In this document: piece after piece, positions 1-64,000 of the stretch
Numbering within the stretch: the first letter of the stretch is position 1
How the letters are laid out: each line of letters opens with the position of its first letter
NCBI GenBank assembly: GCA_003142255.1
Contig: PLLO01000011.1
Span: forward strand, 248,001-312,000
Source: Bacteroidales bacterium
GTDB taxonomy: Bacteria; Bacteroidota; Bacteroidia; Bacteroidales; VadinHA17
Direction of reading: 5' to 3'
DNA length: 64,000 bases
The notes under the pieces: model-generated
What the model was told of the DNA's origin: nothing
Database searches by the model: none
Seen by the model: only the letters and a program-made list of their open reading frames with translations
Position numbers and translations under genes: made by a program

Positions 1-1478
1 TATTTGCCCCTACCAATGATGCTATAGATGTATATTTACAGGACAAAGGTTATACGTCTGTAGATCAAGTAGATGTTGATGAACTTAAAAATCTGGTAAG
101 ATTTCATCTGTTATCGGACACCCTCCGGTCAAACACTTTTACTGATGGAAAGTTACCTTCTCTTACAATGTTCGGGCAATACCTTATAACAGGTACCCGA
201 AACATTGACGGAATAACTAAAGTTGTTGTTAACAGACAGGCAAATATTATTCAAAGTGATATTATGGTGGGCAATGGAATTATTCACGTAATTGACCATG
301 TATTGCAACCTGCAAAGTTCAGCGTGGCACAGCTTGTTGAAAACAATCCAAAATATTCTATTTTTACTCAGGCATTAAAAGAAACCGGATTTTACGATAC
401 ATTAAATGTACTACCGGCTAATAATCCGGATGCAAGGAGGAAATTTCTTACAGTTTTAGCTGAATCTGACTCTGTATTAAATGTAGCAGGATTCAATAAC
501 TATGCAGATTTAAAGGCAAAATACTGTAATACAGGCGATCCCAAAAACGGATTAGATAGTTTACACTTATTCGTGGCTTATCATGTTCTTTATGATGCGA
601 AGTATCTTGCCGATATTGCCACTTCGCAGTCGCAAACCACTCTTGCTCCGCTTGAAATCGTTTCATCTACTCTGACGGGAACAACCATATTAATTAATGA
701 TGTTATTTTTCTTGGAGTTCATGAACCGGGAGCCCAAATTGACAGAGCTGCAAGTGATAATTCTGCCACAAACGGAGTCGTAAATAGTGTACTGCAACAT
801 TACACTCTGAAAATCCGGAAACCGGTGCGTGTGGATTGGGATGTTGCCGATCAACCTGAAATTCGAAAGTTGACTTCCATATTCCGTAAATCAACAACTA
901 CTGTGTCCTGGACAAAAACGGGGGGTGATCCATTTCAGGATATTGACTGGCAGGATGGCGCAATGGCTTTCGGCCCGACATATTCATGGAGCCTGGCAAG
1001 TACAATTACCAGATATATGCTATACGGTGATATGTTAATGCTTCCTATTGGTGGGCCTAACCGCGTCCTTTGGTATGAATTCAGAACTCCATTGATTGTC
1101 AGGGGAAAATACAAGGTCTGGGCTGGTTACAGACAGCAAAAGAACTCGGGTAGTACAACAAGTGTAAATCAGTTTTCAGTTGATGGTGTTACCTTGCCAA
1201 GGTTGCTTGAATTTACTGTTGCCCGACCAGTGGGAACAGATGCTGAACTTGAGGCTCAGGGATGGAAACAATATTCTGAAAATTCCGACCCTATCATTGG
1301 AGCGCGATTACTGGGGGTTATAGATATTAAAACTACTGACCGCCATATCCTGAGAATCCAAAACATTAGCGGAACTCAGAATCAAAACAATTTAGATATT
1401 ATTCAATTTATTCCGATTAATGATGATCAGGTGTATCCACGGTTTAAGCCAGATGGTACCCTGATACCAAAACCTTAA
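1..1478 (+). CDS. Fasciclin-domain surface protein, 5'-truncated by the window edge
   Basis: The frame is open from base 3, so the gene begins before the window; 491 codons are visible. The first visible residues, FAPTNDAI, are the start of a fasciclin (FAS1) fold, and GIIHVIDHVL near base 270-300 is its conserved end. A second FAS1 unit runs to about base 815 (GVVNSVLQHY). The remaining ~220 residues form a beta-rich C-terminal region resembling the one in the next gene. FAS1 proteins are extracellular adhesion or binding modules; in Bacteroidota they often sit beside SusC/SusD pairs as surface lipoproteins. Any lipoprotein signal lies outside the window. Binding pectin-derived glycan together with SusCD is inferred from position only. 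Confidence 0.82.
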   Translation, partial: FAPTNDAIDVYLQDKGYTSVDQVDVDELKNLVRFHLLSDTLRSNTFTDGKLPSLTMFGQYLITGTRNIDGITKVVVNRQANIIQSDIMVGNGIIHVIDHVLQPAKFSVAQLVENNPKYSIFTQALKETGFYDTLNVLPANNPDARRKFLTVLAESDSVLNVAGFNNYADLKAKYCNTGDPKNGLDSLHLFVAYHVLYDAKYLADIATSQSQTTLAPLEIVSSTLTGTTILINDVIFLGVHEPGAQIDRAASDNSATNGVVNSVLQHYTLKIRKPVRVDWDVADQPEIRKLTSIFRKSTTTVSWTKTGGDPFQDIDWQDGAMAFGPTYSWSLASTITRYMLYGDMLMLPIGGPNRVLWYEFRTPLIVRGKYKVWAGYRQQKNSGSTTSVNQFSVDGVTLPRLLEFTVARPVGTDAELEAQGWKQYSENSDPIIGARLLGVIDIKTTDRHILRIQNISGTQNQNNLDIIQFIPINDDQVYPRFKPDGTLIPKP

Positions 1479-1493
1479 TAATTTAAGAAATTG

Positions 1494-1525
1494 CTCTCCT
1501 GCATTGTATATGTATTGCAGGAGAG
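1494..1525 (+). other. Intergenic hairpin without a T-run
   Basis: CTCTCCTGCA (1494-1503) pairs perfectly with TGCAGGAGAG (1516-1525) across a 12-base loop between the two fasciclin genes. What follows is AATTAACAAAG rather than a run of T, so a simple intrinsic terminator is unlikely. An mRNA-stabilising or processing hairpin that sets relative expression inside the operon is one possible role. Confidence 0.5.
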
Positions 1526-1560
1526 AATTAACAAAGTATTAATAATTAAGAAGTAGAAAA

Positions 1561-3069
1561 ATGATCACATTTAAAAAACAGTATTTCGTCTTCCTGTCTT
1601 TATTCATAGTTTTATTTTTCTCAGGTTGTAAAGATAAATGGGAAGATCATAATAAAATCCAGGATCCCGTTCTGGCGGATAATTTGCTTTTGGCAATACA
1701 GAATAACCCGGATCTTAGCACATTTGCAGAATATCTGAAGGAAACAGGATATGATGAGGTGATAGCCTCTTCAAAAACATTTACAATATGGGCTCCAACA
1801 AACCTTGCATTGGAAAATCTGGACCAGGCCATCGTAAATGATGCTGATTTATTGAAGCAATTTGTTGCCAATCATATTTCTAACCAGACTTACCTTACCA
1901 GAAGTGCTAATTCTGTGCTTACGATAAGGACCTTAAATGGCAAAAACATATTGTTTACCAAAACTAATTTTGAAGAAGCAAATATTACAGTAGCTGACCA
2001 ATATACAGGGAATGGAGTTTTACACATAATCGATATGCCGGTCGTTCCTAAATTGAATACCTGGGAATATCTGAACAATTCTGCTGCATCTCTGCAAAAA
2101 TCATTTCTGCAATCTCAAAATTATTCATATAGGGACTTATCACTGGCAGAAATAATAGGTATAGATCCAAAGACCGGAGATCCAATTTACAAAGAAGGTA
2201 CAGGTTATTCTACTAAAAATTATTTTCTTCAAAGAATATCGGATATAAGCAATGAAGATGGTAAGTACACATTTGTAATATTAACTGATGACGCCTTTAA
2301 TGCAGAAAAAACAAAGCTCTCTAAATATTTCACAGTTAATGATCCGCTTGCAACGCCTGTTCGTAATGCATTTGTTACGGATAGTATTACCAACTGGATT
2401 ATTGTAAAAGATCTGGTTCTTAAAGGTGATTTTACTATTGATAATCTTCCTGACACATTAATTTCTTACGATAGTTTAAAGATTCATCTTGATCAAAGCG
2501 CTATAGTAGAAACCCATAAGGTAAGCAATGGCGTAGTTTATGTGATGAACCGGATTGATTATAAAATGTCTTATAAAATTAAACCTGTGGCTATAGAGGG
2601 TGAAAATTATCAAAGTAGTCCAGCAGGGGCTAGTCCATATTATGCTAGTTATACTGCTGGGACAACTGGTACAAGGAGCATAATCACCCGGAAGAATCCT
2701 TATACAAATGCAATCTTTCGTGAAGTCTATTTTTATAACACAACAATATCTGCAAATTGGATTCATTACCTGCCAACAGTAAATGCTGCGACATATAAAG
2801 TTTACTGGGTTGCAGTTAGAGATTTCAATACTACAACTACTCCCCCCGTTTATTTTTCCCAGAGGGTTGCTTTTGGTACAACTGCTCTATTACCAGCATT
2901 CCCATATAAACAAGTAGACATTTTGAATTACAATGAAGTTTATTTGGGCGATTATACAGTTACCAGTTATGGGAAATTGGATGCATTCCTGGTTAGCAAC
3001 ACCTCAACAACTAATGGACTAAATTCACTTGTTCTTGATTATATTAAAATGGTACCCGTATTAAATTAA
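1561..3069 (+). CDS. Fasciclin-domain lipoprotein of the SusCD locus
   Basis: This 502-residue protein starts with a short basic n-region, a hydrophobic core and FFSGC at residues 19-23, a lipobox that places it on a membrane as a lipoprotein. Two FAS1 units follow. The first spans about residues 35-160, with TIWAPTNLAL and the end motif GVLHIIDMPV. The second spans about 165-340 and ends GVVYVMNRIDY. The last ~150 residues are beta-rich and resemble the end of the preceding gene, so the two are probably paralogs. It lies 82 bases after the first fasciclin gene and 4 bases before susC, which implies one transcript. A glycan-binding or accessory surface role is inferred; no catalytic motif is visible. 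Confidence 0.85.
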   Translation: MITFKKQYFVFLSLFIVLFFSGCKDKWEDHNKIQDPVLADNLLLAIQNNPDLSTFAEYLKETGYDEVIASSKTFTIWAPTNLALENLDQAIVNDADLLKQFVANHISNQTYLTRSANSVLTIRTLNGKNILFTKTNFEEANITVADQYTGNGVLHIIDMPVVPKLNTWEYLNNSAASLQKSFLQSQNYSYRDLSLAEIIGIDPKTGDPIYKEGTGYSTKNYFLQRISDISNEDGKYTFVILTDDAFNAEKTKLSKYFTVNDPLATPVRNAFVTDSITNWIIVKDLVLKGDFTIDNLPDTLISYDSLKIHLDQSAIVETHKVSNGVVYVMNRIDYKMSYKIKPVAIEGENYQSSPAGASPYYASYTAGTTGTRSIITRKNPYTNAIFREVYFYNTTISANWIHYLPTVNAATYKVYWVAVRDFNTTTTPPVYFSQRVAFGTTALLPAFPYKQVDILNYNEVYLGDYTVTSYGKLDAFLVSNTSTTNGLNSLVLDYIKMVPVLN

Positions 3070-3073
3070 TGAA

Positions 3074-6000
3074 ATGCTTCCTATAAAACTGAATTCTATG
3101 CACATAATTACAAAAGCGGCCAGGAGAATATTGTTATTGAGCATGATTGTTTCGTTATCAAACGCTTATACAATTGCTCAGATTAACTCAGATGATAGTA
3201 CAGCAACTAAAGTAGCTAACCTGAAAATCGGTGAAGTTAAGGTAACGGGAACAGTTAAAGATGCGTCAACCGGGAATTTCTTATCTGGTATAAATATCAC
3301 TGTCCCCGGATATTCTGCTGCCTTAACAGATGATAAAGGCTATTTCAGTATTAATATACCTGATATCAGCACATCAATAATGGTTACCGGCCCCGGTTAT
3401 CAGCGAAGAGAAGTTGCCTTGAAAGGAAGATTATCAGTAGACATAAGCTTATTCGAAGATTCTTTCAAATCTGTATACGATGAAGCCCGTATGCCTTATG
3501 GGAATGAACCCTTAAATCAGATCTCCCAATCGGTAAATTCGATTAATACGGGTGGTAACTGGGAACGTTCTACTGAAACTCCGGATTCATACTTACAGGG
3601 AAGAGTAGCTGGCCTGAATGTTATCAGACGCTCAGGGACACCTTCAATTGGCGCCAATTTATTCCTTCGGGGATTTAATTCATTATTTGCTACAAACCAG
3701 CCATTATATGTGGTAGATGGTGTTATTTATGATGTAAATTCTTATGGTAACTCTCTTATTACAGGACATGCTACTAATCCTTTAGCAGATATTGACATCA
3801 AAGATATCGATAATATTACAGTAATTAAGGATGGTGCCTCAATGTACGGAACCAGGGGTGCAAACGGGGTAATTCTGATCACAACCGGTAAAACCGAAGA
3901 TGTGGCTACAAAAATTGACTTTGCTGCTTATGGCGGATTTAATTCAGTTGTAAAACAGATCCCGGTAATGCAGGCAGATGATTACCGGATTTATTTATCA
4001 GATTTATTAAAAACCAGCAGTCTGACCGATGATCAGATTCAGATTTTACCCTTTATGAATGATGACTCATCAAATCCCGATTATTACCGGTATCACAACC
4101 AGACCAACTGGCAGGATCAGGTTATGGAAAACAGCTTCAACCAGAATTATCATCTTAAGGTTACTGGAGGTGACGATATAGCAACATATGCATTGTCCCT
4201 GGGATCTACCAGTAATAAAGGCATTATTGCCAATACTGGCTTAACCCGTTATTTTATGAGATTCAATGCCAATCTGAAATTATCTTCAAAATTAACAGCT
4301 AATGCTAATCTGGCATTTACCAGTAGTGAACAAATTTTGAAAGATCAGGGAATTAATACCATAACCAATCCTTTATACCTTGGTTTAGTTAAGGCACCCT
4401 TCCTCCCAATCTATCAGTTGGGAGACGATGGTTCACAATCTCCAAATCTGGCAGATGTTGATATCTTTGGGATGAGCAACCCTGTTGCTGCAATTGAAAA
4501 AATACAGGATATAAACAAAAATTATCGTTTTTCCGGTCTGGTCCAACTTAATTACGAATTGACTAAGAATATAAATCTCAGTACAGTAATAGGTTTGACA
4601 TTTGATAAAGTACGGGAGAAAATCTTTGTCCCCAGCAGTGGCATTACACATGATACTTTAAGTCTGGCTATTGCAACCAACAGGTCTGGCAGCAACGTTC
4701 AGCGTTTATTTTCATTATATAATGATTCACGAATCTCATATAATCGGACATTCAATTTTATTCATGATATATCTGTCAATGCCGGAGCAAGATATAACAC
4801 CAGCAGCAGTCAGTCGGACTACGGATTGGGATATAACTCAGCCACTGATAACTTTGTTAGTGTAGGGAATGGCGCAAATGCACTGAGAAAAGTTGGAGGA
4901 GAAATTGGAGATTGGAACTGGCTGAATATGTATTTTAATACTGATTATAAACTATTGAGCAGGTATTTTCTCTCCTTTAATGCCGCTGTTGATGGATCAT
5001 CAAGATTTGGCAAAGAGGCTTCTGGTCCAATGATCCTCAATTTTAATAAGAATAAATTCGCATTTCTTCCATCTATAAGCGCCGGCTGGTTGATTTCTTC
5101 TGAGAAATTTATGTCTCAGGTGAAATTCATTGATATGTTAAAATTAAGAGCCAGTTTGGGACTTGTTGGTAATGACGATATTGGCAATTATACTTCAAGA
5201 CAATACTATGTCTCCCAGAATCTCCTCGGAATGCAAGGGCTTGTGAGAGGCAATATTGCAAATCCGGCTCTTAAATGGGAAAATATCAGAAAACTAGATG
5301 CAGGTGTTGATATTGCCTTTTTGGATGAAAGACTGGATTTAAGTCTGGATGTTTTTGGAAATAAAACAACCGATATGATTATTTATGAGCCAGTTAATAC
5401 TGCAACCGGTTTTAAATATGCCATTACGAATAATGGCGGTATGAAAACTAATGGTGTAGAGCTGACTATAAACGGAAGACTAATTAACAAAGAATTAAAA
5501 TGGGATATCGGTTTAAATCTTGGGACTGCTAAGAACGAGATTACCAAATTACCCGATAATAAAATGATCACTGAGTTTGGAGGCGCTACAATGTTAACTG
5601 AAGTTGGCAAAGCAGCAAATTTATTTTATGGTTATAAAACAAACGGAATATACCTTACAGATGCTGAGGCTGCAGGTGAAGGCCTGTCATATACAAATAA
5701 GGACGGAACCTTATCCCCTTTTCAGACTGGTGATGTACGGTTTGTCGATGTTGATGGGAATTATGTTATTGATGAAAAGGACATGCAGGTAATAGGAGAC
5801 CCAAATCCTTCATTTACAGGTTCGATAAGCAATGTTGTTTCCTGGAAAAGATTTTCTTTTGATGCTCTGATCACCTTCAGTAAGGGGAACGATATCTTTA
5901 ATTACACGCGTTCTCTGCTTGAATCGATGACAGGCCCTTACAATCAGACATCCAATGTAATAAACAGGTGGAGAACAAATGATCAGGTAACAACTGTGCC

Positions 6001-6298
6001 CAGAGCATCCTGGGGAGATCCTTCAGGTAATGCACGCTTCTCTGATCGCTGGATTGAAGATGGTTCATATTTACGCCTGCGAACTATTTCATTAACTTAT
6101 GATATCCCTATCAAAGAAGGAATAATTATTAAATATGCTAAGATCTATGCTACCGGAAATAACCTGGTTACATTGACTAAATATCTGGGTTATGATCCTG
6201 AACTCAGTGCATCAGGCAGCGTATTTACGCAAGGAATTGATGTCGGTTTGGAACCACAGTACAAGACTGTGCAATTGGGTGTAAGAATTGGTTTCTAA
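3074..6298 (+). CDS. SusC/RagA-family TonB-dependent outer-membrane transporter
   Basis: The protein has 1074 residues, normal for SusC. After a signal peptide (cleavage probably near YTIAQ, residue ~36) comes a CarboxypepD_reg-like domain (about 55-130). The TonB plug follows (about 150-280), with the SusC signatures LYVVDGVIYD, ITVIKDGASMYGTRGANGV and ILITTGK. The rest is a 22-strand barrel ending in an aromatic C-terminus (GVRIGF). An in-frame ATG at 3098 gives a more usual signal-peptide n-region and may be the true start. SusC imports oligosaccharides captured by its SusD partner, here the next gene. Given the lyase and glycosidase genes downstream, rhamnogalacturonan fragments are the likely cargo, which is inference. 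Confidence 0.95.
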   Translation: MLPIKLNSMHIITKAARRILLLSMIVSLSNAYTIAQINSDDSTATKVANLKIGEVKVTGTVKDASTGNFLSGINITVPGYSAALTDDKGYFSINIPDISTSIMVTGPGYQRREVALKGRLSVDISLFEDSFKSVYDEARMPYGNEPLNQISQSVNSINTGGNWERSTETPDSYLQGRVAGLNVIRRSGTPSIGANLFLRGFNSLFATNQPLYVVDGVIYDVNSYGNSLITGHATNPLADIDIKDIDNITVIKDGASMYGTRGANGVILITTGKTEDVATKIDFAAYGGFNSVVKQIPVMQADDYRIYLSDLLKTSSLTDDQIQILPFMNDDSSNPDYYRYHNQTNWQDQVMENSFNQNYHLKVTGGDDIATYALSLGSTSNKGIIANTGLTRYFMRFNANLKLSSKLTANANLAFTSSEQILKDQGINTITNPLYLGLVKAPFLPIYQLGDDGSQSPNLADVDIFGMSNPVAAIEKIQDINKNYRFSGLVQLNYELTKNINLSTVIGLTFDKVREKIFVPSSGITHDTLSLAIATNRSGSNVQRLFSLYNDSRISYNRTFNFIHDISVNAGARYNTSSSQSDYGLGYNSATDNFVSVGNGANALRKVGGEIGDWNWLNMYFNTDYKLLSRYFLSFNAAVDGSSRFGKEASGPMILNFNKNKFAFLPSISAGWLISSEKFMSQVKFIDMLKLRASLGLVGNDDIGNYTSRQYYVSQNLLGMQGLVRGNIANPALKWENIRKLDAGVDIAFLDERLDLSLDVFGNKTTDMIIYEPVNTATGFKYAITNNGGMKTNGVELTINGRLINKELKWDIGLNLGTAKNEITKLPDNKMITEFGGATMLTEVGKAANLFYGYKTNGIYLTDAEAAGEGLSYTNKDGTLSPFQTGDVRFVDVDGNYVIDEKDMQVIGDPNPSFTGSISNVVSWKRFSFDALITFSKGNDIFNYTRSLLESMTGPYNQTSNVINRWRTNDQVTTVPRASWGDPSGNARFSDRWIEDGSYLRLRTISLTYDIPIKEGIIIKYAKIYATGNNLVTLTKYLGYDPELSASGSVFTQGIDVGLEPQYKTVQLGVRIGF

Positions 6299-6335
6299 TT
6301 CCAGACAGCATTTTAAATATAATAATGAAGCTATT

Positions 6336-8111
6336 ATGAAAAATAAATTATCCATAAAATTTATAGGCGTTTTCTCGGTAGTGATATGTCTGAGCATTCT
6401 TTCCTGTACTAAAACTTTTGATATACTACCTAAGTCTGCCATATCCTCTGAACAAATGTACCGTAACGTATATGATGCTGATGCAGCGGTAATCGGTATC
6501 TATGGCAAGTTTTTGAATGTACTGGACCGATATATAATACTGAATGAGTTAAGAGCAGATCTGGCAGATGTTACGCCAAATGCTGATCGATATTTGGTAC
6601 AATTGAGTACACATTCAGTTACTGAGGATAATCCTTATGCTGACCCCAGACCATTCTATGAAGTAATTTTGAATTGCAATGACGCGTTAAAGAATTTTGA
6701 CATTATGCGTGCCGAACGTAAGATGGATGAAGACCAGTATAAGCAGAGATATTCTGATATTGGAGCTCTTCGGACCTGGTTATATCTTCAACTGGGAATC
6801 CAATACGGATCTATTCCTTACGTTACAGAATCAATTGAGAATATTAGCGATCTTAATGATGAGTCAAAATATCCAAAAATAAGTTTTGATGTATTGCTCG
6901 ATAACCTCATCCTGTTCGCAGAAGCTCTGCCATATAACCTTCCATACCCAACCGGTAGTACTCTTCGGACTACAGTTGATACGTATAATACTGAAAAAAT
7001 ATTTATCAACAAGAACTGTCTTCTTGGAGATTTGTATCTGTGGAAAGGTAACTGGACAAGCGCTGCCACCGCTTATAGAGCAGTCATGACAATTGGTGAA
7101 GTTACCCGGCTGCAAAACGAGGAACAATATCTTGAGATTTATAAGTTGGCTTATACAAGTAATATTAACGGGGGTAACTGGATTAATATTTTCAAGAATG
7201 CTTTTGGTGAGCGTTACTCTAATTATGAAATCATGTGGAACATTCCTTATGATAAGAACTTTAACCCTAAAAACCCGTTTATTGATTTGTTTTCTACATC
7301 AGGAAAGTACCTGATAAAACCCTCTGATCTTGCTATAAATAATTGGGATGCACAATACAGAAATGACAATGGTGCATTGCCTGGAACCCCGGGTGATAGA
7401 AGAGGACTTGGGTTCTCTTACAAAATAACAGCTACACAACCTGAAATTAATAAATACACCTATAACTATAATCCAGTGCTTCCTTTTGAAACAAACGGGA
7501 AGATAATTCTTTATCGGGGTGCTAATTTGTTCCTGCGGTTTGCCGAAGCAGCAAATCATGATAGTCGTGACAGAATTGCATATTCATTTCTTAACGATGG
7601 TATAAAAGCTAATTTTGACGACAATACAAAATCGTTAGGTAAAGCAAGAGATGTTACCAATACTGAGCAAACCAGATACCCATTTCCTGGTGGACCATAT
7701 GAAACTGCTCCTTACTATTTTGATGCCCGCGAAGGCGACTTCCCTCAATACAGAAATACCTGGTCCCGCAACACCGGGATAAGAGCAAGAGCATCAACCA
7801 TGAATGCTATGGTTGATTCAGCACTATACTTCAATATGACTATTCTTCCAAGAGTCGTGACCGACAGAGATAATCTGATAATTGCAATGGAAGATCTCCT
7901 TATTGCAGAATCCGCTCTTGAAACAGCTTACGAGGGAAACCGCTGGGGTGATTTGCTTAGGATCGCGTTAAGAAGGCAGGCAACTGATCCAAACTACCTG
8001 GCCAATAAAATTGGCGCCAAGTTTGATGCGTCCCATAGTGCTGATGCAGCAGCAGTGAGAGCAAAATTATCAGACAAAGCCAACTGGTATTTACCTTTCA
8101 GGTGGAAGTAA
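6336..8111 (+). CDS. SusD/RagB-family glycan-binding lipoprotein
   Basis: I start the gene at ATG 6336 because this gives a proper lipoprotein signal (MKNKLSIKF... ILSC, lipid-bearing Cys ~22). The frame is open to 6288, but that would add 16 hydrophilic residues before the signal. The 591-residue product matches the SusD family: the early conserved region DILPKSAISSEQMY, TPR-like helices, LYRGANLFLRFAEAANH near the middle, and the C-terminal GNRWGDLLRIALRR motif. It should form the lid of the SusC barrel and select the incoming oligosaccharide. It begins 37 bases after the susC stop and is followed by a strong terminator, so the fasciclin-susC-susD unit ends here. Confidence 0.95.
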   Translation: MKNKLSIKFIGVFSVVICLSILSCTKTFDILPKSAISSEQMYRNVYDADAAVIGIYGKFLNVLDRYIILNELRADLADVTPNADRYLVQLSTHSVTEDNPYADPRPFYEVILNCNDALKNFDIMRAERKMDEDQYKQRYSDIGALRTWLYLQLGIQYGSIPYVTESIENISDLNDESKYPKISFDVLLDNLILFAEALPYNLPYPTGSTLRTTVDTYNTEKIFINKNCLLGDLYLWKGNWTSAATAYRAVMTIGEVTRLQNEEQYLEIYKLAYTSNINGGNWINIFKNAFGERYSNYEIMWNIPYDKNFNPKNPFIDLFSTSGKYLIKPSDLAINNWDAQYRNDNGALPGTPGDRRGLGFSYKITATQPEINKYTYNYNPVLPFETNGKIILYRGANLFLRFAEAANHDSRDRIAYSFLNDGIKANFDDNTKSLGKARDVTNTEQTRYPFPGGPYETAPYYFDAREGDFPQYRNTWSRNTGIRARASTMNAMVDSALYFNMTILPRVVTDRDNLIIAMEDLLIAESALETAYEGNRWGDLLRIALRRQATDPNYLANKIGAKFDASHSADAAAVRAKLSDKANWYLPFRWK

Positions 8112-8130
8112 ATTGAGTTCACAGATTTAG

Positions 8131-8170
8131 TTGCCTCATTAGTATATCTTAATGAGGCAATTGTTTTTTG
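8131..8170 (+). terminator. Intrinsic terminator after susD
   Basis: An 11-bp perfect stem, TTGCCTCATTA (8131-8141) with TAATGAGGCAA (8150-8160), has an 8-base loop and is followed by TTGTTTTTTG. It lies 20 bases after the susD stop and separates the SusCD transcript from the enzyme genes. In the remaining gap, TACACTTG at 8277-8284 is a 7-of-8 match to the TAnnTTTG promoter element and may start the enzyme transcript. Confidence 0.85.
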
Positions 8171-8312
8171 TTCATGAGTATTCATTTAAGTCAATCGCAG
8201 TCATAATTGCCGCAACCTTATTGCTGGTTATTAAAAAATCATAATAATATAAGAGCTGCAGGGATGACCTTTTCGTTACACTTGTGACAATTTTCTACAA
8301 AAACAATCAAAA

Positions 8313-11300
8313 ATGATCATACCAGCAAATGGTGCTATTAAAAAATCGGCTTCTCTGATTATAAGCATTTTGTTAATCAATTCACTAAATGTTTTGGCAC
8401 AGGAACTCTATCCACTTAAACTTCCTGAAGGACTATGGCATAATGAACAACGGGAACTCAGGTATAGGCCAGATGGAGAGGACTTTGTAATAACTAATGG
8501 CAATCGCCTCTTTACAAGAGCACTTTATGGAACCCATACCGCGTTCAGGGTAGAAACCGGAGACAGGCCTGAATTTGCAATGTACATGCCTGGAATGGGT
8601 GGTAATTTCAAACTGGGTATCGAGGCTGATGGGACCAGCATATGGCTTACAGAAGCAAAAACAATTACTGCAAGGTACAGAGCAGGTTCAATGCTTTATA
8701 CCATTGAAGATCCAATGCTGGGAACCGGCAAGCTTATGCTCGAGATACTGGCCGATGCCGATGCCGATGGATTTATTTTAAAAGTCCGTTTTGAGGGTTT
8801 AGAGAAAACGGTAACCCTTCTCTGTGCCTTTGGAGGTGCCAGCGGTAAAAAATTCAGCCGTGATGGTGATATGGGTACAGACCCTGAATCCGTCTTTTAT
8901 CTAAAAGCGGAAAACTGCATGGATAACAGCTATACGATCAGCAGCGGGAAATTTACTTTGAAATATGGTTCAGACTTAAAGGAATTATTTGGAACGTTTC
9001 CTCCGGATGCCGCACTCAAACTGGCTGACGCAACAAAACAAAAATCACCACTGGAGTTCTATCAATCATCAGTTGATAGGGCTCCCGCAATAGCAGGACA
9101 GCTGAAAGTGTCTAACGGTATCGATTATTATTTTGCGATACATAACCCTGCCACAAAACCAGTTTTTTATTATAAGGATGCACCAGGAATATTCGAGGAG
9201 GCTGAAACCGCCAGGAAGCTACTGGCAAACCGTGTAAAAGTAAAAACTCCCGATCCCTATATTAATACGATTGGCGGAGCACTGGCAATAGCTTCCGATG
9301 CTGTGTGGGAAGAGCCTTCTTATTTGCATGGGGCTATAGGCTGGAGGATGAGGCTGAATGGCTGGAGAGGAGCATATACAGCTGATGTATTAGGATGGCA
9401 TGACAGGGCAAAAATGCATTTGGAAAGCTATGCCAAATCGCAGGTTACAAGCCCCGCAAGCGGCCCCGTTATAGCCGATACGGCTCACCATTTTGCCAGG
9501 AGCCTTGAGAAATTAGGTGTCGGCATGTTTACAAGCGGTTATATCAGCCGAGATCCCGGAGGCAAAAACTTAAGAGCCCATCATTATGATATGAACCTCG
9601 TTTATATTGACCAGCTTTTGCGTCATTATGAATGGACAGGAGACATAGGTTTTTTGAAAGAAACATGGCCTGTCTTAAAGCGCCACCTGGAATGGGAAAC
9701 TCGGAACTTTGATTCTGACCGGGATGGCTTGTATGATGCTTATGCCGCAATCTGGGCCAGCGATGCGCTTCAGTACAGTGGAGGCGGTGTGACACACTCT
9801 TCGGCTTACAACTACTATGCCTTTAAAAAAGCTGCAGAGATAGCAACCTTACTTGGTGAAGATCCGGCTCCTTACAGAAAAGAATCAGAGAAGATATTGA
9901 ATGCGCTGAATACTATATTATGGATGCCTGATAAAGGTTCCTATGCCGAATTTAAGGATGCATTGGGAAACAGGCTCCTGCATCCCGCGGCTGCCTTATG
10001 GACCATTTATCACGGTATGGACTCAGAAATAATGGATCCTTTTCAGGCTTATCAAAGTATGAGGTATATTGATACAGAAATACCGCATATCCCGGTTAGA
10101 GCAAATGGGCTTGAGGATAAGGGTTATTATACAATTTCTACCACCAGCTGGATGCCTTATATCTGGTCATTAAATGATGTTGCACTTGCCGAATCTATGC
10201 ATACCACGCTTGCGAACTGGCAGGCTGGACGCACAGACGAAGCCTTTAAGTTATTCAAAAGTGAGATACTTGCATTCATGTACTTGGGTGGGAGTCCGGG
10301 TAATATTGGTCAAATATCTTATTATAGTGGTAGTGAACGCTACAGAGATTTTGCTGATCCTATTGGTATGTTTTCGCGTGCCCTGGTTGAAGGACTTTTC
10401 GGAATTGTGCCTGATGCAATGAACAAGACTTTTACTATTCGTCCCGGCCTTCCTTCTGACTGGAATTATGCATCTTTTTCTCAGCCCGACATCTCTTTTG
10501 ATTTTAAAAGGAACGGGGAAACCGATATTTATACAATAGTTCCAAGATTTTCTGAAAGGCTTAACCTGAAATTCCAGGTCATCGCTCAAGGCCAGGTAAA
10601 AAGCGTAATAATAAACGGAAAAAAGTCTGAATGGAAAAACCTTCCTTCTTCAGTCGGCAAGCCTGTTATTGAGATTAATGCACCCGTTTCAGATCAGTAC
10701 CTGATTAAGATAACGTGGAAGGGAGCTAAACCAGGTTTGCCATCACCTGAAAAAACATACGTATCCGGAAGTATATTATCTGAAAATATTCCTGGAGCAA
10801 AAGTTCTTAAGGTATACGACCCGCAGGAAGTACTGACGGATATCAAAACCACCTCTTCGGGATTTACTGCGAAAGTGAACGCTGAAAATGGCAACCATAC
10901 AACATTTGTTCAGTTAAGGCAGGGCACCTTGTCCTGGTGGATGCCTGTATGCTTCCGGATTGAACAGGCAGTTACACTGCTTCCGTCAAATGGCAATGAA
11001 GCCAGCAGCCAGGCTTTCAGTTTGCGAAATAATACCTCGACCGATATATCAGTGTCCGTTATGGTAAACTCATTCAAAAGGTCTGTAAACATCCCCTCCG
11101 GCAAAGTATCTGATGTTATCAATGTACCTAAAGGCGAATTGATAACTGGAACAAATCCTGTAAACATAAATCTGCAGGGCGGTAAAACAGTAACCGGATA
11201 TCTTACAGATTGGACCGCCAATACTCAAAAAAAGCTGGAGGTGGTAGACCTGACGGGTTATTTTAATGATAAAGTAACCCAGATATTCAGGAACAAATAC

Positions 11301-11951
11301 CTTACACCAAGGCCAAAAGTTACAACCCTTCAACTACCCTGGCAGGGGGTAGGTGACTGGCCAGGTTCATTGGTAACTTATAATATTGATGACAGCGGAC
11401 TGCGTAAGATGGCAGGCGAAAAAAACAGGATCGATCTTCCTCAGGGCATCAGTTTCTCCACACCCGGCACAGAAGGAAAGAATAACATTCTGTTTACTTC
11501 ACAATGGGACAATTATCCGAAAGAGTTTACTGTTCCACTTTCAGGTCAGTCTTCTCACGCATGGTTTCTGATGGCAGGTTCTACCAATCCGATGCAGAGC
11601 CAGCTGGATAATGGCATTTTAGTTGTGGTCTACACCGATGGAACTAAAGATTCGCTTGCATTGCGCAATCCAGAAACATGGTGGCCGATACAGGAAGATT
11701 ATTATACCGACGGTTTTGCATTTGCACTGAAACAGGCCCGGCCTGTACGTATACATTTAAAGTCCGGTGCTATAATTGTACCAGACGAGAAATCAATCAC
11801 GGAATATAATGGCAGGAAAATTGACGGAGGCGCAGCAACTGTTCTGGATCTTCCGCTGGATCCTTCAAAAACATTAAAAAAGATTACCTTAAAAACGATT
11901 GCAAATGACGTGGTGATAGGATTAATGGGAATAACTCTTGCCCGACAATAG
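8313..11951 (+). CDS. Large secreted DUF4450-type protein, probable six-hairpin-fold glycosidase
   Basis: This 1212-residue protein has a signal peptide ending near NVLAQ (residue ~30). The N-terminal ~250 residues are beta-rich and match the DUF4450 type of protein known from pectin-related gene clusters. From about residue 300 to 720 the pattern is that of an (alpha/alpha)6 six-hairpin glycosidase, with repeated acidic-aromatic motifs such as YLHGAIGWRMRLNGWRGAYT, DRDGLYDAYAAIWASDALQ and TISTTSWMPYIWSLNDVALA. The last ~480 residues look like beta-sandwich modules. The family assignment rests on recall of this sequence type. The substrate is unknown; position beside a PL11 lyase and a GH2 enzyme suggests rhamnogalacturonan oligosaccharides. 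The likely acid/base residues cannot be fixed by eye. Confidence 0.7.
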   Translation: MIIPANGAIKKSASLIISILLINSLNVLAQELYPLKLPEGLWHNEQRELRYRPDGEDFVITNGNRLFTRALYGTHTAFRVETGDRPEFAMYMPGMGGNFKLGIEADGTSIWLTEAKTITARYRAGSMLYTIEDPMLGTGKLMLEILADADADGFILKVRFEGLEKTVTLLCAFGGASGKKFSRDGDMGTDPESVFYLKAENCMDNSYTISSGKFTLKYGSDLKELFGTFPPDAALKLADATKQKSPLEFYQSSVDRAPAIAGQLKVSNGIDYYFAIHNPATKPVFYYKDAPGIFEEAETARKLLANRVKVKTPDPYINTIGGALAIASDAVWEEPSYLHGAIGWRMRLNGWRGAYTADVLGWHDRAKMHLESYAKSQVTSPASGPVIADTAHHFARSLEKLGVGMFTSGYISRDPGGKNLRAHHYDMNLVYIDQLLRHYEWTGDIGFLKETWPVLKRHLEWETRNFDSDRDGLYDAYAAIWASDALQYSGGGVTHSSAYNYYAFKKAAEIATLLGEDPAPYRKESEKILNALNTILWMPDKGSYAEFKDALGNRLLHPAAALWTIYHGMDSEIMDPFQAYQSMRYIDTEIPHIPVRANGLEDKGYYTISTTSWMPYIWSLNDVALAESMHTTLANWQAGRTDEAFKLFKSEILAFMYLGGSPGNIGQISYYSGSERYRDFADPIGMFSRALVEGLFGIVPDAMNKTFTIRPGLPSDWNYASFSQPDISFDFKRNGETDIYTIVPRFSERLNLKFQVIAQGQVKSVIINGKKSEWKNLPSSVGKPVIEINAPVSDQYLIKITWKGAKPGLPSPEKTYVSGSILSENIPGAKVLKVYDPQEVLTDIKTTSSGFTAKVNAENGNHTTFVQLRQGTLSWWMPVCFRIEQAVTLLPSNGNEASSQAFSLRNNTSTDISVSVMVNSFKRSVNIPSGKVSDVINVPKGELITGTNPVNINLQGGKTVTGYLTDWTANTQKKLEVVDLTGYFNDKVTQIFRNKYLTPRPKVTTLQLPWQGVGDWPGSLVTYNIDDSGLRKMAGEKNRIDLPQGISFSTPGTEGKNNILFTSQWDNYPKEFTVPLSGQSSHAWFLMAGSTNPMQSQLDNGILVVVYTDGTKDSLALRNPETWWPIQEDYYTDGFAFALKQARPVRIHLKSGAIIVPDEKSITEYNGRKIDGGAATVLDLPLDPSKTLKKITLKTIANDVVIGLMGITLARQ

Positions 11952-12044
11952 TCCAAGAATGAAGAAAGAAATTATTATTCCATTTAAAAATAATCCTTAT
12001 TCCAATCATTGTTAATAACAATTTTTAAAAGAATAGACCAAATT

Positions 12045-13949
12045 ATGAATAAGATTAAGTATTCTGCTTTAGCACTTATTTTCCTCATTGCCGGATCACA
12101 AGCTATGGGTCAGCGGCAAATGGAAAACCTTGATCGGGGAGTTATTGCAATTCATAAAGCCAATGATTCTGTATATATAGGATGGAGAATGCTGGGAACT
12201 GAACCCGATGAAATTGCATTCAATATATATCGTCAGAGTGGCAATGGAAAGTCTGTCAGGCTTAATAAAAAGCCAATAAAAGGAAGCACTAATTATGAAG
12301 ACGGAAATGTAAATTTCAAGAAAGATATTTCCTATTTTGTAAAAGCAGTGTTAAAAGGTAAGGAGCAGGGGAAAAGTGTATCGTTTACAATAAAAGCTAA
12401 TGCCCCTGCACAGCAATATATTACTATTCCTTTAAAGACACCGGCAGGATATGCTCCAAATGATGCTTCTGTAGGGGATCTTGATGGTGATGGGGAATAT
12501 GAAGTGATCCTTCATCAGTCAGGCAGAGGTATTGATAATCCATCGACAGGTATTTCAGGAATCCCTATCTTCCAGGCTTATAAAATGGATGGTACTTTTT
12601 TATGGGAAATTACTCTTGGAAGGAATATTCGTGAAGGTGCCCATTATACCCAGTTTATGGTTTATGACCTTGATGGAGATGGTATTTCAGAATTTGCATG
12701 TAAAACAGCTGATGGGACTATTGATGGAATAGGAAAAGTAATTGGCGATTCGACAAAAGACTGGCGTAATTTAAATAGAGCAAGTGGCATCTTCTATGGC
12801 AAAATCCTTGATGGACCGGAATACTTCACAATTTTCAGTGGCAAAACAGGTGAAGCACTCGCTACAACCAATTACATTCCGAACCGTTATCCGCTTAATG
12901 GATGGAATGGACACGGCGGGAATGATGGGAAAGACAGTTCAGGGAATCGTGTCGACAGGTTTCTTGCCTGCGTTGCTTATCTCGACGGAATTCATCCGAG
13001 TGTTGTCATGTGCAGGGGCTATTATGGCAGATCAGTACTGGCTGCCTGGGACTGGAGAGACGGTAAGCTGACTTCCCGCTGGGTATTCGATAGTAAAGAT
13101 GGAGAGAATCCTTTTTCAGGACAGGGTAATCATAACCTGACTGTTACTGATGTTGATGCTGATGGTAAGGATGAGATTGTTTATGGTTCTATGGTTGTAG
13201 ATGATAATGGTAAAGGTTTGTTTTCAACCGGGTTTCGTCATGGTGATGCAATGCATGTAGGTGACCTTGATCCAGGTCATCCGGGGCTGGAAGTATTTGG
13301 GATCCATGAAATTGAAAACAAAACTACTGGCCCCGGGGTCACAGTTTTTGATGCCAGAACAGGAGAAGTTTTATATAAAGGTTCTATAAACATAGATGTT
13401 GGGCGAGGGGTAGCAGAAGATATAGATCCTTCAAATCCAGGTGCAGAAATGTGGTGGGGTGGATCAGATGGACTATTGAATATGAAAGGAGAAAGGATTG
13501 GCGATATGCCTTCATCTGCCCAATTTTTGATATGGTGGGACGGTGACCTGAGCAGAGAGTTACTCGATGGGAATCATATTGATAAATACAAAGTAGGCCG
13601 TATATTTACTGCCGAAGGTTCTATCGCTGCCGCTGGTTCAAAAAACACTCCGGTAATAAGTGCCGATTTATTTGGCGACTGGCGTGAAGAGATTATTTAT
13701 CGAACTCCGGATAATAAAAATCTGAGAATTTACACTACTACAATCCCCACTAAATACAGGATATATACTTTGATGCATGATCCTCAGTACAGATTAGCTG
13801 TTGCAACCGAAAACGTGGCTTATAATCAACCACCTCATACTAGTTTTTTTCTTGGCACTGATATGAAAAAGGCTCCGAAACCAAACATTATTTTAGTAAA
13901 AAAGAGCATTAACAAAAAGTTAGATAAGCCAATTATTTCAGTCAGATAA
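12045..13949 (+). CDS. Rhamnogalacturonan lyase, polysaccharide lyase family 11
   Basis: ATG 12045 gives a clean signal peptide (MNKIKYSALALIFLIAGSQA, cleavage near MGQ); the frame is open to 12009 but that adds only a hydrophilic lead. The 634-residue product fits the YesW/YesX type of PL11: MENLDRGVIAIHKANDSVYIGWRML at the start is the conserved N-terminal beta domain. Calcium-type acidic loops of the eight-bladed propeller follow, including GDLDGDGEYEVILHQSGRG, YDLDGDGISEF and DVDADGKDEIVYGSMVVDD, with DLFGDWREEIIYRTPDN near the C-terminus. PL11 enzymes cleave the rhamnose-galacturonate bond of the RG-I backbone by beta-elimination, normally with Ca2+. This is the strongest evidence for the locus substrate. 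Confidence 0.92.
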   Translation: MNKIKYSALALIFLIAGSQAMGQRQMENLDRGVIAIHKANDSVYIGWRMLGTEPDEIAFNIYRQSGNGKSVRLNKKPIKGSTNYEDGNVNFKKDISYFVKAVLKGKEQGKSVSFTIKANAPAQQYITIPLKTPAGYAPNDASVGDLDGDGEYEVILHQSGRGIDNPSTGISGIPIFQAYKMDGTFLWEITLGRNIREGAHYTQFMVYDLDGDGISEFACKTADGTIDGIGKVIGDSTKDWRNLNRASGIFYGKILDGPEYFTIFSGKTGEALATTNYIPNRYPLNGWNGHGGNDGKDSSGNRVDRFLACVAYLDGIHPSVVMCRGYYGRSVLAAWDWRDGKLTSRWVFDSKDGENPFSGQGNHNLTVTDVDADGKDEIVYGSMVVDDNGKGLFSTGFRHGDAMHVGDLDPGHPGLEVFGIHEIENKTTGPGVTVFDARTGEVLYKGSINIDVGRGVAEDIDPSNPGAEMWWGGSDGLLNMKGERIGDMPSSAQFLIWWDGDLSRELLDGNHIDKYKVGRIFTAEGSIAAAGSKNTPVISADLFGDWREEIIYRTPDNKNLRIYTTTIPTKYRIYTLMHDPQYRLAVATENVAYNQPPHTSFFLGTDMKKAPKPNIILVKKSINKKLDKPIISVR

Positions 13950-13984
13950 AATAATTATTAGCTAATGATCAAAAAAGAAGAAAT

Positions 13985-16330
13985 ATGTTTAAGCTGAAAC
14001 CTGGTTTTACGCTATCATTTTGTGTCATTTTTATCCTGATGACTTTGACTCTGCAGGCTCAAAAGGTAAAAGTTACGACTCGAAGTATACTAAACTTTGA
14101 CAATGATTGGCGATTCTTAAAAGATGATGCCAAAGGTGCAGAAATTCCTTCATTTGACGATTCAAAATGGAGGAAACTCGACGTTCCTCATGATTGGAGC
14201 ATTGAAGGACCATATGATAATGCTAATCCGACCAGTCGTGGAGGCGGGTATTTACCTGCCGGTATTGGCTGGTATCGTAAGAGTTTTACAGTCAATGAAG
14301 CCGATGCTAAACAAAAGTTTTTTATCGAATTTGATGGAATCATGGCCAATAGTGACGTTTGGATAAACGGTTTTCATCTGGGGAAACGTCCATATGGGTA
14401 TATTAGCTTTAGTTATGATTTAACGGGTTATTTAAAATTCGGAAATGGAGAATCAAATATTCTTTCTGTAAGAGCAGATAACGTCAATCAGCCTGCCTCC
14501 AGATATTATACAGGTGCTGGCATCTATCGTCATGTACGTTTGGTTGTTACAAATCCTGTTCATATAGAACAATGGGGTGTTTATATTTCAACTTCTCAGG
14601 TAACTGATAAAAAAGCTGTCATAAATTTACAGGCTAAGATTATTAATGAGTCTTCCTCATCAAATTCCATAGTTCTGGAGACCTCCTTTCTCGATCCTTC
14701 AGGAAAAATTGTTAAGTCTGTAGAATCTAAACAATTGATTCCAGCCGGTAAATCTGTTACTATAAATCAGTCTCTGGAGGTTGCTGATCCTCTGCTATGG
14801 GATATAGATCAGCCCAATCTGTATAAAGCAATTACTAAGATAAAGTCTGCTAAAAATACGATTGATGAGCAAACCAACATTTTTGGTATCCGGATCAGTA
14901 AATTTGAAGCTGCCACAGGCTACTGGTTAAATGGTAAAAATATTAAAATCAAAGGTGTTTGCCTTCATCATGATGCCGGCGCATTAGGTTCAGCTGTACC
15001 GGTCAGAGCCTGGGAACGTCGTCTGGAACTACTTAAAGAGGTTGGCGTTAATGCAATTCGGACTGCACATAATCCCGTCGCTTCTGAATTCCTGGATTTA
15101 TGCGATCGGATGGGCTTCCTGGTTATGGATGAAACTTTTGATACGTGGACGGTAGCAAAACCAAATGGTGAGAAGGGGTATAATCAATATTTTACTCAAT
15201 GGTGGGAAAAAGATACTCGGGATATGATACTTCGCGACAGGAATCACCCTTCAATAATTATTTATAGTGTTGGAAACGAGATTCGTGACAATCTTAACGA
15301 TTCTACAGGTTTCAAAAAATATAAGGATCAGCAGGATCTGGTTCATCAGTTAGATCCCGGACGCCCTGTGACTATGGCATTGTTCCGACCAGGTTCTTCA
15401 AAAGTCTACTTGAACGGTTTTGCAGAAAAAATGGATATCGTAGGTCAGAATTATCGTGAAAAGGAGTTGGTTGATGCCCATCTGGCTAACCCGGCCCGTA
15501 TAGTTATTGGCACTGAAAACGGGCATGGTCTGACAGAATGGTTGATATTGCGCGACAATCCGTTTATGTCAGGGCAATTCTTATGGACAGGAGTTGATTA
15601 TTTAGGAGAAGCTCTATGGCCGGCTATATCTAGTAGAAGTGGACTATTTGATCGCACAGGTGGATGGAAACCATTAAGCTACCAGCGTCAAAGCTGGTGG
15701 GCTGATAAACCTGTTGTTCACATAGTAAGAAAAGATGGTAATGCCGGAGAAGGTGACTGGATAGCAAATTGGACACCAGTTGATGTTGGGACCTATGATG
15801 ATGCCCGGGTTCAGGTTTACAGCAATTGCGATGAAGTGGAGCTGTTTCTAAATGGTAAATCTCTGGGTGCTAAAGTAAAACCTGCTGATGATTCTCCCAG
15901 ATTCTGGGAAATAACTTTTGAAAAGGGTACTCTGAAAGCAGTTGCAAAAAATAAAGGAATAGAGGTAGCTTCAGACGAACTTAAAACAGCAGGTATCCCG
16001 ACTAGAATTTTCCTGACTTCTGACAAATCAAAGATCACTAAAAACTGGGATGATGTATCATATGTTACTGCAAATGTTGTTGATGCAGATGGAATTACGT
16101 GCCCGAATAGTGATAAATTAATTTCATTCAGCGTTTCGGAATCCGGGTTGATATCTGCAGTCGACAATGGAGATTCTAACAGCCATGAAGCATATCAGGC
16201 TTCTGAACGACATATCTTTAATGGTCAATGTATTGCAATCATTAAAGCAAAAACTTCATCAGGTAAGATTATAGTTACTGCGAGTTCCCCGGAATTGATT
16301 TCAGGTTCAGTAACGATTGAAGTAAATTAA
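13985..16330 (+). CDS. Glycoside hydrolase family 2 enzyme (beta-galactosidase-like)
   Basis: The protein has 781 residues with a signal peptide ending near LTLQAQ. Domain order: sugar-binding jelly roll (about 35-190, with KLDVPHDWSIEGP and GAGIYRHVRLV), Ig-like domain (about 195-300), TIM barrel (about 305-600), then DUF4982-type and bacterial Ig-like C-terminal domains. The catalytic acid/base is Glu432 in GNEIRD, following the RTAHNP motif. The nucleophile is most likely Glu511 in IGTENG. This arrangement matches Bacteroidota GH2 beta-galactosidases. Removing beta-galactosyl side chains of RG-I, or the terminal sugar of lyase products, would fit the neighbours. Galactosidase versus glucuronidase activity cannot be settled from sequence alone. 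Confidence 0.9.
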   Translation: MFKLKPGFTLSFCVIFILMTLTLQAQKVKVTTRSILNFDNDWRFLKDDAKGAEIPSFDDSKWRKLDVPHDWSIEGPYDNANPTSRGGGYLPAGIGWYRKSFTVNEADAKQKFFIEFDGIMANSDVWINGFHLGKRPYGYISFSYDLTGYLKFGNGESNILSVRADNVNQPASRYYTGAGIYRHVRLVVTNPVHIEQWGVYISTSQVTDKKAVINLQAKIINESSSSNSIVLETSFLDPSGKIVKSVESKQLIPAGKSVTINQSLEVADPLLWDIDQPNLYKAITKIKSAKNTIDEQTNIFGIRISKFEAATGYWLNGKNIKIKGVCLHHDAGALGSAVPVRAWERRLELLKEVGVNAIRTAHNPVASEFLDLCDRMGFLVMDETFDTWTVAKPNGEKGYNQYFTQWWEKDTRDMILRDRNHPSIIIYSVGNEIRDNLNDSTGFKKYKDQQDLVHQLDPGRPVTMALFRPGSSKVYLNGFAEKMDIVGQNYREKELVDAHLANPARIVIGTENGHGLTEWLILRDNPFMSGQFLWTGVDYLGEALWPAISSRSGLFDRTGGWKPLSYQRQSWWADKPVVHIVRKDGNAGEGDWIANWTPVDVGTYDDARVQVYSNCDEVELFLNGKSLGAKVKPADDSPRFWEITFEKGTLKAVAKNKGIEVASDELKTAGIPTRIFLTSDKSKITKNWDDVSYVTANVVDADGITCPNSDKLISFSVSESGLISAVDNGDSNSHEAYQASERHIFNGQCIAIIKAKTSSGKIIVTASSPELISGSVTIEVN

Positions 16331-16345
16331 TAATCACCATTTAAA

Positions 16346-17329
16346 TTATGAACTAATAAATACCTCAAGCAAACGTGCTTCCCCTGCAGGTTCCAGGATG
16401 ACCTCTTTAATCATTGCGGGCAGCAGCACCGTTTCACCTTTAATTACTGGTTCTGAATTGCCATCCCAGCGGATCATAAATTCTCCTTCAACACATATAT
16501 ATATTACAAAGGAATCAATGAGATTATAATCTTTTTCAATAAGCTCGTTAAAGCTGATGATATTTGTGGTAAAAAACTCACAGTTGACCAGGTTCCTTGT
16601 TTTATTCAGGACCGGATTGCCCGGGAACTTTGTTTTCCCCGCTGCATTAAAATCAATTGCGTCGAGCGCAAGATCCGTATGTAATTCCCTGAGCTGATCT
16701 TTGTAACTTTTTCTATTCCAGTCATATATTCTATAAGTGATATCAGAAGTCTGCTGGATCTCGACAAGAATAATTCCCGCACCTATAGCATGAACTCTGC
16801 CGGCAGTAGTAAAAAAGACATCTCCCGGAGATGGATTTTCAACATTCAGAAGTTTTTCCAGCTCTCCGTTATTCAGCGAATCGACATAAGTATTTTTGTT
16901 TACAGGCTCTTTAAAGCCGGTATAGATATTTGATTCCTTTTTGCTTTCAAGAATGTACCACATCTCTGTCTTCCCGAAGGCATTATGCCTCTCCCTGGCC
17001 ATAGCATTGCCGGGATGCACCTGTATTGAAAGATTTTCGCATGACTCGATAAGCTTTATGAGCAGAGGAAATTCGTTTCCGAATTTTTCATATACTGAAT
17101 CACCGGTTATGTCACCCATATAAACCTCAATAAGCTCTTCAAGGTTATTCCCGGCAAGAAAGCCATTGCTAACTACGGATATATTCCCTGGAATTGCAGA
17201 TATCTCCCAGCTCTCGCCATATTTAGCGGAAGAGTCGGCTCTTTTATGATAATGGCTGACAAGAGATGTACCACCCCAGACTTTTTCTTTTAACAGAGGT
17301 TCAAATTTAAGCGGATAGAGTTCTGACAT
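16346..17329 (-). CDS. manA: Mannose-6-phosphate isomerase, class I
   Basis: This 327-residue cytoplasmic zinc enzyme interconverts mannose 6-phosphate and fructose 6-phosphate, linking glycolysis to GDP-mannose synthesis. The zinc ligands are visible: Gln and His in LSIQVHP, Glu in GKTEMWYI, and His in GRVHAIGAG. The start KFEPLLKEKVWGG is the usual N-terminus of short bacterial type I enzymes. It converges on the GH2 gene with 15 bases between them and diverges from udk, so it is probably its own transcription unit rather than part of the polysaccharide locus. Confidence 0.92.
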   Translation of the reverse strand: MSELYPLKFEPLLKEKVWGGTSLVSHYHKRADSSAKYGESWEISAIPGNISVVSNGFLAGNNLEELIEVYMGDITGDSVYEKFGNEFPLLIKLIESCENLSIQVHPGNAMARERHNAFGKTEMWYILESKKESNIYTGFKEPVNKNTYVDSLNNGELEKLLNVENPSPGDVFFTTAGRVHAIGAGIILVEIQQTSDITYRIYDWNRKSYKDQLRELHTDLALDAIDFNAAGKTKFPGNPVLNKTRNLVNCEFFTTNIISFNELIEKDYNLIDSFVIYICVEGEFMIRWDGNSEPVIKGETVLLPAMIKEVILEPAGEARLLEVFISS

Positions 17330-17380
17330 TATGAAAGTATTAAATATTGCCCGAAGTGTTTTTAGTCAGAATTGAAAAGA

Positions 17381-17420
17381 AAACTTTAGACGTTCCAAAC
17401 TTTAGTCACTCCAAACTTTT
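17381..17420. repeat. Short tandem imperfect repeat between manA and udk
   Basis: AAACTTTAGACGTTCC (17381-17396) is followed directly by AAACTTTAGTCACTCC (17397-17412), identical at 13 of 16 positions, and then by a partial third copy AAACTTTT (17413-17420). It sits in the divergent promoter region. A regulator-binding array and a degenerate interspersed repeat are both possible. Confidence 0.5.
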
Positions 17421-17423
17421 CAT

Positions 17424-17431
17424 TACTTTTG
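17424..17431 (+). promoter_or_regulatory. Candidate -7 promoter element for udk
   Basis: TACTTTTG matches the Bacteroidota TAnnTTTG consensus at all fixed positions and lies 30 bases before the udk ATG. No good TTTG -33 element is seen at the usual distance. Confidence 0.45.
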
Positions 17432-17460
17432 GTAACAATTGGATGTAAAATTATAAAAAA

Positions 17461-18090
17461 ATGCTGATTGTTGGAATAGCCGGAGGCACCGGTTCAGGAA
17501 AAACAACAGTTGTTAATAAGCTGATGGATGTTTTTCCGAACGGGGAAATAATTGTAATCCCGCAGGATGCCTATTATAAGGATAGCGGGAATATTCCCCT
17601 GAAGGAGAGGCAGAAGATCAATTTTGATCATCCTGATTCACTGGAATTCAGTCTTCTTATTGATCATCTGAACCAGCTTAAGAAAGGGAAATCTATAGAA
17701 ATGCCGATTTATTCCTATCTCACCTGCCTCAGATCGAAAGAGACAATTACAGTCAGTCCCGCAAGGGTTGTACTGGTAGAGGGAATACTGATACTTGCTG
17801 ATGCAGGTTTGCGTAAAATGCTGGATATTAAGGTGTTCGTTGACGCTGATGCAGACGATCGCCTGGGCCGTGTAATAACGCGCGATATAGTCGAGCGAGG
17901 CAGATCCGTTCTTAAGGTCCTTGAGAGATATCATGATACAGTGAAACCATCACATCTTCAATTTATTGAACCATCCAAACGATATGCTGATATTATTATC
18001 CCGGGAGGTGGTGAAAACCAGGTCGGGATTGAAGTTCTGATTACAATAATTGAAAAACAATTAAGAAAAAACAGAAAAAATGCTCGATAG
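17461..18090 (+). CDS. udk: Uridine kinase
   Basis: The 209-residue product is of normal length for bacterial uridine/cytidine kinase, which salvages uridine and cytidine to UMP and CMP using ATP or GTP. The P-loop GGTGSGKTTVV is at residues 9-19. IPQDAYYKD carries the conserved Asp of the nucleoside site, NFDHPDSLEF and MPIYSYLT follow, and RVITRDIVERGRS is the lid region. The end of the gene overlaps the next by 11 bases in another frame, so the two are translationally linked. Confidence 0.94.
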   Translation: MLIVGIAGGTGSGKTTVVNKLMDVFPNGEIIVIPQDAYYKDSGNIPLKERQKINFDHPDSLEFSLLIDHLNQLKKGKSIEMPIYSYLTCLRSKETITVSPARVVLVEGILILADAGLRKMLDIKVFVDADADDRLGRVITRDIVERGRSVLKVLERYHDTVKPSHLQFIEPSKRYADIIIPGGGENQVGIEVLITIIEKQLRKNRKNAR

Positions 18091-18805
18091 TATAAAAATA
18101 GAAGATATCCTGTTCCTGGATATAGAGACAGTTCCGCAGATGCCCTCCATGAACCTGCTTGAACCTCCTGCCCAGGCTCTCTGGGATAAGAAATCAAAAT
18201 TCTTCAGGTCTCCCGAAGAATCGGCAGAAACGGTTTATGAGAGAGCCGGGATATACGCCGAATTCGGTAAAATAATCTGTATATCTGTCGGTTATATTAA
18301 GGATAAAAATCCCCTCAGTTTCCGGTTGAAGTCTTTTTTCGGAGATGATGAGAAGAAGATCCTTGCCGAGTTCTCAGAAATGCTTTTAAAATTCTCAAAA
18401 TCAAAAAAGGATGCCCTTCTATGTGCCCATAACGGCAAGGAATTTGATTTTCCATACATCGCCAGGAGGATGATTATCAACAGACAGGTTATCCCTGAAA
18501 TACTCGATAACGCCGGTAAGAAACCGTGGGAAGTAAAGCTTCTTGATACAATGGACCTCTGGAAGTTCGGAGATTACAAGAATTACACTTCCCTGAACCT
18601 TCTGACTACTATACTTGGGATTCCTTCACCAAAGGATGATATTGATGGCAGCATGGTCGCGAAGGTGTACTATGAAGAGAATGATCTCGGAAGGATCGTC
18701 CGTTATTGTGAAAAGGATGTTCTGGCTATTGCACAAGTCCTGCTGCGGTTTAAAAACCTGCCTCCCGTTCAGGATAACATGATTGAATCAGTCACGGCTT
18801 TCTAA
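18080..18805 (+). CDS. Predicted 3'-5' exonuclease, PolB-exonuclease-like (DEDDy)
   Basis: This 241-residue protein resembles the proofreading exonuclease domain of family B polymerases without any polymerase domain. All acidic motifs are present: FLDIETVP (Asp and Glu of motif I), LCAHNGKEFDFPYI (motif II Asp) and RYCEKDV (Tyr-x3-Asp of motif III, which makes it DEDDy type). Such stand-alone proteins presumably trim 3' ends of DNA or RNA; the actual substrate is not established. It shares 11 bases with the udk coding end, an arrangement suggesting an operon. Confidence 0.85.
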   Translation: MLDSIKIEDILFLDIETVPQMPSMNLLEPPAQALWDKKSKFFRSPEESAETVYERAGIYAEFGKIICISVGYIKDKNPLSFRLKSFFGDDEKKILAEFSEMLLKFSKSKKDALLCAHNGKEFDFPYIARRMIINRQVIPEILDNAGKKPWEVKLLDTMDLWKFGDYKNYTSLNLLTTILGIPSPKDDIDGSMVAKVYYEENDLGRIVRYCEKDVLAIAQVLLRFKNLPPVQDNMIESVTAF

Positions 18806-18828
18806 ATCCTCCCTGTTCCGTTTTATTG

Positions 18829-19626
18829 TCAGCTGATCAGATCAAGGAGCTCTTCGGTAACTGCCTGCGGATTATCTGCCTGTAGCCAATGCCCGGCATT
18901 TTTAATTATTTTAAGTTCTGCAGCCTTGAATATTCTGGTTATATCAGTTAACTCACCATCCATTATATAATCTGAGTTTTCTCCCTTGAGAAAAATAACA
19001 GGGAATCCCATAATTTGCTGGTTGCCAACTCTCTGAAAAGGGACTCCATCCACGATCTTATCGAGGTTATTCAGGAGTGCCCCCGCATTAAGCTTCCACT
19101 CGAAATTATTTGAGTCGTTCCGGCGAAGGCTTTTCATTATCAGTTCCCTGACTTTTTCAGATTGGATATGTCGCTCCAGGGCTGTTTCAACTTCGTTCCT
19201 TGATGATGCTTTTGAAAGATCGGTGCCAAGAATTGCTTTAAGAATCGTGAGATTCTCATACCTGGCTGCCGCCCGCCTTCTGTCATCAGTGAAAGGGGAG
19301 ATATCGGCGATCAGCATGCCATCAAGCATATCAGGCCATCTTGACGCAAACATCATGGCAGCTTTTCCACCCATGCTGTGTCCTGCCATAGTGAACTTTT
19401 TCAACCCAAGATCAGTCACAAGCTCAAAAATGTCATCGCTCATCAATTCATAGTCATGCCTGTTATCGTGAGGAGAGTTTCCATGGTTTCTCTGGTCGGG
19501 AAGGTACACAGTGCAATGGTTGCTGATGTTTTTTGCAATCGTAACCCAGTTGTCTGACGATCCGTATAAGCCGTGAAGGATTATCAGGGGAGGCCCTGCT
19601 CCATATTTCCTGTAGAATAGCTTCAT
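18829..19626 (-). CDS. Alpha/beta-hydrolase, YbfF-type esterase
   Basis: The 265-residue protein has a complete alpha/beta-hydrolase pattern: ILHGLYGSSDNW is the oxyanion region, GHSMGGKAAM carries the nucleophilic Ser, and GHWLQADNP near the C-terminus carries the His. The acid is probably Asp in FLKGENSDYI or DISPFTDDRR. It resembles the YbfF group, small cytoplasmic esterases and thioesterases without a fixed substrate. It is co-directional with pdxJ, whose stop codon lies 6 bases upstream, so both are likely on one transcript. No signal peptide is visible. Confidence 0.85.
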   Translation of the reverse strand: MKLFYRKYGAGPPLIILHGLYGSSDNWVTIAKNISNHCTVYLPDQRNHGNSPHDNRHDYELMSDDIFELVTDLGLKKFTMAGHSMGGKAAMMFASRWPDMLDGMLIADISPFTDDRRRAAARYENLTILKAILGTDLSKASSRNEVETALERHIQSEKVRELIMKSLRRNDSNNFEWKLNAGALLNNLDKIVDGVPFQRVGNQQIMGFPVIFLKGENSDYIMDGELTDITRIFKAAELKIIKNAGHWLQADNPQAVTEELLDLIS

Positions 19627-19632
19627 CAGCAG

Positions 19633-20349
19633 TTACATTGTCAGCTGCCTCTTATAGATCTGGATTGCATTCTCAAGGCCAAGATAAAGAGCATCGGCAA
19701 TCAGTGCATGGCCTATCGACACTTCCAGCAGCCAGGGAATATTTTTATGAAAATATGCAAGGTTATCCAGGTTCAGGTCATGGCCTGCATTAATTCCCAT
19801 CCCGGCATTTCTTGCCATTTCTGCAGCTTTGATAAATGGATCAACAGCCTCTGCCGCATTCTGGCTGAAGTCTGTCGCATAAGGTTCGGTATAAAGTTCA
19901 ATTCTGTCAGTTCCAGTAGTAGCAGCATTTTCAATATTTACCGGATTAGTGTCGACGAACAGGGAGGTTCTGATGCCTGCTTTTTTAAAAGTCGAAACTA
20001 TATCGGTAAGAAAACTTCTGTTTTTCAAGGTATCCCAACCGGCATTTGATGTAATTGCATCATGCCTGTCGGGAACGAGAGTCACCTGGTCAGGCTTTAC
20101 CGAAAGAACCAGATCGATAAAACTATCAGTAGGGTTGCCTTCAATATTGAATTCAGTCTTGATTATCGGCCTGATATCCAGAACATCCCGGTACCTGATA
20201 TGTCTTTCATCGGGGCGTGGGTGGACCGTTATTCCATCAGCGCCAAAGAGCTGGCAGTTTATTGCGGCATTAAGGACATTAGGAATGTTGCCTCCCCTTG
20301 CATTCCTCAATGTTGCAATCTTATTGATGTTCACACTCAGTTTTGTCAT
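19633..20349 (-). CDS. pdxJ: Pyridoxine 5'-phosphate synthase
   Basis: The 238-residue enzyme condenses 1-deoxy-xylulose 5-phosphate with 3-amino-2-oxopropyl phosphate in the last step of de novo vitamin B6 synthesis. I choose the start at 20349 because [20 protein letters not shown] is the family N-terminus; the frame is open 14 codons further upstream. Conserved residues are visible in [12 protein letters not shown] (active-site His and Glu), IELYTEPYA and [12 protein letters not shown] TAnnTTTG-like element lies about 40 bases upstream. The gene precedes the esterase and diverges from the CBS-nadK genes. Confidence 0.95.
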
Positions 20350-20388
20350 ATAATAAACAGGTTTATTATCCGTAATGATATTAGAATG

Positions 20389-20396
20389 CAAAATTA
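20389..20396 (-). promoter_or_regulatory. Candidate -7 promoter element for pdxJ
   Basis: On the minus strand this reads TAATTTTG, a full match to TAnnTTTG, 40 bases before the chosen pdxJ start. No clear -33 element accompanies it. Confidence 0.45.
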
Positions 20397-20442
20397 ACAG
20401 AACTGTTGTTTTTTTATTACTTTAGTTGAAAATTAACCCATA

Positions 20443-21108
20443 ATGGTAGCAGGCGATCTGATTTCCGAGATTATACCTTCACTTAAGACTTCCGATACAG
20501 GGCAGACGGCACTGAACTGGATGGATATCTTCAGGATCTCACATCTTCCTATTGTCAATAACCAGGATTTTCTGGGGCTGATCTCCGATACCGATATCTT
20601 CGATATGAACCGTCCTGAAGAACCGATTGGTAATCATGAACTTACATTGCTTAAGCCTTATGTCACCAGTGGTCAGCATATTTTTGAAGTAATCGGCCTT
20701 GCAGCCAGGTTAAAATTGTCCGTAGTTCCCGTGCTTGATGAAAACAATCATTTTAAAGGGGTAATAACTACCACCGACCTTATAAAGAACATTGCCGGGT
20801 TCTCATCCATGGATCAGCCAGGGGGAATAATTGTACTCGAAATGATCGAAAGGGATTATTCACTTTCGCAGATTGCACAGATAGTTGAAAGCAATAATGT
20901 AAGGGTGCTGAGCATGTATATATCTTCCCCGTCTGATTCCACGAGGCTTGAGGTTACTCTTAAGGTGAATACTACTGATCTCTTAGCGTTGATAAGGACA
21001 TTTGAAAGATATAACTATGAAGTAAAAACCTGGGTCACCACTAATGATTCGATTGACAGGTTCTATTCTGAAAGATTTGATCTGCTGATGAAATATTTAA
21101 ACATTTAA
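20443..21108 (+). CDS. CBS-pair domain protein with ACT-like C-terminus
   Basis: The 221-residue soluble protein has two CBS motifs (about residues 1-60 and 70-125; FLGLISDTDIFD and FKGVITTTDLIKNI are the typical ends). The last ~80 residues, with VRVLSMYISSPSDSTRLEV, have an ACT-like beta-alpha-beta pattern. CBS pairs usually bind adenine nucleotides and act as energy or ligand sensors. The stop is 6 bases before the nadK start, so it is co-transcribed and may be functionally tied to NAD(P) metabolism. That link is inference. Confidence 0.8.
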   Translation: MVAGDLISEIIPSLKTSDTGQTALNWMDIFRISHLPIVNNQDFLGLISDTDIFDMNRPEEPIGNHELTLLKPYVTSGQHIFEVIGLAARLKLSVVPVLDENNHFKGVITTTDLIKNIAGFSSMDQPGGIIVLEMIERDYSLSQIAQIVESNNVRVLSMYISSPSDSTRLEVTLKVNTTDLLALIRTFERYNYEVKTWVTTNDSIDRFYSERFDLLMKYLNI

Positions 21109-21114
21109 AAGACT

Positions 21115-21990
21115 ATGATTCAGCGTGTTGCAATCTTTAGCAAGGATTATAATGAAAAGACCAGGGAAGCGGTAAGAAAGCTGGTTGGAGAATTTCTGCG
21201 TCACACTGTTCATGTTCAGGTGTTTCAGACGGCAAGTGATCCGGGGAAAATCAGTGACATGAATGTAGAATCATTCATCGAATTTAGCTCCCTGTCGGCT
21301 CTTCCCGAAATGGTTTTAAGTGTGGGTGGAGATGGTACTTTTCTCGAGACAATGCTTCGGGTTAAGGATCTTGGAATACCTGTTGCCGGAGTAAATACCG
21401 GAAGGATGGGGTTTCTCGCCAACATTCCGGCCGAGGAGATCGGCAATTCCGTCGATCAGCTCTGCACCGGCCAGTTTGAAATAGCTGAACGTACACTTCT
21501 TGAGCTATCACACCCTGCCGGCTTATTTGAAGGAGTATCGGCTACCGCTCTAAATGAGATCACTATTCAGAAGGCTACACTCAGTATGATCACGATACAT
21601 GTGTATGTGAATGAGACCTTTCTGAATACCTATTGGGCTGATGGCTTAATAGTTTCGACGGCCACAGGCTCGACTGCCTATAATTTAAGCGCCGGAGGGC
21701 CAATCCTTTTTCCTGATGATCAGAGCATTATAATATCTCCAATCTCGCCGCATAATCTGACCATCAGACCCATTGTCATACCTGGCGACTGTAAACTGAA
21801 GATGATTATGGAGGGAAGAACTACGGAGTACCTGGCAACGTGTGATTTCAGATTTGGAAAAGTGGCTATGGGAGAGGAAATTCATATCCGGAAGGCCGGA
21901 TCAAAATTGAAAACCGTTATGCTCAATGGAAGGGACTTCTACAGTACACTGAGGAACAAGTTAATGTGGGGTGTAGACAAAAGGAACTGA
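21115..21990 (+). CDS. nadK: NAD kinase
   Basis: The 291-residue product phosphorylates NAD to NADP. Hallmarks in order are SVGGDGTFLETML (GGDG motif with catalytic Asp), NTGRMGFLA, LNEITIQ, and DGLIVSTATGSTAYNLSAGGPI (the NE/D and conserved glycine-rich segments). Length and order are normal for a bacterial NadK. It follows the CBS-domain gene by 6 bases and precedes the DUF6089-uppS-bamA envelope genes, an order common in Bacteroidota. Confidence 0.95.
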   Translation: MIQRVAIFSKDYNEKTREAVRKLVGEFLRHTVHVQVFQTASDPGKISDMNVESFIEFSSLSALPEMVLSVGGDGTFLETMLRVKDLGIPVAGVNTGRMGFLANIPAEEIGNSVDQLCTGQFEIAERTLLELSHPAGLFEGVSATALNEITIQKATLSMITIHVYVNETFLNTYWADGLIVSTATGSTAYNLSAGGPILFPDDQSIIISPISPHNLTIRPIVIPGDCKLKMIMEGRTTEYLATCDFRFGKVAMGEEIHIRKAGSKLKTVMLNGRDFYSTLRNKLMWGVDKRN

Positions 21991-22035
21991 TTGAATTAAA
22001 GTGCCAAAACCTAATGTCGTTTAATATTTGATTAT

Positions 22036-22043
22036 TATATTTG
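22036..22043 (+). promoter_or_regulatory. Candidate -7 promoter element for the DUF6089-uppS-bamA unit
   Basis: TATATTTG matches the TAnnTTTG consensus and lies 25 bases before the first DUF6089 gene, in a 77-base gap after nadK. It could start the envelope transcript. Confidence 0.5.
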
Positions 22044-22067
22044 TATCCTCAAACAATAAGGTGAATC

Positions 22068-22817
22068 ATGAAAAGGTCCATTTTAGCAATATTGATCATT
22101 TGTTTTGCATTTCCTGTTTCCAATGCACAGCTCTGGAAAATGAAGAGGTGGGAAGCTTTAGGCGGAATAGGACCATCCTTCTTCTTCGGAGATATCGGCG
22201 GTTATACCAGGACAAAGAATATCCTTGGGTTGCGCGACATGAGCTTTATGCAGACCAGGTTCGATATAAACGGTAACCTGAAATACAGGCTTACAAGGGA
22301 TATCAACTTAAGACTCAGCCTTACTTACGGAATGTTCCATGCAACGGACATAAGAGGCTCAAATGAGGGCCGTAATTTTGAAGCTTCAACAAGCTTTTTC
22401 GAACCGGCAGTTATTGGAGAATATTATTTTATAAAAAACTATGCTGAAAACAGTTATTTGTTTTTGAAGCAAAAACAGGGATTTATGGAGGATCTTTTCA
22501 GATCACTCGACTTCTATGCCTTTGCCGGATTCGGCGGTCTTTCCTTCAATGTTAAGGGGAATGCATTGCTTAGCGCTCATCCCGGTTTTACAAAGAGCGG
22601 ATTTACTGAAGTTATTCCTGCCGGATTAGGTACCACTCTTATCTATTCACCAAATCTGAACTTTGGGTTGGAAGTTGGTGGAAGGTATGCATTCTCTGAT
22701 TTTCTTGATGGTTACACTTCACAATATTCCAGGGCTAATGACGTTTATTATTTTTTGAACTTTACAATTACGTATAAGCTGAAGTCTGGGCCCCATGGTC
22801 TGCCCTCACTCAGGTGA
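22068..22817 (+). CDS. DUF6089-family outer-membrane beta-barrel protein
   Basis: The 249-residue protein has a signal peptide ending near VSNAQ (residue ~20) and then alternating strands typical of a small outer-membrane barrel. WEALGGIGPSFFFGDIGGYT near the N-terminus is the DUF6089 start motif, and RFDINGNLKYRLTRDINLRL and GGRYAFSDFLDGY are further barrel signatures. The function of the family is not known. It is followed 21 bases later by a second DUF6089 protein and then by uppS-bamA, so a role in envelope assembly is a reasonable guess from position. Confidence 0.75.
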   Translation: MKRSILAILIICFAFPVSNAQLWKMKRWEALGGIGPSFFFGDIGGYTRTKNILGLRDMSFMQTRFDINGNLKYRLTRDINLRLSLTYGMFHATDIRGSNEGRNFEASTSFFEPAVIGEYYFIKNYAENSYLFLKQKQGFMEDLFRSLDFYAFAGFGGLSFNVKGNALLSAHPGFTKSGFTEVIPAGLGTTLIYSPNLNFGLEVGGRYAFSDFLDGYTSQYSRANDVYYFLNFTITYKLKSGPHGLPSLR

Positions 22818-22838
22818 TAATGAGAGCAATCGGTTTTA

Positions 22839-23516
22839 ATGAAAAGAATACCCTGGATTTTCTTGTTTATCAGCATTTCAATAGCCAGTGCAGGACAGCG
22901 TAATTCTGATTATGGAGTTTTTGCCGGCGTATCGTCATATCTTGGCGATATAAATCCTAACAGGCTGCTCTATTCTCCTTCTCCGGCGGGAGGGATTTTT
23001 TACAGGTATAACCTTCATCCGAGATATTCAATACGGGGAAATCTGTTCTTTGGCGGGCTGAAAGCAAATGACCTCGATTTCAATAACAGCTTTCAGCAAA
23101 CCAGGGGAGCATCATTTTCAGGCACAGTTGGGGAATTTTCAACCCAGTTTGAATTTAACTTCCTTCCCTATACCACGACAGGAAAATTGTGGGACTTTTC
23201 TCCGTATTTTGCGGCCGGAGCTGGTCTGGCAATCTTTAACACATTTTCAACATCTTTTCAGCCTGTTATTCCATTCTCGTTCGGTTTTAAAGCCAATATT
23301 TACAAAAATCTTGGCCTTGAAGTTGAATATGATTTTCGTAAGACTTTTTATGATAACTTTGACGGCCTGAAAGATTTGGTTGCCCCGTCTGATTATGCGT
23401 GGCTCCATAATAATGACTGGTACACATTTACAGGCGTTGCGGTTACCTGGAAAATTTATAACAGGCTTGCAGGATGCCCTGCTTATAATGATGTGCAAAA
23501 GAAAAGAAAACGGTAG
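22839..23516 (+). CDS. DUF6089-family outer-membrane beta-barrel protein, second copy
   Basis: The 225-residue protein has a signal peptide ending near ASAGQ and a barrel-like strand pattern. YGVFAGVSSYLGDINPN and LEVEYDFRKTFYDN match the DUF6089 family better than any enzyme family. It differs clearly from the previous gene, so this is an old duplication or a distinct subfamily. Its stop codon is 3 bases before the uppS start, which ties it to the uppS-bamA transcript. No functional residues can be named. Confidence 0.78.
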   Translation: MKRIPWIFLFISISIASAGQRNSDYGVFAGVSSYLGDINPNRLLYSPSPAGGIFYRYNLHPRYSIRGNLFFGGLKANDLDFNNSFQQTRGASFSGTVGEFSTQFEFNFLPYTTTGKLWDFSPYFAAGAGLAIFNTFSTSFQPVIPFSFGFKANIYKNLGLEVEYDFRKTFYDNFDGLKDLVAPSDYAWLHNNDWYTFTGVAVTWKIYNRLAGCPAYNDVQKKRKR

Positions 23517-23519
23517 TAC

Positions 23520-24266
23520 ATGTCATTAAAACAAGATATATCTGTTGATAAACTACCCGTCCATGTTGCAATCATTATGGATGGTAACGGAAGATGGGCA
23601 GCCCAGCATGGCAAGGAGAGGATATTCGGCCACAGTCAGGGAGTAGAATCTGTGCGTTCTGTCATTGAAGCTGCAGCTGAACTTGGCATTAAATATCTTA
23701 CTCTTTATGCTTTTTCAACAGAGAACTGGGGACGGCCTGATGATGAGGTAACAGCATTGATGGGAATAATGGTACAATCACTTAATGATGAGACTGCTAC
23801 CTTGCTGAAGAATGATATCAGGATGAGTGCGATAGGGGATTTTACAAGACTTTCAGATGATGTTTTGGAAAGGCTGTCTGAAACAATAAGGCTTACATCA
23901 TCGTCTAAAGGATTAAACCTGGTAGTTGCACTAAGTTACAGCTCGAGATGGGAAATAACCGAAGCTGCAAAGAAAATGGCAGCAGACATCAATAAAGGTT
24001 CTCTGAAAATCGAATCAGCCGGTGAAACAGATTTTGAAAAATACCTTAATACTTATGGCATTCCGGATCCCGACCTTTTGATAAGGACAAGTGGCGAATT
24101 AAGGATTAGTAATTTTCTTTTATGGCAGATTGCATATACTGAATTATACTTTACAGAAAAACTTTGGCCTGATTTTCGCAAGGAAGATTTTTATGATGCT
24201 ATAATTGACTTCCAGAAAAGAGAAAGAAGGTTTGGAAAAACTAGTGAACAGATTTTGGAAAAATGA
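23520..24266 (+). CDS. uppS: Isoprenyl transferase (undecaprenyl-diphosphate synthase)
   Basis: The 248-residue cis-prenyltransferase builds the C55 lipid carrier for peptidoglycan and O-antigen precursors. IIMDGNGRWA carries the catalytic Asp, FGHSQGVESVR and LTLYAFSTENWGRP follow, and LLIRTSGELRISNFLLWQ is the C-terminal substrate motif. WPDFRKEDFYDAI completes the family pattern. The gene leads directly into bamA (8 bases from stop to the chosen bamA ATG). Confidence 0.96.
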   Translation: MSLKQDISVDKLPVHVAIIMDGNGRWAAQHGKERIFGHSQGVESVRSVIEAAAELGIKYLTLYAFSTENWGRPDDEVTALMGIMVQSLNDETATLLKNDIRMSAIGDFTRLSDDVLERLSETIRLTSSSKGLNLVVALSYSSRWEITEAAKKMAADINKGSLKIESAGETDFEKYLNTYGIPDPDLLIRTSGELRISNFLLWQIAYTELYFTEKLWPDFRKEDFYDAIIDFQKRERRFGKTSEQILEK

Positions 24267-24273
24267 TTTAATA

Positions 24274-26787
24274 ATGAGGATTAGAGGAATTAACAGGGTT
24301 GTCATAGCACTATTTCTGATTTTGGTGGCCATTTCAGCAAATGCGCAGAATAAGCAGAATATAATTGATTTTTCAAAGGAGGGCGATTATATTATTGGAG
24401 GAGTCTCCGTTTCAGGGATAAGGTACCTCGATATAAATGCCCTGATAGGGATCTCCGGACTGAAGGTGGGACAGGAAGTCACTATACCAGGTGATGCCAT
24501 CACTACTGCAGCCCAGAGATTATGGCAGCAGGGACTATTTTCGGATGTCAGGATCAGTATTGATACTGTTAAATCAGATACTGCTTTTCTTGAAATCTTT
24601 CTGCAGGAAAGGCCGAGGATATCTGCAATTAAATTCAACGGAATAAGAACTTCTGAGAAAGATGACATTGTGAAGAAGATAAGCCTTCCTGTCGGATCAC
24701 AGATAACTTCATATATTCTTGACAATACCAGAAATATAATCAGGGACCATTTTATAGAGAAAGGTTTTTATAACACAACAGTAGATTATGTTGAAAAGGA
24801 TGATCCTGATCAGCCAAACAATATCATTTTAAGTATAAATGTTGACAAGAAAAAAAAGGTCAAGATCGGAGAATTAAGCTTTATAGGCAACGAATATTTC
24901 AAAGATAAAAAGCTTCGTCACCAGATGAAGAGTACGAAGCAGAAAAACCTAAACTTTTTTAAACCCTCAAAATATATCGGCAAGAAATTTGAAGAAGACA
25001 AGAAAAAGCTTGAGACATTCTATAACGATAATGGTTTTAAAGACTTTAGTATAGTCTCCGATTCACTTTATAAGATTTCGGATAATAGGTTAGGCCTGAA
25101 GATCCGGATGGAGGAAGGGAAACAATATTACCTGAGGAATGTCGATTGGGTTGGAAACAGTGTTTACAGGAAGGAGGACCTTGATAAGGTCTTTAACATA
25201 AAGCATGGATCGGTTTATAACCAGTCACTGATACTTGACCGGCTTAAGGGATCCAGCGGTTCAGAAAATGCTGTCAGCAATCTTTATCTCGATTACGGGT
25301 ACCTTTTCTCTGATCTTCAACCTATTGAATCAAAGGTTGAAGGCGACTCTGTAGATCTTCAGATCAGGATCTATGAGGGAGACCAGGCGTACATCAATGA
25401 TGTTATAATCTCTGGAAACAACAGAACAAATGAACATGTGGCACGGCGTGAACTTTACACGCTCCCAGGCGACCTTTTCAGCAAAGAGAAAATCATGAGA
25501 TCGATCAGGCAGCTTGGAGTACTTGGTGAATTTGACCCGGAAAAAATCAATCCGACACCTCTTTCCGATCCTACAAACGGAACTGTAGACATGCTTTACA
25601 AACTTGAAGAGAGAGCCAACGATCAGTTCGAAATATCCGGCGGCTGGGGAGCCGGAATGCTTGTCGGTACGGTAGGTGTGAGGTTTAATAATTTTGCCAT
25701 GAAGAATTTCTTCAAGCTTTCTGAATGGAGACCTTATCCTTCCGGCGATGGTCAGTCACTCAGCATCAGGGCACAATCCAACGGACGAATATATCAGTCA
25801 TATAATGTATCGTTCAATGAGCCCTGGCTCGGAGGCAAGAAGGCAAATAACTTCTCAGTTTCACTTTACAGGTCGGTCATGACGAATGGCAAGAAAAAAG
25901 GTGAAGATGGTTATATGTCGATGCTTATAGACGGGGCTTCAATCGGCCTCGGAAAAAGGTTGGAATGGCCCGATGACTTCTTCTCACTATATGGTGAGCT
26001 AAGCTATCAGAAGTATGACCTGAACCATTATACATATATGAGATTCCTGTTTGACAACGGACAGTCAAACCTGTTGAGCTTCACAACAAAGCTCGTAAGA
26101 TTCTCTACCAGCCCTAACCTGATTTACCCGAGAAGCGGATCTTCATTTACGCTATCTCTCCAGTTTACTCCACCTTATTCTTTTATTTCAGGAAAAGATA
26201 TAACGTCTTTAACCCCCGATGAGGTCAAATATAGATGGATTGAATTCCATAAGTGGGTATTCAAATCGGATTATTATTTCCCGCTTACCAAGGATGACAA
26301 GATGGTACTTAGAGCAAGATTTGATTTTGGATACCTTGGATATTACAATAGTAAGATCGGTCCTTCACCGTTTGAAAGCTTTTACCTTGGCGGCAGCGGT
26401 ATGACAGGTTATACATTGTATGGACACGACATCATCTCAATGAGAGGTTACACAGACGGATCTCTTACTCCTGTTGATTCAAAAACAAGCGCTCCGACCG
26501 GAAACGTTTATTCTAAACTTACATTTGAACTTAGATATCCGATATCGCTTAACCAGCAGGCTACTGTGTATGCCCTGACATTTCTTGAAGCCGGACGTTC
26601 ATGGAACAAGCTTAGTGAATATAACCCCTTCAAAATGTGCCGTTCTGCAGGAGTGGGGCTTCGGGCTAACCTGCCGATGTTCGGATTGCTAGGTATTGAC
26701 TGGGGTTACGGATTCGATGATGTTCCCTCAGGTGCATCAAGTGCAAATCATTCACAATTCAGTTTTGTAATAGGACAGGAATTTTAA
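24274..26787 (+). CDS. bamA: Outer-membrane protein assembly factor BamA
   Basis: I start at ATG 24274, which gives a signal peptide (MRIRGINRVVIALFLILVA, cleavage near NAQ); the open frame upstream overlaps uppS and is not needed. The 837-residue protein has POTRA repeats over about residues 30-410 (for example ISAIKFNGIRT, IGELSFIGNEYF, INDVIISGNNRT) followed by the 16-strand Omp85 barrel. Barrel features include GGSGMTGYTLYGHDI and a C-terminal aromatic strand ending GQEF. BamA folds and inserts outer-membrane proteins. Two Skp-like periplasmic chaperone genes follow immediately. Confidence 0.95.
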   Translation: MRIRGINRVVIALFLILVAISANAQNKQNIIDFSKEGDYIIGGVSVSGIRYLDINALIGISGLKVGQEVTIPGDAITTAAQRLWQQGLFSDVRISIDTVKSDTAFLEIFLQERPRISAIKFNGIRTSEKDDIVKKISLPVGSQITSYILDNTRNIIRDHFIEKGFYNTTVDYVEKDDPDQPNNIILSINVDKKKKVKIGELSFIGNEYFKDKKLRHQMKSTKQKNLNFFKPSKYIGKKFEEDKKKLETFYNDNGFKDFSIVSDSLYKISDNRLGLKIRMEEGKQYYLRNVDWVGNSVYRKEDLDKVFNIKHGSVYNQSLILDRLKGSSGSENAVSNLYLDYGYLFSDLQPIESKVEGDSVDLQIRIYEGDQAYINDVIISGNNRTNEHVARRELYTLPGDLFSKEKIMRSIRQLGVLGEFDPEKINPTPLSDPTNGTVDMLYKLEERANDQFEISGGWGAGMLVGTVGVRFNNFAMKNFFKLSEWRPYPSGDGQSLSIRAQSNGRIYQSYNVSFNEPWLGGKKANNFSVSLYRSVMTNGKKKGEDGYMSMLIDGASIGLGKRLEWPDDFFSLYGELSYQKYDLNHYTYMRFLFDNGQSNLLSFTTKLVRFSTSPNLIYPRSGSSFTLSLQFTPPYSFISGKDITSLTPDEVKYRWIEFHKWVFKSDYYFPLTKDDKMVLRARFDFGYLGYYNSKIGPSPFESFYLGGSGMTGYTLYGHDIISMRGYTDGSLTPVDSKTSAPTGNVYSKLTFELRYPISLNQQATVYALTFLEAGRSWNKLSEYNPFKMCRSAGVGLRANLPMFGLLGIDWGYGFDDVPSGASSANHSQFSFVIGQEF

Positions 26788-26809
26788 CATGAACTTTAAA
26801 TTTTTAATT

Positions 26810-27325
26810 ATGAAAAAATTAAGTTTGATTATAGGAATGGTTCTTCTGACATCAGCTATGGCTGTTGCCCAGAAGTACGCTTTTGTTGATTCTGAATATA
26901 TTAGAAAAAACATACCGGCTTTTACCACTGCCCAGGAGCAACTCGACAAACTTTCAAAACAATGGGAGAAAGAGGTTGCAGACGGTTATGCTGTGGTAGA
27001 ACAGATGTACAAGTCATATCAGAATGAATCACCTTTGCTTTCTCAGGATATGAAGACTAAAAGGGAAGAAGATATCATCAATAAGGAAAAAGAGATGAAA
27101 GACCTTCAGAACAAGTATTTTGGAGTTGAAGGTGAGCTTTTTAAGAAAAGGCAGGAACTGGTAAAACCGGTTCAGGATGAGATACTTAAAGCCATAAAGG
27201 ATATCGCTGTTGAAGGAAGCTATGCTGTAATATTTGACTCTTCCACAGGAGGGAATATCCTGTTCGCAAACCCGAAATTTGATATCAGCGATCAGGTACT
27301 CGAAAAATTAGGTTATAAGAATTAA
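26810..27325 (+). CDS. OmpH/Skp-family periplasmic chaperone, first copy
   Basis: ATG 26810 gives a standard signal peptide (MKKLSLIIGMVLLTSAMAVA, cleavage near VAQ); the frame also contains an ATG at 26789. The 171-residue product has KYAFVDSEYI at the mature N-terminus, a charged helical coiled coil (about residues 40-125) and a C-terminal strand YAVIFDSSTG. These are the parts of the jellyfish-like Skp trimer that carries unfolded barrel proteins to BamA. It lies 22 bases after bamA. Confidence 0.9.
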   Translation: MKKLSLIIGMVLLTSAMAVAQKYAFVDSEYIRKNIPAFTTAQEQLDKLSKQWEKEVADGYAVVEQMYKSYQNESPLLSQDMKTKREEDIINKEKEMKDLQNKYFGVEGELFKKRQELVKPVQDEILKAIKDIAVEGSYAVIFDSSTGGNILFANPKFDISDQVLEKLGYKN

Positions 27326-27330
27326 TTAAC

Positions 27331-27338
27331 TATTTTTG
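27331..27338 (+). promoter_or_regulatory. Candidate -7 promoter element for the second skp-like gene
   Basis: TATTTTTG, a full TAnnTTTG match, lies 27 bases before the ATG at 27365 in the short gap between the two skp-like genes. It could give the second copy independent expression. Confidence 0.35.
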
Positions 27339-27364
27339 CATTTAAATTTATAAAACAATCTGAA

Positions 27365-27877
27365 ATGAAAAGATTTACAGCGATTGCAGCACTACTTGTT
27401 TTTGTTGTTGCAGCCGGCCATTCACAGAATTTAAAGTTCGGACATATCAACAGCGATGAACTTATCCAGGCGATGCCTGAATTCGATTCTGCAACGGCCA
27501 AACTTGAAAAATTCCGTAAAGAGCTGGTAAATGCCCTTGAACTTATGACAGTTGAACTGAACAATAAGAATGATGCATATACCAAAGAAGCAAAAAACCT
27601 TACTGACATTGTTAAGCAAACCAAGGAACAGGAACTCATTGATCTGAATAAAAGGATCCAGGAGTTTCAGCAGAATGCCCAGGAACAACTTCAGAACAAA
27701 CAGGTTGAACTTTTCCAACCGATTTATACCAAAGTAGATAAAGCAATAAAGGATGTTGGCAAGGAGAACGGTTTCCTTTATGTTTTTGATGTAGCTAAAG
27801 GCGCTCTTCTCTATTTTGATGAAACAAAGAGCACAAACATTCTGGCTCTTGCAAAAACAAAACTTGGCATAAAGTGA
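27365..27877 (+). CDS. OmpH/Skp-family periplasmic chaperone, second copy
   Basis: The 170-residue protein has a signal peptide ending near AGHSQ, then LKFGHINSDELIQAMPEFD, the typical OmpH start. A helical coiled coil rich in Lys, Glu and Gln (about 40-125) and a closing strand GFLYVFDVAKG follow. It is clearly related to the preceding gene but well diverged. Tandem skp copies after bamA are common in Bacteroidota. An intrinsic terminator 21 bases downstream ends this envelope transcript. Confidence 0.9.
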   Translation: MKRFTAIAALLVFVVAAGHSQNLKFGHINSDELIQAMPEFDSATAKLEKFRKELVNALELMTVELNNKNDAYTKEAKNLTDIVKQTKEQELIDLNKRIQEFQQNAQEQLQNKQVELFQPIYTKVDKAIKDVGKENGFLYVFDVAKGALLYFDETKSTNILALAKTKLGIK

Positions 27878-27897
27878 GTTAATAAATAGATATAGGT

Positions 27898-27932
27898 GAC
27901 CATTCGCCATCCGGCGGATGGTCATTTTTTTT
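27898..27932 (+). terminator. Intrinsic terminator after the skp pair, overlapping the murI open frame
   Basis: GACCATTCGCC (27898-27908) pairs with GGCGGATGGTC (27913-27923) over 11 bp with one G-T wobble and a 4-base ATCC loop, followed by A and eight T (27925-27932). The first in-frame ATG of murI (27918) lies inside the 3' arm, which argues against its use as a start codon. Confidence 0.88.
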
Positions 27933-27944
27933 AACACCTTCAAA

Positions 27945-28745
27945 TTGAAAGAACAACCTATAGGGATATTTGATTCAGGCGTAGGAGGGCTTACGGTAGC
28001 TCATGCTATCAAGCAGATTCTTCCATATGAGAATCTTATATACTTCGGAGATACCGCTCATCTTCCTTATGGCGATAAATCAGCCGAAGCAATCGAATCA
28101 TATTCACGGAAGATAACTGAATTTCTCCTTGAGCGTAATGTAAAAGTGGTTGTTATTGCCTGTAATTCGGCTTCAGCATCTGCATTCGGGACTCTGAAAA
28201 AGGAGTTTGGCAGCAAGACACTGATTATTGACGTTATCGATCCGGTGGTTGATTATATGGGCACCAGGGATTTTAAAAAAATCGGAGTCATTGGAACCAA
28301 ACGTACCATCAGTTCAGGGATGTATGAAACGAAGCTGAAGGAAAAATCTCCCGGAACCAGTGTCATATCAATGGCTACTCCTTTGCTGGTTCCAATGATA
28401 GAGGAAGGATTCATTTTCGATGATATAAGCAATGCAATCATTCGGGCATACCTCAGCAATCACACTCTTGACGGAATCCAGGCGCTTATACTTGGCTGCA
28501 CCCATTACCCTATTATCAAAAACCAGATAAGCAAAATATTCAATTTCAATGTCGAGGTTGTTGACTCTGCAAAGATTGTCTCTCTTCTGCTGAAGGACAC
28601 TCTTGAAAGAAATAACCTTCTTAATAGTCGTGGGAAATCGGCAGACCAGTTCTTTATTTCCGATTATACACCATATTTCGAAAAGATAGCCAGAATGTTT
28701 TTCGAGGGAGAAATAAATCTGAAGAAGGCAGACATCTGGAGCTAA
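27945..28745 (+). CDS. murI: Glutamate racemase
   Basis: The enzyme makes D-glutamate for peptidoglycan. Motifs are IFDSGVGGLTVAHAI, YFGDTAHLPYGDKS, VIACNSASASAF (first catalytic Cys) and LGCTHYPIIKNQI (second catalytic Cys). I place the start at TTG 27945, giving a 266-residue protein that begins nine residues before the conserved FDSGVGG. The longer frame starts at ATG 27918, but that codon is within a terminator stem and would add MVIFFNTFK, which is not family-like. No ATG lies between, so a TTG start is the best reading. Confidence 0.92.
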   Translation: MKEQPIGIFDSGVGGLTVAHAIKQILPYENLIYFGDTAHLPYGDKSAEAIESYSRKITEFLLERNVKVVVIACNSASASAFGTLKKEFGSKTLIIDVIDPVVDYMGTRDFKKIGVIGTKRTISSGMYETKLKEKSPGTSVISMATPLLVPMIEEGFIFDDISNAIIRAYLSNHTLDGIQALILGCTHYPIIKNQISKIFNFNVEVVDSAKIVSLLLKDTLERNNLLNSRGKSADQFFISDYTPYFEKIARMFFEGEINLKKADIWS

Positions 28746-28747
28746 AT

Positions 28748-28761
28748 ATGACCAAAGTCAT
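28748..28761. promoter_or_regulatory. Crp/Fnr-like dyad upstream of korAB
   Basis: ATGAC-CAAA-GTCAT has perfect 5-base half-sites around a 4-base spacer. It lies 2 bases after the murI stop and 111 bases before the korA ATG. Its centre (28754.5) is about 62 bases upstream of the start site expected from the -7 element at 28805. That is a typical activator position for Crp/Fnr-family proteins. A very similar dyad occurs at two other places in the window. Confidence 0.55.
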
Positions 28762-28804
28762 GCGCAATTCTCAATAAATGTGGTTTTTTCGAACTTTAAA
28801 AAAC

Positions 28805-28812
28805 TAAATTTG
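28805..28812 (+). promoter_or_regulatory. Candidate -7 promoter element for korAB
   Basis: TAAATTTG is a full match to TAnnTTTG and lies 60 bases before the korA ATG, downstream of the dyad at 28748. No TTTG -33 element is evident, which fits an activator-dependent promoter. Confidence 0.55.
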
Positions 28813-28872
28813 TTATTCTTAAGCATTTGATTAAGTGTAATAAAGCTTCAGTTATAATTTTTAAAATTAACC

Positions 28873-30717
28873 ATGGCCAAAAACTCGCAGGTTATTAAAA
28901 GAGAAGAGGTTGTTATCCGTTTTTCAGGTGATTCTGGTGATGGAATGCAGCTTACAGGCACCTTGTTCTCAGACACCGCAGCCTTGTCCGGCAATGACTT
29001 GTCGACTTTCCCTGATTACCCGGCAGAGATTCGCGCCCCGCAAGGAACAGTAGGCGGCGTATCAGGTTTCCAGATACATATGGGTCATTCTGTAATAAAT
29101 ACTCCCGGTGATTATACAGATGTTCTTGTTGCAATGAATCCTGCAGCTGTAAAGGCAAACGCCAGGTGGGTTAAACCGGGTGGCATTATAATATTCGACA
29201 AGGATAATTTCACCGAAAAAAATATTGAGAAGGCAGGCTATAAAAGCGATCCGGTAATAGAGGAAAAGCTTGATAGCTTTAATGTTATTGATGCTCCTAT
29301 CTCAACAATGGTCAAGGAAGTCCTTAAAGATTTCGGACTCGATCCAAAGTCAGTGCTCAGAACCAAGAATATGTTCGCGCTTGGAATGGTTTACTGGCTC
29401 TTTGACAGGAAGCTTAAATATACAGAGCAATACTTCGATAAGAAATTTGTCAAAAAACCTGAAATAGCCCAGGCAAATAAAGTAGCCCTGAGAGCAGGTT
29501 ATTACTATGCCGAAACTATTGAAGCCCTTAATCCTGTAATTATAATAGAACCGGCACCAATTCAGAAAGGCACCTATAGGAATGTATGCGGAAATGCAGC
29601 TACCGCCTGGGGCCTGCTGGCTGCTGCCGAAAGGGCAGGGCTGAGAACATTTATCGGCTCATACCCGATTACGCCTGCTACCGGCATTCTTGAAGAGATG
29701 GCTGCAAGAAAGGACCTTGGAGTAAAAAGTTTTCAGGCCGAGGACGAAATTGCCGGTATCTGCACCGCTATAGGCGCAAGCTTTGCCGGTTACCTGGCAG
29801 TTACATCGACATCAGGTCCCGGAATGGCCCTTAAATCAGAGGCCATCGGGCTGGCTGTCATGACCGAGCTCCCATTGGTAATCATTAATGTGCAGAGGGC
29901 AGGACCATCAACGGGGCTGCCTACCAAGACAGAACAGTCAGACCTGATGCAGGCATTATTCGGCAGAAATGGAGAATGCCCTGTAGTGGTTATTGCAGCC
30001 AGCACACCTTCCGATTGTTTCAATTTCGCTTTCGAAGCCGCAAAAATCGCGCTGGAGCATATGACACCGGTACTACTGCTCACCGACAGCTATCTTGCAA
30101 ACAGCTCTGAACCATGGAGAATTCCCGTTGTGAAGGATCTCCCGGAAATAAAACCGCCATTTGCCGATATTAATGAGAAACCTTTTCTCCCTTATAAACG
30201 AAATTGTGAAACCCTGGCACGCTCTTGGGCAATTCCCGGTACTCCCGGACTCGAGCACAGAATAGGCGGCCTTGAGAAAACAATGAAGGGTAATGTGTCG
30301 TATATACCTGAAAACCACGAGATGATGGTCAATTTCAGGGCCGAAAAAGTGGCAAAAGTAGCCGACAGGATACCTGACCTGAAAGTGTACGGAGAGGAGT
30401 CAGGCGATCTTCTTGTGGTCGGCTGGGGCGGATCCCGCGGCTACCTGATAACCGCAGTCAATGAATTGCAGGCTGAAGGTCATAAGGTAAGCCTGGCCAA
30501 CTTCAATTATATCTTTCCTTTGCCAAAAAATGTAGCAGAAGTATTCAGTAGATTTAAAAAGATAGTGGTAGCTGAACTCAATCTTGGTCAGTTTGCAGAT
30601 TACCTGAGAATAAAACACCAAGAATTTACTTACAGGCAGATTAACAAGGTGCAGGGAATACCGTTTACGATCAGCGAGATAAAGGAGAAATGTGTTAAAA
30701 TACTGGAGGAAAAATAA
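28873..30717 (+). CDS. korA: 2-oxoglutarate:ferredoxin oxidoreductase, fused gamma-alpha subunit
   Basis: The 614-residue subunit joins a gamma domain (about residues 1-190; FSGDSGDGMQLTGTLF and YPAEIRAPQGTVGG) to an alpha domain (about 230-614; FIGSYPITPATGILEEMA, FQAEDEIAGICTAIGASFAG and TSTSGPGMALKSEA). With KorB it interconverts 2-oxoglutarate plus CoA and succinyl-CoA using ferredoxin, in the cytoplasm. The 2-oxoglutarate assignment follows the usual Bacteroidota KorAB arrangement; a broader 2-oxoacid range cannot be excluded. The korB ATG comes one base after the stop codon. Confidence 0.92.
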   Translation: MAKNSQVIKREEVVIRFSGDSGDGMQLTGTLFSDTAALSGNDLSTFPDYPAEIRAPQGTVGGVSGFQIHMGHSVINTPGDYTDVLVAMNPAAVKANARWVKPGGIIIFDKDNFTEKNIEKAGYKSDPVIEEKLDSFNVIDAPISTMVKEVLKDFGLDPKSVLRTKNMFALGMVYWLFDRKLKYTEQYFDKKFVKKPEIAQANKVALRAGYYYAETIEALNPVIIIEPAPIQKGTYRNVCGNAATAWGLLAAAERAGLRTFIGSYPITPATGILEEMAARKDLGVKSFQAEDEIAGICTAIGASFAGYLAVTSTSGPGMALKSEAIGLAVMTELPLVIINVQRAGPSTGLPTKTEQSDLMQALFGRNGECPVVVIAASTPSDCFNFAFEAAKIALEHMTPVLLLTDSYLANSSEPWRIPVVKDLPEIKPPFADINEKPFLPYKRNCETLARSWAIPGTPGLEHRIGGLEKTMKGNVSYIPENHEMMVNFRAEKVAKVADRIPDLKVYGEESGDLLVVGWGGSRGYLITAVNELQAEGHKVSLANFNYIFPLPKNVAEVFSRFKKIVVAELNLGQFADYLRIKHQEFTYRQINKVQGIPFTISEIKEKCVKILEEK

Positions 30718-30718
30718 A

Positions 30719-31741
30719 ATGGCTGAAACACAATCATTGCAATATACTCCCAGGGATTTTAAAAGCGATCAGGAGGTCAGATGGTGCCCCGGATGCGGCG
30801 ATCATGCAGTACTGAATGCTGTTCAGAAAGCGCTTTCCGAACTTGGAATACCAAAGGAAAAATTTGCCTTTATCTCAGGTATAGGATGCTCTTCACGGTT
30901 CCCTTATTATATGGATACATATGGTTTCCATGGAATTCACGGAAGGGCAGCTGCTATTGCCACAGGAGTTAAAACCGCCAACCCTGATTTGTCGGTCTGG
31001 GAAATTACCGGAGACGGAGATGCGCTGGCAATAGGCGGAAATCATTTTATTCATGCGATCAGACGTAACATTGATATTAACCTTATACTTTTCAATAACG
31101 AGATATACGGTCTGACCAAGGGACAGTATTCACCAACCTCTGAGAAGGGCATCGTGACCAAGACATCTCCATTCGGATCCGTTGAGGAACCGTTTTCAGT
31201 CGGTGAGCTTGTAATCGGTGCCAAAGGCAAATTCTTCGCCAGAACAGTCGATGCAAATGTAGCCCTTTCGACACAGATATACATTGAGGCTGCAAGGCAT
31301 AAGGGGACATCAGTAATTGAGGTTCTTCAAAATTGTGTAATCTTTAATGATGGAGTTCACGAGGTTGTAACAGGCAAAGAGGTAAGAGACGACCGGACAA
31401 TTATCCTGAAACATGGAGAACCAATGATCTTCGGGAAAAATAATGATAAGGGCCTGGTATTGGATGGACTCAAGCTAAAGGTTGTGAAAATCGGCGAAAA
31501 CGGAATAACGAAGGACGACCTTATCATTCATGATGCATATGAAGCTAACCCTGGTATCCAATATATACTGGCAAATATGAAGTATCCGGATTTTCCGGTA
31601 GCGTTGGGGGTTATTCGATCTGTACCCGGCAATACATACGAAACAGATGTGGAGAATCAGATTGAAAAGGTCCGCAAGGATTCCAAAATAAAATGCATGG
31701 ATGACCTGCTTGCAAGCGGGTCGACCTGGAAAGTGGAATAA
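30719..31741 (+). CDS. korB: 2-oxoglutarate:ferredoxin oxidoreductase beta subunit
   Basis: I start at ATG 30719, one base after the korA stop; the longer frame would begin inside korA. The 340-residue subunit binds thiamine diphosphate and a 4Fe-4S cluster. RWCPGCGDHAVL holds the first Cys pair, ISGIGCSSRFPYYM follows, and GDGDALAIGGNHFIHAIRRN with FNNEIYGLTKGQ is the thiamine diphosphate/Mg site. VLQNCVIFND supplies a further Cys. It partners the preceding subunit, and a strong terminator follows directly after the stop. Confidence 0.94.
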   Translation: MAETQSLQYTPRDFKSDQEVRWCPGCGDHAVLNAVQKALSELGIPKEKFAFISGIGCSSRFPYYMDTYGFHGIHGRAAAIATGVKTANPDLSVWEITGDGDALAIGGNHFIHAIRRNIDINLILFNNEIYGLTKGQYSPTSEKGIVTKTSPFGSVEEPFSVGELVIGAKGKFFARTVDANVALSTQIYIEAARHKGTSVIEVLQNCVIFNDGVHEVVTGKEVRDDRTIILKHGEPMIFGKNNDKGLVLDGLKLKVVKIGENGITKDDLIIHDAYEANPGIQYILANMKYPDFPVALGVIRSVPGNTYETDVENQIEKVRKDSKIKCMDDLLASGSTWKVE

Positions 31742-31742
31742 G

Positions 31743-31780
31743 AAAAACCCCCTTCTTCACGGAAGGGGGTTTTTAATTTT
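31743..31780. terminator. Strong terminator after korB
   Basis: AAAAACCCCCTTC (31743-31755) and GAAGGGGGTTTTT (31762-31774) form a perfect 13-bp stem with a 6-base loop. Flanking A and T runs would allow function in both directions. It separates korAB from the large receiver/ATP-binding pair. Confidence 0.92.
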
Positions 31781-31819
31781 CATTTATTAACTTTAAATCC
31801 TGAATTCCAGTTGCCGGAT

Positions 31820-34800
31820 ATGGATAATAAAGATCATATCAATCCCGAATATCACAGGTTGCTTCACGAACAGCAGGAGCGGTTGAAGGAACTGGCTTGC
31901 ATAAATCAGACAACATATATACTTAAGGAGGGAAAACCAATTGAAGAAACCCTTCAGCAGATTGCCCTGCTTCTCCCAGCTGCATGGCAGTATCCTGAAT
32001 ACACTAATGCAAGGATAAAATTCCTTGATAAAATTTTTGAAACACCTGAATTTCAGGAAACTACCTGGAAAATGATACAGGAATTCAATACAATTGATGA
32101 CGAAAATGGTACGATTGAGATATTTTATAACAAGGAATTCAGCATCGAAAATGAAGGTCCGTTTCTAAAGGAGGAGAGAGACCTCATTCAAAACATTGCA
32201 AGCCTCATTACCGGATATATAAACAGCTATAAAGCCCGTGATATTATCCGCATGGCTCAGGTTCCGAAGGAGAATGATGACGACATGACAAATGTCTCAA
32301 GCAGGAAGCTGCTACAGAAATTCCTCGAACGGCATAATGCCGAAAGGGACGTTTTTCATGACCTCCAGCCATTCAAGGTAAAAGAGATATTGCTTGTAGC
32401 AAACTTATATGATGCCTATTCCATTGAAGGAGAGGGTAGATTCTCCGACCACATGCTTGGGGAATATTATCAGCTCAGCCTCACTTCCCTGCCAAGAGTA
32501 ACCGGCGTTACAGGAGAGGAAGAAGCCTTTAACAGGCTGAAATCCAGGCATTATGACATGATAATCATAATGGTGGGAGTCCATAAGGAGAGCCCCCTGG
32601 TACTTTGCAGGAAGATTAAGGAAAAATATCCTTACCTGCCGACTTTCCTTCTTCTCAATAACCCGGCTGATGCTCCTTTTGTAAAGAAGCAGAAAGCTCT
32701 TGGTGTACCTTTTGATAATTATTTTGTGTGGACCGGTGAGTCGAAAGTCTTTTTTGCAATGGTAAAACTGCTCGAGGACCAGGTTAACGTCGACAATGAT
32801 ACCAAGAAGGGTCTTACAAGAGTCATTCTTATTGTTGAGGATTCTGCAGAGTATTATTCCAGCTATCTCCCTATACTTTATACTCTTGTCCTGGAACAGA
32901 CAAGAAACCTCATTGAAGACGTTTCAACCGATGAACTTTACAAAGTACTGAAGCTCAGAGCGAGACCAAAAATACTCCTGGCTTCAAACTGGGAGGATTC
33001 AATCTCTATCTACAATAAATACAAGGATAGCTTGCTGTGTGTCATTTCCGATATGCGGTTTCCGAAGAACGGAGAACTCTACGACACTGCCGGTTTTGAA
33101 CTTATTAAGCTTATAAAGAATGATCTTCCGAACCTGCCAACCGTTCTTCAGTCATCTGATTCTGAAAATGCAAAATACGCTTTCACTCTAAAGGCAAATT
33201 TTATTAATAAGAACTCTGAGAGCCTGCTTCAGGACCTGAAATCTTTTATCAACTATTACCTTGGCTTCGGGCATTTCGTATACAGGGACAATAAAGGGCG
33301 GCAGATTGCAGTGGCCAAATCGATGAAGGAGTTTGAAGCTTACCTTGAAACGATACCCGAAGATTCGCTTGCATATCATGCCATGAAAAATCACTTTTCC
33401 CTTTGGCTTATGGCCAGGGGTGAAGTGAAAATTGCCAAGCTGATTAACCCGATAAAAGTCTCTGATTTCAAAAGCCTCAGGGAACTCAGGGAATTCCTTA
33501 TTGATATCATAAGAAAACGCAGGAGGGAGACTAACAAGGGGCGGGTAGTCAACTTTGAAGAATCTGCTTCTATTGACGAAACAAATGTTGTAAGTCTTGC
33601 TGGTGGCTCACTCGGCGGAAAAGGAAGAGGCCTTGCTTTTATCAATACCCTGATTTACAGCTTTGAACTGGGACGGCTACTTTCGGGAATAAACATTAAA
33701 ACACCAATAACTGCCATTATCGGGACAGATGAGTTCGATATGTTTATGGAACGTAACCATTTGTGGGACAGTGTGAAAGGTGAAAAAGACTTTGATGTTC
33801 TTCAAAGGCTGTTTATTGAAGGGAGCCTTAGCTATACCCTTGAGAAAGTATTAAGAGTGTTCCTCAGGCAGATTGTCAAGCCTATTGCAGTACGTTCTTC
33901 CAGCCTTTTCGAAGATTCAATGAGCCAGCCATTCTCGGGGATCTTCGGCACTTATCTGCTGCCTAATAACCACCCTGAATTCGAGATCAGGCTCCGTCAG
34001 TTATCTGATGCAATAAAGCTTGTCTTTGCATCAATTTATTCCAGGAGTTCAAGAACATATTTTGAGGCAATAAACTATAAGGTAGAACAGGAAAAAATGG
34101 CCATCGTTATCCAGGAGGTCGTTGGCAACAGGTTTAACGATACATTTTACCCTCATATCAGCGGCACGGCACAGTCATTTAACTTTTACCCCGTTGCACA
34201 TATGACCCCGCAGGATGGATTTGCTGTCATGGCTGTGGGGCTGGGCCATTATGTGGTTGAAGGTGAAAGGGCCTTCAGATTTTCTCCATCCTACCCGTCA
34301 CTCGATATCGTATCTCATAACGATCTCTATAAAAACTCTCAGGTCCATTTCTATGCTGTTGACCTCAATAAGAAGGATCTGAATCTTCTCGAAGGAGAGA
34401 ATGCAGGGCTCATATCACTGGATATAAGTACGGCAGAGGAACATGGAACTCTTAATCATTCAGCTTCAGTACTGAATACAGATAATGATACAATAGTTCC
34501 CGGCCTTGATGTTCCGGGGCCAAGAGTTATAAATTTTGCCGATATCCTGAAATATAATTACATACCTCTGTCGGCCACCCTAAAGGTAATTCTTGACGTT
34601 GTGGCAGAAGCAACCGGCAACCCTTCAGAGATTGAGTTTGCAGTGGATCTTACTAAGGACACTGAAGGCAATGCTTCATTCTATCTTCTGCAGATTAAAC
34701 CACTTGTCGGCAGCGGTGCCGGCTATGAAATTGATGAGGAAAGCATAAACCATGAAGATCTCATTCTACAATCCGGGAAAAGCATGGGGAATGGAATTAT

Positions 34801-35266
34801 TGACGACATTACCGATATAATATATGTGGAACCGGAAAAATTCGACAACCTGCGTACCACTCAGATGGCTGATGAAATTAATGCCATCAATGATAAAATG
34901 CTCAAGGCAAATTCACGGTATGTACTTATTGGTCCTGGAAGGTGGGGAACAAAGGACAGGTTCCTCGGAATTCCGGTTGCCTGGCCACAGATTTCAAATG
35001 CAAAGGTAATTGTAGAAGTCGATCTTCCTGATTTCCATCTTGACGCCTCACTTGGTTCACATTTCTTCCACAACGTTACCTCAATGAATGTAGGTTATTT
35101 TTCGATAAACCAGGGAAGCAATGACGGGAGAATTGACTGGGATAAGCTTGCCGGCCAGAAAGTTATTGAAACCGGAAAATTCTTTCGGCATATAAGGTTT
35201 GAGAAACCCCTTACCATCCGCATGGATGGTAAGAAGGGAATAGCTGTAATAACAATGAATAAGTAA
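31820..35266 (+). CDS. GAF-like/receiver/PEP-synthase-type ATP-binding fusion protein, first of a tandem pair
   Basis: ATG 31820 gives 1148 residues (a TTG nine bases earlier is less likely). Residues ~1-145 resemble a GAF sensor domain (LLPAAWQYPEYTNARI). About 185-310 is a degenerate receiver with no phospho-Asp (YDMIIIMVGV). About 330-490 is a second receiver that keeps VEDS (339-342), Asp411 in VISDMRF and Lys464. About 590-965 is the ATP-binding domain of PEP synthase/pyruvate phosphate dikinase: GGSLGGKGRGLAF (from 594), VRSSSLFED (Arg692) and LLQIKPL (Gln958). The phosphohistidine and PEP domains are absent. They are replaced by a ~180-residue unnamed domain with GPGRWGT (1038-1044) and GSHFFHN (His1081, His1084). 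A kinase or phosphotransferase controlled by the receiver is inferred; the real reaction is unknown. Confidence 0.8.
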   Translation: MDNKDHINPEYHRLLHEQQERLKELACINQTTYILKEGKPIEETLQQIALLLPAAWQYPEYTNARIKFLDKIFETPEFQETTWKMIQEFNTIDDENGTIEIFYNKEFSIENEGPFLKEERDLIQNIASLITGYINSYKARDIIRMAQVPKENDDDMTNVSSRKLLQKFLERHNAERDVFHDLQPFKVKEILLVANLYDAYSIEGEGRFSDHMLGEYYQLSLTSLPRVTGVTGEEEAFNRLKSRHYDMIIIMVGVHKESPLVLCRKIKEKYPYLPTFLLLNNPADAPFVKKQKALGVPFDNYFVWTGESKVFFAMVKLLEDQVNVDNDTKKGLTRVILIVEDSAEYYSSYLPILYTLVLEQTRNLIEDVSTDELYKVLKLRARPKILLASNWEDSISIYNKYKDSLLCVISDMRFPKNGELYDTAGFELIKLIKNDLPNLPTVLQSSDSENAKYAFTLKANFINKNSESLLQDLKSFINYYLGFGHFVYRDNKGRQIAVAKSMKEFEAYLETIPEDSLAYHAMKNHFSLWLMARGEVKIAKLINPIKVSDFKSLRELREFLIDIIRKRRRETNKGRVVNFEESASIDETNVVSLAGGSLGGKGRGLAFINTLIYSFELGRLLSGINIKTPITAIIGTDEFDMFMERNHLWDSVKGEKDFDVLQRLFIEGSLSYTLEKVLRVFLRQIVKPIAVRSSSLFEDSMSQPFSGIFGTYLLPNNHPEFEIRLRQLSDAIKLVFASIYSRSSRTYFEAINYKVEQEKMAIVIQEVVGNRFNDTFYPHISGTAQSFNFYPVAHMTPQDGFAVMAVGLGHYVVEGERAFRFSPSYPSLDIVSHNDLYKNSQVHFYAVDLNKKDLNLLEGENAGLISLDISTAEEHGTLNHSASVLNTDNDTIVPGLDVPGPRVINFADILKYNYIPLSATLKVILDVVAEATGNPSEIEFAVDLTKDTEGNASFYLLQIKPLVGSGAGYEIDEESINHEDLILQSGKSMGNGIIDDITDIIYVEPEKFDNLRTTQMADEINAINDKMLKANSRYVLIGPGRWGTKDRFLGIPVAWPQISNAKVIVEVDLPDFHLDASLGSHFFHNVTSMNVGYFSINQGSNDGRIDWDKLAGQKVIETGKFFRHIRFEKPLTIRMDGKKGIAVITMNK

Positions 35267-35278
35267 ATATACCTGACC

Positions 35279-38257
35279 ATGACCATCATAGACGGTATTC
35301 TTGATCTTCAGAAATATGATTTTACGGATACCTCCTTTGATCTGCTGATGCAGAAACGAATACACCGTGTGCTGGTAATTTGCAGTAATTATGATAATTA
35401 CATGCTCGAGGAAGACGGAAGGATCGATGAACAGATTTTTAATGAATATGTGTCACTTAACCTGAGATATCCCCCGGTATTCATTCAGACAGACAATGCT
35501 GAGGATGCCTTCAGAATTCTGGCAGAAGGCAATGTCGACCTCGTCATTTCAATGCTCTCCCTCAGGGGAACCGATGTTTTTGCACTTGCAAAAAAGATCA
35601 AGACCAATTATGAACATATTCCCATCGTTGTCCTCACTTATTTTTCCCGCGAAGTATCCCTGAGGCTTGAGGGTGAAGATCTCAGCGCAATCGATTATGT
35701 TTTCTGCTGGCTTGGCGATGCATCCCTGATCCTTGCTATAATCAAGTTGATCGAGGATAAAATGAATGCTGATTATGATATTGAAAATATTGGAGTTCAG
35801 GCCATAATTCTTGTCGAAAACTCTATCAGGTATATCTCGTCATACCTTCCCAATATCTACAGGATTGTTCTTTTGCAGTCGCTAGATTTTCAGCGTGAAG
35901 CCCTGAATGAGCACCAAAGGATGCTTAAAATGAGGGGCAGACCCAAAATTTTGCTGGCAAATAACTTCAATGATGCCGAAGCTCTTTATAAAAAATATAA
36001 GTATAATGTGCTCGGAATAATATCCGATATAAGCTATAAAAGAGACAATATTCCTGATGAGAATGCAGGCTTTGAGCTGTGCAAGGTTGTCATGGCTGAT
36101 GATGATAAAGTACCCTTCCTGCTTCAATCCTCAAATCTTGATCATAAAAAGAGGGCTGAGGAAATGGGTGCGGGATTTATCCATAAATACTCCAAATCCC
36201 TTTCACTGGAGCTGAGGAATTATATAATTCAGAACCTTGCCTTCGGTCCGTTTGTGTTCAGAAACCCTGACACGCTCGAGCCTATCGCTATTGCGACAGA
36301 CCTTCAGGCTCTTCAGCAGAAGATACTGACAGTTCCGGACAACTCCCTTGAATACCATGCAACCCGGAATCAATTTTCAAAATGGCTGAATGCCAGGGCA
36401 CTGTTTCCCGTTGCCCAGATGTTCAAGTACATCAGGAAAGAGGATTTTGAAACTATGGATGAGATGAGGCGGTTCCTGTATGTCGCCATCTCAAGCTTCA
36501 GACTCGGTAAAGGAAGGGGAGTCATTGCCAAATTCGATAAAATGAGCTTTGATGAGTACCAGGTATTTTCGAGGATTGGCGAAGGATCAATTGGCGGCAA
36601 AGCCAGGGGACTTGCTTTCATAAACAGGATAATAAAGAACTACAAGCTATTCAATAAATTCCCCGATGTCCTTATTACAATTCCCAGGACTGTAGTCCTG
36701 AGCACTGATATCTTCGACGAATTCATGGATCACAATAACCTTTATTCGGTTGCCATGTCGGACCTTCCCGACGAGGATATCCTTAACCGTTTCATTAATG
36801 CTGAACTCCCGGGACGCGTTTACCAGGACTTCTATGCTTTTCTTGCCGTTTCAAGAAATCATCCGATTGCCGTAAGGTCTTCAAGTAAATTGGAAGATTC
36901 ACATTATCAGCCTTTTGCGGGAGTATATTCGACATACATGATCCCCAGGCTTGCCGACAACCACATAATGGTGAAAGCTTTGGCCGATGCAATTAAAGAA
37001 GTTTATGCGTCGGTATATTACAAAGCCAGCAAGGCTTATATGACTGCTACAGCAAACGTTATCGATGAGGAGAAAATGGGAATAATCCTTCAGGAAATTT
37101 GCGGTAACCGTCATGGAGATATTTTTTACCCTACGCTTTCAGGTGTTGCCAGATCGATCAATTACTATCCTATAGGTTCTGAAAAAGCTGAAGACGGCAT
37201 TGCAAACGTAGCTTTTGGCCTTGGAAAGCTGATCGTCGAAGGAGGCATGTCGCTTCGCTTCTGTCCGAAAATGCCAAAGAAGATCCTTCAGCTTTCATCG
37301 CCCGAAGCTGCCCTCCGCGATACGCAGAAGGACTTCAGGGCCCTTGACCTGAATTTCAGCAGCTTTGTCCCGTCGACAGACGATGGTGTAAATATTCTCA
37401 GGATAGATATCAAGGATGCAAACAACGATGGTGCGATGAAATACCTTGCTTCAACGTACGATCGTACTAATAATGTGATTCGCGACGGGATCATTCAGAA
37501 TGGCAAGAGAATCATCACCTTCTCGGGCATTCTCCAGTACAAGACTTTCCCATTGGCTGACATACTTTCAACTCTCCTGGAGGTTGGACAGAAGGAAATG
37601 AATAACCCGATTGAGATTGAATTTGCAGCCAACCTCGAGACTCCTGCAGGAACTCCCAAGGTCTTTAACTTCCTTCAGATAAGGCCGATAGTTTACTCAG
37701 ATGAAACTTATAATATTAACCTCGATAACATCAGGAAAGAGCAAACAATTATTTTTTCAGATTCTGCCCTTGGCCATGGATTGTTCAAAGGCATTATGGA
37801 TCTTGTCTATGTCAAACCGGAGTCATTTAATGCTGCGCAAAATAAGAATGTCGCCATGGTGATAGAGAAAATAAATTCTTTATTTGTGAAGCAGTCATTG
37901 GGATACGTGCTTATTGGCCCCGGAAGATGGGGATCTACGGATCCCTGGCTCGGCATCCCTGTGAAATGGCAGCAGATATCGGCGGCAAGGATAATTGTCG
38001 AATCGGGACTGAAAAACTACCGCATTGACCCAAGCCAGGGTACTCATTTCTTCCAGAACCTCACATCATTCAGAGTAGGATATTTCACAATAAATCCTTT
38101 TATAAACGAAGGCTATTACGATGTGGATTTTCTGAATGGGATGAAAATTGTGTATGAAGATGAATTTATAAGGCATATCCGTTTTGACAAGCCTCTCGAG
38201 ATAATGATAGACGGGAAGAGGCATAAAGGAGCAATAATGAAACCGGATCAGCATTAA
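35279..38257 (+). CDS. Receiver/PEP-synthase-type ATP-binding fusion protein, second of a tandem pair
   Basis: This 992-residue paralog begins 12 bases after the first. It lacks the GAF-like region. A degenerate receiver (about 20-150; VDLVISMLSLRG, no phospho-Asp) is followed by a second one (about 170-330) that has VENS instead of VEDS (179-182), Asp250 in IISDIS, and a Lys in FIHKYSKS. The ATP-binding domain (about 430-800) keeps GSIGGKARGLAF (436-447), VRSSSKLED (Arg533) and FLQIRPI. The C-terminal unnamed domain has GPGRWGS (880-886) and GTHFFQN (His923). Shared motifs outside the ATP site point to one conserved but undefined reaction. The tandem arrangement suggests a hetero-oligomer or two receivers with different inputs. 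Confidence 0.8.
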   Translation: MTIIDGILDLQKYDFTDTSFDLLMQKRIHRVLVICSNYDNYMLEEDGRIDEQIFNEYVSLNLRYPPVFIQTDNAEDAFRILAEGNVDLVISMLSLRGTDVFALAKKIKTNYEHIPIVVLTYFSREVSLRLEGEDLSAIDYVFCWLGDASLILAIIKLIEDKMNADYDIENIGVQAIILVENSIRYISSYLPNIYRIVLLQSLDFQREALNEHQRMLKMRGRPKILLANNFNDAEALYKKYKYNVLGIISDISYKRDNIPDENAGFELCKVVMADDDKVPFLLQSSNLDHKKRAEEMGAGFIHKYSKSLSLELRNYIIQNLAFGPFVFRNPDTLEPIAIATDLQALQQKILTVPDNSLEYHATRNQFSKWLNARALFPVAQMFKYIRKEDFETMDEMRRFLYVAISSFRLGKGRGVIAKFDKMSFDEYQVFSRIGEGSIGGKARGLAFINRIIKNYKLFNKFPDVLITIPRTVVLSTDIFDEFMDHNNLYSVAMSDLPDEDILNRFINAELPGRVYQDFYAFLAVSRNHPIAVRSSSKLEDSHYQPFAGVYSTYMIPRLADNHIMVKALADAIKEVYASVYYKASKAYMTATANVIDEEKMGIILQEICGNRHGDIFYPTLSGVARSINYYPIGSEKAEDGIANVAFGLGKLIVEGGMSLRFCPKMPKKILQLSSPEAALRDTQKDFRALDLNFSSFVPSTDDGVNILRIDIKDANNDGAMKYLASTYDRTNNVIRDGIIQNGKRIITFSGILQYKTFPLADILSTLLEVGQKEMNNPIEIEFAANLETPAGTPKVFNFLQIRPIVYSDETYNINLDNIRKEQTIIFSDSALGHGLFKGIMDLVYVKPESFNAAQNKNVAMVIEKINSLFVKQSLGYVLIGPGRWGSTDPWLGIPVKWQQISAARIIVESGLKNYRIDPSQGTHFFQNLTSFRVGYFTINPFINEGYYDVDFLNGMKIVYEDEFIRHIRFDKPLEIMIDGKRHKGAIMKPDQH

Positions 38258-38284
38258 TTTTAATAAAATCAAAAAAACTCTATA

Positions 38285-38689
38285 ATGGAAACAGCAGCAA
38301 CAGTTTATAAGGGCGATCTTAGAACCGAAATAACTCACCTCCGCTCCGGAAGCGTGATAATCACAGATGCTCCGGTCGACAACAAGGGCAAGGGGGAGAA
38401 TTTCTCACCCACCGATCTGGTAGCTTCAGCTCTGGGGAGTTGTATATTTACCATCATGGGAATTGCCGCCAGAGAGCATGGATTCTCTATTGAAGGAACA
38501 ACCTGCAAAATAACGAAGATCATGACTGAAAGCCCCAGGAAGATAGGGGAGATTAAGATTGATTTTGATTTTACAGGACATGAATACAGCGCCAAGCAGA
38601 GGAAAATCCTTGAATATTGTGTTAAAACATGCCCGGTGGCATTAACGCTTAATGAATCTGTATTTCAGAACGTTACACTGCATTTTTAA
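38285..38689 (+). CDS. OsmC-family peroxiredoxin-like protein
   Basis: The 134-residue protein has both conserved OsmC cysteines: GSCIFTIMGIAAREHG (about residue 55) and the C-terminal KTCPVALTL. NFSPTDLVASALGSC and the helix and strand order fit the YhfA/OsmC group. Such proteins reduce organic hydroperoxides as homodimers. The gene is 27 bases downstream of the large ATP-binding protein and co-directional. Its stop overlaps the convergent fabD stop by 4 bases, so it ends that unit. Confidence 0.88.
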   Translation: METAATVYKGDLRTEITHLRSGSVIITDAPVDNKGKGENFSPTDLVASALGSCIFTIMGIAAREHGFSIEGTTCKITKIMTESPRKIGEIKIDFDFTGHEYSAKQRKILEYCVKTCPVALTLNESVFQNVTLHF

Positions 38690-39567
38690 TAAACGGCCCC
38701 TTCAGTTGCCATATCTTTACTGATTTTCTTAATAAGCCCCTGGAGTACATTGCCTGGTCCTACCTCAGTAAATGAGGTTGCACCATCTGAAATCATGTTG
38801 ATCACTGACTGAGCCCATCGGACAGGTGATGTTAGCTGAGCCACAAGATTAGCTTTTATGGTATCCGGATCAGTTGAGGGTTTAGCATTTACATTCTGGT
38901 AAACAGGGCAAACTGGACTGTGAAACACAGTAGAATTAATGGCCTGTTCGAGCTCCACCCGGGCCGGCTCCATAAGCGGGGAATGGAAAGCGCCTCCTAC
39001 AGCCAGCTTTAAAGCTCTCTTAGCTCCTTTTTCCTTAAGTGCTTCAATAGCCTTATCTATGCCTTCATTTGATCCTGATATCACAATCTGTCCCGGGCTG
39101 TTGTAGTTGGCCGGAACCACCACGTCGGGTATTGAGGTGCAGACATCTTCCACGGTTTTATCATCAAGCCCCAGTATTGCTGCCATAGTTGATGGAGTTT
39201 TTTCACATGCTTTTTGCATTGCAAGTGCTCTTTTTGATATAAGCATAATTCCATCCTTGAAGGATAATGTCTTATTGGCAACGAGAGCCGAGAATTCACC
39301 AAGTGAATGACCGGCAACCATCGATGGCTGGAAGCTGTCGCCGAGAAGCGCGGCAAGTATTGTTGAATGGAGGAATATAGCAGGCTGGGTCACTTTTGTC
39401 TGTTTCAGGTCTTCATCTGTTCCTGAAAACATCAGATCAGTGATCCTGAATCCAAGCAGGCTGTTTGCTTTTTCGAACATCTCCTTTGCTATGGGTGATT
39501 TTTCGTAAAGATCTTTGCCCATGCCGACAAATTGTGCTCCTTGTCCGGGAAATACGTATGCCTTCAT
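38686..39567 (-). CDS. fabD: Malonyl-CoA:ACP transacylase
   Basis: The 293-residue enzyme loads malonyl groups on acyl carrier protein for fatty-acid synthesis. YVFPGQGAQFVGMGKDLYE is the N-terminal motif, VAGHSLGEFSALVA carries the catalytic Ser, and GGAFHSPLMEPA carries the catalytic His. The C-terminal FTEVGPGNVLQGLI is also typical. It stands alone, 56 bases downstream of the folE end and convergent with osmC. Confidence 0.95.
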   Translation of the reverse strand: MKAYVFPGQGAQFVGMGKDLYEKSPIAKEMFEKANSLLGFRITDLMFSGTDEDLKQTKVTQPAIFLHSTILAALLGDSFQPSMVAGHSLGEFSALVANKTLSFKDGIMLISKRALAMQKACEKTPSTMAAILGLDDKTVEDVCTSIPDVVVPANYNSPGQIVISGSNEGIDKAIEALKEKGAKRALKLAVGGAFHSPLMEPARVELEQAINSTVFHSPVCPVYQNVNAKPSTDPDTIKANLVAQLTSPVRWAQSVINMISDGATSFTEVGPGNVLQGLIKKISKDMATEGAVY

Positions 39568-39623
39568 AATTATTTCAATAAATTAAGTACTGATTGCAGG
39601 AGCGCAAAAATAGAAAATTATTT

Positions 39624-40271
39624 TCAGTGAAGCCTCGAACCGATAAGATGAATGAACTCCTCGCGGGTGTTTAGCTGCTCAAGGAAAATACCTGTAAATG
39701 CAGAGGTTGTGGTTACTGAGTTTTGCTTTTGTACTCCCCTGATCTGCATGCACATATGCTGAGCCTCAATAACTACCGCAACTCCAAGAGGCTTAAGGGT
39801 ATCCTGAATACAGTTCCTGATCTGAGTGGTAAGCCGCTCCTGGACCTGAAGTCTTCGTGAAAAAGCTTCCACAACCCTGGCGATCTTGCTTAGTCCCGTA
39901 ATGTATCCATCCGGTATGTATGCAACATGAGCCTTGCCGAAGAACGGGAGCATATGATGCTCACACATGGAATAGAGGTCAATGTCCTTTACAATTACCA
40001 TCTGCCTGTACTCTTCCTTGAACATTGCCGACCTCAGTATTTCATCAGGATTCATATTATATCCAAGTGTAAGATAATTCATGGCTTTGGAAACCCTTAT
40101 TGGAGTACGCACCAATCCTTCCCTCTTGGGATCTTCCCCGATCAGTTCGAGTATTCTATGGTACATTTTTGCCATTTCTTCGATGGTCTCAGCATTCCAG
40201 GTCTCAATCTTATTATATCCGTCGACGATCATTCCTGACCCGTCGTTTATTTTTTCGATTTTTTCAGCCAT
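39624..40271 (-). CDS. folE: GTP cyclohydrolase I
   Basis: The 215-residue enzyme converts GTP to dihydroneopterin triphosphate. I use ATG 40271; the frame also offers a TTG at 40280. The zinc and active-site segments are intact: [40 protein letters not shown], and [11 protein letters not shown] (second zinc Cys). Its start overlaps the end of the upstream pterin-synthase gene by 8 bases, so both are co-translated. With that partner the product is more likely channelled to a tetrahydrobiopterin-like pterin than only to folate. Confidence 0.95.
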
Positions 40272-40674
40272 AATATTCAATGAAATTATTTTCTGTTTCT
40301 TCTATCTTAATACAGTGAAGCAGTGCACCATTCTTTTCAATTTCAGGCTTCATCTCATCCCAGATCGCAACTGCAAGATTCTCGGTTGAGGAAATTTTAC
40401 CTTTCATAAAGGTCACATCAAGATTGATGTTCCGGTGATCAAGCTTCTCAATCACTTTCTCATTTATTATCTTTTTCAGGATGTTAATATTCATAACAAA
40501 ACCATGATTTTCAGACTGTTCCCCTTTGACTGTAACCCAGAGGACATAATTATGCCCATGCCAGTTTGGATTGGAACACTTGCCGAAAACCTCCAGGTTT
40601 TTTTCATCGGACCAGTCCTGCCTGAACATCCTGTGTGCAGCACTGAATCTTTCTCTGCGTGTAATGTAGATCAT
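40264..40674 (-). CDS. 6-pyruvoyl-tetrahydropterin synthase, PTPS-II type
   Basis: I start at ATG 40674 ([16 protein letters not shown]); the open frame extends 21 codons further but is not family-like. The 136-residue product has the zinc His in FSAAHRM and in [11 protein letters not shown], the catalytic Cys being six residues before the HGH. That Cys-x5-HGH spacing is the mark of true 6-pyruvoyl-tetrahydropterin synthase rather than QueD, which has Cys-x3-[13 protein letters not shown] and [15 protein letters not shown] also resemble the animal enzyme closely. It would convert dihydroneopterin triphosphate from FolE, its overlapping neighbour. Many databases would label it QueD. Confidence 0.85.
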
Positions 40675-40761
40675 TTGACAGTGCGATTCATATACAATAT
40701 TAGCCAATAAAGTTGATTTTTTAAATCCTAAATGCAATATATTTATAGCACTTAAACTGTT

Positions 40762-41439
40762 ATGGCCTTAAAAGTACTATTGATTACTGCCACTGATGCC
40801 GAAGCTGAGGCATTGAAGAAAATCCAGGGAATAAAATCTTGTCCGGATGGGTTTTTGCTTGGTCAATCTGAAGTAAGTCTCCTCGTAACTGGTGTAGGAT
40901 CAATTGCAACATCATGGGCCATGACCAAATGGCTATCTTCAAATTCCAGGCCGGACCTTGCGATAAATATAGGCATCGCGGGCAGTTTCAGGGATGATAT
41001 TGAAATCGGCGATGTAGTCGTACCGGTTTCCGATTGTTTTGCAGATGCGGGGATAGAGACAGGCAGCGGTTTCATTACCCTAGAAGAGGCCGGCCTTGCA
41101 GATCCGGACAGATTCCCGTTTACCGATGGAAAAATAATTGCAGAGAATAAATATTGCAACATGGCAATGAATTTTCTGAAGCCGGCAAAAGCCATAACAG
41201 TAAACAGTGCGTCAGGTTCACAAGAAACTATAAACAGGCTGTTAACAAAATATAATCCTGATATAGAAACTATGGAAGGCGCAACTTTTTTCTATATTTG
41301 CAGCGGGGGAAAATTGCCTTTTATGGCATTGAGATCAATTTCAAACAAGGTTGAACCGCGAAATAAAGACAAGTGGAATATCCCGCTTGCGCTTATTAAT
41401 TTGTCAGAAAAGTTGAAAGAATTCCTTTTAATCGTTTAA
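40762..41439 (+). CDS. mqnB: Futalosine hydrolase
   Basis: The 225-residue protein belongs to the nucleoside phosphorylase-like family. ALKVLLITATDAEAEAL starts it, VTGVGSIATSWAM follows, and NIGIAGSFRDDIEIGDVV and DIETMEGATFFYIC are the ribose and base site motifs. MqnB removes the base from futalosine or aminofutalosine in the alternative menaquinone pathway. The mqnD gene starts 7 bases after its stop, which supports this role over methylthioadenosine nucleosidase. Confidence 0.9.
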   Translation: MALKVLLITATDAEAEALKKIQGIKSCPDGFLLGQSEVSLLVTGVGSIATSWAMTKWLSSNSRPDLAINIGIAGSFRDDIEIGDVVVPVSDCFADAGIETGSGFITLEEAGLADPDRFPFTDGKIIAENKYCNMAMNFLKPAKAITVNSASGSQETINRLLTKYNPDIETMEGATFFYICSGGKLPFMALRSISNKVEPRNKDKWNIPLALINLSEKLKEFLLIV

Positions 41440-41446
41440 TGAAAGA

Positions 41447-42283
41447 ATGAAACTGACACTTGGTTTCTCGCCATGCCCGAATGATACGTTCATTTTTGAT
41501 GCGATGGTGCATGGGAGGATTGATACTGAAGGGCTGGAATTCGATTATTTGCTGGCAGATGTGGAGGAGCTTAACAGGAAAGCTTTCGCAGGCGATCTTG
41601 ATATTACCAAAATGAGCTTCTACGCATATGCTTATGCAGTTCAGAATTACCTGATCCTCGACTCGGGGAGTGCGCTTGGACACAGGAATGGGCCGCTTCT
41701 TATCAGCAAAAATAAAATTGACCCATCAAAGCTGGCCACAGCCAGGATCGCCATCCCCGGGAAATACACAACTGCCAATATGCTTATCAGCATTGCATGG
41801 CCTGAAGCTCTCAATAAAACAGAATATCTGTTCTCATCAATCGAGGAAGCTCTGCTGAAAGGAGAAATGGATGCTGGATTGATTATCCATGAAACAAGGT
41901 TTACATATTATAAAAGAGGCCTTCATAAGATTGCCGATATGGGAGAATACTGGGAGAAGCTCACAGGTCTGCCAATTCCTCTTGGAACTATTGTCGTCAA
42001 CAGGAGACTTCCTGAGGATATTGCACTGAAAGTCAACAGGATTATCAGGCGAAGCCTCGAATTTGCCTACCATGATTCTCTTGCATCATACGATTTCGTA
42101 GTTGCAAACGCAAAGGAGATGGACAGCACCGTGATGAATAATCATATCAAGCTATTTGTCAATAAATTCACTCTGAACCTGGGGAAGGATGGTAAAAAAG
42201 CAATTTCGGAGCTTTTCAGGATTGCCCATGAGAAGGGAATAGTTCCCATGCTTCCTGACCGGATTTTTCTTACTTCACATTAA
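41447..42283 (+). CDS. mqnD: 1,4-dihydroxy-6-naphthoate synthase
   Basis: The 278-residue protein has a periplasmic-binding-protein-like fold and acts in the cytoplasm to make 1,4-dihydroxy-6-naphthoate from cyclic de-hypoxanthine futalosine. LTLGFSPCPNDTFIFDAMVHG is the clear N-terminal signature, LDITKMSFYAYAY and AGLIIHETRFTY follow. Together with mqnB it shows that this organism makes menaquinone by the futalosine route; mqnA and mqnC are not in the window. Confidence 0.94.
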   Translation: MKLTLGFSPCPNDTFIFDAMVHGRIDTEGLEFDYLLADVEELNRKAFAGDLDITKMSFYAYAYAVQNYLILDSGSALGHRNGPLLISKNKIDPSKLATARIAIPGKYTTANMLISIAWPEALNKTEYLFSSIEEALLKGEMDAGLIIHETRFTYYKRGLHKIADMGEYWEKLTGLPIPLGTIVVNRRLPEDIALKVNRIIRRSLEFAYHDSLASYDFVVANAKEMDSTVMNNHIKLFVNKFTLNLGKDGKKAISELFRIAHEKGIVPMLPDRIFLTSH

Positions 42284-42303
42284 AAAGCAGCTCTTAAAAT
42301 TCT

Positions 42304-42311
42304 TACATTTG
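42304..42311 (+). promoter_or_regulatory. Candidate -7 promoter element for sodB
   Basis: TACATTTG is a full TAnnTTTG match, 41 bases before the sodB ATG. An 8-base inverted repeat, GATTCGGT (42311-42318) and ACCGAATC (42344-42351), spans the leader and ends at the base before the ATG. Confidence 0.5.
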
Positions 42312-42351
42312 ATTCGGTATTGAATTTTAACTAATATTAAAAAACCGAATC

Positions 42352-42927
42352 ATGGCCTTTGAACTTCCAAAACTTCCGTACAAGCTAAATGCTCTTGTTC
42401 CTCATATCAGTGAGGAGACGCTGGAATTCCACTATGGCAAGCATCATCTTGCTTATGTAAATAATCTGAACGGGCTTGTCCCCGGAACTCAATTTGAAAA
42501 AGCCAGCCTTGAAACCATTATCAAAAATGCCGATGGGGCAATTTTTAATAATGCCGCCCAGATCTGGAACCACACTTTTTATTTTGAATCTTTTTCCAAA
42601 GCAGGGAAGAGAGAACCAGATGGAAAGCTGGCTGAAGCAATTAATAAATCATTCGGATCGTTTGATGCCTTTAAAGAGCAATTTACCAAGGCTGCAGCCA
42701 CTCTATTCGGCGCAGGCTGGGCATGGCTTGTAAAAAGTGAAGATGGTTCACTCCAGATAGTTCAGGAATCAAATGCCGGGAATCCTCTTAAAAAAGGGCT
42801 TAAGCCACTGTTAACCTGCGATGTGTGGGAACATGCTTATTATATCGATTACAGGAACAGGAGACCCGATTACATAAAGTCATTCTGGGAAATAATTGAC
42901 TGGAATGTGATATCCGGACGCTTCTGA
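42352..42927 (+). CDS. sodB: Superoxide dismutase, Fe/Mn family
   Basis: The 191-residue product has all metal ligands: His in EFHYGKHHLAYVN, His in QIWNHTFYF, and Asp plus His in DVWEHAYYIDYRNRRPDYI. The short length (~190) and the GAGWAWLV motif are typical of iron or cambialistic enzymes of anaerobes. It detoxifies superoxide, useful for an organism with oxygen-sensitive ferredoxin oxidoreductases. Metal choice (Fe versus Mn) cannot be decided from this sequence alone. Confidence 0.94.
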   Translation: MAFELPKLPYKLNALVPHISEETLEFHYGKHHLAYVNNLNGLVPGTQFEKASLETIIKNADGAIFNNAAQIWNHTFYFESFSKAGKREPDGKLAEAINKSFGSFDAFKEQFTKAAATLFGAGWAWLVKSEDGSLQIVQESNAGNPLKKGLKPLLTCDVWEHAYYIDYRNRRPDYIKSFWEIIDWNVISGRF

Positions 42928-43013
42928 AAGTAATTTGAAAAATATTAAACGGCATAATGTCAGGAATTGCGGTTCCGGGCAATTTTATTAAAATCAATCT
43001 CTCTTTAACTATC

Positions 43014-44579
43014 ATGAAAAAAATCCTGTACTCTTTTTTGTGCCTGTGCTTTGCATTTGCTACCGTTACCGGTCAGCAATCAAAAGTCGTCGACCGGATA
43101 ATAGAACTTGGCAAAACTGATAACCACACTATGCATCATCTTGATGTTCTTACAAATCGTTTCGGGGGACGCATTACCGGATCTGATGCTTATACCAATG
43201 CTGCACTCTGGTGCGCTTCGGAATTTAAAAAATGGGGTATGGAAGTTATTATGGATGAGGCAGGTACTCTTCCTGTGGGGTTTGACCGGGGACCCTGGTT
43301 CGGACGTCTTCTTTCCGATAACGGTATGGACCTTCACTTTGCCACTCCGTCGTATACATCAGGCACAAAAGGTGTTGAGCGCGGTCGTGTCATGCTTGAA
43401 CCAAAAAGCAGGGATGAGTTTGATCACATGAAGGGTGCACTTAAGGGTGCATGGGTGCTTATCAGCGGCAAGAACACCGGATGGCCCATTGATTTTTCGC
43501 AGCATGCCGATTCACTCAGAGCTAAAGTTCTGGTTTACAATGATTCCATATCAAAGCTAAACAGGGATATAACAAGGCAGAATTTAGAGAACCGCGATAA
43601 ACCTCAGAAAGATCTTATCCCGCTTAAGGAGGAACCGGCACTGTTTTATCGCGAAATGTGTGAAGCAGGAATTCTTGGAATCATTCAGTCTGCTGTCGTT
43701 CCTATAAGGGTCCTTTACGACAGGAAAAATCTTGATAAACTGACATTCGAGACACTGCCGACAGTATGTGACATTAAACTCGATGAGAACCAGTATTCGA
43801 TTATAGAAAAGATGGTTAAGGAGCGAAGGTATTTCCTCCTTGAATTTGACATTCGGAACCATTTCAATCCGGGCCCGGTAAAATATCATAATGTCATCGG
43901 GGTGATCAGGGGTACTCAGTATCCTGACGAGTATGTAATGATGGGCGGTCACCTCGACTCATTTGATGTAGCAACAGGCGCAGTTGACGATGGCTCAGGA
44001 GCAACTCCCACAATGGAAGCCGCCAGGCTCATAATGGCTGCCGGAGGAAAGCCCAAACGTACCATTCTCGTCTGTCTGTGGGCGGGAGAGGAATTCGGCC
44101 TTTATGGCTCGAAGCACTGGGTTGAAGCAAATAAGGAGAAGCTTCCAAAGATTTCCAACTATTTTAATCGTGATGGCGGACCTACAGTACCTATCGGCCT
44201 GAATGTTCCGGAAGCCATGTATGACGATTTTGAAAAGATTTGCAAGCCACTTAATGATATAAATCCCGATTTCCCGTTCAAATTGGTCAGGAACACTCAG
44301 CCTCCCCGTCCAAGACCAACTACAGCAGGAGGATCAGACCATGCTTACTTTGCAATGAACGGAGTGCCCACGCTCTATTTCGATCAACCCGATTCCAAGG
44401 GCTACGATTTTAATTACGGAGAAATATGGCATACAGAGAATGACTACTATAACAAGAGTATTCCTGAATACCAGGAGCATGCCTCAGTTGTGACAGCTGT
44501 CGTGGTTTATGGCCTGGCAAATCTTGACCACCTTCTTTCGAGAAAAGGACTTTTTGCTGAACAGGAAGAAAAAAAGTAA
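43014..44579 (+). CDS. Secreted M28-family zinc aminopeptidase/carboxypeptidase-like protein
   Basis: ATG 43014 gives a signal peptide ending near ATVTGQ (residue ~22); the longer frame to 42957 is not needed. The 521-residue protein has an M28 catalytic domain with a PA-like insertion (about 130-300). The zinc ligands are visible: His and Asp in MGGHLDSFDVATGAVDDGSG, the Glu pair in LWAGEEFGLYGS, Asp in YFNRDGG and His in GGSDHAYF. It probably trims peptides in the periplasm or outside the cell. No CTD for type IX secretion is evident at the C-terminus. Confidence 0.9.
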   Translation: MKKILYSFLCLCFAFATVTGQQSKVVDRIIELGKTDNHTMHHLDVLTNRFGGRITGSDAYTNAALWCASEFKKWGMEVIMDEAGTLPVGFDRGPWFGRLLSDNGMDLHFATPSYTSGTKGVERGRVMLEPKSRDEFDHMKGALKGAWVLISGKNTGWPIDFSQHADSLRAKVLVYNDSISKLNRDITRQNLENRDKPQKDLIPLKEEPALFYREMCEAGILGIIQSAVVPIRVLYDRKNLDKLTFETLPTVCDIKLDENQYSIIEKMVKERRYFLLEFDIRNHFNPGPVKYHNVIGVIRGTQYPDEYVMMGGHLDSFDVATGAVDDGSGATPTMEAARLIMAAGGKPKRTILVCLWAGEEFGLYGSKHWVEANKEKLPKISNYFNRDGGPTVPIGLNVPEAMYDDFEKICKPLNDINPDFPFKLVRNTQPPRPRPTTAGGSDHAYFAMNGVPTLYFDQPDSKGYDFNYGEIWHTENDYYNKSIPEYQEHASVVTAVVVYGLANLDHLLSRKGLFAEQEEKK

Positions 44580-44602
44580 TACAGGATATAACTGAAATAC
44601 AA

Positions 44603-45175
44603 ATGAATTTAAAAGAGCTTGTTCTTAAAACCCGTTCATACAGGCGGTTTGATGAGTCTTACAGAATTGATTATAAAACACTTGAGAATCTGGTTGATCT
44701 GGCAAGACTCTCTGCATCTGGAGCAAACCGCCAGCCATTAAAGTATCTTATTTATAATTCAGCTGAAGATTGTGCCCGGGTATACCCATCACTTATCTGG
44801 GCTGCCTACCTGAAAGAATGGGACGGACCAGAAAAAGGGGAAAGGCCGGCAGGATATATAATTATTCTTGGCGACAAATCAATAGCAGAAGGATTCGGAG
44901 TTGACCACGGAATAGCAGCTCAGAGCATTATGCTGGGGGCAAGTGAGGCTAGCCTCGGAGGATGCATGATAGCTTCTATAAGGCGCGATCAGCTTCGTTC
45001 AGAATTTTCAATTCCTGAAATTTTTGATGTGCTTCTTGTCCTGGCTCTCGGGAAACCTATCGAAAAGGTAATAATTGATGAAATGAAGGAAGGTGACGTC
45101 AAATACTGGAGGGACAATGAAATGAATCATCATGTTCCGAAAAGAGCCCTGAGGGACCTGATCATTAAACTGTAA
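44603..45175 (+). CDS. Nitroreductase-family flavoprotein
   Basis: The 190-residue protein has the nitroreductase start KTRSYRRFDESY (FMN phosphate binding), ARLSASGANRQPLKYL, and EGFGVDHGIAAQSIMLGASE. LVLALGKPIEKV closes the fold. Members use FMN and NAD(P)H to reduce nitro-compounds, quinones or flavins; the physiological substrate is unknown. It lies 23 bases after the peptidase gene and 9 before the next gene, probably in one operon. Confidence 0.86.
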   Translation: MNLKELVLKTRSYRRFDESYRIDYKTLENLVDLARLSASGANRQPLKYLIYNSAEDCARVYPSLIWAAYLKEWDGPEKGERPAGYIIILGDKSIAEGFGVDHGIAAQSIMLGASEASLGGCMIASIRRDQLRSEFSIPEIFDVLLVLALGKPIEKVIIDEMKEGDVKYWRDNEMNHHVPKRALRDLIIKL

Positions 45176-45184
45176 TTTCATAGT

Positions 45185-45901
45185 ATGAGGAGACAGCTCA
45201 TATTTATATTGTTGAATGCTCTGTTATGGACTTCAGTGTCTGGACAGGAATCGGATGACCAGGGCAGCAAATTGCTTTTTCAGGGTATTGTTATGGAAAA
45301 GCAAAATGAAAACCCTCTGCCAAACGCACAGATCTTTATTAACAGAACTTTTTCATCGGTAAGCAATGACCATGGAAGGTTCGCATTTTATGCGGCTAAG
45401 AATGATACCGTTACATTCAGTCTTCTTGGCTATAAGCCATTAACCTTCTACATCAGCGATACTCTCGCCGGAAAAGAATTCGTTGCGGGCATTTATATGC
45501 GTGCCGACACCGTGTCGATCGACGAAGTGGTGATTCTCCCAAGACTTGCAAACCTTAAAGCCGATATATTCAGTCCGCGAAGTGAGACAAGCAGGCAACA
45601 CCAGAATGCCAGCAATAATCTGGCACTTTCTGCATACCAGGCAAGGATGACGCAGAATAAACTTGGTGACCCTTCTCTTAATTATGAGGTACTCAGGCAG
45701 AGACAAAAGGACGAAGCATATACAAAAGGACAGATTCCATCTGACAGGATAGTAGGCTTAAGTCCTCTGATGCTTATTCCGGCCGCCTATATGCTGCTTC
45801 ACGGCCTTCCTGGGAAGCCTGCGCCGCTCCAGCCCAGTCTGACTGAACAGGAGGTGAATGAGATTCACAAAAGGTATATGGAATCTATAAGGGAGAAGTG
45901 A
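45185..45901 (+). CDS. Exported CarboxypepD_reg-like domain protein
   Basis: The 238-residue protein has a signal peptide ending near SVSGQ (residue ~20). About residues 28-115 form a carboxypeptidase-regulatory-like beta-sandwich: LFQGIVMEKQNENPLPNAQI, SNDHGRFAFYA and VTFSLLGYKPL are the usual strands. Then comes DEVVILPRLANL, as at the start of a TonB plug, but no plug or barrel follows. The remaining ~100 residues are helical. It is therefore a stand-alone exported protein rather than a broken SusC. Function is unknown. Confidence 0.8.
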   Translation: MRRQLIFILLNALLWTSVSGQESDDQGSKLLFQGIVMEKQNENPLPNAQIFINRTFSSVSNDHGRFAFYAAKNDTVTFSLLGYKPLTFYISDTLAGKEFVAGIYMRADTVSIDEVVILPRLANLKADIFSPRSETSRQHQNASNNLALSAYQARMTQNKLGDPSLNYEVLRQRQKDEAYTKGQIPSDRIVGLSPLMLIPAAYMLLHGLPGKPAPLQPSLTEQEVNEIHKRYMESIREK

Positions 45902-45914
45902 TAGACAGACAGTT

Positions 45915-45978
45915 ACTCGGTCCTTGATCCTCGTTCCTCGTAGTTATCTTACCGAGCACCGAGTATCAAGCACCGCGC
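45915..45978. repeat. Imperfect 26-bp inverted repeat between convergent genes
   Basis: The left arm (45915-45940) and right arm (45953-45978) are inverted copies matching at 20 of 26 positions, with a 12-base centre. Each arm is itself built from CGAG-rich units. It lies between the convergent CarboxypepD_reg-like and proline dehydrogenase genes. A bidirectional transcription stop or a REP-like element would fit. Confidence 0.5.
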
Positions 45979-45990
45979 ACCTGAACAACC

Positions 45991-46902
45991 TCATCCCTTA
46001 TTAAAAATTGCCTTGATAATATGGCTTGCCATCTTCGGGTTCTCCTTCAGGCGGCGTGTTGAATAACTGAACCATTTTTCTCCGAAAGGCACGTAAACTC
46101 TCATTGAATGTCCTTCATTTACAATGCTTTCACGCAGCTTGGGCGTCACCCCGTAAAGCATCTGGAATTCATATAGATTTTTCGGGACATTATATTTTTC
46201 CAGAAGTTTATATGCTGCATCGACAAGCGGTTTATCGTGAGTTGCAATGCCAACGTGTATCTTATTTTTTAACATGTACTCAAGATCCTCGAGATAATGC
46301 TGATTAATCTCTTCATATTTCTTGAATGCAATCGCAGCCGACTCAACGTATATGCCCTTGCAGAGCCTGAAGCTGAGTGGTGCAGCTTCACTGTTCAGGT
46401 CAGAAAGACCTTTAATGTCGTCTAAAGTTCGTTTCATGTAGGCCTGAATGACAAGCCCGACGTTTCCCGGGAACTCTTTCTTAAGCCTGCGGAAAAGTTC
46501 AATCTCCATGTCGGTGCATGGCGAGTCTTCCATGTCTATCCTTATAAATCCCTTGTACCCGGCGGCATGGGCTATAATCTCCCTGACATAACGGTAACAA
46601 GCTTCCTTATCGATAAGCAATCCGAAGCTGGTCGGCTTAACAGAAAAATTACCGTCAATCCCGTTTTTGTAACTCACATCAATCGTGTTGAGATATTCCT
46701 TCGTGTTGGCTTCTGCCTCCTCAAGTGTATTGATGAATTCCCCGAGGACATCGAGAGTCACTTTTACACCTTTGCTGTTCAGATCCTTAGAAACTCTCAT
46801 AGCATCATCGATAGTTTCACCCGAAATATAGGAGTGAGAGAAGATCCAGATAAACTTTTTTGGAAAATATGGCAATATTGCCGCAATGAATTTGTTAAAC
46901 AT
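45991..46902 (-). CDS. Proline dehydrogenase, monofunctional
   Basis: The 303-residue flavoenzyme oxidises proline to pyrroline-5-carboxylate and passes electrons to the quinone pool. GFIRIDMEDSPCTD, VGLVIQAYMKRT, SFRLCKGIYVES and IATHDKPLVDAA are the beta-alpha barrel motifs; FQMLYGVTPKLRE and MRVYVPFGEKWF are the C-terminal flavin/substrate segments. No aldehyde-dehydrogenase domain is fused, so a separate P5C dehydrogenase is expected elsewhere. It diverges from the sigma-factor gene, and the space between carries a Crp/Fnr-like dyad. Confidence 0.92.
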   Translation of the reverse strand: MFNKFIAAILPYFPKKFIWIFSHSYISGETIDDAMRVSKDLNSKGVKVTLDVLGEFINTLEEAEANTKEYLNTIDVSYKNGIDGNFSVKPTSFGLLIDKEACYRYVREIIAHAAGYKGFIRIDMEDSPCTDMEIELFRRLKKEFPGNVGLVIQAYMKRTLDDIKGLSDLNSEAAPLSFRLCKGIYVESAAIAFKKYEEINQHYLEDLEYMLKNKIHVGIATHDKPLVDAAYKLLEKYNVPKNLYEFQMLYGVTPKLRESIVNEGHSMRVYVPFGEKWFSYSTRRLKENPKMASHIIKAIFNKG

Positions 46903-46974
46903 AGTAGTTATTGATAATTATTGTTTATGTAAAAAATTTGAACTGCTAATAAAAACCATCCTTAAATATTTTTT

Positions 46975-46990
46975 AATGACCTTTGTCATT
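46975..46990. promoter_or_regulatory. Crp/Fnr-like dyad between proline dehydrogenase and the sigma-factor gene
   Basis: AATGAC-CTTT-GTCATT has perfect 6-base half-sites around 4 bases. It lies 72 bases upstream of the proline dehydrogenase start and 101 bases upstream of the sigma-factor ATG. For the sigma gene, a 7-of-8 TAnnTTTG match (TTATTTTG, 47020-47027) would put the dyad near -50. No good -7 element is seen on the proline dehydrogenase side. Confidence 0.5.
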
Positions 46991-47091
46991 GAAACAAGGA
47001 GTTTAAAAGGTGAAATTATTTATTTTGGATTAATTTTTCAGATTATGCAACCATTTATTTATATGGTATGTCATAAAAATGTCCTCAGTGT

Positions 47092-47658
47092 ATGACGAGC
47101 GACCAGCAGATAATAGAAGGATGCGCAAAGCATGACAGGAAGTCACAGCAGTTGCTGTACGACAAATACTCTCGTTTCCTTCTTGGAGTATGCCTGAGGT
47201 ATGCTTCCGACAAAGCTGAAGCTGAAGATATTTTGCAGGATAGTTTTTTGAAGATATTTTTTAATATAAAAGATTATTCAGGTACAGGTTCTTTCATAGG
47301 CTGGTTAAGAAAAGTTACAGTCAATACGGCTATCACCAATTATCATAAAAATCTGAAATACAGATACCATATTGAAATTGAGGAGTTCGTGTCGGTCGAG
47401 ACAGGTGTTGAAAGCTTTGAGGAGGATTTTTTTACCGCTGATGAGCTTTACAAGGTACTGAATGGGTTGCCTGCCGGTTACAGGATGGTATTCAACCTGT
47501 ATGCAGTTGAAGGTTATAAGCATAAAGAGATAGCAAAGATGCTTGGAATAGATACCAACACTTCTAAATCTCAGTACAGCAGGGCAAAAGCGGTAATAAG
47601 GGACAAACTTGAAAAACTTGGTAAGCTTAAGAACAGATATTCTGAAGATAATAATTGA
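47092..47658 (+). CDS. ECF-type RNA polymerase sigma factor
   Basis: The 188-residue protein has sigma region 2 (about residues 15-85; LLYDKYSRFLLGVCLRYA, DILQDSFLKIF, and GWLRKVTVNTAITNYHKN). Region 4 follows (about 125-180; LPAGYRMVFNLYAVEGYKHK, EIAKMLGIDTNTSKSQYSRA). Extracytoplasmic-function sigma factors are usually held by a membrane anti-sigma factor encoded next door. Here the next gene, 19 bases away, encodes a membrane protein with a short cytoplasmic N-terminus. The region also contains type IX secretion genes, so control of outer-surface proteins is the likely theme. Confidence 0.92.
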   Translation: MTSDQQIIEGCAKHDRKSQQLLYDKYSRFLLGVCLRYASDKAEAEDILQDSFLKIFFNIKDYSGTGSFIGWLRKVTVNTAITNYHKNLKYRYHIEIEEFVSVETGVESFEEDFFTADELYKVLNGLPAGYRMVFNLYAVEGYKHKEIAKMLGIDTNTSKSQYSRAKAVIRDKLEKLGKLKNRYSEDNN

Positions 47659-47677
47659 ATAAACTATTGAATGAATC

Positions 47678-49000
47678 GTGAAAGGGAAAGTTGAAAATAA
47701 GATGTTGAGGGATATTTTCAGGCAAAAGCTTGAAAGCGCTGAAGTTATTCCTTCTCCTGAAGCTGGCGTCAATCTTATGCGCCTAGTCGGCAGGTGGGAG
47801 TTTCTGCGCTTCAATCCATCGCGTTTCAACATCTGGTATGCAGGCGGAATTGCTGTTGCCGGCGCTGCCCTGGCAATTATTCTTGCTTCACCTGTTCATA
47901 AAAAGAATATTTCCGGCCTCTTGAATACCAATACATCAGAAGATATTTCTTCGAAGAAGTCTGATGAAATTCAGTCTTCAGGCAAATACTTTGAACTTGA
48001 GGCTCAGAGCCCTTTAAAAGAAGCGGGCAGGATTGCGAAGAAAACTGCAAGGACTAATACTGTGGCTTCTGCTGAAAAAGCACAATTAGCTATGCCTGGT
48101 TCTTCAATAGTGCCAGCAGGTCAGATAGCTTCTATTAGCGGAAAAGATATTTTCAAAGGTGGAAATCCTGTAACTGACAATCTCAGGAGTCAGAGTCTGG
48201 TTACGGAGAACATAGCTTCTGCCTCAGTTACTGAAGGATGTGCACCTCTTAAGGTATCGTTCAGGAACAAGGTAGTAAATTATGATTCATGCCGCTGGAC
48301 TTTTGGTGACGGTGGCACTTCGTCTGAAAAAAATCCGAAATGGCTCTTTGATATACCGGGAGAGTACATTGTTACACTTTCTGTATTTGGAACCGGAAAC
48401 CTTCATTCTTCTTCATCCCTGACTGTAGTTGTACATGCAGTCCCCAAGGCAAGGTTTGAGTCCTCCCCTGAGAATGCTATCCTGCCAAATGATGAAATCT
48501 CATTTCACAACTACTCTTCTGATGCCGTAAAATACAGGTGGGACTTTGGCGATGGGTCATCATCGGAACTTTTTGAACCAATGCACTCATATAAGAAGTC
48601 AGGCCGGTATAATCTTAAGCTGATTGTTTCAACGGAATTCGGATGCTCCGACTCGGTTATTGTAAAGAATGCATTTTCAGGTTCAGATAATTATATCGAA
48701 TTTCCTAATGCTTTTATCCCCAACCTTAACGGGCCCTCGACAGGATATTATTCGCCAAAGAGCGATGAAGCCTCACAGGTATTTCACCCGGTTTCTTCAA
48801 CCGTTTCTGATTACCAGCTGCGGATTTTTAGCCGCAATGGAATCCTGATTTTTGAAAGCAATGACATTAATATTGGATGGGACGGATATTACAAAGGTAA
48901 TTTGTGTGATCCGGGTGTTTATATATGGAAAGTCCGCGGAAACTACCTGAATGGTGAACCATTTACAAAAATGGGTGATGTCACACTGCTCAAAAACTGA
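47678..49000 (+). CDS. Membrane protein with anti-sigma-like N-terminus, PKD domains and CHU_C-type C-terminus
   Basis: The product has 440 residues from GTG 47678 (an ATG at 47702 would give 432). Residues 1-50 are charged and cytoplasmic-looking (MLRDIFRQKLESAEVIPSPE). One membrane helix follows at about 52-71 and is too far from the start to be a signal peptide. After a ~110-residue linker come two PKD domains (about 185-260, CRWTFGDGG; and 262-335, YRWDFGDGS). Residues ~340-440 match the gliding-motility-associated CHU_C domain: FPNAFIPN, YQLRIFSRNGILIFES, GWDGYYKG, GVYIWKV, and GDVTLLKN at the end. That is a type IX secretion signal of type B on an inner-membrane protein. It is probably the anti-sigma partner of the preceding sigma factor; this is inference from order and topology. 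Confidence 0.8.
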   Translation: MKGKVENKMLRDIFRQKLESAEVIPSPEAGVNLMRLVGRWEFLRFNPSRFNIWYAGGIAVAGAALAIILASPVHKKNISGLLNTNTSEDISSKKSDEIQSSGKYFELEAQSPLKEAGRIAKKTARTNTVASAEKAQLAMPGSSIVPAGQIASISGKDIFKGGNPVTDNLRSQSLVTENIASASVTEGCAPLKVSFRNKVVNYDSCRWTFGDGGTSSEKNPKWLFDIPGEYIVTLSVFGTGNLHSSSSLTVVVHAVPKARFESSPENAILPNDEISFHNYSSDAVKYRWDFGDGSSSELFEPMHSYKKSGRYNLKLIVSTEFGCSDSVIVKNAFSGSDNYIEFPNAFIPNLNGPSTGYYSPKSDEASQVFHPVSSTVSDYQLRIFSRNGILIFESNDINIGWDGYYKGNLCDPGVYIWKVRGNYLNGEPFTKMGDVTLLKN

Positions 49001-49195
49001 TACTGCATTCTAAGATTGCCTCTGAATCGCTATTCCCATTCATCAAATAATTCAGTACATTCATCCAATATTTAACTGTATTCGTTAAAAAATCAGGTGC
49101 CGGGTAACACATTTGGCTCAAAAAAACGTTATATCGTAAGGAATTGTAATTTGATTTAACTATTTTCGTCAAGGTAAACCTATACCGGATAAATC

Positions 49196-50185
49196 TTGCT
49201 AAAAAGAATTATATATATACTCCTTACAGCATTTATCCTATTCACAGATTGTTATGGACAGGATCCGACATTCTCGCAATTTTATGCCAATCCTCTCTAT
49301 CTTGCCCCATCCTTTGCAGGTGCTACCCAGGAGTACAGGATCGGGATGAATTACCGGAACCAGTGGCCTGCAATTCCCGGAGTATTTGAGACGTACAGCA
49401 TTTCATTCGATAAGGCGATGCCTAATTTCAATTCAGGTATCGGTGTCCTTGCTACTTACGATGTTGCAGGTTCAGGTAACTTGAGTACGACGAATATCGG
49501 ATTATTATACTCCTACGATTTTAATATAAACGAAAACTGGCATTTCAGGCCGGGAGTGAATTTTAAGTTCTATTACAGTGGGCTTGATATTGCAAAACTA
49601 ATATTCAACAGTCAGCTTACAGGAAGCGGTACAACGCCTTCCATCTCTCCTCCGCCTTTTGATAATGTCGCCGATGTCGATTTTGCTACATCCTTCCTGG
49701 CATATAATGACACCTACTGGGGAGGCTTTACACTCGATCACCTGCTTGCACCCAAGATATCCTTTTACGGTGGTGATACACATGTTCCGGTTAAGTTCAA
49801 CCTATTCGGCGGAATGCAGCTAATAAAAAAAACAAGGCTGAGGGTCAAGCTTCAGGAAGTGCTTTCAGTAGCTTTGAATTTCCAGGTACAGCAAAAATTC
49901 TACCAAACCGACCTTGGTCTGTATTATTACAAAGATCCGCTTATTTTCGGACTGTGGTACAGGGGAATTCCCTTTGTAACTTCACAGGCCGGCGATGCTG
50001 TCATAGGCCTTGTGGGGATTAAAACTGAACAGCTTCGCATAGGTTATAGCTATGATTTTACAATTTCAAACCTGGTTTCTTCCACCGGCGGGGCTCATGA
50101 GATTTCACTCACTTATGAGTTCAATTCATTCACGATAGGACAGCAGAGAAAAAGAATCAGGGCTATTCCGTGCCCTGAATTCTAG
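49196..50185 (+). CDS. PorP/SprF-family type IX secretion outer-membrane protein
   Basis: The 329-residue protein starts at TTG 49196, which directly gives a signal peptide (MLKRIIYILLTAFILFTDC, cleavage near CYGQ); no ATG is available. DPTFSQFYANPLYLAPSFAG is the hallmark PorP/SprF start, followed by IGMNYRNQWPAIPG and a barrel-like strand pattern through SYDFTISNL and GAHEISLTYEF. SprF-type proteins act with type IX secretion and are needed for cargo carrying CHU_C (type B) C-terminal domains. The preceding gene has exactly such a domain, so the two are probable partners. Confidence 0.92.
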   Translation: MLKRIIYILLTAFILFTDCYGQDPTFSQFYANPLYLAPSFAGATQEYRIGMNYRNQWPAIPGVFETYSISFDKAMPNFNSGIGVLATYDVAGSGNLSTTNIGLLYSYDFNINENWHFRPGVNFKFYYSGLDIAKLIFNSQLTGSGTTPSISPPPFDNVADVDFATSFLAYNDTYWGGFTLDHLLAPKISFYGGDTHVPVKFNLFGGMQLIKKTRLRVKLQEVLSVALNFQVQQKFYQTDLGLYYYKDPLIFGLWYRGIPFVTSQAGDAVIGLVGIKTEQLRIGYSYDFTISNLVSSTGGAHEISLTYEFNSFTIGQQRKRIRAIPCPEF

Positions 50186-50276
50186 AGATCACGGACCCTT
50201 CTTGCTGCGGGATAATTTTACTATATTCCTTTACAATAAATTGCAACACGCAGTAGCCACGTTTGCTTAAATATCT

Positions 50277-50284
50277 TATATTTG
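50277..50284 (+). promoter_or_regulatory. Candidate -7 promoter element for the third Skp-like gene
   Basis: TATATTTG, a full TAnnTTTG match, lies 36 bases before the ATG at 50320. A TTTG at 50262-50265 is closer than the usual -33 distance. Confidence 0.45.
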
Positions 50285-50319
50285 CGGCTGACTATTGTTA
50301 AACAAATATCAAATAACCA

Positions 50320-50910
50320 ATGAAGAAACTTACCATAGCGCTGTTTTCAGTATTATTTCTTGCTGTTGCAGTTCTGTTTTACCTGAATTTCTCTGGAAGT
50401 AAAAAAAGCGGCAAAAACGCCGGCAAAAACAGTGTTCCTTCACAGGGAATTGCTTTTGTGAATATTGATACTGTTATCTATAAGTTCGATATGTTTTTTG
50501 ACAGGAGAGCTGATCTGATGGCAAAACAGAAAAATGCAGAAGCTGAACTTAATTCCAAAGGAAGCCTTTACCAGAAAAACGCAAATGATTATCAGGATAA
50601 GGTCAATAAAGGATTAATAACAAGGGCCGACGCTACTGAAAGGGAAAAAGCCCTCTATCAGCAGCAGCAGGAGCTTGTAACACTCCGCGATAACCTTCAG
50701 TCCAACCTTATGGAAGAAGAACAGGTAATGAACAGGCAGATCGTTGAGTATATCACCTCTTTCCTTGAAGCTAATAAGGCTGACTATAACTACCAGTATA
50801 TTCTTGGTAAAAGCTTCGGAAGTGTAGTACTCTACGGCGATGGAGGACTGGATATTACCCAGAAAGTTCTCGACGCGCTTAATAAAAAGTACCAGGCTGA
50901 GAAAAAATAG
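50320..50910 (+). CDS. OmpH/Skp-family protein with uncleaved-looking membrane anchor
   Basis: The 196-residue protein has an N-terminal hydrophobic stretch (LTIALFSVLFLAVAVLFYL, residues 3-21) with no clear cleavage site after it, then a Lys/Gly/Ser linker. GIAFVNIDTVIYKFDMFFD is the OmpH start, a long coiled coil (about 65-155) follows, and the C-terminal strand FGSVVLYGDGGLDIT ends the fold. It differs from the two Skp-like genes after bamA by its anchor and longer helix. It probably acts as a membrane-tethered periplasmic chaperone. It ends 5 bases before the glycosyltransferase start. Confidence 0.82.
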   Translation: MKKLTIALFSVLFLAVAVLFYLNFSGSKKSGKNAGKNSVPSQGIAFVNIDTVIYKFDMFFDRRADLMAKQKNAEAELNSKGSLYQKNANDYQDKVNKGLITRADATEREKALYQQQQELVTLRDNLQSNLMEEEQVMNRQIVEYITSFLEANKADYNYQYILGKSFGSVVLYGDGGLDITQKVLDALNKKYQAEKK

Positions 50911-50915
50911 CGAAA

Positions 50916-52190
50916 ATGGGTTTTGCCACTTCGTGGCTTGACAAAAGAGCACTATTCCCGGAATTCATTAATGAACCGCCTGATAATCAGACAGGCATAA
51001 TTGTTGTCATTCCTGCTTATAATGAACCGGATATTGCTTATTTGCTTGATTCACTAGTTAAGTGCAATGAACCCGGATGCAAGGTTGAAGTCATAGTTAT
51101 TGTGAATGCACCGGCAGATGCCGGACCTGAGATCAGCCTGAGCAACAAGATTTGTATAAGCAGTATTGAAAGCTGGAAGAGAGAAAACAAAAACTTCTTC
51201 CGGCTTTATTATTTTGATGCAGGCCGGCCTTCAATTAAAGGATGGGGAGTCGGGCTTGCAAGGAAGACTGGGATGGATGAGGCTCTTCGAAGATTTAGCA
51301 GTATCGGGAAACCGGAAGGTATAATTGCAAGCCTTGATGCCGACTGCACAGTGAAAAAAAATTATTTCACGGAACTATTCAGTGAACTTTACGGGAACAG
51401 GCACAATAAAGCCTGTTCAATCTATTTTGAGCATCCGCTTACCGGAAATGATTTTTCTCCGGATATCTATGACTTTATTGTGCAATATGAGCTTCACATG
51501 CGGTATTACATTCAGGGCCTGAAGTACGCAGGATTTCCGTTCGCTTTTCATACGATAGGATCTTCAATGGCAGTCAAAGCTTCATCGTATGAAGCTTGCG
51601 GAGGAATGAACAGGAGGAAGGCCGGCGAAGATTTTTATTTCATCCAGAAGCTGTTGCCGCCTGGCGGTTATTTCGCCCTTAATTCAACCACTGTATATCC
51701 TTCACCTCGTGAATCGTCAAGAGTTCCCTTCGGAACTGGTACTGCAATGAGCAGACTCATGGATTTATCCGGCAAAAACTTTCTGACATATAATATTGAA
51801 GCTTTTAAAGAACTCAGGTACCTATTCAGCTTAACAGGAGAGTTGTACAGGTCTGATAAATCTGAAATTTCCAAAATCCGGAATTCCCTTCCACCCGGGC
51901 TGGAAACATTTTTGCATGAAGATGAATTTCTCGAAGCTGTTACCGAAATAAAAGAAAACACCTCAGGTATCGACTCATTCCGCAAACGATTTTTTGTATG
52001 GTTTAATATGTTCAGGATAATAAAGTACCTGAATCATGTTAGCTCTGGAGTGTTCAATAAACAAGCAGTTATGTATCAGGCACCCATGTTGCTGGAGATT
52101 ATCGGTAAAAAGACCGATTATAAAACCCCTCAGGAATTGCTTGAATGTTACAGATCAATGGAACGGGGGATCAATTATTCTTCCTGGTGA
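50916..52190 (+). CDS. Glycosyltransferase family 2 protein
   Basis: The 424-residue protein has a GT-A fold: IIVVIPAYNEPDIAYLLDSL is the nucleotide-binding start, GWGVGLARKTGMDEAL follows, and ASLDADCTVKKNYF holds the DxD metal motif. AGEDFYFIQKL carries the ED motif near the acceptor site. No transmembrane helix is seen, so it is a soluble or peripheral enzyme. The sugar and acceptor are unknown. Its last 20 bases overlap the convergent divIC-like gene. It follows the Skp-like gene by 5 bases. Confidence 0.85.
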   Translation: MGFATSWLDKRALFPEFINEPPDNQTGIIVVIPAYNEPDIAYLLDSLVKCNEPGCKVEVIVIVNAPADAGPEISLSNKICISSIESWKRENKNFFRLYYFDAGRPSIKGWGVGLARKTGMDEALRRFSSIGKPEGIIASLDADCTVKKNYFTELFSELYGNRHNKACSIYFEHPLTGNDFSPDIYDFIVQYELHMRYYIQGLKYAGFPFAFHTIGSSMAVKASSYEACGGMNRRKAGEDFYFIQKLLPPGGYFALNSTTVYPSPRESSRVPFGTGTAMSRLMDLSGKNFLTYNIEAFKELRYLFSLTGELYRSDKSEISKIRNSLPPGLETFLHEDEFLEAVTEIKENTSGIDSFRKRFFVWFNMFRIIKYLNHVSSGVFNKQAVMYQAPMLLEIIGKKTDYKTPQELLECYRSMERGINYSSW

Positions 52191-52509
52191 TCCTACGATC
52201 CTCAGCAGGGGTAAGAACAATGAACAGATCTTCGTCAGGTTTTTTCATCAGATACTGTTCCCTTCCGAATTTCTCGAGATTGTGATTATCTGTTTTCAGC
52301 TCATTTATCTTCTTCTTATCGGACTCAACCTTATTCAGAAGATATTCGCGGTCTTTCTTAAGCTTGTGCAGCTCACGCATATCACCAACCCTGGAGATCA
52401 GGTTATTCGAGTCCAGAAGCAGGATCCAGACAAAGAATATGAGTATTGTGAGAATATATTTATTCCGGAAAATGGCTGGAACTTTATTTATGAATCTGAA
52501 CCTTAACAT
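52171..52509 (-). CDS. Septum formation initiator, FtsB/DivIC family
   Basis: The 112-residue bitopic protein has a basic N-terminus, one membrane helix (YILTILIFFVWILLLD, about residues 18-33) and a periplasmic coiled coil (LHKLKKDREYLLNKVESDKK). LEKFGREQYLMKKPDEDLFI is the conserved end that binds FtsL/FtsQ partners in the divisome. Size and layout are normal. It lies 26 bases after the ThiS-like gene on the same strand. Confidence 0.88.
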   Translation of the reverse strand: MLRFRFINKVPAIFRNKYILTILIFFVWILLLDSNNLISRVGDMRELHKLKKDREYLLNKVESDKKKINELKTDNHNLEKFGREQYLMKKPDEDLFIVLTPAEDRRITRKNN

Positions 52510-52535
52510 TATAGTACAAATCTACAACTTTTTTA

Positions 52536-52739
52536 TCAACCTCCGCTCATAAGATAAATCATCTGAACATTGTCTCCGTCATGAATTATTGTCGATTCAT
52601 ATTCTTCCCTTGGAATAAGAAGGCCATTGATCTTGACGATCCTCATTTTGTAGGAGAATTTCTTAATCTTCAGCATTTCGCTGACGGATAAATTCTCGCC
52701 TGATAGTTCTTCTTCCCTGTTATTAAGAATTATTTTCAT
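52536..52739 (-). CDS. ThiS/MoaD-like sulfur carrier protein
   Basis: The 67-residue ubiquitin-fold protein ends in MSGG, the di-glycine tail that is adenylated and thiocarboxylated. VKINGLLIPREEYESTIIHD and GDNVQMIYLMSGG match ThiS better than MoaD, which usually ends PPVAGG. Its start overlaps the end of the ThiF-like gene by 4 bases (ATGA), so the pair is translationally coupled. No thiG, thiH or thiC is nearby, while an AOR/molybdopterin island starts 1.4 kb away. Service to the pterin cofactor is therefore a possible alternative role. Confidence 0.85.
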   Translation of the reverse strand: MKIILNNREEELSGENLSVSEMLKIKKFSYKMRIVKINGLLIPREEYESTIIHDGDNVQMIYLMSGG

Positions 52740-53341
52740 TGTCTGAAATAGTCTCTTGTTTTTTTCATAAGTATCTCGATAACAGTGTTAGCCTGCATAT
52801 TTGCTACGATTCCAACTCTCGCGGCCATCGGGGGCATTTCATCACCCGCTGTTGTCGATTCATCGCCGCAGATATACAGCGTCTCGTCGATCTTCCGGAA
52901 TTTTATTGTTTCACTCTTGCCCCAGCCGGCAAGACCAGAACCCATTACCAGGGGAGTTCCCGGCATTCTGGTCTGAACCGTCTCAGCAATCATCTCCTTC
53001 ATATCATCCTTGTCGAATGCCTCTACAATTACATCGCATCCGGCAAAAATCTCAGGAATATTCAGATGATCCAGCATTTCAGCCAGTGCAATTACTGTAA
53101 TATCAGGATTTATCCTGGCAATGTTCTCCTTTAATGCGATAGTTTTAAGCATCCCGACCTGGGAGGTAAAATAATACTGTCGGTTCAGGTTGGCCGGTTC
53201 AATTACATCAAAATCGGAGATTACCAGCGTGCCTACTCCACTTCTGGCGAGGGCAACAGCACAGGTCGAGCCAAGTCCACCTGCGCCGGCTATGCCGACC
53301 CTGAACCCAGAAAGATGATCTTTTATTTCGGAGAACCTCAT
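52736..53341 (-). CDS. ThiF-family (E1-like) sulfur-carrier adenylyltransferase
   Basis: ATG 53341 gives 201 residues; a TTG at 53368 is the longer option. VGIAGAGGLGSTCAVALARSG is the nucleotide loop, SDFDVIEPANLNRQYYF carries the conserved Asp and Arg, and LKENIARINPDI completes the adenylation site. It is the short form that lacks the extra zinc and rhodanese parts of MoeB-type enzymes. It resembles the ThiF family-2 group of anaerobes. It should adenylate the GG tail of the coupled carrier protein. Confidence 0.87.
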   Translation of the reverse strand: MRFSEIKDHLSGFRVGIAGAGGLGSTCAVALARSGVGTLVISDFDVIEPANLNRQYYFTSQVGMLKTIALKENIARINPDITVIALAEMLDHLNIPEIFAGCDVIVEAFDKDDMKEMIAETVQTRMPGTPLVMGSGLAGWGKSETIKFRKIDETLYICGDESTTAGDEMPPMAARVGIVANMQANTVIEILMKKTRDYFRQ

Positions 53342-53391
53342 TTGACCCGTTTTTCGGGATAATAACAAAAATGTACCTTCCAGGGAAACAA

Positions 53392-53883
53392 TTATTTACC
53401 CGGTCCGGTCTTCACACTTACGAGCTCTATATAACACAAAACAGGTGTAGATCCCGGAACAGTATTCGGAAGACCAACAAATCCATAAGCAAGACTCGAA
53501 GGGATCAGTAATTTAGCTTTTCCTCCTGCACGTATAAGCTTCAACCCTTCATTTATTCCTTTGGGATAAGCATCGATTCCAACTACCCATTTATAAGGGA
53601 CTGAAGGAGGTTTATTAAAGTCAAACCAGACATAATCCAGGAACATGGTATGGTACTTTATATAAGCTGTATCACCATCCACTGGCGATATCCCTGTTCC
53701 GGCAACAATTTCATAATAATACAAACCGCTTGGGTACAGAACATAAGTTGTATCCCCAAGAGCTTTTATGAAATCACTTATTTGCTGTCGCTCGTATTTT
53801 TCCTGTGCATTATCGGTCTCACAACCGGTAGTAATAACATTAAAAATCAGGAACAACAGTGATAGTATTTTAAATCCTCGCAT
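53392..53883 (-). CDS. FKBP-type peptidyl-prolyl isomerase lipoprotein
   Basis: The 163-residue protein has a signal with lipobox ending near ITTGC (Cys ~21). About residues 55-160 form the FKBP fold: DTAYIKYHTMFLDYVWFDF, PYKWVVGIDAYPKGINEGLK, RAGGKAKLLIPSSLAYGF, and VLCYIELVSV. The usual FKBP core motifs (EGL-L, G-A-L-IP-LAYG) are kept. It catalyses proline isomerisation in exported proteins. It is 50 bases upstream of the ThiF-like gene on the same strand and diverges from the AOR gene. Confidence 0.88.
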   Translation of the reverse strand: MRGFKILSLLFLIFNVITTGCETDNAQEKYERQQISDFIKALGDTTYVLYPSGLYYYEIVAGTGISPVDGDTAYIKYHTMFLDYVWFDFNKPPSVPYKWVVGIDAYPKGINEGLKLIRAGGKAKLLIPSSLAYGFVGLPNTVPGSTPVLCYIELVSVKTGPGK

Positions 53884-54042
53884 TTGGTTAATAGTATTTA
53901 ATTTCGAAAGATAGTAACCTTTTAGCCTTTTTACAAAGCTACTTTAATTGAACGGATACCTGCCGGAATTATTTTATTTCAGTTGCCCATGCAGCCGGTT
54001 TCCCCTAGCAGTTTATCTCAGTCAGGAATGTGCTGATTATCA

Positions 54043-54070
54043 TTTAAGGAGGAGGTTATAAATGATTTAA
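54043..54070 (+). other. Strong Shine-Dalgarno followed by a two-codon frame upstream of the AOR gene
   Basis: TTTAAGGAGGAGGTTATAA contains the near-complete anti-16S complement TAAGGAGG and is followed by ATG ATT TAA at 54062-54070, a Met-Ile-stop frame. Bacteroidota rarely use such strong sites. It lies upstream of the proposed AOR promoter, so it would only be transcribed from a start further upstream. Confidence 0.3.
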
Positions 54071-54075
54071 GTCAT
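54062..54075. promoter_or_regulatory. Crp/Fnr-like dyad at the AOR promoter
   Basis: ATGAT-TTAA-GTCAT has half-sites that differ at one position. Its centre (54068.5) is about 41.5 bases upstream of the start site expected from the -7 element at 54098-54105. That is the class II activator position for Crp/Fnr-family regulators. It resembles the dyads at 28748 and 46976. Confidence 0.55.
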
Positions 54076-54097
54076 AAGGTCTGTCGTCAAAATAGCT

Positions 54098-54105
54098 TAA
54101 TTTTG
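54098..54105 (+). promoter_or_regulatory. Candidate -7 promoter element for the AOR gene
   Basis: TAATTTTG is a full TAnnTTTG match, 39 bases before the AOR ATG. It has no -33 TTTG, and a Crp/Fnr-like dyad occupies the space just upstream, which points to an activated promoter. Confidence 0.5.
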
Positions 54106-54144
54106 ATCTTATTAGATTTCAACGTCAAATAAACCTGTTTCGTT

Positions 54145-56298
54145 ATGGACAACGATGCAATAAAAGCGCAGCATAAACTCATTAAGGAATGGGATTATAC
54201 ATGGACTCCACTGAACAAGGGCTATACTGACAAGATCCTTTATATTAATGTTGGTTCAGGGGAAATAAAAGATAAGGATGTACCCGCTCTGATGAAGAAA
54301 AAATTTATCGGGGGAAAGGGATATGGACTGAGACTACTCTGGGACGCCACAAAACCAGATACGAAGTGGAACGATCCTGAAAATGAGATTATTATATCTT
54401 CAGGTCCCATTGGCGGCATAACCCAGTATTCCGGGACGGGTAAATCGCTGGTTGTAACCGTTTCGCCACAGACAGAGTCCGTAATGGACAGCAACGTAGG
54501 AGGTTTTTTCGGGCCATTTCTCAAATTCTCCGGTTTCGATGCCCTTGAGCTGCAGGGAAAAGCTGAAGAAGATGTAATTGTTTTCATTGACGGAATCAAC
54601 CATAACATAAAGATCTTTGAGGCGCCTGCCGAAGCTATCGACAGCCATCTTCTTGCCGAGCAGCTCACTGAGATTTTTTCCGATAATGACAATGAAAAGA
54701 AAAACATAGGTGTGGTTTCAGCAGGCTCTGCTGCCGACCATTCATTGATAGGAATGCTGAACTTCAGTTTTTATGATTCAAAAAGGAAGAAAGTAAGGCT
54801 TAAACAGGCAGGCCGGGGAGGAATAGGTACTGTTTTCCGCAACAAGAAGATCAAGGCTCTCGTGTGTAAGATCCCCGGGGTGAAAGGCAACCTGAATAAT
54901 GTTGTCGACCTTGAGGCAATAATGGAGAGAGGCAAGCGATTTAACCGTGAGATACGCGAGCTCGACGACAAACAATGCCAGATGAGACAGGTAGGTACAG
55001 CACATCTTATGGAGGTAATGAATGACCATGACCTTCTTCCTGTTCATAATTATAAATTCGGAAGCCACCCCAATGCTTATAAAATAGATTCATCGGTCTG
55101 GAAGAGAAACTTTAGACAAAATAATCCCGATGGCTGCTGGATAGGCTGCAATATGTCGTGCAGCAAGGGCATCGACGATTTTGAACTGAAGACCGGCCCA
55201 TACAAGGGACAAAAAGTGATCGTCGACGGACCTGAATATGAGAATGCCGCAGGTCTCGGATCAAACTGCGGGATATTTGATCCTGATTATATCATTGAGA
55301 CCAATTTCTACTGCGATACCTACGGGATATGCACAATAACCTGGAGCACTCTTTCTGCATTTATTATGGAGTGCTTCGAAAACGGCATCCTGAACATGGA
55401 AAGGACAGGCGGGCTTGAGCTGAAATTCGGAAATGCAACTGCCGCACTCGAGATGCTTCACCAGCTGGCAAGGGGAGAAGGCTTCGGCCTTATCGCCGGG
55501 CTGGGAGTGAGGAAAATGAAGCAGATGTTTATTGCCAGCGGCTGGGGCGATGCTGCCTTCCTTAACGATATAGGAATGGAAAACAAGGGCCTTGAGTATT
55601 CCCAGTATATGCCAAAGGAGTCATTGGCCCAGCAGGGTGGTTTTGCCCTTACCAACAAGGGTCCGCAGCACGATGAGGCATGGCTTATTTTTATGGATAT
55701 GATTAATAACCAGATACCCACATTCGAGAACAAAGCTGAGGCATTGCATTATTTCCCGATGTTCAGGACCTGGTTCGGGCTTGTAGGCCTCTGCAAGCTT
55801 CCCTGGAACGATGTCGAGCCTGAGAATAATGCACAGACAGATGAGCCTGCAAAAGTGCCCGAGCATGTCGATAATTATATAACAATATATAAGGCAGTTA
55901 CAGGCCTCGACTTTGATAAGAAAAAACTTATTGAAGATTCGGAGAGAGTATACAACTTCCAAAGGGTCTTTAATCTGAGAAGAGGATTCGGTACTCGGAT
56001 TCATGACAGACAGCCATACCGTGCTGCCGGGCCGGTTACAAAAGAGGAGTATGAGTCAAGGGCAGAAAGGTATGACAAGCAACTTCGTGAAAAGACAGGC
56101 TTGAACACGGAAGGAATGGCAACCGAGGAAAAGATGAAGAAGCTCCGTAAGTACAGGGAAGATCAGTATGAGAGCCTTATCGATGCCGTTTACAAAAGAA
56201 GAGGATGGAATAATAACGGTGTGCCGAAAATTGAATTTCTGCAAAAAATAGGAATGGACCTCCCGGAAGTTATTGAGGTAGTAAAGAATTTTCAGTAG
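54145..56298 (+). CDS. Aldehyde:ferredoxin oxidoreductase-family tungsto/molybdo-enzyme
   Basis: The 717-residue enzyme has the AOR N-terminal domain (GGKGYGLRLLWD, IISSGPIGGITQYSGTGK, VGGFFGPFLKFSG, AGRGGIGTVFRNKKIKA), which holds the bis-pterin cofactor. AOR domains 2 and 3 follow. The cluster ligands are Cys331, Cys335 and Cys339 (CWIGCNMSC) with Cys550 (GLCKLPW). This is Cys-x3-Cys-x3-Cys, not the Cys-x2-Cys-x3-Cys of the Pyrococcus aldehyde enzyme, and the protein is ~110 residues longer than that enzyme. It therefore belongs to a divergent AOR branch whose substrate is not known. The downstream transporter and cofactor genes support tungsten or molybdenum at the active site. No ferredoxin subunit is adjacent. 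Confidence 0.9.
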   Translation: MDNDAIKAQHKLIKEWDYTWTPLNKGYTDKILYINVGSGEIKDKDVPALMKKKFIGGKGYGLRLLWDATKPDTKWNDPENEIIISSGPIGGITQYSGTGKSLVVTVSPQTESVMDSNVGGFFGPFLKFSGFDALELQGKAEEDVIVFIDGINHNIKIFEAPAEAIDSHLLAEQLTEIFSDNDNEKKNIGVVSAGSAADHSLIGMLNFSFYDSKRKKVRLKQAGRGGIGTVFRNKKIKALVCKIPGVKGNLNNVVDLEAIMERGKRFNREIRELDDKQCQMRQVGTAHLMEVMNDHDLLPVHNYKFGSHPNAYKIDSSVWKRNFRQNNPDGCWIGCNMSCSKGIDDFELKTGPYKGQKVIVDGPEYENAAGLGSNCGIFDPDYIIETNFYCDTYGICTITWSTLSAFIMECFENGILNMERTGGLELKFGNATAALEMLHQLARGEGFGLIAGLGVRKMKQMFIASGWGDAAFLNDIGMENKGLEYSQYMPKESLAQQGGFALTNKGPQHDEAWLIFMDMINNQIPTFENKAEALHYFPMFRTWFGLVGLCKLPWNDVEPENNAQTDEPAKVPEHVDNYITIYKAVTGLDFDKKKLIEDSERVYNFQRVFNLRRGFGTRIHDRQPYRAAGPVTKEEYESRAERYDKQLREKTGLNTEGMATEEKMKKLRKYREDQYESLIDAVYKRRGWNNNGVPKIEFLQKIGMDLPEVIEVVKNFQ

Positions 56299-56341
56299 CA
56301 GATCTGATGGCCACAATGATAGCATTTCTCCGTGGTGTGAA

Positions 56342-56373
56342 TATGACCGGTCATAACATGATCAAAATGACCG
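56342..56373. promoter_or_regulatory. Palindromic operator-like array before the oxyanion transporter
   Basis: TATGACCGGTCATA (56342-56355) is a perfect 14-base palindrome. ATGACCG recurs 12 bases later (56367-56373), so three copies of the half-site lie in about 30 bases. The array is 45 bases before the substrate-binding-protein gene. A metal-oxyanion or redox regulator site is plausible. Confidence 0.5.
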
Positions 56374-56417
56374 ATCTTGCTGCGCTTTTTAAAAAAACTT
56401 GGTTTTAAGATTATAAA

Positions 56418-57356
56418 ATGAGGAAAATACTACTTATTCTCGTTGCTGTCACGGTTTTGGCCACAGGATGCAGGAATACCAGACCAAGGGAAATAATAAT
56501 CTTTCATGCAGGCAGCCTTTCGGTTCCATTTAAGGAGCTTGCAACAGAATATGAGAAGCTTAACCCGGGGACAAAAGTTCTTCTTGAACCTGCCGGCAGT
56601 CTGGTATGCGCCCGGAAGATAACTGAGCTGAAAAAACCTTGCGACATTATAGCATCTTCAGATTACTTTGTAATAAATGATCTCCTGATCCCTGATTATA
56701 CAAAATGGAGTATCAGGTTTGCAACCAACGAGATAGTAATTGCATTCCAGGAAAAATCGAAATATGCTTCAGGAATCAGTTCATCAAACTGGGTCGATAT
56801 CATTATGAAGGATGATGTTACCTTTTCAAGATCGGATCCAAATTCCGATCCATGCGGCTACAGGACTCTGCTGACATTCAAGCTTGCTGAAAAATTTTAT
56901 AACAGGTCTGGTCTCGCTGAAAAGCTTGCTTCCAAAAACATGGATTTCATCCGTCCCAAGGAGGTCGACCTCGTTGCACTTGTCGAAGCCAATGCAGTAG
57001 ATTATATGTTTCAGTATAAATCGGTTGCAATACAGCATAATTTGAAATATATTGAATTGCCAAGCGAGATTAACCTGGGCGATTCGGCAATGAACGATAT
57101 ATATAAAACAGTCAGCCAGGATGTTACCGGCAGCACGCCCGGAAGCAAAATGACTGTTACAGGAGAATACATAAACTACAGCCTGACTGTACTGGATAAT
57201 GCTCCGCACAGAAATGATGCCGTAAATTTTGTATCTTTCCTGCTAAGTGATAAGGGAATGGATATCTTCAGAAAAAACGGCCAGCAGCCTATAAGACCTT
57301 GTACTTCCGGACAGCCAGGAATGGTACCCATAAGCCTGAAAAAGTACCTTAATTAA
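56418..57356 (+). CDS. Tungstate/molybdate ABC transporter, substrate-binding lipoprotein (WtpA-like)
   Basis: The 312-residue lipoprotein (lipobox LATGC, Cys ~18) matches the WtpA/ModA cluster: IIIFHAGSLSVPFKELA at the start, DIIASSDYFVINDLL, FSRSDPNSDPCGYRTL (oxyanion-site Asp), and YMFQYKSVAIQHNLKYIEL. The Gly-Ser and Asp-Pro-x2-Asp-Pro-Cys-Gly-Tyr-Arg motifs set it apart from sulfate binders. It captures tungstate or molybdate outside the inner membrane for the permease encoded next (20 bases). Which metal is preferred cannot be told by eye; the AOR gene upstream favours tungsten. Confidence 0.88.
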   Translation: MRKILLILVAVTVLATGCRNTRPREIIIFHAGSLSVPFKELATEYEKLNPGTKVLLEPAGSLVCARKITELKKPCDIIASSDYFVINDLLIPDYTKWSIRFATNEIVIAFQEKSKYASGISSSNWVDIIMKDDVTFSRSDPNSDPCGYRTLLTFKLAEKFYNRSGLAEKLASKNMDFIRPKEVDLVALVEANAVDYMFQYKSVAIQHNLKYIELPSEINLGDSAMNDIYKTVSQDVTGSTPGSKMTVTGEYINYSLTVLDNAPHRNDAVNFVSFLLSDKGMDIFRKNGQQPIRPCTSGQPGMVPISLKKYLN

Positions 57357-57376
57357 GAATATCTCAGTAATTAAAA

Positions 57377-58183
57377 ATGTCGAGGAACAGTCCATTTAAC
57401 TGGATACTTTTGATACTCTCTTCGCTGGTGCTTCTTTTCATACTGGCCCCGCTGGCAGGGATGTTTCTTCATACCGGTGGTTCCGAGCTTCTTGAGACTG
57501 TCAATGATCAGGAAGTAAGAGCGAGCATCTGGCTTACTATCTGGGTAGCATTTGCAGCGACTTTCTTTTTTGCGATCGGTGCAATTCCTCTTGCCTGGCT
57601 CCTCGCAAGAAAGGAATTCCCAATGAAAAATGTTGTTCAGGGAATTATCGATCTGCCTGTAGTCCTTCCGCATACTGCAGCTGGGATTGCTGTACTTGGC
57701 TTCATTTCCCGTGACGGTTTGCTTGGTAAAGCAGCAAATAGTGTAGGTCTTACACTTATTAATAATCCCGGAGGGATTGCCCTGGCAATGGCATTTGTGA
57801 GCATCCCTTTTCTGATCAATGCTGCACGCGATGGTTTTACCGCAGTTCCGGAACGGCTCGAAAAAGCAGCTCTCAGTCTTGGCGCAAGCCGGACCAGGGT
57901 CTTTTTCACTATTTCATTGCCTCTTGCCTGGAGAAGCATCATGACTGGTTTTGTGATGATGTTTGCCCGGGGAATGAGCGAGTTCGGTGCAGTGGTTATC
58001 GTTGCCTACCACCCAATGGTTGCCCCCGTGCTTATTTACGAGAGGTTCAGTTCATTCGGGCTTAAATATGCCCGGCCGGCTGCTGTTCTCTTTATTATTG
58101 TTGCACTTGCCGTGTTCATACTGCTGAGACTGATATCTGTAAGAAAAAAGGAAACACATATTCTTCCTGATGCTGAAGCTTGA
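57377..58183 (+). CDS. Tungstate/molybdate ABC transporter permease (WtpB/ModB-like)
   Basis: The 268-residue membrane protein has about six hydrophobic helices (for example WILLILSSLVLLFILAPLAG and IWLTIWVAFAATFFFAIGAI). The EAA loop that contacts the ATPase is EKAALSLGASRTRVFFTISL. DLPVVLPHTAAGIAVLG and MFARGMSEFGAVVIVAYHP are signatures of molybdate/tungstate permeases. The gene end overlaps the ATPase gene by 14 bases, so the two subunits are coupled. Confidence 0.9.
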   Translation: MSRNSPFNWILLILSSLVLLFILAPLAGMFLHTGGSELLETVNDQEVRASIWLTIWVAFAATFFFAIGAIPLAWLLARKEFPMKNVVQGIIDLPVVLPHTAAGIAVLGFISRDGLLGKAANSVGLTLINNPGGIALAMAFVSIPFLINAARDGFTAVPERLEKAALSLGASRTRVFFTISLPLAWRSIMTGFVMMFARGMSEFGAVVIVAYHPMVAPVLIYERFSSFGLKYARPAAVLFIIVALAVFILLRLISVRKKETHILPDAEA

Positions 58184-59231
58184 AAACATATCAAAAAAGC
58201 TGGGAGACTTTACCCTCTCCGGGATCTCAATGGAGATCAGGGAAGGAGAATATTATGTCCTGCTCGGCAGATCGGGATCAGGAAAAACACAACTACTGGA
58301 ACTGATAGCCGGACTCAATGAGGCGGATTCAGGAAAGATATGGCTCGATGATGAGGATATTACATTCAAAAAGATCCAGGACAGGAATATCGGGCTCGTT
58401 TTCCAGGACTATGCAATCTTCCCAAATCTGATAGTTTTCGGAAATATAGCATATTCGCTTCATTGCAGAAAAACCGATAAGCCGACTGTAAAAAAAGAAG
58501 TTACCAGGATCGCGAAAGAGCTGAATATCAGTCATCTGCTGAACCGTTTTACTCATAATCTCTCAGGAGGCGAGCTCCAGAGAGTAGCCCTGGCCCGAAC
58601 ACTTATAACATCTCCGCGGCTTCTTCTTCTTGATGAACCACTGGCATCAATTGATGCCAGCCTGAAGGATGATATAAAAAGAACATTCAGGCAGCTTAAT
58701 AGAAAAGGCCTGACGATTATACATGTCACTCATGATTACAGTGAAGCTGTGAGTCTCGCAACAAGGATCGGTGTGATCCATAACGGACGGGTAATTCAGG
58801 AAGGTTTGCCTGATGATGTATTTGGAAAACCGGCAAACAGATTTGTTGCAAGATATGCCGGGATAAGGAATTTTTTCAGGGTGAGATTCAGTAAAGAAGG
58901 CCTCTCGTGGAAAGCAGAGAGCGACGGTAAGCTTGCATTTAATCTAACGGAAGGAAGCTACCCTGAGGAGGGACTGATAATAATAAAAAACAGTGCCATC
59001 AGCATTTATAATGCAGAACTGCCACGTGATACTGGAAATTGTTTTAAAGGGGTTGTTAAGGATATATCGCCCTGCGAGCAGGGAATGGAACTCCTGGTAG
59101 AAGCCGGAGAGCTGTTTTATGTCGATGTTCCTATGAATGATTTTAAGAAACTTCAGATAACAGATACTTCAGATGTCTGGATCTCATTTCCTTCTGAAGC
59201 CTGCATTGTGCTGAATGGCGGAAGCGTATGA
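58170..59231 (+). CDS. Tungstate/molybdate ABC transporter ATP-binding protein (WtpC/ModC-like)
   Basis: The 353-residue ATPase has Walker A GRSGSGKTQLLE, the Q-loop VFQDYAIFPNL, the signature LSGGELQRVALART, Walker B LLLLDEPLAS and the H-loop IIHVTHDYSEA. Residues after ~290 resemble the C-terminal TOBE (oxyanion-binding) domain found in ModC/WtpC. TOBE domains let intracellular oxyanion inhibit transport, a likely feedback point. It overlaps the permease gene and precedes moeA by 23 bases, so uptake and cofactor insertion are encoded together. Confidence 0.9.
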   Translation: MLKLENISKKLGDFTLSGISMEIREGEYYVLLGRSGSGKTQLLELIAGLNEADSGKIWLDDEDITFKKIQDRNIGLVFQDYAIFPNLIVFGNIAYSLHCRKTDKPTVKKEVTRIAKELNISHLLNRFTHNLSGGELQRVALARTLITSPRLLLLDEPLASIDASLKDDIKRTFRQLNRKGLTIIHVTHDYSEAVSLATRIGVIHNGRVIQEGLPDDVFGKPANRFVARYAGIRNFFRVRFSKEGLSWKAESDGKLAFNLTEGSYPEEGLIIIKNSAISIYNAELPRDTGNCFKGVVKDISPCEQGMELLVEAGELFYVDVPMNDFKKLQITDTSDVWISFPSEACIVLNGGSV

Positions 59232-59254
59232 ATAAATTACAAAAGATATAATAG

Positions 59255-60436
59255 ATGGAAATGATAACATTTGAACGGGCTTATGAGATTGTGATTAATT
59301 CAGCCTTCAGCACCGGTACAGAAGAAGTTCATTTTACTGATTCATTTAACAGAGTGCTTGCCGGAAAGGTCGTCAGTAATATTGATATGCCTCCTTTCAC
59401 CAAATCGTCGATGGATGGCTATGCATGCAGGAAACAGGATCTTGCAAATGATCTGGAGGTCATTGAGACCATTCCTGCCGGAAAATCTCCTTCAAAGGCA
59501 CTTGTCAGGAATCAGTGCTCCAAAATTATGACCGGAGCCCCTGTTCCTGAAGGAGCCGATTGTGTAATTATGGTCGAGGATACTGAAATTCTTACATCAG
59601 GCAAAATCAGGTTCACCAGGGTATTTACAAAGGAGAATATTGCTGAAAAGGGGCAGGATATAAAAAAAGGCGATACGGTTTTAAATCCCGGGATGAAGAT
59701 CACCCCTCAGGATATCGCTGTTATGGCTGCCGTTGGTCATACAACAGTGACGGTAAGCAGAATGCCAAGGATTGCAGTTATCAGTTCGGGAAGCGAGCTT
59801 GTTGAACCATCAGAGATCCCTGGTATCTCTCAGATCAGAAACAGCAATTCATACCAGTTGATGGCACAGGTTGAAAGAGCAGGAGCAGTTGGCAAGTATT
59901 ACGGAATTGCCACGGACGATGAGAATGTGACTTATGAAATAATAGTAAAGGCGATCTCAGAAAGCGACATCGTACTGGTTACCGGGGGTGTCTCAATGGG
60001 TGATTTTGATTTTGTTCCTGCAGTGCTCGAAAGAGCCGGTGTAAAAATACTTTTTACAAGAGTAGCTGTACAGCCCGGGAAGCCGACGACATTTGGTATC
60101 CACAAGAAGGCAGTGGTCTTTGGCCTTCCTGGTAATCCGGTGTCAACACTCCTGCAGTTTGAACTGCTGGTGAGACCGCTGATCTGCAAAATGATGGGGT
60201 ATGACTGGAAGCCGCTTGAAATTCATCTTCCTCTTAAAGAACGGTTCTCCCGTAATTTTGCCAACAGGATAGCTCTGATTCCTGTAGCCATCACTGCCGA
60301 CCGGCAGGCTCTTCCTGTCGAATTTCATGGTTCTGCACATATTTCTTCAATGTCTGGATCATTCGGTATAGTTTCACTTCCTGTTGGAATAAAATCAATT
60401 GAGAAAGGAGAGATTGTAAGTGTACGACAGATTTAA
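59255..60436 (+). CDS. moeA: Molybdopterin molybdenumtransferase
   Basis: The 393-residue protein inserts the metal into adenylylated molybdopterin. MPPFTKSSMDGYACR is the N-terminal motif, IMTGAPVPEGADCVIMVEDT follows, and domain III has ISSGSELVEPSEIPGISQIR, TGGVSMGDFDFV and GLPGNPVSTLLQFELLVRP. A MoeA dedicated to tungsten is known from archaea; whether this one prefers tungsten cannot be seen. The start of moaA lies 17 bases inside its 3' end, in another frame. Confidence 0.93.
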   Translation: MEMITFERAYEIVINSAFSTGTEEVHFTDSFNRVLAGKVVSNIDMPPFTKSSMDGYACRKQDLANDLEVIETIPAGKSPSKALVRNQCSKIMTGAPVPEGADCVIMVEDTEILTSGKIRFTRVFTKENIAEKGQDIKKGDTVLNPGMKITPQDIAVMAAVGHTTVTVSRMPRIAVISSGSELVEPSEIPGISQIRNSNSYQLMAQVERAGAVGKYYGIATDDENVTYEIIVKAISESDIVLVTGGVSMGDFDFVPAVLERAGVKILFTRVAVQPGKPTTFGIHKKAVVFGLPGNPVSTLLQFELLVRPLICKMMGYDWKPLEIHLPLKERFSRNFANRIALIPVAITADRQALPVEFHGSAHISSMSGSFGIVSLPVGIKSIEKGEIVSVRQI

Positions 60437-61220
60437 CAGGGAAATAAATTACCTGCGCATTTCGGTGACCGACCGATGTAATCTGCGATGCCGGTACTGT
60501 ATGCCTGAAGAGGGTATACACCTCCTGCGGCATGAGGATATCCTTTCTTTTGACGAAATAACGGGATTCACGAAAGTGGCTGTCAGGAATGGCATCACAA
60601 AAGTAAGAATTACGGGTGGTGAACCTCTCGTTAGAAGGGGAATTGCATCCCTGGTAAAAATGATCGCCTCTATTGATGGAATCAAAGACCTCTCAATGAC
60701 GACAAACGGGGTTCTTCTGAAGGAATTTGCTGTCGATCTTAAAGAAGCAGGACTTCATCGCGTAAATATCAGCCTCGACACGGCTGATCCCGCAAGATTT
60801 TCGCATATCACACGGGGCGGGAAAATTAGTGACGTGATGAATGGAATAAATGCAGCAAAAAATGCCGGGCTTCTGCCCGTTAAAATAAATTGTGTAATAC
60901 TTGATTCGCCCGAAGAAGAAGATGCCAGGAGTGTCACTCGATATTGCCTGGATAATAATTTGGAAATAAGGTATATACGCCAGATGGACCTTGTAAGGGG
61001 ACATTTCTCCACAATTGTCGGCGGCACAGGAGGCAATTGTGCGTTATGCAACAGGTTAAGGCTGACATCGGACGGTAAGCTGAAGCCATGCCTTTTCAAT
61101 GATATCTCATTTGATATCAGGGAAATGGGTTATGAGGAAGCAATTAAGAAAGCTGTTGAGCTTAAACCGGAATGCGGATCAAATAACTTATCAGGAGAAT
61201 TTTATAATATAGGAGGCTGA
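60420..61220 (+). CDS. moaA: GTP 3',8-cyclase MoaA, compact form
   Basis: The 266-residue radical-SAM enzyme starts at GTG 60420, overlapping moeA. It has the SAM cluster motif in TDRCNLRCRYCMP, ITGGEPLVRR and ISLDTADPARF. The second cluster is in CALCNRLRLTSDGKLKPC (Cys-x2-Cys-x13-Cys) with the GTP-binding Arg pair, and the C-terminus ends in the catalytic GG tail (NIGG). The segment between the last barrel strand (IRYIRQMD) and that cluster is about 45 residues shorter than in E. coli MoaA. All reactive motifs are kept and the frame is unbroken, so this looks like a real compact variant. It makes the cyclic precursor used by MoaC, the next gene. Confidence 0.88.
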   Translation: MYDRFNREINYLRISVTDRCNLRCRYCMPEEGIHLLRHEDILSFDEITGFTKVAVRNGITKVRITGGEPLVRRGIASLVKMIASIDGIKDLSMTTNGVLLKEFAVDLKEAGLHRVNISLDTADPARFSHITRGGKISDVMNGINAAKNAGLLPVKINCVILDSPEEEDARSVTRYCLDNNLEIRYIRQMDLVRGHFSTIVGGTGGNCALCNRLRLTSDGKLKPCLFNDISFDIREMGYEEAIKKAVELKPECGSNNLSGEFYNIGG

Positions 61221-61225
61221 AAACA

Positions 61226-61672
61226 ATGAAAAAACTAACACATACCGATAATCATGGAAAGGCTGTCATGGTTGATATTGGAGAAAAAATCATCCAGGCA
61301 AGGATAGCAAGGGCTTCGGGTCACATAACCCTTGCCCCGGGAACGATAAGGTTAATCGAAGAAAATCAGCTTAAAAAAGGAGATGTCCTTACAGTGGCCC
61401 AGCTTGCAGGTATCAATGCTGCCAAACAAACATCATCCCTGATCCCGCTATGCCATAACATAGCTATTGAGAGCGTATCCGTCAGGCTGACAGTCGATAA
61501 AACCGGTGTTAAGGCAGAATCCGAAGTGAAATGCACCGGGAAAACCGGAGTGGAGATGGAAGCACTTACCTCTGTCTCAATTGCGCTTCTCACTGTATAC
61601 GATATGTGCAAAGCAGTGGATAAGAATATGATAATAGACTACACTGAACTAATTGAAAAGATAAAGAAATGA
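61226..61672 (+). CDS. moaC: Cyclic pyranopterin monophosphate synthase
   Basis: The 148-residue protein converts the MoaA product to cyclic pyranopterin. KAVMVDIGEK, QTSSLIPLCHNIAIESVSV and TGVEMEALTSVSIALLTVYD, then MCKAVDKNM, are the family motifs with the active-site Lys and His. It follows moaA by 5 bases behind an AGGAGG site and its stop overlaps the mog start (ATGA). Confidence 0.94.
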   Translation: MKKLTHTDNHGKAVMVDIGEKIIQARIARASGHITLAPGTIRLIEENQLKKGDVLTVAQLAGINAAKQTSSLIPLCHNIAIESVSVRLTVDKTGVKAESEVKCTGKTGVEMEALTSVSIALLTVYDMCKAVDKNMIIDYTELIEKIKK

Positions 61673-62181
61673 GTCTGCCTCCAAAATTCGAAGTGCTTGT
61701 CATTACCCTCAGCGACAGGGCTCACAGGGGTGAATATGAAGATTTAAGCGGACCGCTGGTCAAGAAGAGAATTTCAGACTATTTTGAAACAACGGAATGG
61801 AGCTTCAACATAAATATGACATTGATCCCCGATGATTCATCAATGCTTAAGGAGTTGCTGGAAAACGCATCGTCTTTTTATGAAATCATAATAACTACAG
61901 GCGGAACAGGCATAGGTCCGCGTGATATTACAGTTGATACCGTTAAGCCAATGCTTTCAAAGGAGATACCTGGTATTATGGAGATGATCAGGGTGAAATA
62001 CGGGATGGATAAGCCTAATGCCCTGCTTAGCAGAAGCGTGGCAGGAATTATAGGCAAGTCGCTTATCTACACCATTCCGGGTTCTGTGAGGGCTGTGGAT
62101 GAATATATGGATGAAATAGTTAAAACACTTACTCATACCATAATGATGCAGAATGGCATCGATAAACATGGTAATCAGTAG
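61669..62181 (+). CDS. mog: Molybdopterin adenylyltransferase, MoaB/Mog type
   Basis: The 170-residue protein has the MPT-binding motifs VITLSDRAHRGEYEDLSGPL, IITTGGTGIGPRDITVDTVK and YTIPGSVRAVDEYMDEI. It adenylylates molybdopterin so that MoeA can insert the metal. It is coupled to moaC by a 4-base overlap and its end overlaps the convergent Plug gene by 7 bases. MoaD, MoaE and a nucleotide-transferase are not in this cluster and must be elsewhere or be replaced. Confidence 0.92.
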   Translation: MSLPPKFEVLVITLSDRAHRGEYEDLSGPLVKKRISDYFETTEWSFNINMTLIPDDSSMLKELLENASSFYEIIITTGGTGIGPRDITVDTVKPMLSKEIPGIMEMIRVKYGMDKPNALLSRSVAGIIGKSLIYTIPGSVRAVDEYMDEIVKTLTHTIMMQNGIDKHGNQ

Positions 62182-63464
62182 GAGAGGTGGTTCAGTGTAT
62201 TGGCTGTTCCTGTTCCCAGTATTCTGTCGTAACGGCCGCGGGGATTTCTGAAATAGACTATTACCATATAATCGTTTTCAGTCTCGTAATGGCTTCCTTC
62301 GAACTTTGAGGCAACTCCATCTGATTCGCCATCTTTAAGAAATACATATTCATAGTTATACCACCCCTGCTTTAACAGCATGGTGCATTCGTACTGGTTT
62401 AATTCAGGATTGAACTTCATGAGGTTATTCTTGTCGAAAAGCCAGTTGTTGAGATTACCGGAAACATACATCTGCCCTCCTGTGATCATGGATGATGATG
62501 GAAGTGTGAAAAAGACATTCACATAATCAGCATCAGTTTCCGGATCCTTGCCTTGCTGTGAAGCTATATAATACCTGCCATTGAAATCCTTCCAGTAAAA
62601 GTATGGCTTGAACTCCCTGTTTTCCGACGGTTTCAGGAAAACATTATAATAAGGTGCACTAAAATCGATCCTGCTTATATACTCTGAAATATACCTAATG
62701 CTTTTTATGTCGAAGTACCTGAATTCATTACCTCCCATGAAGATGTTTTTTTGTGATAATGAGCTGTATTTGACTTCATTGTTGCCAAAGTATTCCGGCT
62801 TCAGATTCTTCTTTGCGTTGTTCCACCGGCCGTTCTGAAGCACGAAAGAATAAATATCCTTGTACGGGTCGGGGACATTTATTCCGTTCATCCCGACGGT
62901 AAAATCTACCTGCTGTCTGGCGTTGTCGCCGGTGGTGAGCTGCGGCCGGTGCATGTCGATTTTTACATTCACGGCATCTTCTGTCACAATAAAGCGCATT
63001 GTCAGTACCGGCTTCTCAGGTTCATTGTAAGGATATACATAAATGATATAATTTCCGGAAACAGTGAATTTTACCCTGTCATTTGGGAACGAGACATTGT
63101 AGTGAAAGTAATCGACAGTTGTGTTGAATGAGGGGTTATAATCATCTATGGGATTCTCATAAAATCCTTCGAGATAATCGTTTGGCAATATGTCTGACTT
63201 TTTCCAGTCCTTGTCGCAATGGATAAATGAATAATAGAACGTTTCAGCCTGGTTATCAAGAAGATCAAAGTGCAAATCAATCTTCTCATCACTGTTCAGC
63301 TTCATGGCAGGAAACGACAGGTTCCATCCTTCCTTGTAAAGCTGGACAGTTTTTATCTTATCGCTGAATACTTTATCGCTATATGTTATTGTGTCCGGGT
63401 CGCTTCCTGACAAGATCCTGACAGGAAGAATTAATATGATAGGTAGGAGAAATATTCTTCTCAT
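62175..63464 (-). CDS. DUF5103 protein, type IX secretion Plug protein
   Basis: ATG 63464 gives a signal peptide (MRRIFLLPIILILPVRILSG); the open frame extends 26 codons further but would bury it. The 429-residue protein has SDKIKTVQLYKEGWNLSFPA, FSYIHCDKDWKK-like segments and a beta-rich body, with the C-terminal YVSGNLNNWLF and GWYNYEYVFLKDG typical of DUF5103. The family is the Plug of the SprA translocon in Flavobacterium johnsoniae, where it closes one face of the pore. It adds a further type IX secretion component to this region. It converges with mog over 7 bases. Confidence 0.85.
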   Translation of the reverse strand: MRRIFLLPIILILPVRILSGSDPDTITYSDKVFSDKIKTVQLYKEGWNLSFPAMKLNSDEKIDLHFDLLDNQAETFYYSFIHCDKDWKKSDILPNDYLEGFYENPIDDYNPSFNTTVDYFHYNVSFPNDRVKFTVSGNYIIYVYPYNEPEKPVLTMRFIVTEDAVNVKIDMHRPQLTTGDNARQQVDFTVGMNGINVPDPYKDIYSFVLQNGRWNNAKKNLKPEYFGNNEVKYSSLSQKNIFMGGNEFRYFDIKSIRYISEYISRIDFSAPYYNVFLKPSENREFKPYFYWKDFNGRYYIASQQGKDPETDADYVNVFFTLPSSSMITGGQMYVSGNLNNWLFDKNNLMKFNPELNQYECTMLLKQGWYNYEYVFLKDGESDGVASKFEGSHYETENDYMVIVYFRNPRGRYDRILGTGTANTLNHLSY

Positions 63465-63626
63465 GATTTTGTTTATGGAAATGTACCTGCAAAAATAGTG
63501 CAAATCTGTAATATGTACAGTGCAGAACATTTTTATCGGCATTAACTGATTGTCAGAAAGTTCATTTTACATCAACTTTAACCAACGCTCAGTTATTGTT
63601 TTTTTTATCTTATTTTTGGATGATAT

Positions 63627-64000
63627 ATGAGAATAAAGTCACAAACATGCCTGTTGTTTTTATTTCTGATTATTGCCGGTTGCAGTAATAATCAGAAAGA
63701 TTATGCAACAATAACCGGGTTTGCCCAGGGATCGACCTATAGCATGATTATTGAGAATTCAATGCATCTCGATCCTTCAGCTGTCAACAAAAAGGTGGGG
63801 GAGATACTTCATGCATTCGACATGTCACTCTCGCTCTATGTCGATTCATCAATTGTTTCGAGGGTAAACAGGAATGATACGGTTAGTTGCGATTCATTTT
63901 TTACTGAGAATTTTGAAAAATCAAGAAAGGTATGGCAACTGACCGGAGGAGCATTCGACGTAACCGTTGCACCTCTTGTAAAGGCCTGGGGATTCGGTCC
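63627..64000 (+). CDS. ApbE-family FAD:protein FMN transferase, 3'-truncated by the window edge
   Basis: The first 124 codons are visible from ATG 63627. The signal has a lipobox LIIAGC (Cys ~19), usual for ApbE lipoproteins of Gram-negative bacteria. YATITGFAQGSTYSMII is the family N-terminus, FDMSLSLYVDSSIVSRVN follows, and TGGAFDVTVAPLVKAWGFG is the highly conserved ApbE motif. The enzyme attaches FMN to a Thr of target proteins such as Rnf or Nqr subunits in the periplasm. The metal-binding C-terminal part is outside the window. TATTTTTG at 63611-63618 is a -7-like element very close to the ATG. Confidence 0.9.
   Translation, partial: MRIKSQTCLLFLFLIIAGCSNNQKDYATITGFAQGSTYSMIIENSMHLDPSAVNKKVGEILHAFDMSLSLYVDSSIVSRVNRNDTVSCDSFFTENFEKSRKVWQLTGGAFDVTVAPLVKAWGFG

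Follow-up and report, generated by a model that had tools for sequence, protein, structure and literature searches.

Tandem Bacteroidales proteins that join receiver domains to a PEP-synthase-type ATP domain and a probable phosphohistidine domain, from a family often encoded beside glutamate dehydrogenase

Rifampin phosphotransferase (RPH) consists of an ATP domain and a His domain with a rifampin-binding domain in between, and it has no PEP barrel. GlnE and GlnD exert signal-dependent covalent control over glutamine synthetase, a nitrogen-assimilation enzyme. Reversible inactivation of glutamate dehydrogenase (GDH) in Bacteroides was reportedly described by Yamamoto, Saito and Ishimoto in 1987. 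To our knowledge, receiver-gated ATP-to-phosphohistidine chemistry without a PEP barrel has no precedent in GDH or glutamine-synthetase systems. The REC-PPDK architecture itself has already been named in passing (PMC5847659); the passages seen of that paper give neither a C-terminal domain nor a partner or function for it. No described function or GDH link of the family was found in open-licence literature, in line with a preliminary description of the present locus, which knew of no defined function.

The window analysed here is a stretch of 64,000 nucleotides from a Bacteroidales genome, and all coordinates refer to it. Two genes on its plus strand encode P0001 (31820..35266, 1148 aa) and P0002 (35279..38257, 992 aa); these positions and lengths had been given correctly at the outset. 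P0001 is composed of a sensor-like N-terminus, a degenerate first receiver (REC1), a second receiver (REC2), a DUF5752-like linker, a PPDK_N domain and a C-terminal phosphohistidine-like domain. P0002 has the same order from REC1 onwards, with a linker between REC2 and PPDK_N. The two proteins align with 37% identity over 980 columns, and the alignment bears out the original residue numbers of the phospho-Asp (Asp411 and Asp250) and of the His (His1081 and His923). P0001 starts with ATG; its frame is also opened by a TTG three codons upstream.

Both ATP domains are recognized by the Pfam family PF01326 (cut-off 27 bits), as originally assigned. In P0001 the match covers residues 597–965 (33608..34714, plus strand; E 3.6e-32, 112.4 bits) and in P0002 residues 437–812 (36587..37714, plus strand; E 2.3e-33, 116.3 bits). 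The domain of P0002 superimposes on the ATP domain of RPH (5hv6) with a VIA Z-score of 23.0. The ATP-site residues are not lost: GGK 439–441, Arg533, Glu539-Asp540, Glu781 and Gln800 are present in 25/25 members picked solely by similarity to P0002 (L013, a match with an in-frame stop, was excluded) and in all 70 members of a larger set. The loci of the latter were found with peptide patterns including G[TS]HFF, and its P0001-like rows via GGK and G[TS]HF motifs, so the invariance of the GGK and HFF motifs is partly built into that set. The Arg of the LQxRP motif is replaced by Lys in P0001 and P0001-like members (15 of the 70 rows).

The C-terminal domain comprises residues 815–992 in P0002 (37721..38254, plus strand) and about residues 975–1148 in P0001 (34742..35263, plus strand), where the fold is deduced from the P0002 model. 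The His of the HFF motif, His923 (38045-38047) in P0002 and His1081 (35060-35062) in P0001, is invariant in 25/25 and 70/70 members, and its earlier nomination as phosphoryl acceptor remains a good one. The GxGRWG segment is conserved in 25/25 members of the similarity-chosen set. According to the preliminary description, neither a PEP barrel nor a swivelling phosphohistidine domain is present. The first part holds, as no barrel match was obtained for either protein at E up to 1 and P0002 ends with the His-type domain; the second part is probably wrong. The isolated domain of P0002 was modelled with a pLDDT of 88.2 and a pTM of 0.88. Its best VIA matches are the His domain of rifampin phosphotransferase (5fbu, Z 7.0; 5fbt, Z 6.8), followed by 2e28 (Z 6.4) and the phosphoryl-carrier domains of PPDK (2fm4, Z 6.4; 5lu4, Z 6.0). 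By the tool's own scale a Z of 7 is common, and scores of up to Z 5.5 occur for unrelated rows. Entry 2e28 is pyruvate kinase of B. stearothermophilus, and the match is to its C-terminal part, presumably the PEP-utilizer-like extra domain. Furthermore, the ATP and C-terminal domains of P0002 align collinearly with PEP synthase 2ols (Z 25.1, 359 residues, 418–988 to 4–466) and with PPDK 1dik (Z 17.6, 344 residues, 429–989 to 7–510), while several RPH and PPDK rows of this full-model comparison span the ATP domain alone.

Sequence profiles do not recover this relationship. A profile search with the C-terminal domain alone, the check proposed in the preliminary description, gave no phosphohistidine match, whereas the structural comparison points to a phosphohistidine fold. 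Against PDB sequences the C-terminal profile yielded five weak matches with no phosphohistidine domain among them. Alignment by hhalign of 105 C-terminal sequences with 26 PEP-utilizer sequences gave a probability of 0.3% and hence no support; four of the 30 PEP-utilizer loci were excluded for want of the motif (L037, L050, L063, L065). PF00391 is absent among the Pfam matches of 94 C-terminal domains at E up to 10, and most weak matches are dropped by the HMMER filters. The 20 families that did appear are scattered and weak, each in at most two members. Foldseek returned 0 hits for the isolated model at E<=0.001. Confidence is lowest in the His loop, which has a pLDDT of 64–71 in the isolated domain and 61–65 in full P0002, and the start of the helix that follows it differs between the two models (residue 925 versus 923). 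Owing to these loop values, confidence in the phosphohistidine fold was lowered slightly. On the basis of the models, the C-terminal domain is probably a highly divergent swivelling phosphohistidine domain.

Both proteins carry two receivers upstream of the core (all on the plus strand). REC1 occupies about residues 28–165 of P0002 (35360..35773), with a Pfam Response_reg match at 70–142 (36.8 bits, cut-off 30.2), and about residues 187–324 of P0001 (32378..32791), placed via alignment to P0002. It is degenerate, as stated previously: the phospho-Asp position is occupied by M92 in P0002, and 64 of the 70 aligned members have Met there. REC2 extends over about residues 172–322 of P0002 (35792..36244; Asp250 at 36026-36028) and, by alignment, about residues 332–482 of P0001 (32813..33265; Asp411 at 33050-33052), where Response_reg gives a sub-threshold match at 375–459. 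The model of REC2 from P0002 (173–322) matches Spo0F (6ifh) with a VIA Z-score of 14.8. The description of this receiver as keeping its phospho-Asp is confirmed, and the receiver is intact: Glu180, Asp250, Ser284 and Lys303 are kept in 70/70 members and in 20/20 of a similarity-chosen set. Asp181 is found in 67/70 and 19/20, and P0002 of the window has Asn181 instead. REC2 therefore combines the receiver fold with the phospho-Asp, acidic pair, Ser/Thr and Lys of response regulators, P0002 having Asn181 in the acidic pair. The linker of P0001 matches DUF5752 at residues 499–573 (33314..33538, plus strand; 24.3 bits, cut-off 23).

The N-terminus of P0001 (residues 1–150, 31820..32269, plus strand) had been called a GAF-like sensor. 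A Pfam GAF match is lacking at E up to 1, but the region does have a homologue in a second architecture of the family, the N-terminus of a nucleotidyltransferase-fused form (25% identity, E 2e-19). This form and a short form of about 580 aa show no receiver but retain both the ATP and the His domain as well as the link to GDH. Of 119 genomes sampled from the order of the window, 103 have the family; Bacteroides, Prevotella and Parabacteroides are among the named relatives.

Genes for subunits of a 2-oxoacid:acceptor oxidoreductase, identified by profiles and called korA and korB in the preliminary description, lie directly upstream of P0001 (28873-30717 and 30692-31741, plus strand). Their position was correctly reported; 2-oxoglutarate is no more than a candidate substrate, as the beta subunit stays under the NCBIfam cut-offs. 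Both are probably operon partners of P0001 and P0002. A gene with a profile match to the OsmC family (38285..38689, plus strand) begins 27 bases downstream of P0002 and is a probable member of the same operon. KorAB was considered as the defining partner of the family and rejected, being a neighbour in only 8 of 80 loci.

In a sample of the phylum, 34 of 44 family genes (E<1e-30; receiver-only matches dropped, a copy with an in-frame stop retained, tandem copies of one cluster each counted as a separate gene) have a GDH gene no more than 5 kb away, in each of the 34 cases on the same strand. PF00208 matches under 200 bits were dropped here and the remainder taken as GDH without a row-by-row check. 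By comparison, 0 of 50 classical PEP-utilizer genes of the sample lie within 5 kb of GDH. In the order sample the matches listed comprise 150 family cores and 150 GDH genes, and at least 52 of the cores have a GDH gene within 6 kb, a count reached both with GDH rows chosen by eye and with all 150 listed. No family-GDH pair within 6 kb occurs among the matches listed for 66 of the 103 family-bearing genomes; five family-bearing genomes lack a GDH match at E<=1e-40, and of the 16 genomes in which the family is missing, 12 carry GDH. Among 80 loci of named genomes, 70 of them with both flanks present, GDH is found within two genes in 27. The genome of the window has neither GDH gene near P0001 and P0002, and the pair follows the 2-oxoacid oxidoreductase instead. 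The link to GDH is strong and is absent from the preliminary description.

Twenty regions with 30 family genes were inspected, and 25 of these genes have GDH within 6 kb. GDH types were assigned by the nearer of two reference GDHs, and 'archaeal-type' denotes a best NCBIfam score to GdhA_Arch that is under the cut-off (490 and 565 against 750). The REC form is nearest to the NADP-type GDH in 9/10 cases; in the exception, L162, one GDH type is 64 bp away and the other 69 bp. The short form, the sensor/nucleotidyltransferase form and one related form are nearest to the archaeal-type GDH in 13/15 cases, a count that includes L158, one of the members labelled 'other' by the regular expressions used for architectures; the neighbourhood listing covers L158 in part and leaves out most of L157. 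Both exceptions among the short and nucleotidyltransferase forms are in L148, which has both GDH types. The linkage points to a shared role and does not in itself show phosphorylation of GDH, which is the presumed phosphoryl target.

With about even confidence, P0001 and P0002 are regarded as signal-gated ATP-to-phosphohistidine transferases that modify or control GDH, autophosphorylation on the His, gating by REC2 and the GDH target being the conjectural parts. Each protein would represent the ATP-using half of PEP synthase/PPDK, freed of the PEP barrel and placed under receiver control. PPDK_N would take up ATP and phosphorylate the swivelling C-terminal domain at His923 or His1081. This activity may be toggled by REC2, itself phosphorylated via a histidine kinase or a small donor, and in P0001 also by the N-terminal sensor. 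From the phosphohistidine domain the phosphoryl group would move on to an external acceptor, with GDH or a GDH partner as the likeliest one, and ammonia assimilation at the 2-oxoglutarate/glutamate node would be adjusted by the signal. More tentatively, the family might form a new class of signal-controlled protein phosphotransferases with a stand-alone pair of ATP and phosphohistidine domains. The pair would be driven by receivers or by GAF-like or PAS modules, or joined to a nucleotidyltransferase, and every form would have a GDH subtype of its own as the target of covalent modification.

Alternatively, the substrate of the core could be a small molecule from the 2-oxoglutarate/glutamate/ammonia node, phosphorylated or ligated at a site that the linker or receiver region forms; the GDH link would then reflect a shared pathway. 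Relatives with small acceptors exist, namely rifampin phosphotransferase and the ligases PigC and RedH (profile hits far below cut-off), and the neighbours include the 2-oxoacid oxidoreductase and, at locus L094, a flavin/iron-sulphur oxidoreductase pair. The short form, however, has little besides the ATP and His domains and thus no third domain for a substrate, and the association of every form with one particular GDH subtype speaks for a protein as partner rather than for a shared metabolite. A small-molecule acceptor is judged fairly unlikely.

The phosphoryl group could also be passed to REC2 of the same or the partner protein, which would make the family a dikinase-type histidine kinase and a new entry into two-component signalling. 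REC2 is conserved and resides in the same chain, and sensor modules like those of sensor kinases are borne by P0001 (GAF-like N-terminus) and by the relative at L083 (PAS). Neither P0001 nor P0002 matches a HisKA-type or HATPase_c domain at E up to 1. On the other hand, the REC form has ordinary histidine kinase genes as neighbours in three clusters (L160, L161 and L163), and the receiver-less short and nucleotidyltransferase forms retain the core and the GDH link. Since these forms show no receiver, the receiver looks like an input rather than a universal acceptor, and transfer to REC2 is quite unlikely.

The distance of the C-terminal domain from known phosphohistidine sequences and the Arg to Lys exchange in LQxRP would suit an ATP-sensing scaffold, in which nucleotide and receiver state alter contacts to GDH without phosphotransfer. 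Invariance of the His and of the other ATP-site residues is hardly expected of a non-catalytic scaffold, and this reading is considered very improbable. Ordinary PEP synthase/PPDK isoenzymes with added regulation, to which the PPDK_N domain would be common, can be rejected with near certainty, because there is no PEP barrel, the chain stops after the His-type domain, the genome encodes its classical PPDK (915 aa) separately, and none of the 50 classical PEP-utilizer genes is near GDH.

If the proposed transfer to GDH is correct, these bacteria would possess a GDH-centred counterpart to the modification cascade of glutamine synthetase, which could account for the reversible inactivation of GDH mentioned above. 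A family that controls GDH would supply a missing regulator of a main ammonia-assimilating step in them, and it would illustrate a route from one half of a metabolic dikinase to a signalling output.

Compared with the known systems, P0001 and P0002 share with PEP synthase and PPDK (2ols, 1dik) a PPDK_N domain that retains the active-site residues and, after it, a probable swivelling phosphohistidine fold. They differ in lacking the PEP/pyruvate barrel and in their N-terminal receivers; moreover, the His domain is unrecognisable by sequence and has G(T/S)HFF where PPDK has its TSH motif. RPH-Lm (5fbu, 5hv1) is the best structural match to both the ATP and the His parts, with NCBIfam RIF_Ptrans_rph scores of 20.4 (P0002) and 10.9 (P0001) that do not reach the cut-off of 999. 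In contrast to RPH, nothing is inserted between the ATP and His domains, and receivers precede them. GlnE/GlnD offer a functional analogy only: one form of the family likewise has a nucleotidyltransferase domain, whereas the enzyme core here is built from ATP and phosphohistidine-like domains and the putative target is GDH.

The tandem genes for P0001 (31820-35266, plus strand, 1148 aa) and P0002 (35279-38257, plus strand, 992 aa) are separated by 12 bases. Two 2-oxoacid:acceptor oxidoreductase genes, called korA and korB in the preliminary description, lie upstream, and an OsmC-family gene is found 27 bases downstream of the P0002 gene. Given this order and close spacing, korA-korB-P0001-P0002-OsmC likely forms a five-gene operon. 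The two proteins are paralogs (37% identity across 980 columns). Pfam detects PPDK_N in both and a DUF5752-like stretch in P0001; receiver matches are weak to moderate. Checked in translations and alignments, the residue numbers of the preliminary description are right and its observations were confirmed.

Conservation was analyzed in 25 sequences picked by similarity to P0002 alone, 20 of which carry receivers. The ATP-site residues, whose possible loss had been raised earlier, are retained: GGK 439–441, R533, E539-D540, Q605, E781 and Q800 are invariant in all 25 of these similarity-selected sequences. Within this set the Arg of the LQxRP motif is replaced by Lys in P0001 only. In the C-terminal domain GRWG 882–885, G921, H923, F924 and F925 are likewise invariant (25/25). 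In the second receiver (REC2), E180, D250, S284 and K303 are present in 20/20 receiver-bearing sequences, and residue 181 is Asp in 19 of these. A second set of 70 sequences, including 15 P0001-like rows at ~35% identity, gives an agreeing picture, with the limit that the His and GGK motifs served in part to select its rows. There, the phospho-Asp site of the first receiver is Met in 64/70. Judged from the residues invariant in the 25-, 20- and 70-row comparisons, strong selection acts on the ATP site and REC2. P0002 itself departs at position 181 (35819-35821), the second acidic position of the REC2 site: it has Asn where 67 of 70 members have Asp.

The swivelling domain and the PEP barrel had both been described as absent. 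Indeed, no barrel follows the C-terminal domain in P0001 or P0002; the absence of a swivelling domain, on the other hand, is probably incorrect, judging from the predicted structures. Sequence methods (profile-profile comparison with PEP-utilizers, PDB sequences, Pfam) linked the C-terminal domain to nothing. The isolated domain is predicted with confidence (pLDDT 88.2, pTM 0.88) except for the His loop (pLDDT 64–71; 61–65 in the full model). Foldseek yielded no significant match for this model. When Foldseek's own list was re-scored with VIA-align, the His domain of rifampin phosphotransferase (RPH) ranked first (5fbu, Z 7.0), followed by the C-terminal part of pyruvate kinase (2e28, Z 6.4) and the phosphoryl-carrier domains of PPDK (2fm4, Z 6.4; 5lu4, Z 6.0); unrelated rows begin at Z 5.5. 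Taken alone, these matches are only suggestive of a phosphohistidine fold. The full-length P0002 model (pLDDT 86.4, pTM 0.79) adds weight, as its ATP domain and C-terminal domain form one collinear alignment with each of PEP synthase (2ols, Z 25.1, 359 residues, 418–988 to 4–466), RPH (5hv2, Z 21.3, 419–989 to 6–867) and PPDK (1dik, Z 17.6, 344 residues, 429–989 to 7–510). In 5hv6, 5fbs, 5lu4 and 5jvl the alignment spans the ATP domain only. The modeled order of strand, helix, strand, short helix, strand, His loop, helix and strand fits the PPDK sequence pattern as judged by eye, and the helix after the His begins at 923 in the full and 925 in the isolated model. The C-terminal domain is thus probably a highly divergent swivelling phosphohistidine domain.

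Relatives share a core of the ATP and C-terminal domains. Of 148 genomes in the phylum sample, 25 (the window's among them) contain strong matches, 44 in total; in the order to which the window belongs, the family is found at E≤1e-40 in 103 of 119 genomes. Three architectures occur: two receivers with the core (REC form, ~1000 aa), the core alone (~580 aa) and longer receiver-less proteins (778–1070 aa), some with a GAF-like N-terminus and some with a C-terminal nucleotidyltransferase domain. The latter (PF01909) was found in loci L028 and L159 and not in L158. The N-terminus of P0001 is homologous to that of the L028 protein (25% identity, E 2e-19), and P0001-like L083 has an extra PAS domain. 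A contig scan gave at least 80 loci; Bacteroidales, Lutibacter and MAGs labelled Chlorobiota are among their sources. A P0001-like gene lies ≤70 bases upstream of a P0002-like gene in 14 of the 80 loci retained and farther in two more; another pair, L068, was missed by the motif search. One REC-form copy (L013, G074:C13:6170-9091) contains one in-frame TAA, which could reflect gene decay or an error in the assembly. Not every member of the window's genus carries the family: genome G259 (98% complete, glutamate dehydrogenase (GDH) present) has no match. Literature searches found no function for the family, no identity for the C-terminal domain and no link to GDH; PMC5847659 calls the receiver–PPDK architecture 'Bacteroides-like'.

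Family genes are frequently linked to GDH genes. In the phylum sample (GDH defined as PF00208 over 200 bits, tandem family genes counted separately), a GDH gene lies within 5 kb of 34/44 family genes, always on the same strand (34/34), and a family gene within 5 kb of 38/53 GDH genes. This proximity is seen in 21 of the 25 genomes, where the control, classical PEP-utilizers-domain genes, gave 0/50. In the order, comparing 150 listed family cores with 150 listed GDH genes places at least 52 cores, from at least 37 of 103 genomes, no more than 6 kb from a GDH gene; the usual arrangements are divergent genes (29) and co-directional genes with GDH downstream (20). Co-occurrence by itself says little because GDH is present in 98/103 genomes with the family and 12/16 without. 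Among the 80 named loci, GDH (confirmed on examples by Pfam or NCBIfam) directly adjoins the family gene at 20 and lies no more than two genes away at 27; for korAB-type genes the latter count is 8. Two GDH genes bracket the tandem pair in L100, L103 and L104. In the window's own genome the linkage is absent, as its two NADP-type GDH genes, one gene apart, are on another contig.

Twenty fetched regions, with GDH within 6 kb of 25/30 family genes, revealed subtype pairing. The nearest GDH is NADP-type for 9/10 REC forms and archaeal-type for 13/15 short, sensor/nucleotidyltransferase and one related form; all exceptions are in clusters with both types. Such pairing would be expected from protein partnership, not from a shared pathway alone. 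The nucleotidyltransferase-fused genes (L028:514-3699, L159:7843-10581) adjoin archaeal-type GDH, observed for L028 in region L155, and their products could adenylylate or uridylylate their target.

The suggested search of neighborhoods for histidine kinases located such genes (HisKA_3, HATPase_c, PAS) beside the REC form, inside its cluster with GDH, at L160:10788-12858, L161:7322-9394 and L163:9953-12872. LuxR-type response regulator genes were identified by scanning in L160 and L163, with a same-cluster gene in L161. At L094:5910-8597 an oxidoreductase pair (NAD/FAD and iron-sulphur domains), presumably NfnA/GltD-like, separates P0001-like and P0002-like genes, with GDH upstream. Genes that we take, from protein starts, to be histidine-biosynthesis operon genes flank short/nucleotidyltransferase forms in L148–L151 and L154–L156. 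L162:3-2173, with VSIHAPVRGRD repeated in overlapping frames, looks like a translated CRISPR array.

In PEP synthase, PPDK and RPH the ATP domain phosphorylates a swivelling-domain His, which ferries the group to the acceptor site. Both halves of the ATP-to-His step appear present and conserved in P0001 and P0002 and the receiving domain appears missing, which argues for an acceptor outside the chain. Gene linkage and subtype pairing make GDH the best candidate. A small molecule is a possible acceptor; the receiver Asp could serve as one in the REC form but not in forms that lack receivers. With GDH as acceptor, the ATP domain would phosphorylate His923/His1081, and the N-terminal receivers, GAF-like and PAS domains would be the inputs gating transfer. 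The earlier interpretation is supported in part, its 'unknown chemistry' being narrowed to a testable claim of ATP-dependent His923/His1081 phosphorylation and signal-gated action on GDH. On our reading, the family puts phosphotransfer chemistry of the PEP-synthase type to a second use, as the output of signalling.
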